Below, piece after piece: positions 1-51,459 of a DNA stretch of 51,459 nt; the stretch's first letter is position 1; the number at the start of each line of letters is the position of its first letter. The notes beneath the pieces were generated by a model. The model searched no databases. It worked only from the letters and a program-made list of their open reading frames with translations, and had not been told where the DNA came from. The stretch is taken from NCBI GenBank assembly GCA_017439425.1, contig JAFSJE010000053.1, positions 1 through 51,459 on the forward strand. Reading direction: 5' to 3'. The DNA comes from Oscillospiraceae bacterium (lineage in GTDB: Bacteria > Bacillota > Clostridia > Oscillospirales > Oscillospiraceae). Made by a program: the position numbers and the translations under genes.

Positions 1-5
1 AAGAC

Positions 6-67
6 CTCCCTGTTATTGTAGTTGTGTGGTCGGCAAACCACTTCCACTATAGCAGGGAGCTTTTTTC
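6..67 (+). terminator. Rho-independent terminator of an upstream gene outside the window
   Basis: A stem pairs CTCCCTG (6-12) with CAGGGAG (53-59). A second hairpin, GTGGT/ACCAC, sits inside it, and six T follow at 61-66. It would end a rightward transcript that enters from before base 1. A further hairpin, CCCCCGG/CCGGGGG at 104-122, follows. I see no coding region in 1-163. Confidence 0.65.
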
Positions 68-140
68 TTGTCTACTCTTCCCCTCGCTCGAAGCTCTTTA
101 TTTCCCCCGGCATAGCCGGGGGTTTACTACTTTACGCGTA

Positions 141-182
141 AATAAATCCGGGAGTGACTAAGGTCACTCCCGGATGTTTTTT
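141..182 (-). terminator. Terminator overlapping the 3' end of the methyltransferase gene
   Basis: TCCGGGAGTGAC (147-158) pairs perfectly with its complement at 163-174 around a four-base loop. The arm at 163-174 includes the TGA stop of the methyltransferase. On the minus strand the stem is followed by TTTATT, and on the plus strand by a run of T at 177-182, so it may stop transcription from both sides. Confidence 0.65.
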
Positions 183-1027
183 ATTCCCCGGACTATCATC
201 GTAATTGAAACCGTTGTATCCCACTGCTTTATACCGCTTCGATAGAGGCAAAGCCGGTTATCGTATTTTAAATTGACTGCATCGACAGCGCTTTGCGAAT
301 TGGGCGAACGCATGGAACGTATAGCCTCCAGATCATTCTGCCGAAGCGCATCGATCATTGCCTCAGCCATTTGAGCAGAGTATTTCGGCGCGTCAGGCGT
401 AAGATCGATTATCGCGTAACCGGTTGAAACATCGGTAAAGCCGTACAGTTCCATAATGGCGGGAAGCTCCGCTTCTGATAATCTGTATTTTCCTACGCCG
501 AGTCTTTCAAGCACGGAATCTGACTGCGAAGCACTCTCCCAGAAGTCTTTTTCTTCCGCCGTTATTTCCAAACAATGGCAGGTGCATTGCAAGCCCTTCC
601 TCGACGACAGACAGAGACACACTCCGCCGGGCTTCAGAACACGCCGCTGCTCGCCCCAGAATGCCTGAGGCTCGATATGCTCCTGAACGGTGTTAGAGAT
701 GACAACGTCAAAAAAATCGTCCTCAAAACCGAGATGCGTCGCATCGCCTTCGAGAAATGTCACGCCTTCTATATTTTTCTTAGCAAACGCAACAAAAGTG
801 CTGTCTTTGTCAATCGCAGTTATATGTGAACGTGGGTACCATCTGTGCAGGGCTTCGGCAAGAGCGCCGGGACCGCAGCCGATTTCAAGTATTTTCAGAT
901 CCTTACTCCGGTCAAGCCCGAACGATTTGCCGTATTGTGGGAAAAAGCAATCGTCAAACCGAAGCCTTCTGCTGAGATAAAGGGTCATAACTCCCTGCAC
1001 GTTAGCTGACCAGATGTTATTCATCAA
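164..1027 (-). CDS. Class I SAM-dependent methyltransferase
   Basis: This 287-residue protein has the Rossmann methyltransferase signature: ILEIGCGPGALAEAL near residues 46-60 (SAM-binding motif I), an acidic residue after strand 2 (AIDKD), FLEGDATHL (motif III region) and FDVVISNTVQEHI, followed by RRVLKPGGV (motif IV/V). The family transfers a methyl group from SAM to a small molecule or protein. The substrate cannot be read from the sequence. The gene starts 8 bases after the stop of the phosphodiesterase gene and is probably co-transcribed with it. Its stop codon lies inside the terminator hairpin. Confidence 0.85.
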   Translation of the reverse strand: MMNNIWSANVQGVMTLYLSRRLRFDDCFFPQYGKSFGLDRSKDLKILEIGCGPGALAEALHRWYPRSHITAIDKDSTFVAFAKKNIEGVTFLEGDATHLGFEDDFFDVVISNTVQEHIEPQAFWGEQRRVLKPGGVCLCLSSRKGLQCTCHCLEITAEEKDFWESASQSDSVLERLGVGKYRLSEAELPAIMELYGFTDVSTGYAIIDLTPDAPKYSAQMAEAMIDALRQNDLEAIRSMRSPNSQSAVDAVNLKYDNRLCLYRSGIKQWDTTVSITMIVRGIKNIRE

Positions 1028-1035
1028 ATATCCTC

Positions 1036-1494
1036 CTATACGCTTTTAGCCTCGTACCACATCCGGCTTCCGTCGAGCGTGAGAACGCCGTAGGTGTGAC
1101 CGAAGCCGACGGAGCCGGGGTTAATAACGAGAAGTCCGTTCACGTTGCCGCAGTAGGCTTCGTGTGTGTGGCCGAAAACGAGAACGTCTGCGCCTGATGC
1201 GCAGGCGTTGTTTATTATGCTGTCTAGCCCGTATTTGACATAGTATCCGTGACCGTGGGTGAGGAAAAAGGTCTTTCCTCCGATAACCGGCATCTTCGTG
1301 CCGGGCTCAAAGGAGCCGAAATCGCAGTTTCCCGGAACATAGAAGAACTTAACAGACGGATAATCGTCCTCAAGCGCTTTAATATCGCGCAGGCCGTCGC
1401 CGGCGTGGATAACAGCGTCGGGCTTTTCACGTTCGATAACGGTGCGCATGAGTTCGACGGCGCCGTGGGAATCTGAAAAAATAACGATTTTCAT
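1036..1494 (-). CDS. YfcE/MJ0936-type metallophosphoesterase
   Basis: This 152-residue protein carries the ordered metal-binding motifs of calcineurin-like phosphoesterases: FSDSHG at residues 6-11, HAGDGL near 31-36, GNCD near 55-58, THGHG near 79-83 and GHTH near 108-111. The length and the GNCD and GHTH forms match the small YfcE/MJ0936 group, manganese-dependent phosphodiesterases active on model substrates. The true substrate is unknown. It is the first gene of a two-gene leftward unit with the methyltransferase. Confidence 0.9.
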   Translation of the reverse strand: MKIVIFSDSHGAVELMRTVIEREKPDAVIHAGDGLRDIKALEDDYPSVKFFYVPGNCDFGSFEPGTKMPVIGGKTFFLTHGHGYYVKYGLDSIINNACASGADVLVFGHTHEAYCGNVNGLLVINPGSVGFGHTYGVLTLDGSRMWYEAKSV

Positions 1495-1543
1495 GGTAAA
1501 CCTTTCTCTTATTTTTCATATACTGTCGTGAGGAGGGGTAAGA

Positions 1544-1804
1544 ATGAGCGATTTAAACGACCTTTTGAAGAGCGGAGAGGCGAAGGAGCTGTTGAAAAAC
1601 AAGGACGAAATATCCCGCGCCGCAAAGTCCGAGGACGGCAGAAGGGTGATGGAAAGCCTCGAGAAGGCTGACATAGCCGGCGCGATAAAGCGCGGCGATA
1701 CGGCGGCGGTGAAGAGCGCCATCGAGAGCATCTCAAAAACCGAGGCTGGCGCGAGGTTCCTGAAATCCATAAGCGCGGCGATAGGGAAGAAGTCCAATGG
1801 ATGA
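1544..1804 (+). CDS. Small charged hypothetical protein, first of three overlapping genes
   Basis: This 86-residue protein is rich in Lys, Glu and Ala and predicted mostly helical. It starts at an ATG after a strong AGGAGGGG site at about 1530-1537. No catalytic motif is visible. Its stop overlaps the start of the next gene by 8 bases, so the three genes at 1544-2307 form one translationally coupled unit. I do not recognise the family. Confidence 0.7.
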   Translation: MSDLNDLLKSGEAKELLKNKDEISRAAKSEDGRRVMESLEKADIAGAIKRGDTAAVKSAIESISKTEAGARFLKSISAAIGKKSNG

Positions 1805-2030
1805 GCTGGACGGCATACTCGAGAAGCTCCTGGGCGACCCGGACAGCCTCAGCCGCGCGATGGGCATCGTGAACGCGCTTAACTCCGGAGACAACGAGAA
1901 GGAGAAGCTCTTCGACGCTCTTATGCCGTATCTAAAGCCGGAGAGGCGCCAGGAGCTTATGAGCGCGGTCAAGCTCGCGCGTATGGCGAAGCTTGCGCGC
2001 CTTGCGATGACGGAAAACGGCGATGCTTAG
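1797..2030 (+). CDS. Small helical hypothetical protein, second of three overlapping genes
   Basis: This 77-residue protein begins MDELDGILEKLLGDPDSL and ends in a basic, Ala/Leu-rich helix (VKLARMAKLARLAMT) that could be amphipathic. It overlaps its neighbours on both sides by 8 bases. The segment FDALMPYLKPERRQ resembles small helical proteins I have seen in clostridial genomes, but I cannot name a family. Confidence 0.7.
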   Translation: MDELDGILEKLLGDPDSLSRAMGIVNALNSGDNEKEKLFDALMPYLKPERRQELMSAVKLARMAKLARLAMTENGDA

Positions 2031-2307
2031 GCGCTACTCGGGCTATTACCCGCCGGAGAGCTGTCCGCCTCAGCGCCCGCCTGAGCCGCCAGAACCGCCG
2101 CACCCGCCGAGACCGCCTCAAAGACCTGATTTTGGGCTCGATATGGGCGATCTGGTGCTGCTTGCGCTCCTTTGGTATCTCTATAAAGAATCACGCGACG
2201 AGGAATTTCTGATAATACTCATCATCCTCGCCGCGAAAATCTTTAATATAGGTTCTTATTTATCCTCTTCGCCCTTCTCTTCGCTGCTGGGCTCGCTGGG
2301 AGTCTGA
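2023..2307 (+). CDS. Proline-rich small membrane protein, third of three overlapping genes
   Basis: This 94-residue protein has a Pro-rich N-terminal part (residues 9-35, repeated PPEPP/PPRPP). Two hydrophobic segments follow (LVLLALLWYLY near 44-54 and FLIILIILAAKIF near 61-73), separated by a charged KESRDEE turn. This suggests a small hairpin membrane protein with an extended Pro-rich tail. Its last 52 bases overlap the 3' end of the converging glycosyl-phosphotransferase gene. No function is assigned. Confidence 0.65.
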   Translation: MLRRYSGYYPPESCPPQRPPEPPEPPHPPRPPQRPDFGLDMGDLVLLALLWYLYKESRDEEFLIILIILAAKIFNIGSYLSSSPFSSLLGSLGV

Positions 2308-3380
2308 GGCTCGTCGTCGTCCTTTATTCCGAAGCGCTCGGGATAGACAGAGCGCATAAGCGCAAGCCCTATGGCAAAGGCTACGCAGAAGGCGAATACG
2401 AGCACGATCGCACGCATTTCACCGCTTGTTGCGATGAGCACGGCGGCAAAGCCGAGAATGGCGCTGATCGCGTAGAGCAGGGCGACAGCCTGCTTCTGGC
2501 TGAGACCCATATCGATAAGTCTGTGGTGGAAATGTCCGCGGTCAGGGCTCATCGGGTTCTGACCGTGGGCAAGGCGTCGAATTATCGCAAAGGCGGTGTC
2601 GAAAATCGGCAGGCCGAGCGCAAGCAGCGGCACAGCGAAGGATATGATGGCATAGAACTTCAAAAGTCCGGTTATTGATATGCACGCCATAACGTAGCCA
2701 AGCATCAGAGCGCCGGTGTCGCCCATGAAGATGCGGGCCGGATTGAGGTTGAAGGGCATGAAGCCGAAGCACGCGCCGACGAGAGCGGCAAGTATAACCG
2801 CAGTGTTCCACTGACCCATGGCAAGCGCGATAGTCATCATTGCGATGGAGGCGATCGCCGATACGCCGCAGGCGAGACCGTCAAGTCCGTCGATGAGGTT
2901 GACGGCGTTCGTGAGTCCGACGATCCAGAGCACGGTGATCGGAATCGAGAGGAAGCTGAGGTCGAGATACATAGTCTCGCTCCACCATATCGGGTTTGCG
3001 AGAAATTCTATCCTCACGCCGAAGGCGACCGCGACGAGCGCGGCTGCAATCTGTATAACGAGCTTGAGGAGCGCCGGAAGCGGAGTAATATCGTCCACAA
3101 CGCCGACTACGACAATAATGACCGCGCCGAGCAGAATGCCGCGCATCTGATTATCCACATCGGCAAAGAGCACAACGCTCAGCACAAAGCCGATGAATAT
3201 CGCAAGCCCGCCCATACGGGGAATGGGGTGATTGTGAACTCTGCGCGAGTCCTTCGGCACGTCGACCGCGCCGACCTTCTGAGCAAAAAGACGCACGATG
3301 GGGGTAGTAATAAAGCTGACGATTCCGGCGGCAATCAGCGCGAGCGCGCCAGAAATCAGAATCTGAATATCGATCTGCAT
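2256..3380 (-). CDS. WecA/TagO-type undecaprenyl-phosphate sugar-1-phosphate transferase
   Basis: This 374-residue polytopic membrane protein belongs to the MraY/WecA superfamily. Visible motifs are VDVPKDSRRVHNHPIPRMGG near the N-terminus, VVGVVDDITPLP (the Asp pair of the active site), NAVNLIDGLDGLACG, MGDTGALMLG and SPDRGHFHHRLIDMG. The HFHHRL signature marks the WecA/TagO side rather than MraY. The enzyme transfers a UDP-linked sugar-1-phosphate, usually GlcNAc, to undecaprenyl phosphate for teichoic acid or other wall glycopolymers. It follows trpS by 12 bases in a leftward operon. The last 25 residues are a Glu/Pro/Ser-rich tail. Confidence 0.9.
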   Translation of the reverse strand: MQIDIQILISGALALIAAGIVSFITTPIVRLFAQKVGAVDVPKDSRRVHNHPIPRMGGLAIFIGFVLSVVLFADVDNQMRGILLGAVIIVVVGVVDDITPLPALLKLVIQIAAALVAVAFGVRIEFLANPIWWSETMYLDLSFLSIPITVLWIVGLTNAVNLIDGLDGLACGVSAIASIAMMTIALAMGQWNTAVILAALVGACFGFMPFNLNPARIFMGDTGALMLGYVMACISITGLLKFYAIISFAVPLLALGLPIFDTAFAIIRRLAHGQNPMSPDRGHFHHRLIDMGLSQKQAVALLYAISAILGFAAVLIATSGEMRAIVLVFAFCVAFAIGLALMRSVYPERFGIKDDDEPQTPSEPSSEEKGEEDK

Positions 3381-3392
3381 AGAATCTTTCCT

Positions 3393-4403
3393 TTATCTCT
3401 GGAGGAAGCCTATCTTTTTGTAGACTTTTCTCAGGGTCTTTTCGGCAACGTAACCTGCCTTCTCGGCACCGGCTCGGTACACGCTCTCGAGGTATGCTTT
3501 ATCCTTAATGAGGCGCTGGCTCTCCTCGCGGATGGGTCTGAGAAGCTCAACGACCGCTTCACCGACAGCGGGCTTGAAAGCGCCGTAGCCCTTGCCCTCA
3601 AACTCCGCCTCGATCTCGGCATAGGTCTTTCCGGTGACTGAGGAGTAGATGGTCATGAGGTTTGCGACTCCGGGCTTGCGATCGGGGTCGTAGCGGACGC
3701 AGTTTTCGGTGTCGGAATCCGTGACCGCGCGCTTAAATTGCTTCATCACGACCTCCGGAGCGTCCATAATGAGCACCCTGCCCGTGTCCTCGTTCTCGCT
3801 CTTGGACATCTTCGACGTCGGGTTCGTGAGGCTCATTATCCTTGCTCCGACCTTCGGGATATAGGGCTCCGGCATCTTGAAGACCTCGCCGTAGACGCCG
3901 TTGAAGCGCTGGACGATATTGCGGCAGAGCTCGACGTGCTGCTTCTGATCCTCGCCGACGGGCACAAAGTCCGGCTGGTAGAGGAGAATGTCCGCCGCCA
4001 TAAGGCTCGGATAGGTGAAGAGACCGCCGTTTATATTGTCAGCGTTCTTGGCGCTCTTATCCTTGAACTGCGTCATTCTCGACAGCTCGCCGAACATCGT
4101 GTAGCAGTTGAGTACCCAGCCGAGCTCGGCGTGCTGGTGGACGTGGCTCTGCACAAAGAGCGTGTTGCGCTCCGGGTCGAGGCCGCAGGCTATATACTGC
4201 GCGAGCTGTTCAAGCGTGCGCCGCCTGAGATCGGCGGGGTTCTGACGCACCGTTATAGCGTGCAGATCGGCCATAAAGTAGTAGCAGTCAAACTGGTCGG
4301 CGCGCTCCGCCCAGTTCTTTACGGCGCCGAGATAGCTGCCGAGGGTGAGGTCGCCGGAGGGCTTTATGCCGGAGAGCATTACTTTTTTAGTTTCGTTTTC
4401 CAT
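3393..4403 (-). CDS. trpS: Tryptophanyl-tRNA synthetase
   Basis: This 336-residue protein has the usual bacterial TrpRS length. It contains the class I signature in the form SGIKPSGDLTLGSYLGA (HIGH-like, residues 11-27), MADLHAIT, the tryptophan pocket region PSLMAADILLYQPDFVPVG with EDQKQHVEL, and KMSKS near residue 199. It charges tRNA-Trp with tryptophan in the cytoplasm. Its start lies 17 bases inside the end of the aminotransferase gene, so the two are translationally coupled. No T-box is visible in front of it. Confidence 0.97.
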   Translation of the reverse strand: MENETKKVMLSGIKPSGDLTLGSYLGAVKNWAERADQFDCYYFMADLHAITVRQNPADLRRRTLEQLAQYIACGLDPERNTLFVQSHVHQHAELGWVLNCYTMFGELSRMTQFKDKSAKNADNINGGLFTYPSLMAADILLYQPDFVPVGEDQKQHVELCRNIVQRFNGVYGEVFKMPEPYIPKVGARIMSLTNPTSKMSKSENEDTGRVLIMDAPEVVMKQFKRAVTDSDTENCVRYDPDRKPGVANLMTIYSSVTGKTYAEIEAEFEGKGYGAFKPAVGEAVVELLRPIREESQRLIKDKAYLESVYRAGAEKAGYVAEKTLRKVYKKIGFLQR

Positions 4404-5595
4404 AGTTATCGTACTCCGTAAATAGTTTTTTGAAGGCGTCGAGCGAGCGCATTATCATCGCGTGGTCAACGCAGTATGCAAGTCTGACGTATCCGCTTCT
4501 TTTGAAGCCGGAGCCGGGGACAAGCAGGATATTGTACTTTTTTGCCCTCTCGCAGAAGGCTCTGTCGTCTTTCTCCGGACTCTTCATCCACAGATAGAAC
4601 GCCCCGCGCGGGTAAACGCACTCAAAGCCGATGTCGGTCAATCCCTTGTAGAGCGCCTTGCGGTTATAATCGTAATATTCAAGGTCGGTTTCCTCACCTA
4701 AACAGCGCTCAACAAGCCTCTGCTGGAGAGCGGGAGCGTTCACAAAGCCGAGAATCCGGTTCGCGATGACCGCCGCGTCGTAGATGAGCGAGGCCTCGTC
4801 GCACTCCGAGGGAATGAGAAGATATCCGATTCGCTCGCCGGGCAGGGAGAGTGATTTACTCCACGAGTAGCTGACGATGGTGTTGCGGTAGTATTTTGTG
4901 AGAAACGGCACCTCGGCGCCGTCGTAGCAGAGCTCGCGGTACGGCTCGTCCGAGATGAGGTAGATGCTCTCTCCGAGTTCGCGCCCGCGCCTGTCAAGCG
5001 CTTCTGCGAGCCGCTTGATGCACGCCTCATCGTAAACCGCGCCGGTGGGATTGTTGGGGTTATTGATTATTACCGCCTTTGTGCGCCCGCTTATCGCATT
5101 ATAGAGCGCCTCAGAGTCCGGCAGGAAATCTTCACCGGTATCGACGATTTTCAGGACTCCGCCGTAGTTTTCAACGTAGTTGCCGTACTCGAGGAAGAAC
5201 GGAGCGAAAACTATAACCTCGTCGCCGGGGTTGAGGAGCGTTCGCAGGATTACGTTCAGTCCGCCCGCTGCGCCGACTGTCATAATGACATTTCCGGCAC
5301 TGAAAGCCGTACCGAACCGGCGGTTGAGATCGTCAGCGACAGCCTTCCGCGTACTCTCATAGCCGGCATTCGACATATAGCCGTGGAGCGCGAGAGGCTC
5401 GGTGTTCTCAACAATGTCCGCAAGCGCGGTTTTGACAGAGTCAGGCGCGGGAACAGAGGGGTTGCCGAGGGAGAAATCATAGACGTATTCGGTACCATAG
5501 AGCGAAGCGAGCCTTTTGCCCTCCTCAAACATGGCGCGAATGGCGCTTCCGGAGCGCGTTTTTTCGATAAGCGAGGCGTTTATCAAGGGTATCAC
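4387..5595 (-). CDS. PLP-dependent class I/II aminotransferase
   Basis: This protein of up to 402 residues has a fold-type I aminotransferase layout: VGAAGGLNVIL for cofactor phosphate binding, NNPNNPTGAVY, SDEPYREL (Asp against the pyridine nitrogen) and SYSWSKSLSLPGERIGY with the Schiff-base Lys. The family usually acts on aspartate, aromatic or alanine-type substrates, but specificity is not readable here. The start at 5595 is GTG with no clear ribosome site. A TTG at 5586-5584 has GGTGAT just upstream and may be the real start, which would remove three residues. Confidence 0.9.
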   Translation of the reverse strand: MIPLINASLIEKTRSGSAIRAMFEEGKRLASLYGTEYVYDFSLGNPSVPAPDSVKTALADIVENTEPLALHGYMSNAGYESTRKAVADDLNRRFGTAFSAGNVIMTVGAAGGLNVILRTLLNPGDEVIVFAPFFLEYGNYVENYGGVLKIVDTGEDFLPDSEALYNAISGRTKAVIINNPNNPTGAVYDEACIKRLAEALDRRGRELGESIYLISDEPYRELCYDGAEVPFLTKYYRNTIVSYSWSKSLSLPGERIGYLLIPSECDEASLIYDAAVIANRILGFVNAPALQQRLVERCLGEETDLEYYDYNRKALYKGLTDIGFECVYPRGAFYLWMKSPEKDDRAFCERAKKYNILLVPGSGFKRSGYVRLAYCVDHAMIMRSLDAFKKLFTEYDNYGKRN

Positions 5596-5690
5596 CGCCG
5601 AAATTACTTTTTAACCCTATAATTCTACCACAAACGAGAGAATAATTAAAGAGAATTTTTTGAAAACCTCTGTAATTTGGAAATATTTTG

Positions 5691-5699
5691 TGTTATACT
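5691..5699 (+). promoter_or_regulatory. Extended -10 promoter of the MTA/SAH deaminase gene
   Basis: The sequence TGTTATACT is an extended -10 (TGn plus TATACT at 5694-5699). No good -35 sits 17 bases upstream. It lies 29 bases before the ATG at 5729, and a GGAGG ribosome site is at about 5719-5723. This placement argues against the longer upstream start at 5660, which would be in or before the promoter. Confidence 0.6.
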
Positions 5700-5728
5700 T
5701 GCTTAAAAACCTGCTTTTGGAGGCAACG

Positions 5729-7018
5729 ATGTCAGTATTATTCAAAAATGCGTCCATTCTTATGCCGGATATGAGCGTTCTTGAGAGCGCGTATCTCGGC
5801 GTTGAGGGCGATAAAATCGACTATATCGGAGAAAGTGAGCCTGAGAAAAAGTACGCTGAGACGCGCGACTATAAGGACAAACTCCTCATTCCCGGACTTG
5901 TGAACGCCCACACTCACGCGGCGATGACGCTTCTGCGCGGCGTCGGCTCAGACCTTAAGCTTCAGGACTGGCTATTTAACAAGATTTTTCCGATAGAGGA
6001 CAAGCTCACCGCCGAGGATATGCGCGTTGGCGGCTCTCTTGCGATGCTCGAAATGCTTCGCACCGGAACGACAAGCTTTTCCGATATGTATTTCTTCCCG
6101 CATATGCTCTGCGAGGCTGTCGGCGAGGCGGGTATGAAGGCGAATATCTCCCGCGCCGTTGTCGCGGCTTCTCCGGATGAGAGGTGGGAGGACAGCTTCC
6201 GCATCCGCGAGAGCGTGGAACTGTTCGACGGTTACCATAATTCCTATGACGGCAGAATTAAGGTCGACCTGTGCGTTCACGCGGAGTACACGAATAACGA
6301 GTCCATCGCGCGCCGCCTCGGAGAGCTCTGCGATGAGAAGGGCGCTATCATGCACGTCCACGTTTCGGAAACAAGAAGCGAGCACGATGAGTGCATTACC
6401 CGCCACGGCTGCACTCCGACTCAGTGGCTCGACAAGCTGGGCTGCCTCAACGGAAAGGCTCTTTTAGCGCACGGGATCTGGCTTTCTGACGAGGATGTGG
6501 AGCTTATTCGCGCGAAAAAGTTATCAGTAGTCCATAACCCGACAAGCAACATGAAGCTTGGAAGCGGCTTTGCGCCGGTTCAGAAAATGCTCGATATGGG
6601 CATCCGGGTTGGCCTCGGAACTGACGGCACGGCTTCAAACAACAACCTCGATATGCTCGAGGAGATGCACCTCGCCGCGGTCATACACAACGGCTACACC
6701 GGCGACCCGACCATTATGAAACCGGTTGACATAATCAGAATGGCGACCGCAAACGGCGCATACGCGCAGGGGCGCGAGGATACCGGCGCTCTCGCGGTCG
6801 GTATGAAGGCGGACGTCGCTGCAATCGACCTTGACAAGCCGCATCTTATTCCGAATCTCGACACTCTTGCACTCCTCTGCTACTCCGTCCAGGGCTCTGA
6901 CGTCTGCATGACGATGGTCGACGGCAAAATCCTCTATGAGAACGGCGAGTACAAGACTCTTGATAAGGAAAAAATCTACTTTGACGTCAGAAAATCGGTG
7001 GAGCGGCTTTACAGATGA
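5729..7018 (+). CDS. mtaD: 5-methylthioadenosine/S-adenosylhomocysteine deaminase
   Basis: This 429-residue amidohydrolase has GLVNAHTHAAMTLLRG with the metal-binding HTH at residues 61-63, then LQDWLF and PIEDKLT, MHVHVSETRSE (third metal His), LLAHGIWLSDED and LGTDGTASNNNLDMLEEM with the metal Asp. These match the MtaD group, which deaminates methylthioadenosine, SAH and sometimes adenosine to the inosine forms. I chose the ATG at 5729 because it has a GGAGG site and the residues encoded upstream overlap the promoter. The stop overlaps the acetyltransferase start (ATGA), so the two form an operon. Confidence 0.93.
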   Translation: MSVLFKNASILMPDMSVLESAYLGVEGDKIDYIGESEPEKKYAETRDYKDKLLIPGLVNAHTHAAMTLLRGVGSDLKLQDWLFNKIFPIEDKLTAEDMRVGGSLAMLEMLRTGTTSFSDMYFFPHMLCEAVGEAGMKANISRAVVAASPDERWEDSFRIRESVELFDGYHNSYDGRIKVDLCVHAEYTNNESIARRLGELCDEKGAIMHVHVSETRSEHDECITRHGCTPTQWLDKLGCLNGKALLAHGIWLSDEDVELIRAKKLSVVHNPTSNMKLGSGFAPVQKMLDMGIRVGLGTDGTASNNNLDMLEEMHLAAVIHNGYTGDPTIMKPVDIIRMATANGAYAQGREDTGALAVGMKADVAAIDLDKPHLIPNLDTLALLCYSVQGSDVCMTMVDGKILYENGEYKTLDKEKIYFDVRKSVERLYR

Positions 7019-7452
7019 AAACCTGCGCAAAGACCTTTTCTGAGCTTACGAATACCGAGCTATATGAGATAATGCGCCTGCGGCAGGACGTGTTCGTGGT
7101 TGAGCAGAGCTGCCCGTACTTCGACCTCGACGGCGTGGATTACAGAAGCCTGCACGTCTTTATCGAGGACAGCGGGGTGATAGCCGCGTATCTGCGCCTT
7201 TTTCCGCGCGATGGTGAGGAGGGCGTTGTGCAGGTCGGCAGGGTAGTCACACGCGAGCGCAAAAAGGGCTATGGCGCGGCGATACTCAGCGAGGGACTGC
7301 GAATTGCGCGCGAGAGATTTTCTCCAAGCGGCTTTTACCTCGAAGCTCAGACATACGCCGTCGGCTATTACGCGCGCGAGGGCTTCAAGGTCGTGAACGA
7401 TGAGTTCCTCGAGGACGGCATACCGCACGTTCAGATGAGAAAATATGAATGA
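7015..7452 (+). CDS. ElaA-like GNAT acetyltransferase
   Basis: This 145-residue protein matches the ElaA branch of GNAT enzymes: LYEIMRLRQDVFVVEQSCPYFDLDGVD at the N-terminus (given here only as positions about 16-42), DVxR-like VGRVVTRERKKGYGAAIL (the acetyl-CoA-binding R/Q-x-x-G-x-G/A loop), AQTYAVGYYAREGF and a final HVQM. It likely acetylates a small amine or peptide with acetyl-CoA; the substrate is unknown. It is coupled by a 4-base overlap to the deaminase gene. Confidence 0.88.
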   Translation: MKTCAKTFSELTNTELYEIMRLRQDVFVVEQSCPYFDLDGVDYRSLHVFIEDSGVIAAYLRLFPRDGEEGVVQVGRVVTRERKKGYGAAILSEGLRIARERFSPSGFYLEAQTYAVGYYAREGFKVVNDEFLEDGIPHVQMRKYE

Positions 7453-7454
7453 GA

Positions 7455-7659
7455 ACGGGTTTTCCCGCCCTCGCAGACTGTAGACAAAAAGGAAAAGCGT
7501 TGGATAAAGGAGGCGGGGTTCTGTGAAGGGGCCGGCCGAGAGGCCCCTTCACGTCGCATAACCCGCCCGCAGGCGTCATATTTTGCGCTCCGAGAGCGCA
7601 AAATATGTTCGATGCGGAGACTTTGTCGACGCATTGTGAGGACGGGTTTTCCCGCCCTC
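7455..7659. repeat. Intergenic composite element with 18-bp direct repeats and a palindrome
   Basis: The 18-bp sequence beginning ACGGGTTTTCCCG occurs at 7455-7472 and again at 7642-7659, enclosing 169 bases without a gene. Between them are a GGGGCC/GGCCCC-type hairpin at about 7526-7549 and a perfect 13-bp palindrome (CATATTTTGCGCT at 7577-7589 against 7595-7607). The layout resembles a small non-coding mobile or interspersed element. I cannot assign a family without other genome copies. Confidence 0.5.
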
Positions 7660-7667
7660 ATTTTTTT
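7638..7667 (+). terminator. Terminator after the deaminase/acetyltransferase operon
   Basis: GAGGACGGG (7639-7647) pairs with CCCGCCCTC (7651-7659) with one mismatch, around a T-rich loop. Seven T follow at 7661-7667. It lies 186 bases after the acetyltransferase stop and coincides with the second copy of the 18-bp repeat. Confidence 0.6.
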
Positions 7668-8514
7668 ACCCGAAAATCATCTCGCACTCGCGCATCGCGA
7701 GGCTTCTCACGCCGTCGAAGTCAACGTAAGGATTATAGCGCTCCTCAAGCTTATCGTGCAGGCTCTTTGCCTCCTTGAGCGTTGTTACCGCCTGGTCGAG
7801 AATCAGATCTGTCAGCTTATCGGCTTCGCGCTGCTCGCTTCGCGCCAAGCTTGACGCCGCGGCGTCGAGGCGAAGTCTGCGGTAGACCGCACTGGGGAAC
7901 GGAACGCGCCGGTCGCCGGCTATAAAGCCTGCCCTCAGCTCGGGAACGATGACTCCGGCGCATCTGTCGGGAGCAAACCAGCTCATGAGGCGTACAGTGT
8001 CCCATCCGGCTTTCTCCGCGCGCTCAGCGCACTTCTCAACCGAGTCATAGCCAACCCCGAGACCGTTGTCGAAGAGATAGACTCTGTCGCAGAGCGCCTC
8101 AACGGTGCCGTATAGCTCCACAAAGCCCTGGCAGCTTATCGCGCCGAGAAAACGCCGCTTCACGCCGCCGGTCTTGCCGGAATCCGGTATTTCGCGGGAT
8201 AGAATACCGTCGAGCCTTCGCATACAAGCGCGCTTTTCGTCATCGGTGAGCGCAGGGGAGAGTGCTTCGTGGGCGCTTTTAGCGCTTTCGATGAGCTTAT
8301 ACGCCCTCGCGTATTTTGCCTTGTACGCTGCGGTGAGCCGAATTATCGCTTCGCGCTCGCGTCGAAGCCCCTCGGTATCGTAGAAGCCGCTGAGGTCGAT
8401 GTATCTGCCGCCTACGCCGTGATAAACGGGCTCCTGAACGTGCGGACTTGTGCCGTCGGTATATGCGAGGCGCAGCTCGGGAATGTACACTCCGTCGAGG
8501 CTTCCGGGGTCGCC
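7666..8514 (-). pseudogene. 3' part of a PRK06851-type P-loop ATPase gene, cut by the prophage
   Basis: These roughly 280 codons start at the prophage junction with SLDGVYIPELRLAYTDGTSPH, which follows directly on the C-S-G-D-P that ends the 5' part at 42173-42385. Known members read CSSDxDSLDGV in one piece. The second half repeats the fold: GFVELYGTV then DNGLGVGYDSV, where the second Walker A of the family appears degenerate. An open frame runs 26 codons further into the recombinase gene (to 8592), but that is a junction artefact. Rejoined, the protein would be about 347 residues. Function of the family is not established; it is a predicted ATPase. Confidence 0.85.
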
Positions 8515-8518
8515 GGAG
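8506..8518. other. attL, left prophage junction
   Basis: The plus-strand GGGTCGCCGGAG at 8507-8518 matches GGGTCACCGGAG at 42183-42194 in 11 of 12 bases. The two halves of the ATPase gene meet exactly here. The recombinase stop lies 16 bases away, as is usual for serine integrases. The exact crossover bases cannot be fixed within the shared 5- and 6-base blocks. Confidence 0.8.
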
Positions 8519-8533
8519 TTAAAAAAGTGATGG

Positions 8534-9964
8534 TTACGGCTTAAAATAAAACAGTAACTCGTTGGAAGGCTTGGAAAACACAATCTTATCAACTATTGTT
8601 GATAAGGCTTCATTCTTTACTGCGCCGGTTACATCTGGTGACTTAAGTATATCAAGTACGCTCTTAACCTTATCTGCGTAAGCGTCGGCGTCAAAAGCGA
8701 CAGTGGAAGAAGCTGACATTTTGCTTTCTTCGAGCTTTGAAATAGTCTCCTCGATTCCTGCCTTAATATTCTTATATTCATCAGGCGTAAATGCTCCGTT
8801 CAGAAGCGCTTCACGGGCACGATCAAGCTTCGCCTTTTCTGAAGCTATAAGTTTATCCCAGTCGCGGTTAATGCTGCCTTTACGCGGGGCCTTCGGTGCT
8901 ATCTTAAAAGCCTTTGTTTTTACGACATCTTCAAGGTATTCAATCACCGCTTTATCAGCTTTTCGGATAGAAATATAGTGCGACGTCTTACACGATCCGT
9001 TTACATAGCGATAACACTGCAAGCTGTTTTGTACGGTTTGCCTTACGAGCGTGCTCCCGCAGTCATCGCATCTGATAAGACCTTTAAGCATATATACGTC
9101 ATGTTCCTTACGTACATACTTCGGCTCAGCTCTCTCTGCGATGCGCTTCTGTACGGCTTCCCAGGTAGCAAGATCGATAATCGGCTCGTGTTTTCCGTCG
9201 ACCAGCATGACATTATCTCCGTTATAATCAGCTCGGCTATAGTTTGCGTGGCCGTCAGTAGACCAGCGAATCTTTCCGATGTAAACGGGATTAGTCAATA
9301 TGTACCTTACCGTGTAGTCAGAAAAAACACCGCCACGGACGCCTTTAAGTCCTTTGGCACTGAGCGCCTGCACTATTTCCCTGCGGTTAAGGCCCGAAAG
9401 ATAAGACTGATAAATAAAACGTACTGTATCGGCGTTTTCGTCCGGTACAAATTTTTTGTCCTTAACGGTGTAGCCGAGAGGGGCGCCTCCCATTGCTTCG
9501 CCTCTTGTGGCTTTCTCGGTCATACCACGGCGGACCTCTCCGGCGAGGTTTATGAGGTAGTATTCGTCCATCCACTCAATAATACGCTCAATAAGCGAGG
9601 AAAAAGGGGAGTCAGTCGATGGCTCGGATATGCTCCGGACAGAGATCCCGCGCTTTGAGAGGAGGTTTTTATACATGATCGCCTCTTCCTGGTTGCGGGC
9701 GAAGCGGCTGTACTTCCACACAAAAATAGCTTCAAAGGGAGCGGGAGTCTCCTTTGCAGTGGCGATCATCAGCCGGAACGCCGGGCGCTTCTCGGCCGAC
9801 TTGCCGGAGATGCCGTCCTCCTCGCGGAAGATGTACTCGTCCGGTATGATGTAGCCGTCGCGCTTCGCGTGCTCCCGGATGATCTTCAGCTGAGAGTCGG
9901 GAGAGTATTCAAGCTGATCGTCGGTCGAGACGCGGACGTAAGCAGCCGCAATTTTGAGTTCCAT
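8534..9964 (-). CDS. Large serine recombinase (phage integrase)
   Basis: This 476-residue protein has an N-terminal resolvase domain beginning AAYVRVSTDDQ with the catalytic Ser at residue 13 and KYSRFARN downstream. A recombinase domain follows (GGAPLGYTVKDK, FIYQSYLSG, IVQALSAKGLKG, YILTNPVYIGK). Next come a zinc ribbon (LIRCDDCGSTL and a later Cys) and a C-terminal coiled coil around residues 370-430. It would integrate and excise the prophage at attL/attR. Its stop lies next to attL. Its first 42 codons are duplicated at 10832-10958. Confidence 0.97.
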   Translation of the reverse strand: MELKIAAAYVRVSTDDQLEYSPDSQLKIIREHAKRDGYIIPDEYIFREEDGISGKSAEKRPAFRLMIATAKETPAPFEAIFVWKYSRFARNQEEAIMYKNLLSKRGISVRSISEPSTDSPFSSLIERIIEWMDEYYLINLAGEVRRGMTEKATRGEAMGGAPLGYTVKDKKFVPDENADTVRFIYQSYLSGLNRREIVQALSAKGLKGVRGGVFSDYTVRYILTNPVYIGKIRWSTDGHANYSRADYNGDNVMLVDGKHEPIIDLATWEAVQKRIAERAEPKYVRKEHDVYMLKGLIRCDDCGSTLVRQTVQNSLQCYRYVNGSCKTSHYISIRKADKAVIEYLEDVVKTKAFKIAPKAPRKGSINRDWDKLIASEKAKLDRAREALLNGAFTPDEYKNIKAGIEETISKLEESKMSASSTVAFDADAYADKVKSVLDILKSPDVTGAVKNEALSTIVDKIVFSKPSNELLFYFKP

Positions 9965-10008
9965 AGGTTCACCTGCCTTTTGCGTTGTATTTGGGAGATA
10001 ACCCGAGG

Positions 10009-10506
10009 TTATTTTTTAGGAGTATAGTTGGGGTCGTATCTTTTTGATGCTCGCTCAAGCTTTTTGAAATCACAGCAGATTTTGCAGAAGAATGAATCAG
10101 GCTGAGAATTGACAGCCTTATAGTATGTTTTGCTCGCCTTGATTCGTATTGCGGTTTCGTTGCTTCGTATAAAAGCTAACTGATTAATCAGAAGATTTCG
10201 ATATGCGGAATCTTTCTCTAAGTCGATGTTATATGGAACAAGTGCTGAATCCGGTACCGGCAACATATTATTAAATCCGAGAATTCCATATTCACCGTTT
10301 GCTATTGGCATAAAATGAACGCTCGATTTGAGATTTTTATGGTTTGGTTTTGGAGATTCCATAGGTACAAAATACTTGAATGCGCCGACCTCAAGAACAA
10401 CTCCGACATAAGGACGGCGCTGACCTTTATTCAATTGAACGCGATTGTCACAGTGATATAAAAAAGAAACATATTTTTCGGATATGCGATATATTTTTAA
10501 GCTCAT
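10009..10506 (-). CDS. toxN: ToxN/AbiQ-family endoribonuclease, toxin of a type III toxin-antitoxin system
   Basis: This 165-residue protein has the ToxN/AbiQ/CptN layout: KIYRISEKYVSFL at the N-terminus, RPYVGVVLEVGAFKYFVPMESPK with the S-P-K active-site block at about residues 51-53, NNMLPVPDSALV, LLINQLAFI and FCKICCDFKKLE near the C-terminus. Members cut mRNA and their own antitoxin RNA, and many abort phage infection. The start has an AGGAG site 6 bases upstream. Three repeats and a terminator lie directly upstream, as in all known type III loci. The gene is visibly richer in A and T than the recombinase gene. A hairpin ATAACC/GGTTAT with T on the plus side overlaps its stop. Confidence 0.92.
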   Translation of the reverse strand: MSLKIYRISEKYVSFLYHCDNRVQLNKGQRRPYVGVVLEVGAFKYFVPMESPKPNHKNLKSSVHFMPIANGEYGILGFNNMLPVPDSALVPYNIDLEKDSAYRNLLINQLAFIRSNETAIRIKASKTYYKAVNSQPDSFFCKICCDFKKLERASKRYDPNYTPKK

Positions 10507-10524
10507 ATCTATCTCCTGATAATA

Positions 10525-10558
10525 AAATGGCGGGAATAGGCTTGCGACCTACTCCCGC
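10525..10558 (-). terminator. Leaky terminator between the ToxI repeats and toxN
   Basis: On the minus strand CGGGAGTAGG (10557-10548) pairs with CCTATTCCCG (10540-10531) with one G-U pair, followed by the interrupted T tract ATTTTATT. Known type III loci have such a terminator so that antitoxin RNA is made in excess and only some transcripts reach the toxin gene. Confidence 0.8.
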
Positions 10559-10675
10559 TTTTTGATTCCCACTTGACGGCAGGGACTTTCCGCTTTTTTA
10601 GCTTCCCGACTTTACGGCTCGGGTTTTCCGCTTTTTTAGCTCCCCATTTAACGGAAGGGGCTCTCCGCTTTAGAA
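10556..10675 (-). ncRNA. toxI: ToxI antitoxin RNA: three tandem repeats of 35-38 nt
   Basis: Units lie at 10665-10629, 10628-10591 and 10590-10556 in transcript order, with a partial start at 10675-10666. Each unit begins or ends with a conserved AAAAAGCGG and has a central CCGTnAA. The stem arms differ but still pair: CCCC/GGGG in the first, CCCGA/TCGGG in the second, TCCC/GGGA in the third. Compensating changes of this kind are strong evidence of RNA structure. The A-rich block is the likely ToxN processing site. The RNA should form pseudoknotted antitoxin units that inhibit ToxN. Confidence 0.88.
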
Positions 10676-10686
10676 AGGAGGTGAAT

Positions 10687-10779
10687 ATGACAACTCAAGT
10701 TGTTTTTTCACCTTTCGCGGATCTCTCCGCACAATTATTATACCACCGGAGAACGGAAAAATGCAAGCGCAAGATGTAG
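10687..10779 (+). CDS. Possible 30-residue peptide, antisense to the ToxI promoter
   Basis: An ATG with a very good ribosome site (AAAGGAGG, 10673-10680) opens a 30-codon frame beginning MTTQVVFSPFADLSAQLLYH and ending in a Lys/Arg-rich tail. The ToxI -10 lies within it on the other strand. No promoter on the plus strand is obvious. It may be chance, since the ribosome site is also the complement of the RNA leader. Confidence 0.3.
   Translation: MTTQVVFSPFADLSAQLLYHRRTEKCKRKM
10737..10766 (-). promoter_or_regulatory. Promoter of the toxI-toxN module
   Basis: On the minus strand TTGCAT (10766-10761) and a perfect TATAAT (10742-10737) are separated by 18 bases. Transcription would start near 10730 and read the ToxI repeats. 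The leader contains the palindrome ACAACTTGAGTTGT (10702-10689), extended by AGGTGAA/TTCACCT, a possible operator or leader hairpin. Confidence 0.75.
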
Positions 10780-10812
10780 GTTCAATATTAAATTAAAACT
10801 ATATGTTGTGGT

Positions 10813-10956
10813 CTAAACCTGTGAGAACAGTTCCGGTATGACATAGCCGTCGCGCTTCGCGTGCTCCCGGATGATCTTCAGCTGAGAGTCGGGGGAGTAT
10901 TCGAGCTGATCGTCGGTCGAGACGCGGACGTAAGCTGCAGCAATTTTGAGTGTCAT
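10813..10956 (-). pseudogene. Truncated recombinase, first 42 codons only
   Basis: This 47-codon frame starts MTLKIAAAYVRVSTDDQ, matches the full recombinase for 42 codons, then reads five unrelated residues to a TAG. It keeps its own GGAGG site, which follows the stop of the nuclease gene. The catalytic Ser is present but most of the domain is lost, so no recombinase activity is expected. It marks the old junction between the nuclease gene and the integrase gene before the toxIN module arrived. Confidence 0.85.
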
Positions 10957-10958
10957 AG
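10832..10958. repeat. 126-bp direct repeat of the recombinase 5' end
   Basis: Bases 10833-10958 match 9841-9966 at 118 of 126 positions by direct reading, with no gaps. The copies flank the toxN/toxI module. Two of the changes fall at codon 2 and the others are mostly silent. Confidence 0.9.
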
Positions 10959-10981
10959 ATTAAGAACCTCCAATAAACGAG

Positions 10982-11938
10982 CTATGACTTCGCGACGCAA
11001 GATTGTTCCCACATACTTCTGATTATAGAACCGTCCCATAATAACACGCCAGTAGCTTCCGCGAGCTCTTTAGCTCCTTTGGTGAAAGTACTATTAGTCA
11101 TAACCACACCGACATGACAATGATAAAACACTTTACCGGCGTTAACTTCTTGAATAGGGGTGTTGCCAAGCGGAGAAGAATAGCACTTACATTGTATTGC
11201 GTATTTTATTGAATCCTTAACGGCGGTTATATCAACGCCTTGATCTCCGCTTGCGACAGTAGTACAAACATCTTCAAACCCGCTATCTCGGAGAAGAGAA
11301 ACGCACCAGTTTTCAAATTCTAAACCGGTCATTAAAGAAAAATCGGTGAGAGCAAGACAAGAATCTGAAGCAGTATTAGCGTTGCTTGACTTATGCGAAG
11401 ATTTGTATTGAAAATACAAAGGGTAGAACTGTTCCCGCGTTATTAGAATTCGACGGGGAGTTGAATTTTCAAAAGGTCCCACAGCACCTATAGTTTCTAA
11501 TTCATCTATTAGCCTAGCAGTTTCCGCAAAACCCAACTTAAGCTTGCGCTGCAAAAGTGAAACAGAAGCGTTGTTGGTAGAGAACACAATATCAGCAGCA
11601 GCAACAATGGGATCACTCGGGTCACCAAGATATATAGATTCTGTATTATTATGTACTACATTTTTTGGAGTTGGCTTCATGCCTTGCGAAAGTGATTTGA
11701 ACTTCTTAATAATTATAAAATCATGTTGCCATATGATTGCTACGAGTAACGGGACTATTGCAATAATTGGCGATCCCCATTCAGGTAAAATAATTACATC
11801 ATCGTTGCTTTGAGAAAACGGAAGCAAAATAATCAAAACAACTAAACCTGAAATAAACCAGACCAATACGCGCGTTAAACATCCTACTTTTTTGGAGCTA
11901 GGCTCGTCAAGTGATTTCTTATAATTATCTTTGCTCAT
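10982..11938 (-). CDS. Membrane-anchored FtsK-gamma/Mrr-type nuclease
   Basis: This 318-residue protein has two N-terminal membrane segments (about 22-41 and 54-70). Next comes a winged-helix segment like the FtsK gamma domain (about 108-170: VSLLQRKLKLGFAETARLID, GAVGP), then an Mrr-type restriction endonuclease fold (about 200-310). Candidate catalytic residues are E207 or E209 (GLEFENW), D236 in GDQGVDI, the Q249-C-K251 motif and Q263. Such proteins cut foreign or modified DNA. Here the nuclease would face the cytoplasm at the membrane. It follows the ImmA-like gene by 14 bases in the repressor operon and is A/T-rich. Defence or superinfection exclusion is my inference. Confidence 0.8.
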   Translation of the reverse strand: MSKDNYKKSLDEPSSKKVGCLTRVLVWFISGLVVLIILLPFSQSNDDVIILPEWGSPIIAIVPLLVAIIWQHDFIIIKKFKSLSQGMKPTPKNVVHNNTESIYLGDPSDPIVAAADIVFSTNNASVSLLQRKLKLGFAETARLIDELETIGAVGPFENSTPRRILITREQFYPLYFQYKSSHKSSNANTASDSCLALTDFSLMTGLEFENWCVSLLRDSGFEDVCTTVASGDQGVDITAVKDSIKYAIQCKCYSSPLGNTPIQEVNAGKVFYHCHVGVVMTNSTFTKGAKELAEATGVLLWDGSIIRSMWEQSCVAKS

Positions 11939-11952
11939 ATATTAATAAAACC

Positions 11953-12351
11953 TCAAAAACTATATCCACACGGGCCGAGATAGTATGCTATAGCTTTGCG
12001 CATAAAATCCTCGGTAACGCCGAAGCGCTCGGCAAGCTCACACGGCTCAGTGTATCCACTATGCACATCGCTCGCGAGATCAGACCAAGGGACGGCAATT
12101 TGATATGATTTTCTGTTAGCTCTGCACTCGCTGAGCGCACGAAGACTGCAAGAAGTATCACGACTATAAAATGCGCCGGTCTCAACATGCGCTATTTCGT
12201 GTACGGCTCTTGTGCGTTCTTCTGCACTGCCGAAGGTTAGTGAAGTGTCCAGACAAACGCAGTTAGATAAAGCAATCGACTTACATTGAGGAATGTTATC
12301 ATAATAAATATCAATGCCACGATTCTCGGCATACTCAAAGTAATCTATCAA
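11953..12351 (-). CDS. ImmA/IrrE-family metallopeptidase
   Basis: This 132-residue protein has the zinc motif HEIAH at residues 51-55 and a downstream Glu in ALSECRANR near residue 74, the expected third ligand, plus the helical tail ELAERFGVTEDFMRKAIAYY. The family cleaves cognate XRE repressors to switch on mobile elements, as in ICEBs1. It overlaps the repressor gene by 4 bases, which supports a repressor-antirepressor pair. Confidence 0.9.
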   Translation of the reverse strand: MIDYFEYAENRGIDIYYDNIPQCKSIALSNCVCLDTSLTFGSAEERTRAVHEIAHVETGAFYSRDTSCSLRALSECRANRKSYQIAVPWSDLASDVHSGYTEPCELAERFGVTEDFMRKAIAYYLGPCGYSF

Positions 12352-12695
12352 TTCTTCTTTTCGCGCTCGCGCATCTGAACATACTTAGCGAAGCGTTTAA
12401 CCTCCTCAAACATTTCATCGGTGATTTCGCCGTCACCGTCAAAAAGTGCAAATTTGATATCTTCATCAGTAACGCCTTCACCGGATACGGTGGGGGTGTT
12501 TTTGTTATCGGCAAGAAGATCCTCAACAGAGACGTTAAAGTAATCTGCAACTTTCTGCAATGTAGCTTGACGAGGAATAGTACCTTGACTCCAACGAGTA
12601 ACAGTAGATTTTTCAATGCCGATGTCTATAGCCGCTGCTGACGGAGAAATATTCTTGCTATTGCATAGACGCAAATAGTTTTGATAGAAACCCAC
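12348..12695 (-). CDS. XRE-family repressor (ImmR/CI-like)
   Basis: This 115-residue protein has an N-terminal helix-turn-helix (about 5-62: NISPSAAAIDIGIEKSTVTR, then IPRQATLQKVADYFNVSVEDLL) and an acidic C-terminal helix-rich tail. It is transcribed leftward from a promoter at 12874-12902 and probably binds the five operators at 12712-12903, holding the lytic promoter off and controlling its own. The ImmA-like protein is its likely protease. Confidence 0.9.
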   Translation of the reverse strand: MGFYQNYLRLCNSKNISPSAAAIDIGIEKSTVTRWSQGTIPRQATLQKVADYFNVSVEDLLADNKNTPTVSGEGVTDEDIKFALFDGDGEITDEMFEEVKRFAKYVQMREREKKN

Positions 12696-12756
12696 AAAAA
12701 CACCTCCAAAAAGTTGTGCAAGTTCACAAAATAGTTGCGTATGTTTACAAAACCTC

Positions 12757-12785
12757 TTGACAGTTGCTTATGTTGAGAATATATT
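12757..12785 (+). promoter_or_regulatory. Rightward (early lytic) promoter
   Basis: Consensus TTGACA (12757-12762), a 17-base spacer and TATATT (12780-12785). It would drive the Cro-like gene and the early operon after a leader of about 140 bases that passes through the leftward promoter. Confidence 0.8.
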
Positions 12786-12873
12786 AGCAATGTAGTTGCA
12801 AGAGTTCACAACATAATAGACCCCGGCAGTATTATTGCCCGCGTCAAGATAGCTATTTTGTTTCCGCAAATTC

Positions 12874-12902
12874 ATAATAGCATACTTTGTGAACTTTTGC
12901 AA
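12874..12902 (-). promoter_or_regulatory. Leftward promoter of the repressor operon
   Basis: On the minus strand TTGCAA (12902-12897), a 17-base spacer and TATTAT (12879-12874). It faces the rightward promoter, so the two transcripts overlap by roughly 70-80 bases. It would drive repressor, ImmA-like, nuclease and downstream genes. Confidence 0.75.
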
Positions 12903-12931
12903 CAACTAAATATTGTAGTGGAGGTGGGAAA

Positions 12932-13126
12932 ATGCCTGAAAAGTGGACAGGAGAGCTTATCGGTAAGATGCATAACGAACGCGTGACACTAGCAGACCTC
13001 GCTGCCGAAGCGGGCTGGGTCAAAGGCTATGTGTCAATGATACTCAATGGGACGAGAAATCCGCCTGGTGCCAGGGAACGTCTTGAAAACGCTTTTGAGA
13101 GAGTTATAGGTAAAAGAATTTCGTAA
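12932..13126 (+). CDS. Cro-like XRE helix-turn-helix protein
   Basis: This 64-residue protein is almost entirely a helix-turn-helix domain: VTLADLAAEAGWVKGYVSMI followed by NGTRNPPGARERLENAFERVI. It is the first rightward gene after the control region and has a GGAGG site. By position and size it is the Cro or early regulator counterpart of the repressor. Confidence 0.85.
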   Translation: MPEKWTGELIGKMHNERVTLADLAAEAGWVKGYVSMILNGTRNPPGARERLENAFERVIGKRIS

Positions 13127-13169
13127 GAGGACAAGCAGAAGCGCATAAGTTCTAAGGGAGGTGAGCGGG

Positions 13170-13337
13170 ATGGCAAAGAAAAGTGAATTAAAATGCCGCG
13201 GCTTTATCGGCGACCGTCCTATCGAAGAGCTTACTGAAGAGGAGCTTGAGGCTTGGAGAGAACGAGTCGCTCAGCGCTTCAGCGCGGTGTTCTCAGATTA
13301 TTATTCAAACCACATAGAGGAGTATCAAAAGATATGA
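13170..13337 (+). CDS. Small conserved-looking phage protein
   Basis: This 55-residue acidic protein, MAKKSELKCRGFIGDRPIEE at the start and then TEEELEAWRERVAQRFS, has an AGGGAGGTGA site. Its TGA overlaps the next start (ATGA). I recognise the general type from early regions of gut phages, but no function is known to me. Confidence 0.7.
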   Translation: MAKKSELKCRGFIGDRPIEELTEEELEAWRERVAQRFSAVFSDYYSNHIEEYQKI

Positions 13338-13516
13338 AAAAGCAAACTAAAGAAGATCTTCGCTGGCTCGCGGCGTTTACGGTGAAGGGGATCCTCGGCG
13401 CGCTCGTTCTGACGGCGGCGCTCGTCGGGATCTCGGCGCTCGTGGAGTACGTGCTCGGGCCGGTGCTCGGCGCGGCGCTCTGGGGCGCGTGGGAAAGTGT
13501 GAACAGTTGGCTATGA
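13334..13516 (+). CDS. Small single-pass membrane protein
   Basis: This 60-residue protein has one or two hydrophobic stretches (about 13-35, LAAFTVKGILGALVLTAALV, and 38-52) after a basic N-terminus. The ATG at 13334 overlaps the upstream stop, and an in-frame extension to 13253 overlaps the upstream gene and is not used. Its own TGA overlaps the next ATG. Function unknown. Confidence 0.65.
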   Translation: MKKQTKEDLRWLAAFTVKGILGALVLTAALVGISALVEYVLGPVLGAALWGAWESVNSWL

Positions 13517-13953
13517 CGATTGAGAAAACCATTGAAAAGCTGAAAGAGATAAAAACCTACGGCGCAGGTGAAGAATTTGAGGATGCTCTTGATACCGCCG
13601 TTGCGCTTCTTGACGCTCTGCGGCTCCTTAAGTTTAACGCTTATGCGATAACTTTTATCCTTGATGAAGCCGAACGCAAAGAGGCTGAACGCAAGGAACG
13701 GGAGAAAACGGCAGAACTTGAGTGCAAAAACAAAGAGGTTTTAGCTATGCCGATTGCAGACCTCGATTTATCCCTCAGAAGTTATAACTGCCTTATGCGC
13801 CGCGGAGTAGCAACAGTAGGCGACATTATGGCTCTCGGCTCTTATGAGGAACTGTGCCGGACACGCAACCTCGGCAGAAAAAGCGCAGAAGAAATATGTT
13901 CCAAGCTTGCACAGTTCGGCTTGAAACTCGGAAGTGAGGCACAGAATGGCTAA
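13513..13953 (+). CDS. Protein with an RNA polymerase alpha C-terminal-like domain
   Basis: This 146-residue protein has a charged, coiled-coil-like N-terminal half (Glu/Arg/Lys-rich at about 55-75). The C-terminal domain (about 78-140) closely follows the alpha-CTD pattern: IADLDLSLRSYNCLMRRGV, TVGDIMALGSYEELCR, TRNLGRKSAEEICSKLAQFG. In alpha-CTD these helix-hairpin-helix residues contact UP-element DNA and activators. A phage copy could bind DNA or compete with the host subunit; this is inference. The start at 13513 overlaps the previous stop. Confidence 0.85.
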   Translation: MTIEKTIEKLKEIKTYGAGEEFEDALDTAVALLDALRLLKFNAYAITFILDEAERKEAERKEREKTAELECKNKEVLAMPIADLDLSLRSYNCLMRRGVATVGDIMALGSYEELCRTRNLGRKSAEEICSKLAQFGLKLGSEAQNG

Positions 13954-14068
13954 ACAGCTTATGCAGCACGGCGTACATACTCCGGGGCACATAGCCGTTA
14001 TAAAAGAAGCGGCAAAGACGTTAGAAGCGATAGATAAGCTTGCAAAAGCATACGAAGTAATCAGATAA
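13946..14068 (+). CDS. Short early phage peptide
   Basis: This 40-residue frame, MAKQLMQHGVHTPGHIAVIK then EAAKTLEAIDKLAKAYEVIR, overlaps the end of the previous gene by 8 bases. The segment GVHTPxHxAxxxEAA reappears in another frame at about 18129-18170, so it is a real, reused module. Function unknown. Confidence 0.6.
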   Translation: MAKQLMQHGVHTPGHIAVIKEAAKTLEAIDKLAKAYEVIR

Positions 14069-14083
14069 GAGAGGCGATAACAA

Positions 14084-15055
14084 ATGACACTTAGAGAAAC
14101 AATAGAACAGTACAAAGGCACAGATAAAACCTTGTGCATTGGCTCGCAATCAGCCTACTTTTACATCAGAACGGCTGAAAATTGGGAAGCAGAAGCAGAA
14201 AAATACACTGAAGGTTATCGCCTTGCTAAGAGCTGGACGATTGACGAGGTGAAGCTCTGGGCGGAGATGTGGTATCAGGAAGAAGCCGCCGCTGGCGATG
14301 AGAAAAAATTCAAGGATTACGTCGATTTCTTCGGCCTCGGCGGTATGTACGACATTCTCGAACAGTGGGAAGAATGCGCATATTATGTGTGTGCTGAACT
14401 TAAGAGCTATCTCGGAAGGCAACAACGGAAGCACGGGATATCAATAAGCTACGGGCTTCAGATGCTTTTTGACTATCACGATGCCCTTTGCGAGGTTACG
14501 GATTTGCCACTCTCTGAAATCTCTCCGGCGCAGGCTTGGCCAGGCAATCTCCGGGAGGCTCATGACGCAATAATGAAGGCAAAGAAGCTCCAAGAGGCGG
14601 ACAAGTTCCATGATAAGTTTGATAAGACAGCACGTAAATGGGCGGCGCTTGAATGGTCTGACGGCGAGATATGCGCCGTGCTTCCGAAAACCAACCTCGA
14701 CCTTGTAAACGAGGGAGATACACTGAATCACTGCGTGGGCCGCTACGGCGCGGATCACGTTGCGGGCAAGCTGATAATCTTCATTCGTCACGCCCGCCGC
14801 CCGGAACGGAGCTGGTTTACCCTCAACATTAACACCACAAAGGATAAATGGAGTGAGGTACAGCTTCACGGTTACGGAAACGAGTGGGCGCACGACAAGA
14901 GGCTGCATATTCCGAAAAAGGTCAGAGACTTCTGCGACAAGTGGGAGCGTGAGGTGCTGACGCCGGTTTTCAAGAAGGTCAAGGCCGCCGAGGAGCTGGC
15001 AAAGAAGCAGGATGAGAAGACTGACAAGAAAAAGAAAGCGAGGAAAACAGCATGA
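14084..15055 (+). CDS. PcfJ-like protein
   Basis: This 323-residue protein has the PcfJ-family core near residues 205-275: NEGDTLNHCVGRYGADHVAG, IIFIRHARRPERSWFTLNI, and VQLHGYGNEW. PcfJ proteins are known from conjugative plasmid and phage genomes; the biochemical function is not established. The C-terminus is a Lys-rich tail. It overlaps the DUF3102 gene by 4 bases. Confidence 0.8.
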   Translation: MTLRETIEQYKGTDKTLCIGSQSAYFYIRTAENWEAEAEKYTEGYRLAKSWTIDEVKLWAEMWYQEEAAAGDEKKFKDYVDFFGLGGMYDILEQWEECAYYVCAELKSYLGRQQRKHGISISYGLQMLFDYHDALCEVTDLPLSEISPAQAWPGNLREAHDAIMKAKKLQEADKFHDKFDKTARKWAALEWSDGEICAVLPKTNLDLVNEGDTLNHCVGRYGADHVAGKLIIFIRHARRPERSWFTLNINTTKDKWSEVQLHGYGNEWAHDKRLHIPKKVRDFCDKWEREVLTPVFKKVKAAEELAKKQDEKTDKKKKARKTA

Positions 15056-16172
15056 ATGAGTTATCCACAACGAGAACGCCGGAGGTTATCGCCTCGGAGG
15101 TTATGACGTTAACCGCTTCGGCTCTCGTCAACATCATCGAGATAGGGCGTCGATTCACAGAGGCAAAGGAGATCCTTCCGGTGATTTCGGCCCTTGGCTT
15201 GAAAAGCTTGGCTATAAAACGAGTACGGCAAACAACTTTATGAGACTGTTCGACGCCTACGGCTCTAAGCAAAATTCGCTGTTCGGAGCTGAGGTTGAAA
15301 ACTTCCAAACGTTTGGAAAATTGAGCTATTCCAAGGCTTTAGCGCTCCTTGAGGTACCCGCCGAGGAGCGGGAGGAGTTCGCCCAAACACACCCGGTAGA
15401 GGACATGAGCACGCGGGAATTGAGGGAGGCTATCCGCGAGCGTGACGAGGCAAGAAAGGCGCTGGAGGACGAGAAGGCGCGCACAGAAGAGTACCTCGAA
15501 AAGGCTGATCGAAATATAGACCACTACATGAATGAGTCTATAAAATTTGAAAAGGAAAACAAGAAATTGCTGGAGCAGATCAAGGAGATTGAGAGCAGAC
15601 CGGTGGACGTCGCCGTTGCCGAGCCTGACCCGGCGGAGATCGAGCGCCGGGCAAAGGAGATCGCCGAGGCGGATATAAAGGCGGCGGTCGAGGCGGCTGA
15701 GAAGAAAGCCGCCGAGGAGCGGGAGAAGCTTCAGAAGAAGCTCGAAAAAGCCGAAGCCGCGAAAAAGAAGGCTGAGGAGAGCGCGGCAAATGCCGTAAGC
15801 GAGGATAAAGCCGAGGCGGAGAAGCTCCGCGCGGAGGCGGAGGAGGCGAAGGGCGAGATCGAGCGCCTCAGAAAGCAGCTCGCCATGAACGACGCCTCGG
15901 TTACTAGCTTCAAGATACATTTCGAGAGCTGGCAGAAGGCGCACGCCGCCATGATGGAGGCGCTCGGAGCGGTACCGGCTGAGACTGCGGACAAGCTCCG
16001 CGCCGCTATCAACGCCGCAATCAAGGGATGGGAGGAAACGGGCAATGACTGCCAGAGAATACGGCACGATATGCCTCAATCTCGGATTTATGAGCGGAAT
16101 GTTCTTTGCCGCCTCCGGCGATATGCCGGCGGAGTTCTCGTCGGCGAGCAATGTGATCCGCGCGATCTGTGA
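15052..16172 (+). pseudogene. DUF3102-type protein gene with a frameshift
   Basis: Codons 1-43 from 15052 read MNELSTTRTPEVIASEVMTL and end in EIGRRFTEAKEILP. The frame then leaves the family pattern at about 15179, while the other frame continues GDFGPWLEKLGYKTSTANNF and then MRLFDAYG. One base (or four) appears lost between Pro and Gly. Downstream from 15240 a 310-codon frame holds the coiled-coil rich body (about 60-200, Glu/Lys/Ala). It could still be translated from ATG 15240 without the N-terminal domain. The family is phage- and ICE-borne and of unknown role. The last 128 bases overlap the next gene in another frame. Confidence 0.7.
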
Positions 16173-16524
16173 GAGACAGATCGCAGATGAGAACGAGACG
16201 CCGGAGAGCGGGCGGGCGCAGAGACCCGCCCCTGCAACCGAGCCGGAGAAGCCGGCGCCGGAAGAGACTGATAAGAAGGCGGAGGCGGAGTTCAAGCGCT
16301 CAGTCTGTGAGCGGCTCGACGCCTTCCGGAGAGAGAACAAGCTCGGAAGCTTCAAGGAACTGTCGAAGATCGTCAACTATCGCATATCGCAGGATAACAT
16401 CGTCAGGATTTTCAACCGCGAGCCGGTTGATATTAGCAAATACAGATTCCTCAACACCGCTTTGAACAAGTGGGAGGAACAGAAAATGAAAGGAGATAAC
16501 ACAGCATGTCAGTCAGAGAATTGA
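16045..16524 (+). CDS. Hypothetical early phage protein
   Basis: This 159-residue protein starts MTAREYGTICLNLGFMSGMF. It has a Pro/Ala/Glu linker (about 52-80) that is partly encoded by an interspersed GGGCGGG hairpin repeat, and a C-terminal part with a helix-turn-helix feel (KELSKIVNYRISQDNIVRIF, then NTALNKWEEQ). A GGGAGG site is 11 bases upstream. It overlaps both neighbours. Function unknown. Confidence 0.6.
   Translation: MTAREYGTICLNLGFMSGMFFAASGDMPAEFSSASNVIRAICERQIADENETPESGRAQRPAPATEPEKPAPEETDKKAEAEFKRSVCERLDAFRRENKLGSFKELSKIVNYRISQDNIVRIFNREPVDISKYRFLNTALNKWEEQKMKGDNTACQSEN
16208..16237. repeat. 30-bp GGGCGGG hairpin repeat, copy 1
   Basis: GCGGGCGGGC followed by GCAGAGACCCGCCCC and TGCAA forms a GGCGGG/CCCGCC hairpin. 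It matches 18686-18715 at 26 of 30 bases. This copy lies within a coding frame and supplies the Arg/Pro/Ala linker. Confidence 0.65.
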
Positions 16525-16886
16525 CCGAGATCCTCGCGAGGAGGGAATTTGAAAATAGAGGAAACCGCGGCTTTTCCTCGAAGAAGGAAGCCTGGAGCTA
16601 CATCAAGGCCGCGCTCGACGAGGTCGCGGACGGGCTTAAGGTGACCGTAAAATCACACACGGAGATGTGGGGCGAGGCTTCGGAGGAGCACGACGAGACC
16701 GACGTCTACGCGAACAACATCGCCGAGCGGGCGATACAGATCGCGGACGCAGCTATCCGCGTCGGCGCTGCGGCTTACCTCTGCTGCAAAGCCGAGGAGC
16801 TCGCCGAGGAGAAACAACAGGAGACCATAGACAAGATCACCGAAATGATGCAGAAGGCCGAGAGAGAGGAGGGCGACGAGGAATGA
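16506..16886 (+). CDS. Hypothetical early phage protein
   Basis: This 126-residue protein starts MSVRELTEILARREFENRGN. It is acidic and helical, with SSKKEAWSYIKAALDEVADG, NNIAERAIQIADAAIRVGAA and a Glu/Lys/Gln-rich coiled tail. A GGAG site (AAAGGAGATAAC) precedes it. The two ends overlap neighbours, the last by ATGA. I do not recognise a family. Confidence 0.65.
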   Translation: MSVRELTEILARREFENRGNRGFSSKKEAWSYIKAALDEVADGLKVTVKSHTEMWGEASEEHDETDVYANNIAERAIQIADAAIRVGAAAYLCCKAEELAEEKQQETIDKITEMMQKAEREEGDEE

Positions 16887-17050
16887 GCAGCGCAAAGAAT
16901 CACGCGGTGCGTTCACACCGCTCTCAGATGCTCTCTCCGGCGAGCCGCAAGGGCAAGGTAAGAATGCGCGGCAACGGGGCTGCGATAAAAAAGAACGGCT
17001 TTCTCGCCTTTCTGAGGCGTGCGTTCGGAGGTGGCAAATATGGCGAATGA
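16883..17050 (+). CDS. Small basic hypothetical protein
   Basis: This 55-residue, Arg/Lys/Ser-rich protein (MSSAKNHAVRSHRSQMLSPA, ending FLRRAFGGGKYGE) has an estimated strongly basic charge and no visible domain. It starts inside the previous stop (ATGA) and ends over the next start. Its GGAGGTGG near 17029 is also the ribosome site of the next gene. Confidence 0.55.
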   Translation: MSSAKNHAVRSHRSQMLSPASRKGKVRMRGNGAAIKKNGFLAFLRRAFGGGKYGE

Positions 17051-17375
17051 TACCCCGAAAAAGATGACGCTCTGGCGCGTGAAAGCGCCGGGGCAAAACG
17101 ACGCCATCGTCAACGCCGCCGACTCTGTCGCCGCCGGCGTTGAGGCCGCGAGAGTGTGGTGCGTACCGTGGAAGGAGATCGCGGCATACCTCGAGGTGAG
17201 CTACGAGGGTGAGCAGTACATGCGCCGGTGCCCGAAGTGCGGACGGACGTTTTACACTCCTACGCTCGCTGACAAATGGAGCCGCTGCAAGCCCTGCACC
17301 GCCCGGGAAAAAGCCTACAAGGCGCGCCTGCACCGCTCCATCGACGCGAAGAAAAGAGCCGAGAGGGGGAAGTGA
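17040..17375 (+). CDS. Zinc-ribbon protein, early phage gene
   Basis: This 111-residue protein starts at ATG 17040 after GGAGGTGG. It has an N-terminal segment (DAIVNAADSVAAGVEAARVW, then VPWKEIAAYLEVSYEGEQ) and a C-terminal zinc ribbon with CPKCG at about 66-70 and CKPC at about 88-91. Its basic tail ends AERGK. DNA or RNA binding is likely but not shown. Confidence 0.65.
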   Translation: MANDTPKKMTLWRVKAPGQNDAIVNAADSVAAGVEAARVWCVPWKEIAAYLEVSYEGEQYMRRCPKCGRTFYTPTLADKWSRCKPCTAREKAYKARLHRSIDAKKRAERGK

Positions 17376-17377
17376 GA

Positions 17378-17743
17378 ATGCCGAAGGATTACATATCGCG
17401 CGAGGAAGCAATAAAAGCGCTTGTAAACTTAACTGTTTACAATAGCTCGGCTGACATTAAGTCGCTTGTTGAAAGTAAATATTACTACCAAGGCGAATGG
17501 ATTGGTGGCGTAAAGGACGCTCTTGAAGAAATAAAAAATATTCCCGCCGCCGATGTGGTAGAGCGGAAGCGTGGCGAATGGGTAGGTTATCCCGAAAGCT
17601 TTAAGTTTGAACATATCTACGACCGGGACGCTATCGTTTGTCCGTTTTGTGAAGTAAGTTGGAACTTCGTGGACAACGACACAGAGAGATTCAATTTCTG
17701 CCCGAATTGTGGCGCAGATATGAGGGAGAAAGGCAATGGATAG
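17378..17743 (+). CDS. Zinc-finger phage protein with MPKDYISRE N-terminus
   Basis: This 121-residue protein begins MPKDYISREEAIKAL and ends with a CPFC...CPNCGADM zinc ribbon, a common layout of small phage proteins from gut Firmicutes. The middle has an acidic helix (GGVKDALEEIKNIPAADVVE). A near-identical N-terminus is used again at 17915. Start ATG 17378 lies 3 bases after the upstream stop. Confidence 0.7.
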   Translation: MPKDYISREEAIKALVNLTVYNSSADIKSLVESKYYYQGEWIGGVKDALEEIKNIPAADVVERKRGEWVGYPESFKFEHIYDRDAIVCPFCEVSWNFVDNDTERFNFCPNCGADMREKGNG

Positions 17744-17912
17744 ATTAACAATCCGCAACCGAGACGGCTCTGTATCTCAGCCGACAGACCTTAGATGGGT
17801 GGAAGCGCTTGAAAAGCTCGCCGCCTACGAAGATACGGGGCTGTCGCCGGAAGAAATCAAGCTAAAGCTTGATGGTTTGGATTCTTATCAAAAAGCCGAG
17901 AGGGGAAAGTGA
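17736..17912 (+). CDS. Small phage protein with KLAAYEDTGLSPEEI motif
   Basis: This 58-residue protein (MDRLTIRNRDGSVSQ, then VEALEKLAAYEDTGLSPEEI) belongs to a widespread small phage family marked by L-x-A-Y-E-D-T-G-L-x-P-E-E. No function is known. It overlaps the previous stop by 8 bases and ends AERGK, like the gene ending at 17375. Confidence 0.7.
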   Translation: MDRLTIRNRDGSVSQPTDLRWVEALEKLAAYEDTGLSPEEIKLKLDGLDSYQKAERGK

Positions 17913-17914
17913 AA

Positions 17915-18346
17915 ATGCCGAAGGATTACATATCTCGTGAGGACGCGATAAGCTGCGTCAAGCACGCCTGGGCGAAAGGGCTTGAGCCGACGCAGTATTT
18001 GGAAGAGCTTGAAGCCGCCAATGTTGTTACATGGGAGTTTTTGAAGCGATACGCAGAGCACTTTGTCGCGATAGTCTCGCCGGAGGAGTTCGTGCGCGAG
18101 GCAAAGGGATTTTGGGAAGAAATGGAGAGGAGTACACACGCCGGCCCACGTCGCTCTTATGCTCGAGGCGGCGGCGGAACTTGGAACACCGGCACGCGAG
18201 GGAATGGATGCGGAGCGGGAGGGCAAGATCCTCGAGGGCGCTATCATGAAATGGGGCGCTTATGCTCAGATAGACATCGCCATCGAAGAAATGAGCGAGC
18301 TCACGAAGGCGCTTTTGAAGGAGCGCCGGGCAGTCGGTACCGCTAA
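17915..18346 (+). CDS. Second MPKDYISRE protein, C-terminus probably shifted
   Basis: The first about 70 residues (MPKDYISREDAISCVKHAWA, then LEELEAANVVTWEFLKRYAE, EEFVREAKGFWEEME) look genuine. From about 18128 the frame becomes Gly/Arg/His-rich and reads across a better frame that encodes GVHTPAHVALMLEAA and the MazG-like domain. Loss of two bases in a GAGAGAGG run at about 18124-18130 would explain this. The intact ancestor may have been one longer protein or two overlapping ones. Confidence 0.5.
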   Translation: MPKDYISREDAISCVKHAWAKGLEPTQYLEELEAANVVTWEFLKRYAEHFVAIVSPEEFVREAKGFWEEMERSTHAGPRRSYARGGGGTWNTGTRGNGCGAGGQDPRGRYHEMGRLCSDRHRHRRNERAHEGAFEGAPGSRYR

Positions 18347-18500
18347 CTTTGACGATAGGCTGCGCGATCACATACGGGAGGAGATGGCCGACGTCTACAT
18401 CACGCTTAATCAACTCTCGCTGATCTTCGGCGACTGCTCAGAATGGGAAGTGTACAAGCTCGAGCGGCTTGAGACGAGGCTGAAAGAGGCGGGAAAATGA
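18159..18500 (+). CDS. MazG-like nucleotide pyrophosphohydrolase
   Basis: This frame of up to 113 residues contains the all-alpha NTP-pyrophosphatase pattern: IDIAIEEMSELTKALLKERR (ExxE) and LRDHIREEMADVYITLNQLS (EExxD). The family hydrolyses (d)NTPs to the monophosphate and may clean the nucleotide pool during phage growth. The start is uncertain: ATG 18159 is upstream of the domain with no good ribosome site, and ATG 18246 is closer to the domain. Confidence 0.75.
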   Translation: MLEAAAELGTPAREGMDAEREGKILEGAIMKWGAYAQIDIAIEEMSELTKALLKERRAVGTANFDDRLRDHIREEMADVYITLNQLSLIFGDCSEWEVYKLERLETRLKEAGK

Positions 18501-18655
18501 AGGACTACTCTGAGATAGTGGAGGCGCTGAGAGCTTGCTCGGGGAGGGCGCCATGTTATGAGTGTCCGTATTGCGGAAAGCCGGTTTGCGCTGATAAATT
18601 GAACCTTGACGCTGCGGAGGCAATCGAGGAGCTTGTGAAGGAGGTACGGAAATGA
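18497..18655 (+). CDS. Small Cys-rich phage protein
   Basis: This 52-residue protein (MKDYSEIVEALRACSGRAP, then CYECPYCGKPVCADKL) has Cys residues spaced like a small zinc knuckle and an acidic helical end. It starts in the overlap with the MazG-like stop (ATGA). Function unknown. Confidence 0.6.
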   Translation: MKDYSEIVEALRACSGRAPCYECPYCGKPVCADKLNLDAAEAIEELVKEVRK

Positions 18656-18925
18656 GCAGAAAACTCTGATATGAAGGATTTTAAAACGGGCGGGCACGGA
18701 GACCCGCCCCTACAAGGGAAGCTTTTTTTGATTTTTAACACTGCCGACGAGGCTTCGCCGGCAGTCTCAAAAACCAAAAACAGCGATATTTGGTTTTAAC
18801 ACACTATATTCAAATTTGCGTAACGCGCGCACGCGCGCACGCGAATTAAGGCTTGTATGTTGTCTTAACTTAACGGACATCTTCCGGAAAACGGAAGTGG
18901 ACGAAAGAAAAGGGAGGATGAGTCG
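18656..18925. other. 270-base non-coding gap before the Rep-like gene
   Basis: It holds copy 2 of the 30-bp repeat (18686-18715), an imperfect hairpin (CTGCCGACGAGG/CTTCGCCGGCAG, about 18741-18766), and a perfect alternating purine-pyrimidine tract of 21 bases (18823-18843, ACGCGCGC repeated 2.6 times) inside an A/T-rich stretch. No gene is seen. By position next to a Rep-like gene it is a candidate replication origin. Confidence 0.5.
18686..18715. repeat. 30-bp GGGCGGG hairpin repeat, copy 2
   Basis: ACGGGCGGGC, then ACGGAGACCCGCCCC and TACAA. It matches 16208-16237 at 26 of 30 bases and forms the same hairpin. It follows a five-codon remnant frame (MSRKL) at 18652-18669. Confidence 0.65.
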
Positions 18926-19678
18926 GTGTATAACGGCAGGACGTTTAACAGAGAGCAGTTGTATTTCTGCGGCAATTATTTTGACGGTGCGATATATCCG
19001 GTATTCCAGCCGCCAGGAAGAAAGCGCAAAAGATGTCATCCGACCAAGGAGATCCAGAAGAAGCTCAATCAGCGTAATGCGGAAAAGAGGCTCGTGAGAA
19101 CGGTGCACATGAATTTCACAGCCGACGATCTTGCCCTGACGGTAACCTTTGCGCAAGGTAATGAGCCCGAGAGTGAGAATGACGCGTTGAGAATCGTTCA
19201 GAACTTCCTCCGGAGGCTCAACCGAAGATATAAGAAGCTCGGTCTTACGCTTAAGTACATAATGGCTATCGAATACGGAGAGAAAAACGGACGATGCCAC
19301 GCTCACCTGATAATATCGGGAGGCATGGATCGCGATGAGATAGAGAAGCTCTGGGGTCTCGGGTATGCAAACACTAAGCGTCTTCAGTTCGATGCGGATA
19401 AGGGCATTACCGGGCTTGCCAAGTACACTGTAAAGGACAAACATTTTTACAAGCGTTGGAGCGGGAGCCGCAACCTTGCACGGCCGGAGCCTGCGGAGAT
19501 AGACGGGCAGATCAGCGTCGACGATATGCGTGAGATTGCGGAGATGGTAGAAAACGGCACCGCCTGGCAATGGTTCGAGGACAGATACCCGGAGTTCCGG
19601 CTCGTAGAGGCGAGGACCGAGAAAAACGAGATAAATCACATGCTGTACATACGCTTTGAAATGGTCAGGAGGGAATAA
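18926..19678 (+). CDS. HUH endonuclease-like replication protein (REP_ORF2/G2P type)
   Basis: This 250-residue protein starts at GTG 18926, 8 bases after GGGAGG. It shows the HUH pattern GRCHAHLIISGG (His-hydrophobic-His metal site, about 130) and a downstream ITGLAKYTVKDKHFYKRW with candidate catalytic Tyr. The N-terminal block carries FxPPGRKRKRCHPTxE, seen in related phage proteins. HUH enzymes nick one strand to start rolling-circle replication. It is the only replication gene I can see in the prophage. Confidence 0.75.
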   Translation: MYNGRTFNREQLYFCGNYFDGAIYPVFQPPGRKRKRCHPTKEIQKKLNQRNAEKRLVRTVHMNFTADDLALTVTFAQGNEPESENDALRIVQNFLRRLNRRYKKLGLTLKYIMAIEYGEKNGRCHAHLIISGGMDRDEIEKLWGLGYANTKRLQFDADKGITGLAKYTVKDKHFYKRWSGSRNLARPEPAEIDGQISVDDMREIAEMVENGTAWQWFEDRYPEFRLVEARTEKNEINHMLYIRFEMVRRE

Positions 19679-19681
19679 GCA

Positions 19682-20008
19682 ATGAAAACTGATTGCGAGA
19701 TTTGCGGGAGAGAGTTTGACGCCAGGCGGAGCACGGATAAATACTGCTCCGACGAGTGCAGACGGCGGGCGCATTACAAGCAGATGTACTCCTGGAACAG
19801 GGAGCATTACGCCCAGAAGCCGGCGAAGCACCCGTCTGACCGCTGTATTTTTGAGATGTTCGTGAATTGCCTGCCGGAGGAACGCTCTCACGGTGAATGC
19901 GATAAATGCGGATGGAATCCTGAGGAAAAGGAGAGGAGAAGAAACGATGAAAAATATCGGGGAAGAGGTAAGAAAGCGGCTGATGATGGACTGCCTGACA
20001 GTGACTGA
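19682..20008 (+). CDS. Zinc-finger hypothetical protein
   Basis: This 108-residue protein has CEICGREF and YCSDECRRR in the N-terminal half (a C-x2-C...C-x3-C ribbon typical of small phage proteins) and a second Cys pair (HGECDKCGWNPEE) of the type C-x2-C near residue 75. The C-terminus is charged. It starts 3 bases after the Rep-like stop. Confidence 0.65.
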   Translation: MKTDCEICGREFDARRSTDKYCSDECRRRAHYKQMYSWNREHYAQKPAKHPSDRCIFEMFVNCLPEERSHGECDKCGWNPEEKERRRNDEKYRGRGKKAADDGLPDSD

Positions 20009-20108
20009 GTATACAGGCAGAGTAATTTACGTACATCCGAGCGGGAGATTCTACGTTGCTGAATTTCAGCTCGCCGGTGGAACGGTGCGGGAGAGCTTTT
20101 TTGAATGA
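19947..20108 (+). CDS. Small hypothetical phage protein
   Basis: This 53-residue protein (MKNIGEEVRKRLMMDCLTVT then EYTGRVIYVHPSGRFYVAEF) has a short helix and a small beta-rich part. It starts at ATG 19947 with AGGAGAGGAG upstream, inside the end of the zinc-finger gene. Function unknown. Confidence 0.6.
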   Translation: MKNIGEEVRKRLMMDCLTVTEYTGRVIYVHPSGRFYVAEFQLAGGTVRESFFE

Positions 20109-20122
20109 GGGGGGGGTACGGA

Positions 20123-20587
20123 ATGAAGAAGAACAAAGAATCGGAAAAGATAATGACAGCAAAAGAGTACTTAATGCGTAGCCGAAGGATTGAGGGACGG
20201 ATCAGATCCCTCAAAGAAGCGCGCACGAATGCGTGGACGAGAGCAACATCGACGGTTACAAGCCAGTCATCCGGAGGCGGAAGGTCGTCAGACGTCAGTC
20301 GGAAATTGGAAGCATACGCACTTTACACCGACAAGATCGATGCGGCCATAGCGGAACTGTACAACGTGAAGACGGAAACGATTGGGGCGATATCCCGAGT
20401 GAAGGACAACAACCTTGCGGAGCTGCTTATGCTTTACTATGTCAATGGGGAGACTTGGGAGCGGGTCGCAGCAGAGATGGCGTATTCATACAGCCACGTT
20501 GTTCACGTACTGCATCCTCGTGCGCTTGCGGCGATGGAAGATATCCTTCGGAAAGATAGCACAAAAGCAAACATTAAAGCATGCTAA
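20123..20587 (+). CDS. Sigma-70 region 4-like late activator (DUF1492/ArpU-type)
   Basis: This 154-residue protein starts at ATG 20123 (a start at 20105 would add six residues). The N-terminal coiled part (MTAKEYLMRSRRIEGRIRSL) and the C-terminal helix-turn-helix (LAELLMLYYVNGETWERVAA, then SYSHVVHVLHPRALAAM) match the sigma-like proteins that precede terminase genes and activate late transcription. A terminator follows directly. Confidence 0.8.
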   Translation: MKKNKESEKIMTAKEYLMRSRRIEGRIRSLKEARTNAWTRATSTVTSQSSGGGRSSDVSRKLEAYALYTDKIDAAIAELYNVKTETIGAISRVKDNNLAELLMLYYVNGETWERVAAEMAYSYSHVVHVLHPRALAAMEDILRKDSTKANIKAC

Positions 20588-20596
20588 TATGATACA

Positions 20597-20636
20597 AGCA
20601 AAAAGCGTCAATCTCTCCGACGCTTTCTGCTTTTTC
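20597..20636 (+). terminator. Terminator at the end of the early operon
   Basis: AAAGCGTC (20602-20609) pairs with GACGCTTT (20619-20626), extended by GCA/TGC across one mismatch, followed by TTTTTC. It lies 10 bases after the sigma-like gene and separates early from late genes. Confidence 0.85.
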
Positions 20637-20640
20637 ATTT

Positions 20641-20723
20641 TCCTCCTCCGGAAAGGCGATCACGGGAAACATATGCTGCATTAAATGTTCAGGGGGTGGG
20701 GAGCGCAGCATATACCCGGAGGA
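20641..20723 (+). promoter_or_regulatory. Structured leader that can hide the HNH ribosome site
   Basis: Outer arms TCCTCCGG (20644-20651) and CCGGAGGA (20716-20723) pair perfectly; the right arm contains the GGAGG ribosome site of the HNH gene. Inner arms ATATGCTGC (20671-20679) and GCAGCATAT (20705-20713) also pair perfectly. The double stem would block translation unless opened. It could also be a packaging or nicking site. Confidence 0.55.
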
Positions 20724-20727
20724 GACA

Positions 20728-21045
20728 ATGACAAATTATTACAAGTCTAAACGATGGCGCATAAAGAGAGAGTCGATACTAAAGCGCGATGGTTATCAAT
20801 GCCAGATCAGTAAACGCTTCGGCAAAATTGTTGAGGCGAATACAGTGCATCACATTTTTCCACGTCGAGACTTTCCGGAATTTGCGTGGGAGAACTGGAA
20901 CCTCATATCGATATCATCAGAGAAGCATGCTGAACTGCACGACCGCGAAAGCGACAAGCTCACACAAAAAGGCTTGGACTTACTGAGACGAACCGCGAGA
21001 GAACGCAAGATAGATTTCAATTGGGCGATAAGCCGTATGGGATAG
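20728..21045 (+). CDS. HNH endonuclease
   Basis: This 105-residue protein contains the HNH core VHHIFPRRDFPEFAWENWNL then ISSEKHAELHD: the His pair, a central Asn and a final His. Phage HNH proteins next to the terminase genes, as in HK97, are needed for cos cleavage with the large terminase. The N-terminus (YKSKRWRIKRESILKRDGYQ) is the usual basic segment. Confidence 0.9.
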   Translation: MTNYYKSKRWRIKRESILKRDGYQCQISKRFGKIVEANTVHHIFPRRDFPEFAWENWNLISISSEKHAELHDRESDKLTQKGLDLLRRTARERKIDFNWAISRMG

Positions 21046-21273
21046 CGCCGTGCTGATTGCGAGACTATCACGCCCCCCCTACATAGGCTCTGCCCGCCCT
21101 CACACCTAAGAGCAGGAGGCGGAACTCTTTCCAACTCTGCGGGGATTTTAGGAAAAAGGGGATCGCGGGCGCACGCACGAGCGCATAATGCGCATGCGCG
21201 TCGCGCGCGTATTTTGGTTAACGCCTGAAATTTTACTCGATTTTTGACTTGTTTTTCCCGGAGGAAAAGAAAC
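21046..21273. other. 228-base gap before terS, possible cos/pac region
   Basis: No gene is seen. It has a C-run (21073-21079) and a GC-rich, palindrome-dense part at about 21163-21212 (including the perfect GCGCATGCGC at 21190-21199 and CGCGCGCG), ending in an A/T-rich stretch. Its place between HNH and terS fits a packaging site. Confidence 0.4.
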
Positions 21274-21636
21274 GTGAAAGCTGAAACTTGGAAAATCAGA
21301 ATAACGAACGCCTGCAAGGACGCCGGAACCTACAAGCCTTATTTCGATTCGGTCATCAAAACGCTTTCCGCTATCATGGAACAGAGAGACATCGCTTATG
21401 ATCAGTTTATCAAAGAGGGCGGGAAAACAACAATCACGCAGATCAACAAAGGCGGAAACGAATACAAAGAAAAGAACCCTCTCTATGTTGTTGTGCGTGA
21501 GCTGAATATGGACGCGCTTGCGTACTGGCGCGACCTCGGGCTAACTCCTGCCGGCCTTAAGAAAATTGACGAGGCAGCGCTTAAGAGCAAGAAAAAATCC
21601 GCATTAGCAGAAGCGCTGAGAGAACTTGGCGGCTAA
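21274..21636 (+). CDS. terS: Terminase small subunit (P27 family-like)
   Basis: This 120-residue protein starts at GTG 21274 after GGAGGAAAAG. The pattern ITNACKDAGTYKPYFDSVIK, MEQRDIAYDQFIKEGGKTTI and KNPLYVVVRELNMDALAYWR with LGLTPAGLKKI is that of P27-type small terminases, which bind the packaging site and load the large subunit. The large-subunit gene overlaps its end by 11 bases. Confidence 0.88.
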   Translation: MKAETWKIRITNACKDAGTYKPYFDSVIKTLSAIMEQRDIAYDQFIKEGGKTTITQINKGGNEYKEKNPLYVVVRELNMDALAYWRDLGLTPAGLKKIDEAALKSKKKSALAEALRELGG

Positions 21637-23368
21637 CAGCTATAGGACCGTTGCAATTCAGTACGCAAAAGATGTTTGCGGCGGCAAAAAACGAGCTGGA
21701 AAAGAAATTATCCTGGCGTGCGCAAGATTTCTCCATGACATGGAGCGGGAGGATTTAGAGCTTCACACAAAAGAGCCGGATTTCGTTATTGGCATTATCG
21801 AAAAGCTTGTTGTCCACAAGCAAGGCGAAGATATCAACGGAGAAAGCCTTGTAAATAAGCCACTAAAACTTCAGCCGTGGCAAATCTTTATCGTTTATAA
21901 CGCAGTAGGGTTTTACTACAGAGGCTCAGGCGAGCGCCGCTATAAAGAAGCGTTCATCATGGTTCCGAGAAAATCGGGGAAAACGCTTTTTGTTGCTGCT
22001 CTAGCCTTCGGACTAGCTATGCTGCAAAGAAAGAGCGGGGCAAAAATTTACATTGTTGCAGCCGCACTCAAACAAGCGTGCGAAGCGTTCCAGGACATTG
22101 TCTACACCTTGCAATATCGCGGTATTATTGAGGACTTCCGAAAACGAGACAATAACAACGAGCACAGCCTGCGCTATGAGTTTTACGATGACGATGGTGC
22201 GCCGTGCGGATCGATAGATATCGAAGCACTAGCGGCTAATCCTGATGCACAGGATTCCTTCAATTGCAATATAGCAATCGCCGACGAGATTCACGCTTTT
22301 AAAAAGGCGGCACAATACAACCGCTTCAAGGAAGCCATGAAAGCTTACACGAACAAGCTCATGATCGGCATCACCACCGCCGGCGACAATGTCAACTCTT
22401 TCTGCTACAGAAGAATGGAGTATGGGATAAAGGTCCTTAATGGCATCGTAAAGGATGACAGTTTGTTCTGTTTTATCTCCAGAGCGGATCAGTCAGAAAG
22501 CGGCGATGTTGATTATTTAAGTCCGGAACAGCATGAAAAAGCGAATCCGAGCTACGGCGTCACAATTCGCCCGGAGGACATGAGAAAAGAAGCGCTTCAA
22601 GCGCAGAACGATCCTCAACAGCGAAAAGATTTTTTAAGCCGTTCGCTGAATATTTACACTGCTGCGGTTAAGGCTTGGTTCAACATCGATGAATTCAAGG
22701 CGAGCGACGCCAAGTACAACTGGACACTTGAGGAGCTCGCGAGGCTCCCGATAAAGTGGTACGGCGGTGCGGACCTTTCGAGGATGTATGACCTTACGGC
22801 GGTGGCACTGTACGGTCAATATAAGGGCGTTGATATCATTATCCCACACGGCTTTTTCCCGGTTGCTCAAGCAGCGCAAAAGGCCGATGAAGACAACATT
22901 CCTCTTTTCGGCTGGGAAGAAGACGGATGGCTGACTATTTGCAACAATCCCACAGTAAACATCTCGGATGTTGTGAAATGGTTTACAGGTATGCGAGAAA
23001 AGGGGTTTAAGATCCGACAAGTAGGGCATGACCGGAAGTTTGCCGGAGAAGAGTATTTCCCCGCGATGAAAAAAGCCGGATTTAACATCATAGATCAGCC
23101 GCAATATTACTACCTCAAGTCACAAGGATTTCGACACATAGAAAAGGCCGCAAAAGACGGTCTTTTATATTATCTTCATTCTGAAGCATATGAGTACTGC
23201 GTGGCAAATGTGCACGCGGTAGAAAAAACAGATGATGCAGTTCAGTACGATAAGGTTTTGCCGGACCTCAGAATAGACCTTTTCGACGCCTCGGTTTTTG
23301 CTTGCGTAAGAATGGCCGAGGATATGGAGCACGCCAAAAAGGCTAAGTCCTGGTTTGGCGAAAACTAA
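21626..23368 (+). CDS. terL: Terminase large subunit
   Basis: This 580-residue protein starts at a TTG inside terS. It has the ATPase Walker A variant MVPRKSGKTLF near 112-122, Walker B IAIADEIHAF with the D-E pair at about 220-221, and a C-terminal RNase H-like nuclease with GGADLSRMYDLTAVALYG (first Asp about 377) and DLFDASVFACVRMA near the end. It pumps DNA into the prohead and cuts the concatemer. Confidence 0.97.
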   Translation: MAANSYRTVAIQYAKDVCGGKKRAGKEIILACARFLHDMEREDLELHTKEPDFVIGIIEKLVVHKQGEDINGESLVNKPLKLQPWQIFIVYNAVGFYYRGSGERRYKEAFIMVPRKSGKTLFVAALAFGLAMLQRKSGAKIYIVAAALKQACEAFQDIVYTLQYRGIIEDFRKRDNNNEHSLRYEFYDDDGAPCGSIDIEALAANPDAQDSFNCNIAIADEIHAFKKAAQYNRFKEAMKAYTNKLMIGITTAGDNVNSFCYRRMEYGIKVLNGIVKDDSLFCFISRADQSESGDVDYLSPEQHEKANPSYGVTIRPEDMRKEALQAQNDPQQRKDFLSRSLNIYTAAVKAWFNIDEFKASDAKYNWTLEELARLPIKWYGGADLSRMYDLTAVALYGQYKGVDIIIPHGFFPVAQAAQKADEDNIPLFGWEEDGWLTICNNPTVNISDVVKWFTGMREKGFKIRQVGHDRKFAGEEYFPAMKKAGFNIIDQPQYYYLKSQGFRHIEKAAKDGLLYYLHSEAYEYCVANVHAVEKTDDAVQYDKVLPDLRIDLFDASVFACVRMAEDMEHAKKAKSWFGEN

Positions 23369-23382
23369 TAGGAGTGATTACT

Positions 23383-24582
23383 ATGTCAAAAACAAAAGCG
23401 CAAAGAAACAATGCAAGAGACAGACCCGAAGGAAGCGATAAGCGAAGCGTTGTATGGGTTACGGAGCAAAGCCTTGATACGCTCGAGAGCAAAGGCTATA
23501 CAACGCTTGCGCATAATCCCGAGATAATGGCCGCCGTCGACATAATAGCGCGTCTTGTCGGGGCAATGACAATTCATCTGATGCGAAACACAGAAAAAGG
23601 CGACGTAAGGATAAACAACGGAATAAGCGAGATCGTGGATATACGGCCGAATCCGTATATGACACGGTCTAATTTTATACGCTGGGTAGTCCGCACTATG
23701 CTCCTTGAAGGTGATGGCAACTGCGTTGTTCTGCCGAAAACGCACAGAGGATATCTTGCGAGCCTAAACCCCGTTCCGGCGGCGTATACAAGCTTTATTC
23801 CAGACGGTGATTTCGGATATAAGGTTTACATTGCCGGCAAGGAATATGATCCGTCAGATGTTCTTCATTTTGTTTCAAATCCCGGAACCTATTACCCGTG
23901 GATGGGAGAAGGCTACAGAGTAAGTCTTAAAGACGTCGCGGACAACCTGAAGCAAGCGTCCACAACAGCCAAAGGCTTTATGAGCTCGAAATGGAAGCCG
24001 AGCCTTATAGTAAAGGTCGATGCGCTTACAGACGAGTTTGCTTCGCCTGAAGGACGAAGAAAGCTTTTGGACGATTATATTAAGACCGGCGGAGCGGGCG
24101 AGCCGTGGCTTATTCCTGCTGAACAATTCAGCGTAGAGCAAGTTAAACCACTTTCTCTCTCAGATTTGGCCCTCAACGGTTTTGTGGAGCTTGATAAAAA
24201 GACGGTCGCCTCGATCCTTCACGTGCCTGCTTTTGTCCTCGGCGTCGGAGAGTTTAAACGAGACGAGTGGAACAATTTTATTTCCACTTCGATAATGCCG
24301 TTAGCACAGGGCATCCAGCAGGAATTGACGCGCAAACTGCTGATCAGTCCGGAACTTTACTTCCGTTTTAATCCTCGCAGCCTCATGAACTACGACATTA
24401 AAGATCTTGTTGAAGCGGGCGCAGAAATGGTTGACCGAATGGCAATGAGGCGCAACGAATGGCGCGACTGGATGGGGCTTGAGCCAGATCCGGATATGGA
24501 CGCGCTTCTCGCCCTCGAAAACTATATCCCAGCTGACAGGTTGGGAGACCAGAAAAAATTAACGGGAGGTGAAAACGGATGA
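23383..24582 (+). CDS. Portal protein (HK97 family)
   Basis: This 399-residue protein starts at ATG 23383, placed by an AGGAG site. The body has HNPEIMAAVDIIARLVGAMT, NPYMTRSNFIRWVVRTMLLE, GDGNCVVLPK, FVLGVGEFKRDEWNNFI and the C-terminal MRRNEWRDWMGLEPD typical of the family. It forms the dodecameric DNA gate of the head. It overlaps the protease gene by 4 bases. Confidence 0.95.
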   Translation: MSKTKAQRNNARDRPEGSDKRSVVWVTEQSLDTLESKGYTTLAHNPEIMAAVDIIARLVGAMTIHLMRNTEKGDVRINNGISEIVDIRPNPYMTRSNFIRWVVRTMLLEGDGNCVVLPKTHRGYLASLNPVPAAYTSFIPDGDFGYKVYIAGKEYDPSDVLHFVSNPGTYYPWMGEGYRVSLKDVADNLKQASTTAKGFMSSKWKPSLIVKVDALTDEFASPEGRRKLLDDYIKTGGAGEPWLIPAEQFSVEQVKPLSLSDLALNGFVELDKKTVASILHVPAFVLGVGEFKRDEWNNFISTSIMPLAQGIQQELTRKLLISPELYFRFNPRSLMNYDIKDLVEAGAEMVDRMAMRRNEWRDWMGLEPDPDMDALLALENYIPADRLGDQKKLTGGENG

Positions 24583-25145
24583 TATGTCAGAGAACAAGCG
24601 CAGCGCGCGACGGTGAGTTTAAAACCCGTGCTGAAAACGGCAAACGGTACATCGAAGGCTATTTTGTGGTTTACGGCGCACGTTACGAAATCTTCAAAGA
24701 CGCGACAGAGACAGTCGACAGAGGGGCTTTTGACCTTGCTAGAGATTCAGACGTCCGAGCGCTTACAAATCACGACACAACGCTGGTGCTGGGTCGAACG
24801 ACAGCGGGCACGCTAACACTTCGAGACGATGACTACGGGCTTTGGGGTTCAATCGAGATTAACGAAAACGACCAGGACGCAGTTAATCAATGGGAGCGGG
24901 TCAACCGCCGGGATGTAACGCAGTGCTCTTTTGGCTTCGATATTCTCGATGAAGAATTTATCGAGAAAGACGACGGCAAAACAGAGTGGCACATTCGGAA
25001 GGTGAAGCTTTATGAAGTTTCGGTCGTCACCTTCCCGGCATATGAAGCGACCGGAGTCTCGGCTCGTAAGGCTGAGCTTGAAACAATCAAAAAGCGAAAG
25101 CTTGAAAAATGGCGCAGTGAAATGCGCTCAAAAATTGGAGGTTAA
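24579..25145 (+). CDS. HK97-type prohead protease
   Basis: This 188-residue protein has GYFVVYGARYEIFKDATETV, DRGAF, LTNHDTTLVLGRT with the active His at residue 65, GLWGSIEINENDQD and RRDVTQCSFGFDI with the active Ser at 117. It is a herpes-assemblin-like serine protease that removes the capsid delta domain during head maturation. Confidence 0.95.
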   Translation: MICQRTSAARDGEFKTRAENGKRYIEGYFVVYGARYEIFKDATETVDRGAFDLARDSDVRALTNHDTTLVLGRTTAGTLTLRDDDYGLWGSIEINENDQDAVNQWERVNRRDVTQCSFGFDILDEEFIEKDDGKTEWHIRKVKLYEVSVVTFPAYEATGVSARKAELETIKKRKLEKWRSEMRSKIGG

Positions 25146-25148
25146 TTT

Positions 25149-26852
25149 ATGGCACTCAAAGCACTGATGCTTAGAAGAAGCATCGAAAACAAAAAGGCTG
25201 AGCTTCAGAAACTTCTCGACCTCGATGAAGGCTTCAAAACCCGCGAAGCGGAACTCGAGCAGTCCATTGAAGAGGCTACGGAGCCAGAACAGCAGGCGGC
25301 GGTTGAAGAGGAAGTCAACAAGTATGATGAAGAGCATACTGCACATGAAGCTGCGAAAGATACGTTGAATCGCGAGATCGAAGATCTCGAAAATCAGCTT
25401 GCGGAAGCCGAGCGCTCAGCAGAGAAGCCCGCAATTCGCGAGACAAAGAAAAACGCCGAAAGGAAGTATTCAAACATGGAAACTATCAACATTCGTTCCC
25501 TTAAGATGGGGCAGAGAGTTTTTGACGCGCTGCCCGAAGATTACCGTAGAGCTATCGTTGCACAGGATGATGTTAAAAAATTCCTGACCGAGCTTCGCTC
25601 CTTGAAAGGGCAGACGCGCGCAGTCAGCGGTGCAGAGCTCACCGTCCCGGTTGTGTTCCTTGACCTTATAACCGAGAATATGTACCGCTATTCAAAGCTC
25701 ATGAACCGCGTCCGCGCTCGCAATATTCGCGGAGAGGCTCGACAGACCGTAGCGGGAACGATTCCACAGGCGGTTTGGACCGAAGCGTGCGGCGCCATAA
25801 ATCAGCTCAACTTCACGTTCAATCAGGTCACTCTCGACAACTACAAGGTCGCGGGATTTGTTCCCGTCTGCAACGCCATCCTTGAGGACAGCGACATCGC
25901 CCTTGCGTCTTACATCGTAGAAATGATCTCAGAATCTCTCGGTTACGCAAAGGATGCTGCAATCCTCTACGGTACCGGCAATAAGATGCCCCTCGGCATT
26001 GTCACTCGACTTGCGCAGACCTCCAAGCCTGCAACTTATCCGGTCAACGCGCCGGAGTGGGTAGATGTGCACAACACAAATATCAAGACGATTGCCGCCA
26101 ATCTTACCGGCGCGGAGTTCTGGGCGGCGCTCAACGACGCCTGCGCAAACACATTCACTCGTTACAGTCGCGGTCGTCAGTTCTGGGCAATGAACAGCAA
26201 AACCCATTCCAAGCTCATGAGCAAGGCGATCACCTTTACGGCAACAGGTGATGTAGTAGCAAACGTTTACGGCACGCTTCCCATCGTAAATGGAGACATC
26301 GACGTTCTCGAATTTATCCCTGACGGCGACATTATCGGCGGCTACGGCGACCTTTATCTTTGGGCGCAGCGCGAAAAGATGACTATCGGTATGGACGACG
26401 TAGGTCGTACCAACCGCATTCTCGACGAGACTATCTTCTTCGGCAAGGAGCGAGCAGACGGAACCCCCGTAATTGCCGGCGCGTTTGTTGCGATCAACAT
26501 CAACGGGAGCACTCCGACTACAACCTATAGCTTCCCGAGCGATACGGCTAACGATGCAGATCTTCAGGACCTTACTATCGGTTCACTCACGCTTTCCCCG
26601 ACTTTCGACCCTGAAAATCAGGCTTACACCGCTTCGGCCGCTAATAACGTGGCCTCTGTCGCTGTTAATGCTACGCCTGCAATGGTAGCTGCCGGCGTTT
26701 CTGTTTCCGTCACCAGCGGTAATACCACAAAGAACGTTAATAACGGCGGTAACGCCTCTCTTGCGGTTGGGGCCAACACCATCGCTATCACAGTTGCTAA
26801 CGGCACAGCTGCAAAAGTTTACACCGTTACCGTCACGCGCGCTGGAGCTTAA
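25149..26852 (+). CDS. Major capsid protein with a C-terminal cadherin-like beta-sandwich domain
   Basis: This 567-residue protein has an N-terminal coiled-coil delta domain (about 1-115), then the HK97 fold (VSGAELTVPVVFLDLITENM, QAVWTEACGAINQLNFTFNQ, VAGFVPVCNAILEDSDIALA, DAAILYGTGNKMPLGIV). After the fold ends near residue 460 comes an extra domain of about 95 residues (LTLSPTFDPENQAYTASAAN, VAVNATPAMVAAGVSVSV, YTVTVTR). This matches the cadherin-like beta-sandwich (PF12733) pattern and should sit on the outer capsid surface. Cleavage probably falls between the coiled coil and the MET-INIRS region. Confidence 0.93.
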   Translation: MALKALMLRRSIENKKAELQKLLDLDEGFKTREAELEQSIEEATEPEQQAAVEEEVNKYDEEHTAHEAAKDTLNREIEDLENQLAEAERSAEKPAIRETKKNAERKYSNMETINIRSLKMGQRVFDALPEDYRRAIVAQDDVKKFLTELRSLKGQTRAVSGAELTVPVVFLDLITENMYRYSKLMNRVRARNIRGEARQTVAGTIPQAVWTEACGAINQLNFTFNQVTLDNYKVAGFVPVCNAILEDSDIALASYIVEMISESLGYAKDAAILYGTGNKMPLGIVTRLAQTSKPATYPVNAPEWVDVHNTNIKTIAANLTGAEFWAALNDACANTFTRYSRGRQFWAMNSKTHSKLMSKAITFTATGDVVANVYGTLPIVNGDIDVLEFIPDGDIIGGYGDLYLWAQREKMTIGMDDVGRTNRILDETIFFGKERADGTPVIAGAFVAININGSTPTTTYSFPSDTANDADLQDLTIGSLTLSPTFDPENQAYTASAANNVASVAVNATPAMVAAGVSVSVTSGNTTKNVNNGGNASLAVGANTIAITVANGTAAKVYTVTVTRAGA

Positions 26853-26872
26853 TTCCGGAAGGAAGAAGATGA

Positions 26873-27169
26873 ATGAGCTCATCCGATATTCTTGTGCTTG
26901 TTAAAGCAAATCTCGGCATAGTCTCTGCTGCTACGGTTTACGATGATTCCCTAATACATCTTATTCAGGTCTCGGAGGAAGAAATTAAACGAGAAGGAGT
27001 AACTCTTGATTATCGTTCCTCCGCGGACATTAACCTAATCGTAATGTATACATCGTGGATGTGGCGAAAGCGCGACGCCGACACTGGCATGCCGAGAATG
27101 TTACGTTATCAGCTCAACAACAGAATCCTCAGCGAGAAAGCGAAAACTTCTGCGTTGGCAGAATCCTAA
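26873..27169 (+). CDS. Head-tail connector (gp6-like)
   Basis: This 98-residue protein starts MSSSDILVLVKANLGIVSAA. YDDSLIHLIQVSEEEIKREG and TSWMWRKRDADTGMPRML show the helical gp6/YqbG-like pattern of ring proteins that bind under the portal. A GGAAGGAAG site precedes it. It comes right after the capsid gene, as expected. Confidence 0.85.
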   Translation: MSSSDILVLVKANLGIVSAATVYDDSLIHLIQVSEEEIKREGVTLDYRSSADINLIVMYTSWMWRKRDADTGMPRMLRYQLNNRILSEKAKTSALAES

Positions 27170-27180
27170 GGGGTGAAATT

Positions 27181-27882
27181 ATGCCGGAAACATCAGCAAA
27201 GTTAATTGCTGTGACATATTCTGACAGCCCTCTTGGGACAAAGGCTGCAACAGAAACAGTAACGGAAATCCCTTGCGAGGTTAATAGCGTAGGCCGCACA
27301 GAATTCTATGCGGCCTACAATTCCGGCTTTTTGCCTGAATATCTGGTTACAACACACTCTGCAAACTACGGCGGGCAAGGAATTATCGACATTCTCACAG
27401 CATCCGGAGAGGTTAGGTGTGACATCTATAGGACATATAACAAGGGAGCGGGAACTGTAGAGCTTTACTGCGTAAAGAAGAATCTTGCAGTTCCGACCGT
27501 GTTCACGCTTTGGACCGGGGGTAGGATAGTAAAGCTTTACGGAGCTTATCTGAGCGGGAACGATTCTGTGTCAAGGGAAACGAACGGGAAAGTGTCCGAC
27601 GGTACGGTTACGCTCATCCTTCCTCAGTCGCTCAAAGCCTTTTGCGGCGATGTGAGGGTCGGCTATGTCCGCCCGAAAGCCTATGCCGCTATGAGCGACG
27701 AAGAAAAGGCGGAGTCATTCTATATTGATTCTTCCTGCTTTTTTGCGGTGGGAGATATAGACGTCGAGGGGAAATATCAAGCGATCAATGCAGCGTATGA
27801 TGAAGTTTATCTCGTTAAGGGAGTCGCTGTTAAGAATAACGGCAAGCCAGACACCGAGTATATCGAGGTGACCGGAAAATGA
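27181..27882 (+). CDS. Phage structural protein, head-tail region
   Basis: This 233-residue protein starts at ATG 27181. An upstream in-frame extension overlaps the connector and is ignored. It is beta-rich (VNSVGRTEFYAAYNSGFLPE, FTLWTGGRIVKLYGAYLSGN, YIDSSCFFAVGDIDVEGKYQ). The position suggests a head-completion or neck protein. I cannot name the family. Confidence 0.7.
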   Translation: MPETSAKLIAVTYSDSPLGTKAATETVTEIPCEVNSVGRTEFYAAYNSGFLPEYLVTTHSANYGGQGIIDILTASGEVRCDIYRTYNKGAGTVELYCVKKNLAVPTVFTLWTGGRIVKLYGAYLSGNDSVSRETNGKVSDGTVTLILPQSLKAFCGDVRVGYVRPKAYAAMSDEEKAESFYIDSSCFFAVGDIDVEGKYQAINAAYDEVYLVKGVAVKNNGKPDTEYIEVTGK

Positions 27883-28292
27883 TAATTCGAACAAGCGTAC
27901 GCGCTCAGCTGCCGGGCAAGAATTGGCTTACGAAAAAATGCTCGGCTGCTGAGCATTCGCTTGCGGTACAAGCTGAGCGAGACTCAAGACCGTTTATCCC
28001 ACGAGCGTCCGGCCGGCTGAGATCCTCCGGAAAGGTAATCGGAAATGTTATCTCCTGGAACACGCCTTATGCAGCCGCCATGTATTACGAGAATGTCATG
28101 GTTGATCCGAAGACGAATGCCGCAGGATTCCGCACTTCTAAAGGCTGGAGAAGCCGCCACGGCGTCAAGAAGATACGCAGTAACCGCAAATACCGCTATT
28201 CAGAAGGCGGCGGTCAGTGGTTTACTCGCGCGAAAGAAAAGAATATTCAAAAATGGCTGATACAAGCGGAGCGGGAGGTAAACGGAAAGTGA
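27879..28292 (+). CDS. Minor capsid / neck protein (Minor_capsid_2-like)
   Basis: This 137-residue protein has AVQAERDSRPFIPRASGRLR and SSGKVIG then WNTPYAAAMYYENV, with a late GQWFTRAKEKN. This is the pattern of the minor capsid/gp10-like neck proteins of Firmicutes phages. It overlaps both neighbours by 4 bases. Confidence 0.75.
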   Translation: MIIRTSVRAQLPGKNWLTKKCSAAEHSLAVQAERDSRPFIPRASGRLRSSGKVIGNVISWNTPYAAAMYYENVMVDPKTNAAGFRTSKGWRSRHGVKKIRSNRKYRYSEGGGQWFTRAKEKNIQKWLIQAEREVNGK

Positions 28293-28720
28293 ATTTCTTA
28301 TCACGAGAGGCAATGGAAGAGGTTAGAGACGCAGTAAAAGCATGGCTTCAAAGTTGCCCGGAACTGCCACTGCCTGATATCACCTTTGAGGATTTGCCTG
28401 CAAATAACACAGGCATTGCTTTCGAAACGGCGCAATCGGCGGTTTACTTGCAGAAATACATTCTCGGCGGATATCGAGCGCAATATCAGTTTAGAATTGT
28501 TTACCGCATTATTCCGTCCGACGACAACGACGCGCTGGAAGCAAACAGGCGTCTTACGGCAATTGCAAACTGGTGTGAAGAATCGGAAGAAAAACCGCAG
28601 CTCACGGATGCAGTAAACATTAGAATTGAGCGCACAAGCGACGCCGCCATCCTCGCAGCATATGAGGACGGCACAGAAGACTATGGAATAGATTTAACAT
28701 TAACATGGGAGGTCATATAA
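28289..28720 (+). CDS. Minor structural protein, possible tail terminator
   Basis: This 143-residue protein starts at GTG 28289 in a GTGA overlap, with GGAGG at about 28275. It shows FLSREAMEEVRDAVKAWLQS, QSAVYLQKYILGGYRAQYQF, NRRLTAIANWCEE and a last strand EDYGIDLTLTWEVI, resembling phage tail-completion/terminator proteins. It directly precedes the tail tube gene, where the terminator gene usually lies. Confidence 0.7.
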   Translation: MNFLSREAMEEVRDAVKAWLQSCPELPLPDITFEDLPANNTGIAFETAQSAVYLQKYILGGYRAQYQFRIVYRIIPSDDNDALEANRRLTAIANWCEESEEKPQLTDAVNIRIERTSDAAILAAYEDGTEDYGIDLTLTWEVI

Positions 28721-29248
28721 ATGGCTGAATTAACCTTTAATACCCCTGCGGGTCAGACGATTGACCGTGAAATGTACTTGATGTGCTTAAACACCGGCAC
28801 ATCTGAAGTCCCGGTATGGAGTCCGCTTGGCCGGAGAACTCCGGAAAGCAGCGCAGAGTATGACTGGGGCGGAGAGACAAGCAGAGATATTCTCGGCAAA
28901 GTACGTACTAATGTGGACAAGCCGGTTATCAATCAGGCCTTTGATCCGCTTCCTCTTGACTCAGGAGATCCTGCAATCGTAAAGCTCTGGAACCTTGCCG
29001 TTAAAGATCAGAACGCAGCCGCACTCGGAGCGATGGATATCCTTATCGTTCACCTTTACGCAGGCACAGCGAACACGGCGGTGTTTGCAGAGCGTTACAC
29101 TGGTTCTGCGATTCGTAACAGCGGTCTTGGCGGAGCTGGCAACGGAAACAACTCTATGCCTATTCAGGTCACACCTGGCGGAGATCGCATAACCGGCACT
29201 GCCGCCGTGTCTAACGGTGTAATTACGTTTACACCCGACGCAGCCTAA
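28721..29248 (+). CDS. Major tail tube protein
   Basis: This 175-residue protein (MAELTFNTPAGQTIDREMYL, then PVWSPLGRRTPESSAEYDWG, DPLPLDSGDPAIVKLWNLAV) matches siphophage tail tube proteins, with the R-T-P-E-S-S-x-E-x-D-W motif of the family. It starts on the base after the upstream stop. Confidence 0.9.
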   Translation: MAELTFNTPAGQTIDREMYLMCLNTGTSEVPVWSPLGRRTPESSAEYDWGGETSRDILGKVRTNVDKPVINQAFDPLPLDSGDPAIVKLWNLAVKDQNAAALGAMDILIVHLYAGTANTAVFAERYTGSAIRNSGLGGAGNGNNSMPIQVTPGGDRITGTAAVSNGVITFTPDAA

Positions 29249-29275
29249 CAACGGCTATGAACAGGAGAGAAGAAA

Positions 29276-29698
29276 ATGGAAAAGCTCAGCATTAACCGCG
29301 GCATAAAAGAGTTCGAGGTTGCCGAAGGAGTTACGGTTGCTTTCAACCCGGCAGATATCGGCTTTATAAGCCGCCTTTTTTCGGAGTTTGAAGGGCTTAC
29401 GGAAAAGGACAAGGAATGGCGAGAAAAGCTTAAGGCGGAGAAAGACCCGCACAGAGTGGTTGAGCTCTTCGAAGAGGGCGGCACAATGTTTGCCAATGCA
29501 ATCGACAACGTCCTCGGAGAAGGCGTAACGGCGGCTTTTTGCGGCGGCGTTTCCGTTCTCGCAATTAGCGAAGGGCTGCCTATCTGGGCGCTTATCCTGC
29601 TTGAGATCATAAGCAAGTGCGACGATAATATCACAGCTCAGATGCAGGTGGAAAATCCTAAGCTTAAAAAATATATAGAAAAGTATGGCAGGAAGTGA
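29276..29698 (+). CDS. Tail assembly chaperone-like protein
   Basis: This 140-residue protein (MEKLSINRGIKEFEVAEGVT, VAFNPADIGFISRLFSEFEG) lies between the tube and Gp15 genes. By place and helical content it is the gpG-like chaperone. The next gene is in the same frame after a normal stop, so the lambda-type frameshift is not used. Confidence 0.8.
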   Translation: MEKLSINRGIKEFEVAEGVTVAFNPADIGFISRLFSEFEGLTEKDKEWREKLKAEKDPHRVVELFEEGGTMFANAIDNVLGEGVTAAFCGGVSVLAISEGLPIWALILLEIISKCDDNITAQMQVENPKLKKYIEKYGRK

Positions 29699-29704
29699 TT
29701 GCTA

Positions 29705-30271
29705 ATGGAATTTGGTTTACCGACGACTGTTGAAATAGATGGAGAGCCGGTTGCCATCCGCAGCGATTACAGAGTTATACTCGATATATTGGTAGCACTC
29801 GGCAATCCGGAATTCAGCAATGAGGAAAAGATTGCCGTAGTGCTACTTTGCTTTTATCCGGATTACGACAAGCTGAAAGAAACGCAGTATGAAGAAGCGA
29901 TTAAGCGCTTCAATGTTTTTGTTAATGGCGGCAAAGAGGAAAGCAAAGATAAGAAATCTCCGCGCCTTATGGACTGGGAACAGGACTACGATATGATTAT
30001 TGCGCCTATCAATCGAACCATTGGAACCGAAATCAGGGCGCTTGAATATCTTCACTGGTGGACCTTTCTCGCCGCTTATAACGAGATCGGAGATTGCCTG
30101 TTCTCACAGGTGGTGAGAATCCGGGACAAGCAAGCGCGGGGCAAGCCGCTTGATAAGCTCGACAGAGAATTTGCTAGCCGCAATGCAAATATCATAAACC
30201 TCAAAAACAAATACACTAAAGCTGAGGATGAAACAATCTCGGCATGGATGGGAGGTGTAAAGAATGCCTGA
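29705..30271 (+). CDS. Bacteriophage Gp15-like protein
   Basis: This 188-residue protein (MEFGLPTTVEIDGEPVAIRS, DYRVILDILVAL, YPDYDKLKETQYEEAIKRF, EIRALEYLHWWTFLAAYNEI, FSQVVRIRDKQARGKPLDK) matches the Gp15 family located between chaperone and tape measure genes. It likely assists tail assembly. An in-frame TTG at 29699 is possible but ATG 29705 is preferred. Confidence 0.9.
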   Translation: MEFGLPTTVEIDGEPVAIRSDYRVILDILVALGNPEFSNEEKIAVVLLCFYPDYDKLKETQYEEAIKRFNVFVNGGKEESKDKKSPRLMDWEQDYDMIIAPINRTIGTEIRALEYLHWWTFLAAYNEIGDCLFSQVVRIRDKQARGKPLDKLDREFASRNANIINLKNKYTKAEDETISAWMGGVKNA

Positions 30272-32321
30272 AGGATCGGTATATGCAAGAGTAACGCTTG
30301 ACGATGCTGATGCTGTAAAAGAACTCGAAAACCTTAAAGTGAAGATCCAAAAACTTCAAGACGAGCTTAACAGCAAGAAAGCACGTAAAAGCGAAATTGA
30401 AAAGCAGATGGACGCTGCCAATGCCAGCGTTGAAGAAACGCGAAAGAGGGTAGAAGCCCTCAAAGCCGCGCTCGCTTCCGCACCTCGTGGAGAAAAGGCG
30501 GGATTACAGTCTGACCTTAAAATCGCAACAGCCGAGTACAATCAGCAGGTCAAAGAAATGGACGCTCTCAACAAGGAGTGGATTAAACTCGATGCAGAAA
30601 TCCCACGAGGCGAAGAGCAGCTTAAAGCAATGGAAGGCTCGGCGGCAAACATTGTTAAGCAAATTGCGGCTTCTGATTCTGTAATGGCTAAACTCGCATC
30701 TGCTACGCAGAAAGCCGGCAAGAAAATGGAGGCGGTTTTCGGCAGAGTAAAAAGAGCTGTGGAGCGGGTGTTCGTATACTCTGTAATTCTCGCAGGACTA
30801 AGAGCGTTGCGTGAATACTTCACGGAAGTAGTAAAAGCAACGCCGGAAGCCTCCGAAGCGCTTGGTAAGCTGAAAGGGGCGCTGTTGACGTTAGCGCAAC
30901 CGATAATTGAGGTTGCAATACCGGCGTTTGTTTGGCTTATAAACATCATCACGCAGGCAGCAACGGCCCTTGCTTCGTTTTTTGCGACCTTAATCGGTAA
31001 ATCGCTCAAGGATACAGCGGAAAGCGCCTCAGAGCTTTATAACGAGGCTAAAGGTCTTGACAAAGTCGGAGCTTCGGCAAAGAAAGCCAGCAAGCAACTG
31101 TTGGGGTTTGATGAAATAAACAAACTTAGCGATAGTGACGTCGGCGGAAGCGGCAGCTCAGCAAAGTCTATCACGCCAGATTTCGGGTTTGACGAAACAG
31201 ATTCTGTTCTAAGCAATATCCTTAGTGTCGTCCTCGCAATTGGATCGGGCTTGGCGGCGTGGAAAATCGCCAGCACATTCACAGATGGACTTTCAGCCGC
31301 TGCAGTAGGCGTGGGACTTTTGGCGGGAGGAATCGCATTAGCAACATTAGGGCTCAAGGATATGTACGAAAACGGTATGACGCTTGCGAATACGCTTGAA
31401 ACTGTCACGGGCATAATCGCAGCAGGGCTTGGCATCTCGCTTTTGACGGGCTCGTTTATTCCGGCGCTTATTGCCGGACTTGCGGCGGCACTTCTCGCTA
31501 TTGCGTACTTTACAGGACATGGCGAGGAATTTGTAGAGGGATTGCGCGAGATTTTTGACGGATTCGCAGAGTTCTTTGAGGGCGTTTTTTCCGGCGACAT
31601 GGACAAAGCGGCTGAAGGACTAAAAAATGTATGGGAAGGTCTCAAAAAGAGCGGTGAAGCGTTAATAGACGGCCTCAAGGATGGCTGGGCTCTATTTGTC
31701 GAATGGTTTAACGGAATCACTAACAATAAGTTCAAACCTATACTCGATGGGATCGAAAAGTTCTTTAAGACAACAGCTGACGCAATTGCAGACATATTTG
31801 GCGGACTCGGCGAAATGATAGACGGGTTTATTAATGACGATGTCAAAAAACAAGGCGAAGGCCTGGAAAAAATCGTCAGAGGCATAGTAAATCTTGTTAT
31901 ATCTGTTGTTGAGGGCGGCGCAAACCTTATCGTTGATGCAACAAATGTACTAATCGGCTTCTTGAATAACCTTCGCATTGATGTACCAGAAGGCGTTCCG
32001 CTTGTTGGAGGAATGAAGTTCGGATTCTCAATTCCAAAATTTTCAAGATTGGAGATTCCTCGCCTCGCAACCGGCGCCGTTATTCCGCCTAACCGAGAGT
32101 TTATGGCAATCCTCGGCGACCAGAAGAGCGGAACAAATATCGAGGCTCCGCTTGATACTATCGTTCAGGCGTTCAGGACGGCGCTTAACGAGCAAGGCGG
32201 CGGCAGACAGCAAGTTATACAGCTCGTCTGTGATAAGCGAGTGTTTGCGGAACTGATTTATGACATGTATAACCTTCGGAGCGGACAGCTTGGCGTGAAG
32301 CTGGGAGGTGGCGCAAAATGA
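30264..32321 (+). CDS. Tail tape measure protein
   Basis: This 685-residue protein has a long coiled coil (about 13-130), a hydrophobic central part (about 210-250 and 345-425), further amphipathic helices, and a compact end (IPRLATGAVIPPNREFMAIL, GDQKSGTNIEAPL) common in Firmicutes tape measures. It sets tail length. At about 1.5 angstrom per residue it predicts a tail near 100 nm, an estimate from the family rule. Confidence 0.95.
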   Translation: MPEGSVYARVTLDDADAVKELENLKVKIQKLQDELNSKKARKSEIEKQMDAANASVEETRKRVEALKAALASAPRGEKAGLQSDLKIATAEYNQQVKEMDALNKEWIKLDAEIPRGEEQLKAMEGSAANIVKQIAASDSVMAKLASATQKAGKKMEAVFGRVKRAVERVFVYSVILAGLRALREYFTEVVKATPEASEALGKLKGALLTLAQPIIEVAIPAFVWLINIITQAATALASFFATLIGKSLKDTAESASELYNEAKGLDKVGASAKKASKQLLGFDEINKLSDSDVGGSGSSAKSITPDFGFDETDSVLSNILSVVLAIGSGLAAWKIASTFTDGLSAAAVGVGLLAGGIALATLGLKDMYENGMTLANTLETVTGIIAAGLGISLLTGSFIPALIAGLAAALLAIAYFTGHGEEFVEGLREIFDGFAEFFEGVFSGDMDKAAEGLKNVWEGLKKSGEALIDGLKDGWALFVEWFNGITNNKFKPILDGIEKFFKTTADAIADIFGGLGEMIDGFINDDVKKQGEGLEKIVRGIVNLVISVVEGGANLIVDATNVLIGFLNNLRIDVPEGVPLVGGMKFGFSIPKFSRLEIPRLATGAVIPPNREFMAILGDQKSGTNIEAPLDTIVQAFRTALNEQGGGRQQVIQLVCDKRVFAELIYDMYNLRSGQLGVKLGGGAK

Positions 32322-32713
32322 TAAGCTATCCCATAACCCTTGACGGAGTGACGTATAAGCATATCCGCGTCATGAGCATAAAGAGAAGCTTTAGCATTTA
32401 CGATGGAGTTAACGCCGGAAGAGTACAAAGCCTTGATATGGACAGAGACGTGCTCGGCACCTTTTACAACTACGCCTGCGAGATAGATTCCGACGATGCG
32501 ACCCCTGCAGAATACGACCAATTTTATGAAGCTATTTCCGCGCCAGTGGATAGCCACGAATTGACGATACCTTATGCGCAGACAACTTTGACTTTCCGCA
32601 CTTATGTATCGAACGGTACAGACGAGCTCACAGCAATGCTTGACGATTTTAACAGGTGGGGCGCGCTATCGTTTAACTTTATCGCCATGGCGCCGCAAAG
32701 GAGACCGACATGA
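32318..32713 (+). CDS. Tail protein, probable distal tail adaptor
   Basis: This 131-residue beta-rich protein (MISYPITLDGVTYKHIRVMS, YNYACEIDSDDATPAEYDQF, LTFRTYVSNGTDELT) comes between tape measure and hub, where Dit-like or small tail adaptor proteins are coded. It overlaps both neighbours by 4 bases. Family not certain. Confidence 0.65.
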   Translation: MISYPITLDGVTYKHIRVMSIKRSFSIYDGVNAGRVQSLDMDRDVLGTFYNYACEIDSDDATPAEYDQFYEAISAPVDSHELTIPYAQTTLTFRTYVSNGTDELTAMLDDFNRWGALSFNFIAMAPQRRPT

Positions 32714-34167
32714 GCGTAAGACTTGTATATGAGGATATTGCGGTAGGGGCGGCGGAAGATGTCACTGTCGCCGCTACCGGCAAGACCGCTCAGAGCGATT
32801 TAACGCTTATTCCCGAAGATAACGCTTTTCCGAACTACGCTACCCTTGAAACAAATCTTTTTGCGCTTGACGGCTCTTTGGACCTTTATAACGAGGAAAC
32901 TGTTGCTTATTGGAGTGAGGCGTTTAGTGGTGATGACGGCGCATTTTCCACGCCGCCAACAATGACTTTGACGTTTACTCAGAATTACACAACCACGGGT
33001 ATAACTCTGAAATTTTCGGGAGACAGTTACCCCACCGATGTAAATATCAAGTGGTACAGAGGCACTACACAGCTTGACGATAAGTCTTTTATTCCCGATG
33101 CCTTGACATATTTTTGCGGAAACAATGTAGAGGCTTACGATAAGATTGTTATATCATTCAACGCTATGTCGCTTCCGCACCGCCGTTTGAAAATCAACTC
33201 TGTTATTTTTGGCGTGAGCCGGACCTTTGACAGATACGAGCTTTCTGCCGGCAGTACCGTCATACAGCAAGAGATAGACCCCACTGGGCGCGAGCTGCCG
33301 GCAGATACCCTTGATTTTGAAATACGAGCGAAAGAGCAGGTTGAGTATATATTTCAGCGTAGGCAACCGATATATGCATACGACGGCGAGAGGCTTCTCG
33401 GAATGTTTTTTATTGACGAAAGCAATCGTGTATCATCTACTGTGTATGACATTACCGCTGTTGACTCTATCGGCGTTCTTGGAGACGATCCGTTCCCCGA
33501 TGCGAGGTATGCCGGAGCAAATGCGCTAAGTGTAGCGCAGAGTATATGCGGAGAGTTTGAGGTCGATATGGATGCAAGCCTCCAAAATCAAAGCATCAGC
33601 GGCGTAATAGTGGGCGCTACACGCAGGAGTGCATTACAATTACTTTGCTTTAGGCTTAATGCTGTAGCGGACACGGCAGGGTCTGATAAAATCAAGATAT
33701 TTCCGATTGACACGACCTCACCCTCAGAAATCCAAAAAAACAGGGCAAGAATTGGGGGAGCGGTAAAAAAAGGCGCAAAGGTCACGGCGGTGACTGTTAC
33801 GGCGCATAGCTATTCCACGAGCGGGAGCGGCGATTATGTGGAAATCAACGGCACACGCTATTATGACACAAAAACGACATACACAATAACAGATCCGACA
33901 ATTACGGCGGCTGATGTGCAGAATGTCGTGGAAGTCAGCGATTGCACGCTTATAGACCCCGCCTCACTACAAACGGTTACGCAAAATCTGTATAACTTTA
34001 CCCGTTTGATAGACGAGCACGATGTAGCTTTCCGGGTGGAGAGCGAAACTGTCGGCGATTACGTGTCTGCTTACTCTCCTTGGGGTACATTGCTGTCTGG
34101 CGTATACGCATCAGCAAGGCTTGTCTTGAGCGGGATAACGGTCGCAGATGCCAAAATAATGGGGTGA
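32710..34167 (+). CDS. Baseplate hub protein with an N-terminal beta-sandwich
   Basis: This 485-residue protein has an N-terminal domain (about 45-165) with a discoidin-like pattern (YTTTGITLKFSGDSYPTDVN, IKWYRG, YDKIVISFNAMSLPHRRLKI) that could bind carbohydrate. A hub-type region follows (ADTLDFEIRAKEQVEYIFQR, RLLGMFFIDESN, VYDITAVDSIGVLGDDPF, ALSVAQSICGEF). It probably joins the tail tube to the fibres. Confidence 0.7.
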   Translation: MSVRLVYEDIAVGAAEDVTVAATGKTAQSDLTLIPEDNAFPNYATLETNLFALDGSLDLYNEETVAYWSEAFSGDDGAFSTPPTMTLTFTQNYTTTGITLKFSGDSYPTDVNIKWYRGTTQLDDKSFIPDALTYFCGNNVEAYDKIVISFNAMSLPHRRLKINSVIFGVSRTFDRYELSAGSTVIQQEIDPTGRELPADTLDFEIRAKEQVEYIFQRRQPIYAYDGERLLGMFFIDESNRVSSTVYDITAVDSIGVLGDDPFPDARYAGANALSVAQSICGEFEVDMDASLQNQSISGVIVGATRRSALQLLCFRLNAVADTAGSDKIKIFPIDTTSPSEIQKNRARIGGAVKKGAKVTAVTVTAHSYSTSGSGDYVEINGTRYYDTKTTYTITDPTITAADVQNVVEVSDCTLIDPASLQTVTQNLYNFTRLIDEHDVAFRVESETVGDYVSAYSPWGTLLSGVYASARLVLSGITVADAKIMG

Positions 34168-34171
34168 GAAC

Positions 34172-34750
34172 ATGAGCGTAATTGACACACTAATAACAAA
34201 CCGCACAGCAGAAGATGTGACGGCAGTTAAGGCACTTAACGTTATAGGGCTATCGGGTATGACGGCAGAACAAAAAATTGCATACCTTGCCGGAATGAAA
34301 GGCGCATACAACGCCTCAGACCTAAACCGTGTAGAAGAAGCCTCACTGTATATGTCAGAACTGTTGCGTGATGTTTATGAAGGTTTACAAAGCTATGCGG
34401 CAAGCCTTGGCGTTGCGCCACAAGCGTTTTTTGACCCTTATGACCCCGATGATTATGCAATAACAGTAAAAACTGACTGGACGACCGCTGATTACATCAG
34501 TGCGGCGGACAGCGCAAGATACCTCGCAAATGTTGTCTTGCTTACAAGCGCAGTTTTAGGCGATTATCCGGCACTGCCGTCAAGCTTAGCACGGCTCGAT
34601 TACATAAAAGCAAACAACATCGAAAGAAGCCTTGTGCTTTTGAGAGACAATCTTTTAGAGCTTGAAACGAGACTAAGAGCCGAGATTTACAACGCTTCTC
34701 GAGCTTGGTATTATTCCGGCGACGTGTATGCCGGAGAAGTGGAGGCATAA
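34172..34750 (+). CDS. Baseplate-region hypothetical protein
   Basis: This 192-residue helical protein (MSVIDTLITNRTAEDVTAVK, LSGMTAEQKIAYLAGMKGAY, NASDLNRVEEASLYMSELLR) is of a type common just after hub genes in Clostridia phages. It may be a baseplate scaffold. No enzyme motif is seen. Confidence 0.65.
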   Translation: MSVIDTLITNRTAEDVTAVKALNVIGLSGMTAEQKIAYLAGMKGAYNASDLNRVEEASLYMSELLRDVYEGLQSYAASLGVAPQAFFDPYDPDDYAITVKTDWTTADYISAADSARYLANVVLLTSAVLGDYPALPSSLARLDYIKANNIERSLVLLRDNLLELETRLRAEIYNASRAWYYSGDVYAGEVEA

Positions 34751-35356
34751 ATGAAAGACAGAGTACCGAGATACCCCGGCAGAGTAACGCTAACGCCTGT
34801 TGAGGGTCAAGCAAACACTTACGATATGGCAAGAGCTGACGACCCTACAGAAGCAGGCACACCGCTTAATACAACTTCGCTGATGACCTCCGCAACCGCT
34901 CAGGCGATATTTAACGACAGCAATGACCATACCGTAAATGAGGCGTTGGGTGCGCTACTGAGTAACACAAATTCAAGGGCAAAAGTCGAAGTTGTCACTT
35001 ACGTTGGAACGGGCACAATCGGACAGAGCACACCGACAAGCGTTACTTTTTCGTTTGTTCCGAAACTTGTATGGATAGCACAAGCGGATTACAGAGGCTT
35101 GAAGATCGAATATATTAGCGGCACATGGGCAGAAGCGATTTTGGAAGAACAAGCGCTGCTAATGTATGGAGCACCCACAGCCGAGATAGGCTCGCACGAT
35201 ACAACAGAGTCACCCTATTCAAGTAACAATACCTTAATTTTTACTTGGAATGGCAACACTGTAGAATGGTATCACAGTTATCCCATAAACGGACTTGGTG
35301 GGGGGCATCAGCTTAATCGAAGCGGGAAGACCTATTATGCGCTTGCAATAGGCTGA
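34751..35356 (+). CDS. Baseplate or fibre protein
   Basis: This 201-residue protein starts MKDRVPRYPGRVTLTPVEGQ and has the ADDPTEAGTPLNTTSLM motif frequent at the N-terminus of fibre-like phage proteins. A beta-rich C-terminal part follows (VTYVGTGTIGQSTPTSVTFS, NTLIFTWNGNTVEWYHSY), likely the surface domain. Confidence 0.7.
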   Translation: MKDRVPRYPGRVTLTPVEGQANTYDMARADDPTEAGTPLNTTSLMTSATAQAIFNDSNDHTVNEALGALLSNTNSRAKVEVVTYVGTGTIGQSTPTSVTFSFVPKLVWIAQADYRGLKIEYISGTWAEAILEEQALLMYGAPTAEIGSHDTTESPYSSNNTLIFTWNGNTVEWYHSYPINGLGGGHQLNRSGKTYYALAIG

Positions 35357-35371
35357 CAAGGAGGGCTGCAA

Positions 35372-35755
35372 ATGTATTACATCAATTCCAAACCGAGCAA
35401 AAACGGCAACTACGGAAATCCGAGAGGAGAACCGTTTGACGGTGCTTTAAAATTACCCGATGAGCTTCTCAACGATTACATTGACGCGAAAGGCTTTGCC
35501 TATTTTGAGGCAACAAAAGGAGCAATAACCTCAGTAAAGCTTAACAGAGAAGCCTACAACGCATATATAAACTCTCAACCTGAGCCAGCAGAGGACAAGC
35601 AGAGCAAAATCGCCGAGCTAAAGCGCAACCTTGCCGACACGGACTACATTGCTTGCAAAATCGCCGAGGGTGCGGCAACAAGAGAAGAATACGCCGACGT
35701 GATAGCTCAGCGGCAGGCTTGGCGCGAAGAAATAAACCGATTAGAGGTGACATAA
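35372..35755 (+). CDS. Small fibre-associated phage protein
   Basis: This 127-residue protein (MYYINSKPSKNGNYGNPRGE, then a helical C-terminal half ending AQRQAWREEINRLEV) matches no family I can name. The coiled-coil end and location suggest a fibre chaperone or linker. It abuts the next gene by one base (TAATG). Confidence 0.6.
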   Translation: MYYINSKPSKNGNYGNPRGEPFDGALKLPDELLNDYIDAKGFAYFEATKGAITSVKLNREAYNAYINSQPEPAEDKQSKIAELKRNLADTDYIACKIAEGAATREEYADVIAQRQAWREEINRLEVT

Positions 35756-36081
35756 TGCTAACAGTACCATATATCAAAAACGGTGATGCGTACAGTGTGC
35801 CGATTGAAATACTAAACAACGACGAGCCTCTTGACCTCTCAGCGGTTGACAAGGTTGAAATCGTTATCAACAGGCTTCGCAAGGTTTACCCCGAAGATAT
35901 GACCTACGATGAAACAGAGGGCGTTTTTCTTTTTCCGCTTACGCAAGAGCAGACATTTGCTATGAAAACTTCCGTTTCCTCGCTTGATGTGCGTGTAAAG
36001 CTCACCACTGGCGATGTAATAGGTATAAGGGATTTTATCAAGTTCCAAATAGTTCCGGCTCTGAGCAGCGAGGTGTTGTGA
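35755..36081 (+). CDS. Baseplate upper protein-like N-terminal domain
   Basis: This 108-residue beta-rich protein (MLTVPYIKNGDAYSVPIEIL, LDLSAVDKVEIVINRLRKVY, VSSLDVRVKLTTGDVIGIRD) resembles the N-terminal domain of BppU-like and similar baseplate proteins in Firmicutes phages, here as a separate gene. Confidence 0.6.
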   Translation: MLTVPYIKNGDAYSVPIEILNNDEPLDLSAVDKVEIVINRLRKVYPEDMTYDETEGVFLFPLTQEQTFAMKTSVSSLDVRVKLTTGDVIGIRDFIKFQIVPALSSEVL

Positions 36082-36082
36082 T

Positions 36083-36463
36083 ATGCCGCTGACAGTAAAT
36101 ATACGCTCGCCTGAAAGAGTGACCGCTGAAATACCTGAAAGGAAAGACAATGTTGAAGTCAACCTAGGCAGCACAAGGGTCATAACGGCAAAAGACTATG
36201 AGGTGCTTGATAACAAACCGCAGATCAACGGCGTTGAGCTTATCGGAGACAAGACGAGCGAGGATATCAAGGAGTTTTACAGACACGACCAGCTTGTCGC
36301 TTCCGCTGAGTGGACTATAAGTCACAATATGGGAAAATACCCATCGGTCAGCATTGTTGACAGCGGCGGCAACGTCGTTATGGGCGACGTGCGGTACATT
36401 GACGAGAACACGGTCACCGTGCGCTTCAACGGAGCATTTTCCGGCACGGCATATCTAAACTAA
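36083..36463 (+). CDS. Fibre protein with LxNKPxINGVxLxGDKTSxD motif
   Basis: This 126-residue protein contains YEVLDNKPQINGVELIGDKT, a hallmark of phage fibre linkers, then a small beta domain (WTISHNMGKYPSVSIVDSGG and VRYIDENTVTVRFNGAFSGT) of the type that ends tail fibres. Confidence 0.75.
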   Translation: MPLTVNIRSPERVTAEIPERKDNVEVNLGSTRVITAKDYEVLDNKPQINGVELIGDKTSEDIKEFYRHDQLVASAEWTISHNMGKYPSVSIVDSGGNVVMGDVRYIDENTVTVRFNGAFSGTAYLN

Positions 36464-36477
36464 TAGGAGCAAATACT

Positions 36478-37473
36478 ATGAACGTATTAACGAACTGGAA
36501 TCTTAACAAAAATCAGCTCCAGAATGCGGTTATTCATCCGCTTGCGACAGCTCCGAGCAATCCGGCAGAGGGTCAGATCTACTACAACAGCGCCGACAAG
36601 GTTATGTATCAATTTGACGGCACACAGTGGTCGGCAATCGGTGCAGTTCTCAGCGTAAACGGCAAGACCGGCGTTGTGGTGCTTACAAAGACGGATATCG
36701 GGCTTGGTAACGTAGACAACACCTCCGACGCTACGAAGAAGTCGAACTTCACCGGCTCTATCGCAAACGGGAACACCGGCTTTGCGACCGGCGGCGACGT
36801 ATTTACCGAGCTTGCAAAGAAGCTCAACCTCTCCGGCGGCACGATGAGCGGAGAACTTAATATGGGGTCGAATAAAATCTCCGGCGTTGCCGACGCGGTA
36901 AATGACAACGACGCTGTCAACCTCAAGCAGCTCAAGGCGGTGCAGGTAGGCGCACTCAAACCCTCGGGAAGTATTGCGTTTGCAAATCTCCCCGCGCTTT
37001 CGGCGGCGGTTGTAAACAACCTCTATAATGTTACCGACGCGTTTACCACAACGGCGGACTTCGTTGAGGGCGCAGGCAAGAGTTATCCTGCCGGAACTAA
37101 CGTCGCTATCATCAACACCGGCACAACTTCAAACCCGGTTTACAAATACGATGCCTACACCGGCGTTATCGACCTCAGCCCGTACCTCAAAAAGAGCGAT
37201 CTTGCAACGGGAACCGGCACGTCTACCGAAACGGCAATGACGCAGAAGGCGACAACGGACGCTATAAGCGGACTCATCAAGACCGCCACGGGAACTATCG
37301 CTACTACAGCAACGAGCGCAGAGGTGACATACACCGGGACGCTAATCGAGGCTTACGCAACGATGGGCGGCGTTAAGGTGGCGCTGGATATTACGATTGC
37401 GGCGGCAAAGGTGACGTTCACCTGCGCAAACGCTCCCACGGCGGCGGTTACCTGCACGGTAGTCTACGCTTAA
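36478..37473 (+). CDS. Tail fibre protein
   Basis: This 331-residue protein has PSNPAEGQIYYNSADKVMYQ and then the fibre repeat LSVNGKTGVVVLTKTDIGL with VDNTSDATKKS, a G-G-T-M-S-G-E-L-N-M-G shaft motif, and a Thr/Ala-rich end. This is the classic form of trimeric fibres. An AGGAG site precedes it. Confidence 0.85.
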   Translation: MNVLTNWNLNKNQLQNAVIHPLATAPSNPAEGQIYYNSADKVMYQFDGTQWSAIGAVLSVNGKTGVVVLTKTDIGLGNVDNTSDATKKSNFTGSIANGNTGFATGGDVFTELAKKLNLSGGTMSGELNMGSNKISGVADAVNDNDAVNLKQLKAVQVGALKPSGSIAFANLPALSAAVVNNLYNVTDAFTTTADFVEGAGKSYPAGTNVAIINTGTTSNPVYKYDAYTGVIDLSPYLKKSDLATGTGTSTETAMTQKATTDAISGLIKTATGTIATTATSAEVTYTGTLIEAYATMGGVKVALDITIAAAKVTFTCANAPTAAVTCTVVYA

Positions 37474-37544
37474 TCACAACAAATGAGGTGCTCCCGGTGC
37501 GCTGACGCGCGGCGCATTGGGGGTGCTCCGAAAGGAGTGCTTCA

Positions 37545-38354
37545 ATGAAATATTTAGGGAAAATCACAGACGAAAAAGACCTCATATCGAGAGAGTTCAG
37601 CGACCACTACGGTGAGTGTACGACGGGCGCATCTACTCAAGCGAAGGTCGTAACGATACCGAGTCTCACGGAGCTTTATGAGGGCTTGCATATCTACGTC
37701 AAGTTTACGACAAATCAGACCTACAACGGCGCGCCGACACTGAATGTCAATTCTCTCGGCGCGAAAAACATTAGGCGCACGGGCGGAGCAAACGCTGCAA
37801 GATACGAGTGGGTCGCAAATCAAATACTTCACCTTATTTACGACGGCACGTATTGGGTAATAGTTGACGGCGGATTTGCAACCACAACATATTATGGCAA
37901 GACGAAGCTCTATACCGGAGCGGCTTCGACCTCTACGGCTTATGCGCTCACTCCGTCATCTCTCAACAGCTTCGCCGAGAACGTAGTCAGCGGTTATTCG
38001 GCGTATTCTACTTCGGCAACCTATGCCGTGGGCGACAGGGTGAGATACTCCGTCAGAGTTTATGAGTGCATCACTGCCATACCCGACGGCGAGGCTTGGA
38101 CGGCGGCGCACTGGAAAGAGGTTGACGATTTACAAACGCAGCTCAACAACAAGATAAAGCCGAACCCCACGCTTGAGGGAACCGAGGCGGCGCTGACGGG
38201 CGTTGAGATAGACGGCGTGAAGTACAAAATCGAGGGCGGTGGCGGAAGCGGTCTGCCGGACGTTACTGCTTCCGATAACGGCAAGGTTCTTACAGTAGTA
38301 AACGGAGCTTGGGCGGCGGCAAGTCTGCCGATATATGATGGGAGCGTGACGTGA
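37545..38354 (+). CDS. Tail fibre protein with a CBM5/12-like module
   Basis: This 269-residue protein has an N-terminal fibre domain (TLNVNSLGAKNIRRTGGANA) and near residues 150-195 a short aromatic module (YSTSATYAVGDRVRYSVRVY, then ECITAIPDG and AWTAAHWKEV). The spacing matches CBM5/12 carbohydrate-binding modules. The leader at 37474-37544 has GC-rich repeats of GTGCTCC and an AGGAG site. Confidence 0.75.
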   Translation: MKYLGKITDEKDLISREFSDHYGECTTGASTQAKVVTIPSLTELYEGLHIYVKFTTNQTYNGAPTLNVNSLGAKNIRRTGGANAARYEWVANQILHLIYDGTYWVIVDGGFATTTYYGKTKLYTGAASTSTAYALTPSSLNSFAENVVSGYSAYSTSATYAVGDRVRYSVRVYECITAIPDGEAWTAAHWKEVDDLQTQLNNKIKPNPTLEGTEAALTGVEIDGVKYKIEGGGGSGLPDVTASDNGKVLTVVNGAWAAASLPIYDGSVT

Positions 38355-39727
38355 TGGCGAACAATTTGACAGTAAGCTATAAAGGCAATACGATCCATAC
38401 CGCGTCGGCTTCCGGCTCTGCTACGCTCAACACTGAGGGGAAGTATATGGAGGACGACGTCAGCCTCAGCTATACGTTTGATGGCGGAGGCAGCGGCAGT
38501 GCAGGCTTCAGTGATGTTAATTTCTACGACTACGACGGCACAATAGTACAGAGCTATTCCGCCTCTGATTTTGCAAGCCTTTCGGCTATGCCGGACAATC
38601 CCACTCATAGCGGCTTAACGGCTCAGGGGTGGAACTGGTCGCTTGCAGACGCCAAAGCCTACGTCGCAAGCTATGGCAAGCTCAACATTGGTCAGATGTA
38701 CGTCACGTCCGACGGCAAGACGCGTATCTACATCCATCTGGAGGAAGGGCGGCTTGCTCCGTATCTCGGAATTGCCATCAACGGCACAGCTACGGTAGAT
38801 TGGGGCGACGGTACGACGAGTACCGTGACGGGAAGCAGCACCAGCACCGTCGTCAATACGCAGCACAGCTACGCGACGGCGGGGAATTACGTCATTGCAA
38901 TAGCCGTGAGCGGAAGCATGGCGTTGGTTGGAAACACGTCCTACGGTTCACAGGTGCTGTGGAAAAACAGCACAACCGGAAGTTTGAATCGAGCATATCA
39001 AAATGCAATCCAAAAGGTGGAAATCGGTTTCAACACGAGTATCGGGAGCACTGCGTTTGGCATCTGCTACTCCCTCGCATCTGTGACCATCCCAAGCGGC
39101 GTGACGAGTATCGGGGACTATGCGTTCGGCCTTTGCAACTCCCTCGCCTCGGTAACCATCCCAAGCACCGTGACGAGTATAGGAAACAATGCGTTCTATA
39201 GCTGCTACTCCCTCGCCTCGGTAACCATCCCAAGCGGCGTAACGAATATCGGCGCTAATGCGTTCCAAAACTGCTACTCCCTCGCATCTGTGACCATCCC
39301 AAGCACCGTGACGAGTATCAGCAGCTATGCGTTCTATAGCTGCAACTCCCTCGCCTCGGTAACCATCCCAAGCACCGTGACGAGTATAGGAAACAATGCG
39401 TTCGGCACCTGCCACTCGCTTAGCTCAGTAGTGATACCGAGTGGTGTAACGAGCATTGACGGCTATGCGTTCAGCACCTGCCACTCGCTTAGCTCAGTAG
39501 TGATACCGGATAGCGTGACGAGCATTGGCGGCTATGCGTTCAACAACTGCTACGGACTCGGCTTTATCAAATTTACTCGCACGACACCGCCGACAGTATC
39601 AAACAGCAACGCGTGGACGAATATCCCCACCGACTGTATTATTTATGTTCCGAGCGGTACTTTGTCTGCGTACACAAGCGCGACAAACTACCCGAGCAGC
39701 AGTACATACACCTACGTCGAATATTAA
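38354..39727 (+). CDS. Receptor-binding protein with BspA-like leucine-rich repeats
   Basis: This 457-residue protein starts in the overlap with the previous stop. It has a short N-terminal attachment domain, a PKD-like sandwich (ATVDWGDGTTSTV, HSYATAGNYVIAIAVSG), then seven full LRR_5 repeats of 23 residues (pattern LASVTIPSGVTSIGxYAF), a half repeat before them, and a capping end (FTRTTPPTVSNSNAWTNIPT). BspA-type repeats are known from bacterial surface adhesins. Here they probably touch the host surface. Confidence 0.85.
   Translation: MANNLTVSYKGNTIHTASASGSATLNTEGKYMEDDVSLSYTFDGGGSGSAGFSDVNFYDYDGTIVQSYSASDFASLSAMPDNPTHSGLTAQGWNWSLADAKAYVASYGKLNIGQMYVTSDGKTRIYIHLEEGRLAPYLGIAINGTATVDWGDGTTSTVTGSSTSTVVNTQHSYATAGNYVIAIAVSGSMALVGNTSYGSQVLWKNSTTGSLNRAYQNAIQKVEIGFNTSIGSTAFGICYSLASVTIPSGVTSIGDYAFGLCNSLASVTIPSTVTSIGNNAFYSCYSLASVTIPSGVTNIGANAFQNCYSLASVTIPSTVTSISSYAFYSCNSLASVTIPSTVTSIGNNAFGTCHSLSSVVIPSGVTSIDGYAFSTCHSLSSVVIPDSVTSIGGYAFNNCYGLGFIKFTRTTPPTVSNSNAWTNIPTDCIIYVPSGTLSAYTSATNYPSSSTYTYVEY
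39069..39560. repeat. 69-bp tandem repeats in the receptor-binding gene
   Basis: Seven units of 69 bases encode the leucine-rich repeats. Some segments are identical over more than 50 bases (for example from about 39147 and again from about 39354), which gives room for slippage and unit gain or loss. Confidence 0.85.
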
Positions 39728-39739
39728 GGAGAGATAGCT

Positions 39740-40024
39740 ATGATAATCGAACAGCTTATTGAGGACGGCAGGAGAGTTCGCCATTACAGCGACAGCGCCG
39801 TTATGATACGGCAGGTTGAGACGGGCAATATCTATGAGGACGCGGTTGACGTTGTGCCGTGCCGCTACACCTACGAGGAGACGGATGAGCCGATACCGAC
39901 AGAGGAATACAAACCAGACGTTCGGCAGAGGGTAGCCGACCTTGAGGGCATATCCCGAGACACCGACGGAATGGCAATAGACCACGAAATGCGGCTCACG
40001 ATGCTTGAGCTTGGATTAAATTAA
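39740..40024 (+). CDS. Small phage tail-region protein
   Basis: This 94-residue acidic protein (MIIEQLIEDGRRVRHYSDSA, VMIRQVETGNIYEDAVDVVP, then VADLEGISRDTDGMAIDHEM) follows the receptor gene, where tail assembly or small XkdX-neighbour proteins usually lie. Function unknown. An AAGGAGAG site is present. Confidence 0.6.
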   Translation: MIIEQLIEDGRRVRHYSDSAVMIRQVETGNIYEDAVDVVPCRYTYEETDEPIPTEEYKPDVRQRVADLEGISRDTDGMAIDHEMRLTMLELGLN

Positions 40025-40038
40025 AGGAGCGAAAGATT

Positions 40039-40182
40039 ATGCTTTACAGAACACTGAAACGCCTCATCGAGAGAGGTCAGACAGAAGGACTTGAGGAAAA
40101 AATCGACGTATTCTACGCCGCCGGTAAGCTCACGGACGAGGAATACGACGAGCTTATAAGAATGCTGCACGGAGGAGAGTAA
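40039..40182 (+). CDS. XkdX/SHOCT-like small protein
   Basis: This 47-residue protein (MLYRTLKRLIERGQTEGLEE, then KLTDEEYDELIRML) has the helix-turn pattern G-K-L-T-x-E-E-Y-x-E-L of short phage proteins before holins. It has an AAAGGAG site. Function unknown. Confidence 0.7.
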   Translation: MLYRTLKRLIERGQTEGLEEKIDVFYAAGKLTDEEYDELIRMLHGGE

Positions 40183-40188
40183 AACAAA

Positions 40189-40665
40189 ATGAGTGAAAAA
40201 GCAATTTCAATCACCGGGACGGCGTTTGTGGCGCTGGTGCTGGCGTATTTCAAGGCACTGGCGGTGCCGGTCATTATGCTCGCGGTGCTTATGCTGCTTG
40301 ATTATATAAGCGGCGTTATAGAAGCGTGGGTACATAATACTATGTCATCGAGGGTCGGCATTATCGGGATCGTCAAAAAGCTGTGCTATGCCCTTGTGGT
40401 AGTCGTGGCGATCATTATCGACCTCATTATTCAGTACGCCGCCGGGCAGGTCGGGTTTGATTTAACGGGCGTTTACTGCTTCGGTCTGCTCGTCACGATC
40501 TGGCTCATATTCAACGAGAGTATCAGCATTTTAGAGAACGTCGCGGAGATAGGCGGGCCCGAGGTGCCGTTCCTCGGCAAGCTTCTTGAGCATTTGAAAA
40601 GCACCACCGAGAAGAAGGCCGAGGAGGCTATCCCGGAGGAAACGGAGGGCGACGGCGATGACTGA
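40189..40665 (+). CDS. Phage holin (Holin_4_1 family-like)
   Basis: This 158-residue protein has three or four membrane segments (about 8-30, 33-48, 62-88 and 98-115) and family motifs LMLLDYISGVIEAW, SRVGIIGIVKKLCYALVVVV and NESISILENVAEIG, with a charged C-terminus. It would make the membrane lesion that frees the lysin. It overlaps the lysin gene by 8 bases. Confidence 0.9.
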   Translation: MSEKAISITGTAFVALVLAYFKALAVPVIMLAVLMLLDYISGVIEAWVHNTMSSRVGIIGIVKKLCYALVVVVAIIIDLIIQYAAGQVGFDLTGVYCFGLLVTIWLIFNESISILENVAEIGGPEVPFLGKLLEHLKSTTEKKAEEAIPEETEGDGDD

Positions 40666-42091
40666 GAGCATACTCCGTTATCGCCTCGTAAAAACTATGA
40701 TAGCCTGGTGCGGCGGCAAGAGGGGCGGGAGCGAGCATCTTGAAATCCTCAACCTTTACAACTCTCACACTCCGCTGCCTCGAGGCTACGCCGTCAAGCC
40801 GAATGACGCATACTGCGCTGCGACTGTCAGCGCGGCGGCTATCAAGTGCGGAATAGGCGATAAGACGGTCATAGAGTGCTCCTGCGCCGAGCTTATACGT
40901 CAGGCAAAAGCCAAAGGCTGGTGGGTCGAGGACGACGGCTGCACACCGAAGATCGCTGATCTCTGTCTCTACGACTGGCAGGACAGCGGCAAGGGCGACA
41001 ACGTGGGCGCTCCGGATCACGTCGGTATGGTGGTCGCCTCGAGCGAGGAGGGCTTCACTGTCGCTGAAGGCAATATGAGCGGCGGAGCAATCGGCTTTCG
41101 GTTTATGGAGCGCGACGGCAAGTGCATTCGCGGGTTTATCTGCCCGGATTATGCAGGGATGTGCGAGGAGGAACGGATTGCCACGGCTCCTGTGGAGCCT
41201 CGCAATGACACAGCAGGTAAGGTCAGATATTACGCTCATCCCGATTACAGCTATGTGACTGTCTGCGAGGTCGATAAGGCTGCTATCCGCGAGATAGATT
41301 TTGCCGAGACTATGCAGCCGCGGGAGACTCTTAAAAGCTACTACGACCGCCAGACGGACAAGCCCGGACTCGTTTTCAACGCCGGATTTTTCGCCCTTGC
41401 CAACGGAACGCCGTGCTTTGGGCAGATAGACGAGGGCGTTGTAAGAGTCAACGATACGCGGTACAACGAGGGCTTCGGCACACAGTACAAGGGCGGCGAG
41501 CTTCAGTACGGCACCTTCGTAAATGGCGGGTGGCACGATTTCCTCTCCGCTTATCCTATGCTTGTGCGCGACGGCAAGGCGCTCACGGCGTGGGATTACG
41601 CGACCGAGCTTGATTACAAGGCCGTGCGCTCGATTATCGGCTACAATGCCGACAAGGTCTATTACGTTCACGTCGCAAAGCCGGGTATGAGGTTTGCGGA
41701 GATGGCAAAGCTCATGGAAAAGCTCGGCTGTCAGTACGCTATGAACCTCGACGGCGGCGGTTCGGCGCGGTGCCTTTTGCAGGGCAAGGTAATAGGAACG
41801 CCGACGGAGAACAGAGCCGTTGACAGCGTATTCGCCGTTTATCTCAAGGACGGCGTGAAGGTCAATCCGTACCCCGTGCCGAACGGCGCAACGCTCAGGA
41901 AGTGGAATCTTAACGTCACCGCGAACAAGTGGCTCCAGTGGGAGCTGAACGAGCGCGGATATGACTGCGGCGCGGTGGACGGAGTATTCGGAGCCAAGAC
42001 CAATGAGGCCGTCAAGGCGTTTCAGAGAGAGCGCGGGCTTGAGGTCGACGGCGTCGCCGGGGCGATGACGATAGCGGCGCTGACGGCATAA
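40658..42091 (+). CDS. Modular lysin: CHAP-like amidase, NAGPA-like domain and peptidoglycan-binding domain
   Basis: This 477-residue protein has three parts. Residues about 1-170 form a papain-like domain with the candidate Cys in KPNDAYCAATVSAA (C53) and a later His in APDHVGMVVAS. Residues about 185-400 match the phosphodiester glycosidase (NAGPA) pattern: GLVFNAGFFALANGT and MNLDGGGSARCLL with YNADKVYYVHV. Residues about 408-475 form a PG_binding_1 domain (LQWELNERGYDCGAVDGVFG, AVKAFQRERGLEVDGVAG). It probably cuts host peptidoglycan. The NAGPA-like part suggests an extra activity on a wall sugar link, which is inference. Confidence 0.88.
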   Translation: MTESILRYRLVKTMIAWCGGKRGGSEHLEILNLYNSHTPLPRGYAVKPNDAYCAATVSAAAIKCGIGDKTVIECSCAELIRQAKAKGWWVEDDGCTPKIADLCLYDWQDSGKGDNVGAPDHVGMVVASSEEGFTVAEGNMSGGAIGFRFMERDGKCIRGFICPDYAGMCEEERIATAPVEPRNDTAGKVRYYAHPDYSYVTVCEVDKAAIREIDFAETMQPRETLKSYYDRQTDKPGLVFNAGFFALANGTPCFGQIDEGVVRVNDTRYNEGFGTQYKGGELQYGTFVNGGWHDFLSAYPMLVRDGKALTAWDYATELDYKAVRSIIGYNADKVYYVHVAKPGMRFAEMAKLMEKLGCQYAMNLDGGGSARCLLQGKVIGTPTENRAVDSVFAVYLKDGVKVNPYPVPNGATLRKWNLNVTANKWLQWELNERGYDCGAVDGVFGAKTNEAVKAFQRERGLEVDGVAGAMTIAALTA

Positions 42092-42101
42092 CAGAATAAC
42101 T

Positions 42102-42149
42102 AAAAAAGCTCCTGCTCAGAATTGTAACAATCCGAGCGGGAGCTTTTTG
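42102..42149 (+). terminator. Terminator at the end of the late operon
   Basis: AAAAAGCTCCTGCTC (42103-42117) pairs with GAGCGGGAGCTTTTT (42134-42148) with one G-T pair. It lies 12 bases after the lysin stop and closes the phage genes before attR. Confidence 0.9.
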
Positions 42150-42172
42150 TGTTTTAAAGAAATATATCAGTT

Positions 42173-42385
42173 TCAAAAATCAGGGTCACCGGAGCATCGG
42201 ATAAGCTCGGTTTCCAGCCCTTTTTTTTCAGCCTTTTCCGCGATGATCCTCATAAAAGTGCTCTTTCCGCTGCCGGGGCCGGCTTTTATGATGCGCAGCT
42301 CGTCGCGCTTCGGGTCAATAAAGCCGTCGTAGAGGCTGTAAAACCCGCGCGGCGAGTTTGCACCGAGAAAATACTCTGTTTTCAT
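42173..42385 (-). pseudogene. 5' part of the PRK06851-type ATPase gene
   Basis: This 70-codon frame starts MKTEYFLGANSPRGFYSLYD and includes the Walker A AGPGSGKSTFM at about 35-45. It ends C-S-G-D-P followed by two prophage-coded residues and a stop. It is the missing N-terminus of the fragment at 7666-8514. An AAAGGATG site is upstream. As a separate product it would lack the rest of the ATPase fold. Confidence 0.9.
42183..42194. other. attR, right prophage junction
   Basis: GGGTCACCGGAG matches attL at 11 of 12 bases. Host codons resume to the right of this point. See attL at 8506-8518. Confidence 0.8.
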
Positions 42386-42436
42386 ATCTTCACATCCTTT
42401 CTCTGTATATTATGCTCCGAAATTGGTGTGGTTAAT

Positions 42437-42470
42437 AAAAAAGAGCCGCTTCAGGCGAAGCGACTCTTGT
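42437..42470 (-). terminator. Terminator of the liv operon
   Basis: On the minus strand AAGAGTCGCTTC and GAAGCGGCTCTT (42467-42441) pair around a short loop with one G-U-type mismatch, then TTTTTATT. It follows livF by about 10 bases. Confidence 0.85.
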
Positions 42471-42476
42471 ATTATT

Positions 42477-43184
42477 TCAGCCACCGAGATAGGCTTTTTT
42501 GACCTCCTCAGAGGCGGCAAGCTCTTTTCCGGTGCCGGAGAGGATTATCTTTCCGGTTTCAAGAACGTAGGCTCTGTCGGCGACTGAGAGCGCCATCTGC
42601 GCATTCTGCTCAACGAGAAGAATCGTTGTGCCGCTTCTGTGCAGATCCTTGATTATGTCGAAAATCTGCTCAACGAGGATCGGCGCAAGACCCATACTCG
42701 GCTCATCGAGCATCATGAGCTTGGGCTGGCTCATAAGCGCTCTGCCCATAGCAAGCATCTGCTGCTCGCCGCCGGAGAGGGTTCCGGCAATCTGCTTCTC
42801 ACGCTCCTTGAGGCGAGGGAAGAGGTCATAGACCTTTGCGATGTTCTCTGCAACCTCCTGAGGCGGACGGGTATAAGCGCCCATCTCGAGGTTTTCCGCG
42901 ACAGTCATCTGAAGAAATACAGCTCTGCCCTCCGGAACCTGCGCAAGTCCGTGGCTTACAAGCTTGTGCGGCGCAATAGAGAGAGTGCTCTTGCCGTCAA
43001 AAACGATAGAGCCGGAGCGCGGGTGCAGGAGACCGGAGACGGTTTTCAGAGTCGTCGATTTTCCGGCGCCGTTTGCGCCGATGAGGGTTACGATCTCGCC
43101 CTCCTCGACCTTGAAGGATATGCCCTTGATGGCGTGGATAGCGCCGTAGTAGACATGGAGGTCGCTGACTTCAAGCAAGCTCAT
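42477..43184 (-). CDS. livF: Branched-chain amino acid ABC transporter, ATPase LivF
   Basis: This 235-residue ABC protein has Walker A GANGAGKSTTLK near 35-46, Q-loop AQVPEGR, signature LSGGEQQMLAMGRAL, Walker B LMMLDEPSMGL and the switch His region ILLVEQNAQMALS. The length and PEGR motif fit LivF rather than LivG. It powers uptake of Leu, Ile and Val with LivG. Its ATG overlaps the livG stop by one base. Confidence 0.93.
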   Translation of the reverse strand: MSLLEVSDLHVYYGAIHAIKGISFKVEEGEIVTLIGANGAGKSTTLKTVSGLLHPRSGSIVFDGKSTLSIAPHKLVSHGLAQVPEGRAVFLQMTVAENLEMGAYTRPPQEVAENIAKVYDLFPRLKEREKQIAGTLSGGEQQMLAMGRALMSQPKLMMLDEPSMGLAPILVEQIFDIIKDLHRSGTTILLVEQNAQMALSVADRAYVLETGKIILSGTGKELAASEEVKKAYLGG

Positions 43185-44041
43185 TACTTCGCCTCCTCCT
43201 TCCTTTTACCGAGATATGCCTCAATTACGGCGGGATTTGCCTGAATCTCCTCAGGCGTGCCCTTTGCGATTATCTGACCGAAGTTCAGAACGGCGATGCC
43301 CTCGCAGATGCCCATAACGAGGTTCATATCGTGCTCAATGAGCAGTATCGCGATACCGAAGGTGTCGCGGATCTTGACGATGTTCTCCATAAGCTCAGCG
43401 GTCTCGGACGGGTTCATACCGGCGGCAGGCTCGTCGAGCAGGAGAAGGGAGGGATTTGACGCGAGCGCGCGGACAATCTCAAGTTTGCGCTGCGCGCCGT
43501 AGGGGAGGGAGCCGGCCTCGTGTCCTGCGAGCGGCTCCATATCGAAGATGCTGAGAAGCTCCATCGCCCTCTCGTGGGCGATCTTCTCCTCCTTCCAATA
43601 GCCCGGCAGACGGAGGATTCCCTGCCACATTCCGTATTTAATGGAGTTGTGAAGTCCGAGCTTGACGTTATCCTCGACGGTGAGATTGTTGAAAAGACGG
43701 ATGTTCTGGAAGGTGCGGGCGATTCCGGCACGGTTCACGGCGGCGGTGTCCATGGAGTGCGTGTCGACGCCGTCGAGAAGAATGGTGCCTCTTGTGGGCT
43801 GATAGACCTTTGTAAGAAGGTTGAATACAGTGGTTTTACCGGCTCCGTTCGGGCCGATAAGACCGGCAATCTCTGTGCGGCCGATGGCAATGTTGAATTC
43901 CTTGACCGCTGAAAGGCCGCCGAAGTCGATGCCGAGGTGCTGACACTCAAGAATCGGGCTCTTGTCGATATCACGCTCCGGTATGCGGTTGACGCTGGGG
44001 ATAGGTACGAGCTTGGTCGGCTCACGCTGAATCTTGCTCAT
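43184..44041 (-). CDS. livG: Branched-chain amino acid ABC transporter, ATPase LivG
   Basis: This 285-residue protein starts at ATG 44041, overlapping livM by 4 bases. The longer in-frame extension to 44269 reads a shadow of livM. It has Walker A GPNGAGKTTVFN, GIARTFQNIRLFNNLTVEDN (LivG-type), signature SLPYGAQRKLEIVRAL in the form YGAQ, Walker B LLLDEPAAGMNP and IEHDMNLVMGI. The first 35 residues form an N-terminal extension longer than usual. Confidence 0.92.
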   Translation of the reverse strand: MSKIQREPTKLVPIPSVNRIPERDIDKSPILECQHLGIDFGGLSAVKEFNIAIGRTEIAGLIGPNGAGKTTVFNLLTKVYQPTRGTILLDGVDTHSMDTAAVNRAGIARTFQNIRLFNNLTVEDNVKLGLHNSIKYGMWQGILRLPGYWKEEKIAHERAMELLSIFDMEPLAGHEAGSLPYGAQRKLEIVRALASNPSLLLLDEPAAGMNPSETAELMENIVKIRDTFGIAILLIEHDMNLVMGICEGIAVLNFGQIIAKGTPEEIQANPAVIEAYLGKRKEEAK

Positions 44042-45114
44042 CGCTCGGTCACCCCCTTCTTGCTCTGACGGATAGACAGCCTTCCTGCGAGAGATTTGAA
44101 CTGCGGGCTGTTGGTCGTCAGCATAACGATAATAAGCACGACCGCGTAGATAAGCATTCTGTAATCGCCGAGCGCGCGAAGCTCCTCGGGGAGAACGTAG
44201 AGCACAACTGCGGCGATGATGGAGCCCCACATATTGCCGAGTCCGCCGAGAACGACGAATACAAGGCAAAGAATGGAGGTGTTGAAGTCAAACTTCGAGG
44301 CAACGAGGTTTGAGTAGTTAAGACCGTACAGCGCGCCTGCGGCGCCTGCGAGGGCGGCGGAGGTGACGAATGCGATCATCTTGTACTTTGTGATGGGAAT
44401 GCCGACGCTCTCAGCGGCGATGCGATTATCGCGGATAGCCATGATGGCGCGGCCGGTGCGGGAGTGGATGAGGTTCAGAACAATAACGAGGGCGACGAGA
44501 ATGAGAATCACGCCGGCGGTAAAGGAAGCGATGGTGTTCGTTCCGGTGGCGCCCTGCGCGCCCTTGATAATCACCTGACCGCCCTCGGCGAGGTGCAGGT
44601 CGGAGACCGTTTTGAGTCCGTTATAGTTGAAGATGATGTGCAGACCCTTCTTGTCAACGCCGACAAGAAGGCAGGTGATAAGCTCCTTGATGATCTCGCC
44701 GAACGCGAGGGTTACGATTGCAAGATAGTCGCCTCTCAGACGGAGAACGGGAATGCCGATGAGGAAGCCGAATACCGCCGCGAAGATTGCGCCGATGAAC
44801 ATCGCGGCAAGAAGCCTGAGGGATACTGATTCTGTGCCGTTAATAAGCATAGCCTGGCTGACAATAACGCCCGTAAACGCTCCGATACCCATAAATCCGG
44901 CATGGCCGAGGCTGAGCTCGCCGAGAATGCCGACCGTGAGGTTGAGGCTTACAGCCATAGTCACATAGCAACAGATCGGAACGAGCAGACCGATGGTAGA
45001 GCGGCCGAGAAGACCGTTGGAACGCATGAGAGTAACGATGATGAAGGCGACTATTACGCCGGCATAGGTCGCAAAATCGACCTTGGTGTGCTGCTTGAGC
45101 TTGATACTCTTCAT
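44038..45114 (-). CDS. livM: Branched-chain amino acid ABC transporter, permease LivM
   Basis: This 358-residue polytopic membrane protein has the LivM signatures SLNLTVGILGELSLGHAGFM near 60, LRLRGDYLAIVTLAFGEI and AIRDNRIAAESVGIPITKYK (EAA-like coupling loop). It forms the channel with LivH. It starts 9 bases after the livH stop. Confidence 0.92.
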   Translation of the reverse strand: MKSIKLKQHTKVDFATYAGVIVAFIIVTLMRSNGLLGRSTIGLLVPICCYVTMAVSLNLTVGILGELSLGHAGFMGIGAFTGVIVSQAMLINGTESVSLRLLAAMFIGAIFAAVFGFLIGIPVLRLRGDYLAIVTLAFGEIIKELITCLLVGVDKKGLHIIFNYNGLKTVSDLHLAEGGQVIIKGAQGATGTNTIASFTAGVILILVALVIVLNLIHSRTGRAIMAIRDNRIAAESVGIPITKYKMIAFVTSAALAGAAGALYGLNYSNLVASKFDFNTSILCLVFVVLGGLGNMWGSIIAAVVLYVLPEELRALGDYRMLIYAVVLIIVMLTTNSPQFKSLAGRLSIRQSKKGVTER

Positions 45115-45123
45115 ACTCTCACC

Positions 45124-46026
45124 TCACACCTTTTCCGGAACGTACTTTCCGAGCAGTCCCGCGGGACGGAAGAGAAGTACGATAATAAGCACGGAGAAAA
45201 CGACAGAGTTAGCAAGCTGGGTCGAGATATAGGCCTTTGCCATTGCTTCGATTATGCCGATAAGCAAACCGCCGAGAAACGCGCCGGGGATGGAGCCGAT
45301 GCCGCCGAATACCGCTGCGGTAAAGGCGCGTATGCCGGGCATTGAGCCGGTGGTCGGCATGAGAGTAGGGTTAAAGGAGCAGAGGAGCACGCCGGCGATA
45401 GCCGCGAGCGCCGAGCCGATGGCAAAGGTCATGGAAATGGTGCGGTTTACGTTGATGCCCATGAGCTGTGCGGCGGCCTTGTTCTCAGAGCAGGCACGCA
45501 TCGCCTTGCCGAGCTTTGTGCTGCTTGTAAACCAGGTGAGCAGCGCCATGATTATAACACACGCCGCCATTGTCACGATGGACATATAGCTGATGGAGAG
45601 CTGACCGTCGAAGAGGCGGAGCGCATTCGGCGCACCGTCGGGGCCGACGAGGGGAATGAGCGGAGTATAGTTTTTCGGCGTCGCGCCCCAGATAAGAAGC
45701 GCTGAGTTCTGGAGAAGGTAACTCACGCCGATTGCAGTAATAAGCACAGCGAGGCTCGTCGCCTGACGGAGCGGCTTGTAAGCAAGACCCTCGATGAGGA
45801 TGCCGAGAATAGTGCAAACTGCCATAGCGAGCAGAAGAGCGACCCAGCCGTTCAGACCCATGTACGCAAAGCCGCAGAAGGATATGTAGCCTCCGACCAT
45901 AATGACGTCGCCGTGGGCGAAGTTCAGCATCTTGGCGATTCCGTAGACCATCGTATAGCCGAGAGCAATGATCGCGTAGACGGAGCCGAGACATATACCG
46001 CTTATCAGATAGGACAAAAATACCAT
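45124..46026 (-). CDS. livH: Branched-chain amino acid ABC transporter, permease LivH
   Basis: This 300-residue permease has the LivH motifs IALGYTMVYGIAKMLNFAHG at about 21-40, MRACSENKAAAQLMGINVNR (coupling loop) and FGGIGSIPGAFLGGLLIG. It pairs with LivM in the membrane. Confidence 0.93.
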   Translation of the reverse strand: MVFLSYLISGICLGSVYAIIALGYTMVYGIAKMLNFAHGDVIMVGGYISFCGFAYMGLNGWVALLLAMAVCTILGILIEGLAYKPLRQATSLAVLITAIGVSYLLQNSALLIWGATPKNYTPLIPLVGPDGAPNALRLFDGQLSISYMSIVTMAACVIIMALLTWFTSSTKLGKAMRACSENKAAAQLMGINVNRTISMTFAIGSALAAIAGVLLCSFNPTLMPTTGSMPGIRAFTAAVFGGIGSIPGAFLGGLLIGIIEAMAKAYISTQLANSVVFSVLIIVLLFRPAGLLGKYVPEKV

Positions 46027-46084
46027 GGAAAGACCTCGATTCTCTGGAATTGTACAACAGGAAAAGGGGATATTATACGAAATG

Positions 46085-46110
46085 GGAGGGTCACCTTAAG
46101 GCGACCCTCC
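46085..46110 (-). terminator. Hairpin between livJ and livH, probable attenuating terminator
   Basis: GGAGGGTCGCC and GGTGACCCTCC pair on the minus strand around TTAA with one G-U pair. The following bases are CATTTCG, so the T tract is poor. Partial termination here would give more binding protein than permease. A TATAAT on the same strand just after it (about 46074-46069) may be an additional -10. Confidence 0.6.
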
Positions 46111-46131
46111 TTGATTATTTATCCTTGAAGG

Positions 46132-47349
46132 TCAGGCGGAGACGTAAACGCCGTCCTTGATGATGACGGCAACAGGCATCTTGGAAACCTCGCCGTTGGC
46201 GCCCCAGGTCATGCCGGAGCCGGTAAGTCCGTCATAGGTGGTCTTCTGGATCTGAGCGATCATCTTCTCGCAGATCTCGGAAGCGCTCATATCGGGCGTG
46301 CAGCCGGACTCGATAAGGCAGTTGTAGAGGACGTAGATAACGTCGTAGCCGTCAGCGGCGAACTGGTTGGGGGTCTCGCCGTAGCGCTTCTCGTACTCGG
46401 CGACGAAGCTCTTGGTAAGATCGTCCTGAGCGTCGGCAGCAAACGGGGTGAGGAGCATTACGCCCTCGGCAAGGCTGGTATCGAAGCCCTCCATGGTGAG
46501 GATTCCGTCCATACCGTCAACGCCGAAGAAGATGGGCGCATAGTTCATAGCCTTAGCCTGGGAGAGGATTACGGATGCGGGCTGATAGTAGATTGGGAGG
46601 AAGAGGAGATCAGCGCCCGCGGACTGAGCGGCGGTGAGCTGAACGCTGAAATCGGTCTGAGTCGCCTCGGTGAAGGTGCCCTCATAAACTACCTCAAGAC
46701 CCTTTACACCGGCCTCGGCAACGAAGGTGTCGCGGATGCCGGAGGAGTAAGCGTCGTCGTTGCGGTAGATAACGGCTATCTTCTTGCCGGGGAGATTCTC
46801 AGCGATGTAGTCGGCAGCGCCGAGACCCTGGTTGGGGTCGGTGAAGCAGAGCTGGAACATATTGTCCTTGCCCGCTGTTACGTCAGTGGAGGAAGCAGAG
46901 GGGGTGAGCGCGAAAACGCGATCGTTCGCGGCCTCAGCGGAGGCGGCGATTGCGGAGCCGGTGGTTACCGGGCCGCAGAGGACCTGCATACCCCAGTCCA
47001 TAAGGGTGTTGTAGGCGTTTACGGCCTTCTCGCCGTCAGCCTCGTCGTCCTGCGGGTTGAACTCGATCTGGATACCACCCTTGGCGTTGATCTCGTCAAC
47101 GGCGATCTTTGCGGCGTTCATAACGGCGGTGCCGTAAATTGCCGCGCCGCCGGTGAGCGGGCCGCTTGCACCGATCTTAAAGGCGCCGGTCGCGCCGGTC
47201 GACGCGGGCTCGTCGTTATTTGCGGGGGCGTTATCCGAGGGGGTGTTGTTTGCGGGAGTGCCGGAGTTATCGCCGGAGCAGCCTGCGAGGGCGGCGGCGA
47301 TGAGGCAGAGCGCCATCATAAGCGCAAGAACTCTCGTCATCTTTTTCAT
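46132..47349 (-). CDS. livJ: Branched-chain amino acid-binding lipoprotein LivJ/LivK
   Basis: This 405-residue protein starts with a lipoprotein signal (LCLIAAALAGC, Cys at about 24) and a low-complexity Asn/Pro/Ser linker to residue 52. The type I periplasmic binding fold of the Leu/Ile/Val group follows (KIGASGPLTGGAAIYGTAVM, AAKIAVDEINAKGGIQIE, DGYDVIYVLYNCLIESG). It is the extracellular receptor of the transporter. Ligand preference among branched amino acids cannot be read. Confidence 0.92.
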   Translation of the reverse strand: MKKMTRVLALMMALCLIAAALAGCSGDNSGTPANNTPSDNAPANNDEPASTGATGAFKIGASGPLTGGAAIYGTAVMNAAKIAVDEINAKGGIQIEFNPQDDEADGEKAVNAYNTLMDWGMQVLCGPVTTGSAIAASAEAANDRVFALTPSASSTDVTAGKDNMFQLCFTDPNQGLGAADYIAENLPGKKIAVIYRNDDAYSSGIRDTFVAEAGVKGLEVVYEGTFTEATQTDFSVQLTAAQSAGADLLFLPIYYQPASVILSQAKAMNYAPIFFGVDGMDGILTMEGFDTSLAEGVMLLTPFAADAQDDLTKSFVAEYEKRYGETPNQFAADGYDVIYVLYNCLIESGCTPDMSASEICEKMIAQIQKTTYDGLTGSGMTWGANGEVSKMPVAVIIKDGVYVSA

Positions 47350-47436
47350 ATCGATCTCTCCTTTAATTGCTTTGGATGTTTTATTTCTGCGCCGGAGTTC
47401 GGCGTAAAATACTATATGTAGTTTGCTATAAAATGC

Positions 47437-47465
47437 ACTTTAGCACTAAAAATCGCTAATGTCAA
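47437..47465 (-). promoter_or_regulatory. Promoter of the liv operon
   Basis: On the minus strand TTGACA (47465-47460), a 17-base spacer and TAAAGT (47442-47437). The leader to the livJ ATG is about 80 bases. The spacer is A/T-rich with TTTTTAG. Confidence 0.75.
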
Positions 47466-47542
47466 AATATTTTAGCGGTTCCGGACTACATTTCATCATT
47501 TTGAATGACGCTGTGCGCAGATGAACACAATCATTCGTCAGA

Positions 47543-48178
47543 TTAACTAATGATTGACCCGATGTCACGAAGGGGTTGGCCGGGGAAGCTTTTTACTCCG
47601 ATCCCTCGCTCTCTTATGAAGGATTCTATACGCCCGCAGTCCGGATGAGCGCCGAGGTCGCCGTTAAATACGATCGTATCTCCGACTCTGCCGGCGCACC
47701 CGCCGAAAAAGCCCTCCGCGTAACCGGGCAGAAGAACGTGACCCGGCGCAATTTCGAGAACCTCGGCGCCGCGCTCCCTGAGAGCTCTCGCTATACCGGC
47801 GTCGGCGGTAATAACGCTATTATCGTTCACGGGAAGCGCCGAGCAGCGCGTATAGCCCTGACGAACGTCGATAAGCTCCAAGCCGAGGCGCGCTGCTTCA
47901 TTGAGGAGCGCGGGCGCGGTAATATCCAAGCGATGAACGAAGTAATTGCCGAACGCGAGCGCACAGAACGCCGCGTTTTCGGGATAATCCGGCGCATAAT
48001 CGGCAATTGACGCATAAAATAGCTTGTTTTTAAGCCTGATAACTCGCAGATCGGCGTGATCGCCGGTATATACTCCGAGCCGCTCGTGAAAAGGAACTGT
48101 ATGCACGCTGTTTCCTGCGCGCTCAAGATACCCGATAACCTCGGGATACGCCCTCTCTGAGATATAGACATCGCCCAT
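47543..48178 (-). CDS. DUF6873-like protein, possible pentein (GME) fold
   Basis: This 211-residue protein (MGDVYISERAYPEVIGYLER, then IDVRQGYTRCSALPVNDNSV, ITADAGIARALRERGAEV, LLPGYAEGFFGGCAGRVGD) resembles the DUF6873 group, thought to have a guanidino-modifying-enzyme fold. G-Y-x-x-C-S and G-F-F-G-G-C-x-G are its visible motifs. Activity is unknown. It is transcribed from a perfect promoter shared back-to-back with the sensor gene. Confidence 0.6.
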   Translation of the reverse strand: MGDVYISERAYPEVIGYLERAGNSVHTVPFHERLGVYTGDHADLRVIRLKNKLFYASIADYAPDYPENAAFCALAFGNYFVHRLDITAPALLNEAARLGLELIDVRQGYTRCSALPVNDNSVITADAGIARALRERGAEVLEIAPGHVLLPGYAEGFFGGCAGRVGDTIVFNGDLGAHPDCGRIESFIRERGIGVKSFPGQPLRDIGSIIS

Positions 48179-48199
48179 AAAATCACCTCTTTTATTAAC

Positions 48200-48250
48200 A
48201 GTATAATTGTCTATTTAACCCTTGTCAATAAATGACGGAAGTAGTAAAAT
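48200..48250. promoter_or_regulatory. Overlapping divergent promoters
   Basis: Minus strand: TTGACA (48228-48223), 17 bases, TATACT (48205-48200), for the DUF6873-like gene. Plus strand: TTGTCA (48222-48227), 17 bases, TAAAAT (48245-48250), for the sensor gene. The two -35 boxes share five bases, so RNA polymerase cannot hold both at once. Confidence 0.75.
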
Positions 48251-48285
48251 ATATCAATAGTACATTTAAATGTGAGGTTATTTCG

Positions 48286-51200
48286 ATGAGAAACAGAATT
48301 ACGGCGCTTTTTATTGTGCTTTCTGTTCTGATATGCGCGCTTGCCCCATCCGCCCTTGCTTCGGATGAGCTGAAGGTCGATCCGACGGGCAGGACGATAG
48401 GCTACTCCGCCGTTTTATACGACAACACAAACGGACTTCCGACCTCGGAGGCCAACTGCATCGCGGAAACGAGCGAGGGCTTTATCTGGATCGGCGGCTA
48501 CTCGGGCCTTATCTGCTACGACGGAGCGAATTTCGAGCGCTATGATTCCACTACCGGTATAGCAAGCGTTGTGAGCCTTTTTGTCGATTCCGGGGACAGA
48601 CTGTGGATCGGCACGAACGACTCGGGCATCGGCTGCCTCTACCGCGGCGAGCTTCAGATGTGGACAAAGCACGACGGGCTCGGAGCGGACTCAGTCCGCG
48701 CCATCACGGAGAAGGACGGCCGTATATACATCGCGACTACACAGGGCGTTTCCTACATTGAAGAGGCGGATATGAGTCTTCACCGCATCGACGAGCCGCG
48801 CCTCAACGAGGAATACATAAGAGATCTTAAGCTCGGAGCCGGCTTTCTCTACGGCGTCACGATGGACGGCGAGGTATTTATGATGGATGAGAGCGGCATA
48901 AAGGCCTATTTCAAGGACGGCGAGCTCGGGATAGAGGGCATAAGAACGGTTCTTCCGGACAGAGATAATCCCGGAAACGTGTGGTTTGGCGGAAAGAACG
49001 AGGAAATAGTGTACGGAAAGCTCAGCTTTAACGGATTTGACGTTATTGAGGAGACAACCACAACGCTGAACTTCATAAACTCCGTGCAGTACATCGGCGG
49101 CTACCTGTGGGTCTGCGCAGATAACGGCGTCGGATATGTCAAGGACGGCGATTTCATGCCCTTCGGCAATATCGGCGTGTACAATTCCGTTGAGCAAGTG
49201 ATGGCGGACTACCAGGGCAATCTCTGGCTGACAAGCTCTCAGCAGGGTGTTCTGAAGCTCGTTCCAAACCGCTTTAAGGACGTATTTGCAGAGTTTTTTA
49301 TACCGGAAGAGGTCGTCTATTCCACCTGTATGTATGACGGAAAGCTGTTCATCGGAACGAAGAGCAGCGGACTTCTTATTCTTCAGGACGGCTATCTTTT
49401 GGACGAAGCGCCGCTTGAGAGCGCGGTCAGCGCCTCGGGAGAGGAGCTCGCTGACTTCGACCTGTTAAATTCACTGAACGGCACGAAGATCCGCTCCATA
49501 ATCCGCGACAGCAAGGGGATTCTATGGATATCCACCTTCGGAGATACCGCGCTCACCGCGTATGACGGAAAGGGCATCGTCAGATATACGGAGGCGGACG
49601 GACTTCCGTCGAACCGCGTAAGAACCGTCTGCGAGCGCGCCGACGGCAGCATTCTTGTCGCCTGCACCGGCGGCGTCGCCGTAATCGAAAACGGCAAGGT
49701 CACAAAGTCCTACGGCGAGGAGGACGGACTTTACAACATTGAGATACTCACTGTTTGCGAGACGGAGTCGGGCGAGATCCTCGCTGGCTCGGACGGCGGC
49801 GGAATTTACGTTATCTCTGACAATGGAGTTGAGTGCATTGATACGGACTCGGGGCTTAAATCCGACGTCGTAATGCGCATAAAAAAGGATCGCTTCCGCG
49901 ATCTTTACTGGATCGTAACGAGCAACTCCCTTGCGTATATGAACGGCGATCATAAAATCACAACTATTGCGAAATTCCCTTATTCAAACAACTTCGACCT
50001 CTATGAAAACAGCCGCGGCGAGGTATGGGTGCTCTCGTCAAACGGCGTGTACGTTCTCTCGGTTGACGAGCTTATCAGAAACGGCGAGATAAAGCCGCAG
50101 TTCTATAACCGCTTCAACGGACTTCCGGTCATAGCAACAGCAAACTCCTACTCAGAGCTCGAGGACGATGGAACGCTCTACATCTCCGGCACGACCGGCG
50201 TTGCGGAGGTCAATATCGAAAAGGAATTTGACAGCGTTGAGAACGTGAAGTTCTCCGTTCCGTATATCACCGCTGACGGAACAACCATTTACCCGGACAG
50301 CGATGGCACGTTCACAGTTCCGTCTAACTGCTCGAAACTCACGGTTTACGGGTTTGTTTTCAACTACTCCCTTGTCAATCCGACAGTCCACTACCGGCTT
50401 GACGGCTTTGATAAGTCAGAGAACGTAGTCCTGCGAAGCGACCTTACGCCCATTGACTACACGAACCTGCCTGGCGGAGAATACAGCTTTGTTATGGAGC
50501 TGCGCGATTCTCTCGGCAATTCCGGCGGGATTGAGAGCTTCCGCATAGTCAAGGAGCTCAAGATCCGCGAAATGATGTGGTATCAGATACTGCGCGTGGT
50601 GCTTCTCATCGCGGCGGTCGTGGCTGTGAGCTTCATCTACTTCAGACACAAGGCAAAAGCCTACGAAAAGCGCAACGAAGAGCAGAAAACCTTTATCCGC
50701 GAGATGATAGAGGCTTTCGCAAAGACCATAGATATGAAGGACAAGTACACAAACGGTCACTCCGGCAGAGTTGCAAAGTACACGGCTATGCTCGCAAAGG
50801 AGCTCGGTTACGACGACGAGACCGTTGATAAGTTCTACAATATCGCGCTTCTGCACGATATCGGAAAGATAGGAATACCGGAGGAGGTTCTTAACAAGCC
50901 CGGAAAACTGACGGACGAGGAGTATAAGATAATCCAGTCGCACTCTCAGCTCGGCTACAACGTTCTGAAGGACATCAGCATTATGCCGGAGCTTGCCACC
51001 GGTGCAGGCTGCCACCATGAGCGCCCGGACGGCAAGGGTTATCCGCGCGGCCTCAAGCTTGAGGAAATTCCTCGCGTAGCGCAGATCATCGCCGTTGCGG
51101 ATACCTTCGACGCGATGTACTCGACAAGACCGTACCGCAAGCGCATGAACTTCGACAAGGTAGTTTCCGTTATAAAGGAGGTCTCCGGCACACAGCTCAC

Positions 51201-51330
51201 GCCGGACGTCGTGGATGCGTTCCTGCGCCTTGCAGAGCGCGGGGTGCTCAAGGCGCCGGATGATAACGGCGGCGGAAGCACCGAGGATATCGACAACATT
51301 CATAAGAAGCAGAACGAGGGTAATCGCTAA
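48286..51330 (+). CDS. Propeller-sensor/HD-GYP phosphodiesterase
   Basis: This 1014-residue protein starts at ATG 48286, which follows GTGAGG and has a proper signal peptide (ITALFIVLSVLICALAPSAL). Beta-propeller repeats of the two-component-regulator type fill about 30-690 (motifs GFIWIGGYSGLICYDG, GRLWIGT-like, ILWISTFGDTALTAYDG). A Y_Y_Y-like domain lies near 690-760 and a membrane segment near 765-790. A C-terminal HD-GYP domain has HDIGKIG near 857 and HHERPDGKGYPRGL near 910. HD-GYP enzymes degrade cyclic di-GMP. The sensor part faces outside and probably binds a sugar or wall ligand. Confidence 0.92.
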   Translation: MRNRITALFIVLSVLICALAPSALASDELKVDPTGRTIGYSAVLYDNTNGLPTSEANCIAETSEGFIWIGGYSGLICYDGANFERYDSTTGIASVVSLFVDSGDRLWIGTNDSGIGCLYRGELQMWTKHDGLGADSVRAITEKDGRIYIATTQGVSYIEEADMSLHRIDEPRLNEEYIRDLKLGAGFLYGVTMDGEVFMMDESGIKAYFKDGELGIEGIRTVLPDRDNPGNVWFGGKNEEIVYGKLSFNGFDVIEETTTTLNFINSVQYIGGYLWVCADNGVGYVKDGDFMPFGNIGVYNSVEQVMADYQGNLWLTSSQQGVLKLVPNRFKDVFAEFFIPEEVVYSTCMYDGKLFIGTKSSGLLILQDGYLLDEAPLESAVSASGEELADFDLLNSLNGTKIRSIIRDSKGILWISTFGDTALTAYDGKGIVRYTEADGLPSNRVRTVCERADGSILVACTGGVAVIENGKVTKSYGEEDGLYNIEILTVCETESGEILAGSDGGGIYVISDNGVECIDTDSGLKSDVVMRIKKDRFRDLYWIVTSNSLAYMNGDHKITTIAKFPYSNNFDLYENSRGEVWVLSSNGVYVLSVDELIRNGEIKPQFYNRFNGLPVIATANSYSELEDDGTLYISGTTGVAEVNIEKEFDSVENVKFSVPYITADGTTIYPDSDGTFTVPSNCSKLTVYGFVFNYSLVNPTVHYRLDGFDKSENVVLRSDLTPIDYTNLPGGEYSFVMELRDSLGNSGGIESFRIVKELKIREMMWYQILRVVLLIAAVVAVSFIYFRHKAKAYEKRNEEQKTFIREMIEAFAKTIDMKDKYTNGHSGRVAKYTAMLAKELGYDDETVDKFYNIALLHDIGKIGIPEEVLNKPGKLTDEEYKIIQSHSQLGYNVLKDISIMPELATGAGCHHERPDGKGYPRGLKLEEIPRVAQIIAVADTFDAMYSTRPYRKRMNFDKVVSVIKEVSGTQLTPDVVDAFLRLAERGVLKAPDDNGGGSTEDIDNIHKKQNEGNR

Positions 51331-51348
51331 ATAACCCGTACCAAAGGC

Positions 51349-51384
51349 AAAAAAGCGGCGGTGGTCACTAGACTGAACCGCCGC
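51349..51384 (-). terminator. Terminator of the transposase gene at the right edge
   Basis: GCGGCGGT and ACCGCCGC (51355-51362 and 51377-51384) pair. On the minus strand the stem is followed by six T (51354-51349). It lies 8 bases after the end of the minus-strand partial gene. Confidence 0.75.
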
Positions 51385-51392
51385 CGTGTGGA

Positions 51393-51459
51393 TTATTTAG
51401 CTTTTTTACAGTAGTCCGGAAGCATTTCTGACCACGGGAGTAAGTCATCAACGAACGCC
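51393..51459 (-). CDS. 3' end of a probable IS66-family transposase
   Basis: The last 21 codons of a leftward gene, read as AFVDDLLPWSEMLPDYCKKA, then K and stop. The D-D-L-L-P-W-S-x-x-L-P pattern resembles the C-terminus of clostridial IS66 transposases (LLPWN/S). The rest is outside the window, so an insertion sequence is probably cut by the edge. Confidence 0.5.
   Translation of the reverse strand, partial: AFVDDLLPWSEMLPDYCKKAK

Follow-up and report, generated by a model that had tools for sequence, protein, structure and literature searches.

The closest described relatives of the module reported here are the ToxIN systems, for which a model of antitoxin processing and toxin inhibition has been published (PMC5772629, PMC5086642; statements about published work refer throughout to the portions of the papers that were accessible to us). 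The toxin is described as cleaving A-rich linkers and as touching the overhangs and pseudoknot ends of its RNA partner ToxI, an H-type pseudoknot (PMC8860590). The P. atrosepticum and E. coli systems (2xd0, 7d8o) are each described by a single consensus repeat, AbiQ/antiQ from Lactococcus and ToxIN from B. thuringiensis by 2.8-2.9 repeats of 34-35 nt (PMC5086642), and CptIN (4rmo) and TenpIN combine type III logic with a pseudoknot antitoxin.

Here we analyze a 51,459-nt stretch of DNA from an Oscillospiraceae bacterium (the window) that contains a type III ToxIN module, as judged by the sequence of the toxin, of the array and of the terminator. The number and length of its ToxI units, three of 35-38 nt, are like those of antiQ and B. 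thuringiensis ToxI, and its logic and pseudoknot antitoxin are held in common with CptIN and TenpIN. Assignment to CptIN itself was considered and rejected, since a CptN-type toxin and 45-nt units would be expected and the toxin of the window is nearer to ToxN. In contrast to the P. atrosepticum and E. coli antitoxins, the three units of the window differ from one another. ToxIN is already known; the variant described here is an array of pseudoknots that keeps its shape and not its letters and that, in a second toxin clade (clade B), also keeps a fixed order.

The toxIN module and its prophage setting

A preliminary description of the window had proposed a ToxN-like toxin, a terminator, three 35-38-nt units and a promoter, and the coordinates and order that it gave were all correct, the promoter being putative (Table 1).

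Table 1. Features of the toxIN module and of the surrounding prophage; positions refer to the window.
Feature	Position	Strand	Description	Basis
Large serine recombinase / phage integrase	8534..9964	-	adjoins toxN	Pfam Resolvase, Recombinase, Zn_ribbon_recom
Direct repeat of the integrase 5' end	9840-9969 and 10832-10961		130 nt, 93% identity; flanks toxIN	
toxN	10009..10506	-	165 aa, ToxN/AbiQ-family endoribonuclease toxin	profile, sequence, predicted fold
Terminator hairpin between toxI and toxN	10530..10558	-	12 pairs; -21.5 kcal/mol, z -6.7; weak T tract (CATTTTATTA)	
ToxI unit 3	10559..10593	-	35 nt; S1 GCGG/CCGT, S2 TCCC/GGGA	
ToxI unit 2	10594..10631	-	38 nt; S1 GCGG/CCGT, S2 CCCGA/TCGGG	
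ToxI unit 1	10632..10668	-	37 nt; S1 GCGG/CCGT, S2 CCCC/GGGG	
5' leader	10679..10731	-	two hairpins, 10731-10716 and 10713-10679; -20.7 kcal/mol, z -5.2	
Probable promoter	10737..10766	-	weak -35 TTGCAT, 18 nt, extended -10 TGGTATAAT (TG-G-TATAAT at 10745-10737)	sequence
Mrr-type restriction endonuclease domain and FtsK-gamma-like DNA-binding domain	10982-11938	-	beside toxIN	
Helix-turn-helix, repressor-like gene	12348-12695		other side of toxIN from the integrase	
Terminase, portal, prohead protease, head, tape-measure and endolysin genes	21.6-42 kb			
Prophage ORF with tandem repeats	38351-39727		69-bp repeats (23 codons) at 39035-39550	

The toxin gene is open from start to end and matches profile PF13958 with 155.7 bits (cut-off 25). 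The closest solved toxins are AbiQ (4glk, E 4.6e-18) and B. thuringiensis ToxN (4ato, E 6.6e-22), to which the window's ToxN is 28-30% identical. The predicted fold is likewise that of ToxN among the entries ranked by Foldseek and compared with VIA-align, a set in which the absence of other folds carries no weight. Of the active-site residues known from E. coli ToxN, the protein by alignment keeps Ser53, Lys55, Tyr110 and Gln117 and has Arg31 at the site of Lys33. It differs from the E. coli toxin at the Thr52 and Trp57 sites, which are occupied by Glu50 and Asn55; the glutamate is present in 9/9 aligned proteins of the clade. The E. coli mutants Thr52Val and Trp57Phe have lost their toxicity (PMC8860590), and the two substitutions weigh against an active toxin. 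AbiQ has, by alignment, a leucine at the Thr52 site, and a glutamate at this position therefore need not abolish activity.

Read 5' to 3', each unit has GCGG followed by a purine-rich loop and a first variable arm; CCGT and an A-rich loop come next, then a second arm complementary to the first, and finally a 3' tail with a terminal A-run. In all three units stem S1 forms between GCGG and CCGT and stem S2 between the two variable arms, and because the two helices interlock each unit is predicted to be an H-type pseudoknot rather than a hairpin, the pseudoknot being the ToxI fold known from publications. The changing arms that the preliminary description listed are indeed present, but it took GCGG and CCGT for constant blocks and overlooked that they form S1. 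A search for chains of H-type pseudoknots scores 26.6 over the array, against a maximum of 19.4 in 2,000 dinucleotide shuffles; nested folding around the units, with a program that is blind to pseudoknots, gives little beyond shuffles (z -0.4 to -1.6). TRF scores the array at 108 with published settings (2,7,7,50) and at 120 with looser ones.

The 5' arm of the terminator hairpin begins with GCGG, as would that of a fourth unit. The leader at the other end of the array perhaps contributes to RNA stability, and 17 of 19 leaders in the window's toxin clade fold at z <= -2.2, the exceptions being L013 and L095. By eye, two plain hairpins lie between promoter and unit 1 in 14 of the 19 loci examined (the window, L002-L005, L008, L010, L015, L024, L098, L100, L104, L105 and L108), and the leader stems differ between loci yet stay paired. 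Several clade B arrays, unlike these leader-bearing ones, begin nearly at the -10. The extended -10 upstream of the window's units has a similar box upstream of several relatives; a consensus promoter scan did not report it.

That the module resides in a lysogen, as had been proposed, is borne out by the phage packaging, head, tail and lysis genes of the window. The interval between integrase and repressor-like gene is a usual site for lysogenic-conversion genes. A serine recombinase is also found after toxN in L002, L098/L099 and L100, and ahead of the array in L105/L107. The copies of the integrase 5' end that flank toxIN suggest, at the level of sequence, that the module entered by recombination at the integrase gene. 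Together with the neighboring Mrr-type gene, toxIN possibly forms a small prophage defense island.

Pairing of S2 in the window's toxin clade

We collected ToxN loci from genomes in overlapping samples (20 of the 400 searched, 21 of 394, 37 of 391, 4 of 34, 10 of 249, 70 of 191 and 2 of 51), together with 2 from named genome contigs. Viral contigs yielded no relative when scanned with a single protein, but 21 loci when scanned with profiles. In a tblastn search 191 records from plasmids and 2 from phages matched at less than 60% identity; these lie outside the array comparisons. On the toxin tree the relatives of the window form one clade (clade A; 9 rows, support 98/86), and the toxins of seven of its members are 54-60% identical to that of the window.

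The preliminary description held that the window's three units show selection on RNA shape. From these units alone the claim lacks statistical support, since the observed pairing is reached by 3,304/20,000 permutations, so that covariation is not significant, and four of the six possible arm swaps likewise give full pairing if the 3' arm is allowed to slide; it stands when the units of the relatives are considered. Because a MAFFT alignment of 24 units, without inner gaps, misplaces the 3' arms, we compared the pairing of each unit's own S2 arms with that of swapped arms. In eight arrays including the window (24 units, 12 different 5' arms), own arms were fully paired in 23/24 units and swapped arms in 155/552 combinations, and 0/20,000 permutations reached the observed mean, both overall and within arrays. 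Leaving out the window gave 20/21 for own and 103/420 for swapped arms (0/20,000 permutations). Nine additional arrays from viral contigs behaved in the same way, with 26/27 own and 252/702 swapped arms fully paired (0/20,000 permutations overall, 2/20,000 within arrays). We conclude from these comparisons of sequences that S2 covaries and that selection on RNA shape is evident from the relatives.

Compensatory change is also found between the units of one array: 16/20 clade A arrays carry at least one S2 double change, the four without being L100, L101, L103 and L106. Mean unit identity is below 0.85 in 16 of the 20 arrays, and L101 and L106 are homogeneous. L101 and L103 are almost identical loci with three and two near-identical units, respectively, which reflects either natural repeat loss or assembly collapse. 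Single S2 pairs are broken in unit 2 of L003 and unit 2 of L108.

S1, the A-rich overhangs and the spacing are nearly fixed across clade A. In L013 and L106, S1 has become GAGG/CCTT, a C-G to A-T change that retains pairing. The outer G-U pair of S1 is lost in four units (unit 1 of L004, L008 and L010, GCGG/CCGA; unit 2 of L098, CCGG) and an inner pair in unit 2 of L095 (ACGC). This distribution differs from that described for E. coli ToxI, in which the pseudoknot core is conserved and the overhangs vary between clusters (PMC8860590), whereas in clade A overhangs and S1 are near-constant and S2 varies. Since S1 and overhangs are nearly fixed and S2 is free save for pairing, the clade A toxin seems to read the former two.

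Probable drift under a pairing constraint and competing readings

We think it very probable that the locus is a prophage ToxIN, likely an abortive-infection module, whose S2 stems drift under a pairing constraint. The toxin family and fold, the gene order, the pairing and covariation of S2 and the conservation of S1 and overhangs are observations; processing, ring formation, neutralization, phage defense and drift as the cause of the divergence are what we infer. We envision a scenario in which a single transcript carries the structured leader and the three ToxI units and extends into toxN by read-through of the terminator. ToxN would cleave the A-runs between the units, each of which would fold to a pseudoknot, and three units and three toxins would form a 3:3 ring. 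The terminator would hold the toxin below its antitoxin, and take-over of the cell by a phage would release it. In clade A, S2 would need only to pair, and compensatory changes could set the units apart, perhaps aided by the avoidance of repeat loss.

Repeat loss could itself be the driving force. Slippage or recombination would delete identical tandem repeats, and divergence may have been selected because unlike units hold their number at three. We regard this as possible but somewhat unlikely. Two of 15 groups of near-identical toxN genes with an array vary in unit number by eye (L101/L103 and L060/L061), both have near-identical units, and 19/20 clade A arrays have three units. However, only two cases are involved, in one of which the loci compared are viral metagenome contigs where an assembler may have merged repeats, and other homogeneous arrays (L046 and its kin, L118/L121, L119 and its kin, and L070/L086) are unchanged in number.

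A different form of selection would make the units non-equivalent, each position being a distinct pseudoknot with a role of its own in affinity, in the order of assembly or on one side of the ring. We judge this unlikely, and the two clades bear on it differently. The preliminary description suggested that the units may be unequal in toxin binding, and the conservation of particular positions in some relatives makes it reasonable to ask whether they are. Within clade A, the sequences give a weak position-specific signal. Among the ten arrays of the window's sub-clade, units at the same position are more alike than others by a small excess (0.772 vs 0.735) that 0/5,000 shuffles reach, but the native order is best in just 18/45 pairs. 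The first eight arrays, L013 included, give 10/28, and their units resemble sister units of the same array more closely (0.770) than units at the corresponding position of other arrays (0.754). Unit 2 of the window resembles unit 1 of other arrays, and the unit order of the window is only loosely that of its relatives. The case is better in sub-clade A2 (L015, L024, L104, L105 and L108), where the third loop of unit 1 is longer and the native order is best in 10/10 pairs (2/5,000 shuffles). In homogeneous arrays position-specific order is absent (2,288/5,000 shuffles).

Clade B (15 rows on the toxin tree, support 95/92), which is more extreme than clade A, also speaks for non-equivalent units. 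A pseudoknot-chain search that used no motif anchors found the S2 arms TCTCA, TCTTG and TCGC in this order in 14/15 loci, the exception being L054, which is without the middle unit. This order is kept though ToxN identity, 56-96% across the genomes compared, drops to 56%. The units of the 12 measured arrays are only 0.54-0.62 identical to one another. With units cut by unit motifs, identity is 0.82 at the same position compared with 0.58 within arrays, and the native order is best in 91/91 genome pairs. The order recurs in the viral contigs L093, L109, L110, L111 and L112 and in the genome locus L142. L113 and L114 carry units 1 and 3 together with a further unit that resembles unit 1, and L074 carries units 1 and 3 alone, so that L054 and L074 have two unit types each. 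Arrays such as these, in which a position is missing or a unit-1-like unit occurs twice, and the homogeneous L101 and L106 of clade A speak against distinct roles; likeness at the same position is also explicable by descent without homogenization. That one transcript in these ToxIN clades would yield an ordered ring of three non-interchangeable RNAs and three toxins seems to us doubtful. If true, such an ordered hetero-ring would mean that type III antitoxins can consist of specialized RNAs instead of a repeat.

The stem that changes in clade B seems to be S1. In unit 2 it has changed in step across 19 arrays of this clade, with five arm pairs (own arms paired in 19/19, swapped in 165/342; 0/20,000 permutations). 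S1 of unit 3 is less clear (14/19 and 172/342; 128/20,000), and S1 of unit 1 covaries hardly at all (1,099/20,000). Clades A and B thus seem to free opposite stems, since A leaves S2 free, whereas B holds S2 constant and varies S1 of unit 2. Such arm changes give a clue to the stem that the toxin recognizes, and the contrast between the clades makes the rules of recognition between toxin and RNA directly testable. They also raise the question of whether a phage mimic of the RNA must copy its letters or its shape alone.

A decaying ToxI in a module that is dead or losing its function is very improbable: the differences between the units, the unusual residues at the Thr52 and Trp57 sites and the duplicated integrase fragment that frames toxIN would fit decay, but the toxN frame is uninterrupted, the three S2 stems pair, and the same design is kept in relatives whose toxins are 40-46% different.

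Divergent arrays and the detection of type III systems

The preliminary description also stated that known ToxI repeats are usually near identical. This holds for many other ToxN loci: of the 49 outside clades A and B with enough upstream sequence, 33 gave a TRF hit at the published setting, 26 of them with more than 85% matches. Divergent arrays such as those of clades A and B are not rare, however, and compensatory S2 differences within a single array can be read elsewhere as well, for example in L028, L035, L042, L047, L063 and L071. Criteria for type III systems require a tandem array (PMC5086642); repeats were recognized by hand and then verified by TRF at 2,7,7,50 in one study (PMC8860590), and the same setting served as a filter in another (PMC12804078). 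At this setting TRF missed 4/10 clade A loci and returned a match for 0/16 clade B loci, all 16 of which were missed. Such surveys may therefore overlook part of the type III systems.

Rfam, searched with the window and 19 other ToxN loci, gave no antitoxin match; nothing in the window reached the gathering threshold, and the 20 loci together gave just one 5S rRNA and two tRNAs. With E values of 0.22 to 8.3, five weak Rfam matches near the array concern unrelated leaders or small RNAs; they lie far under the cut-offs and were set aside. In the accessible portions of the literature searched, which included PMC5086642, PMC8860590, PMC4627078, PMC5772629 and PMC12804078 and did not cover the primary 2012 type III survey, we found no description of compensatory differences between the units of one array.

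Among the other ToxN-family genes, no ToxI array is visible upstream of L128, L131, L133-L137 and L140. Genomes G1437 and G1506 have 8 and 12 ToxN matches, respectively, and the units of L077 and L082 seem to bear an additional hairpin within the third pseudoknot loop.
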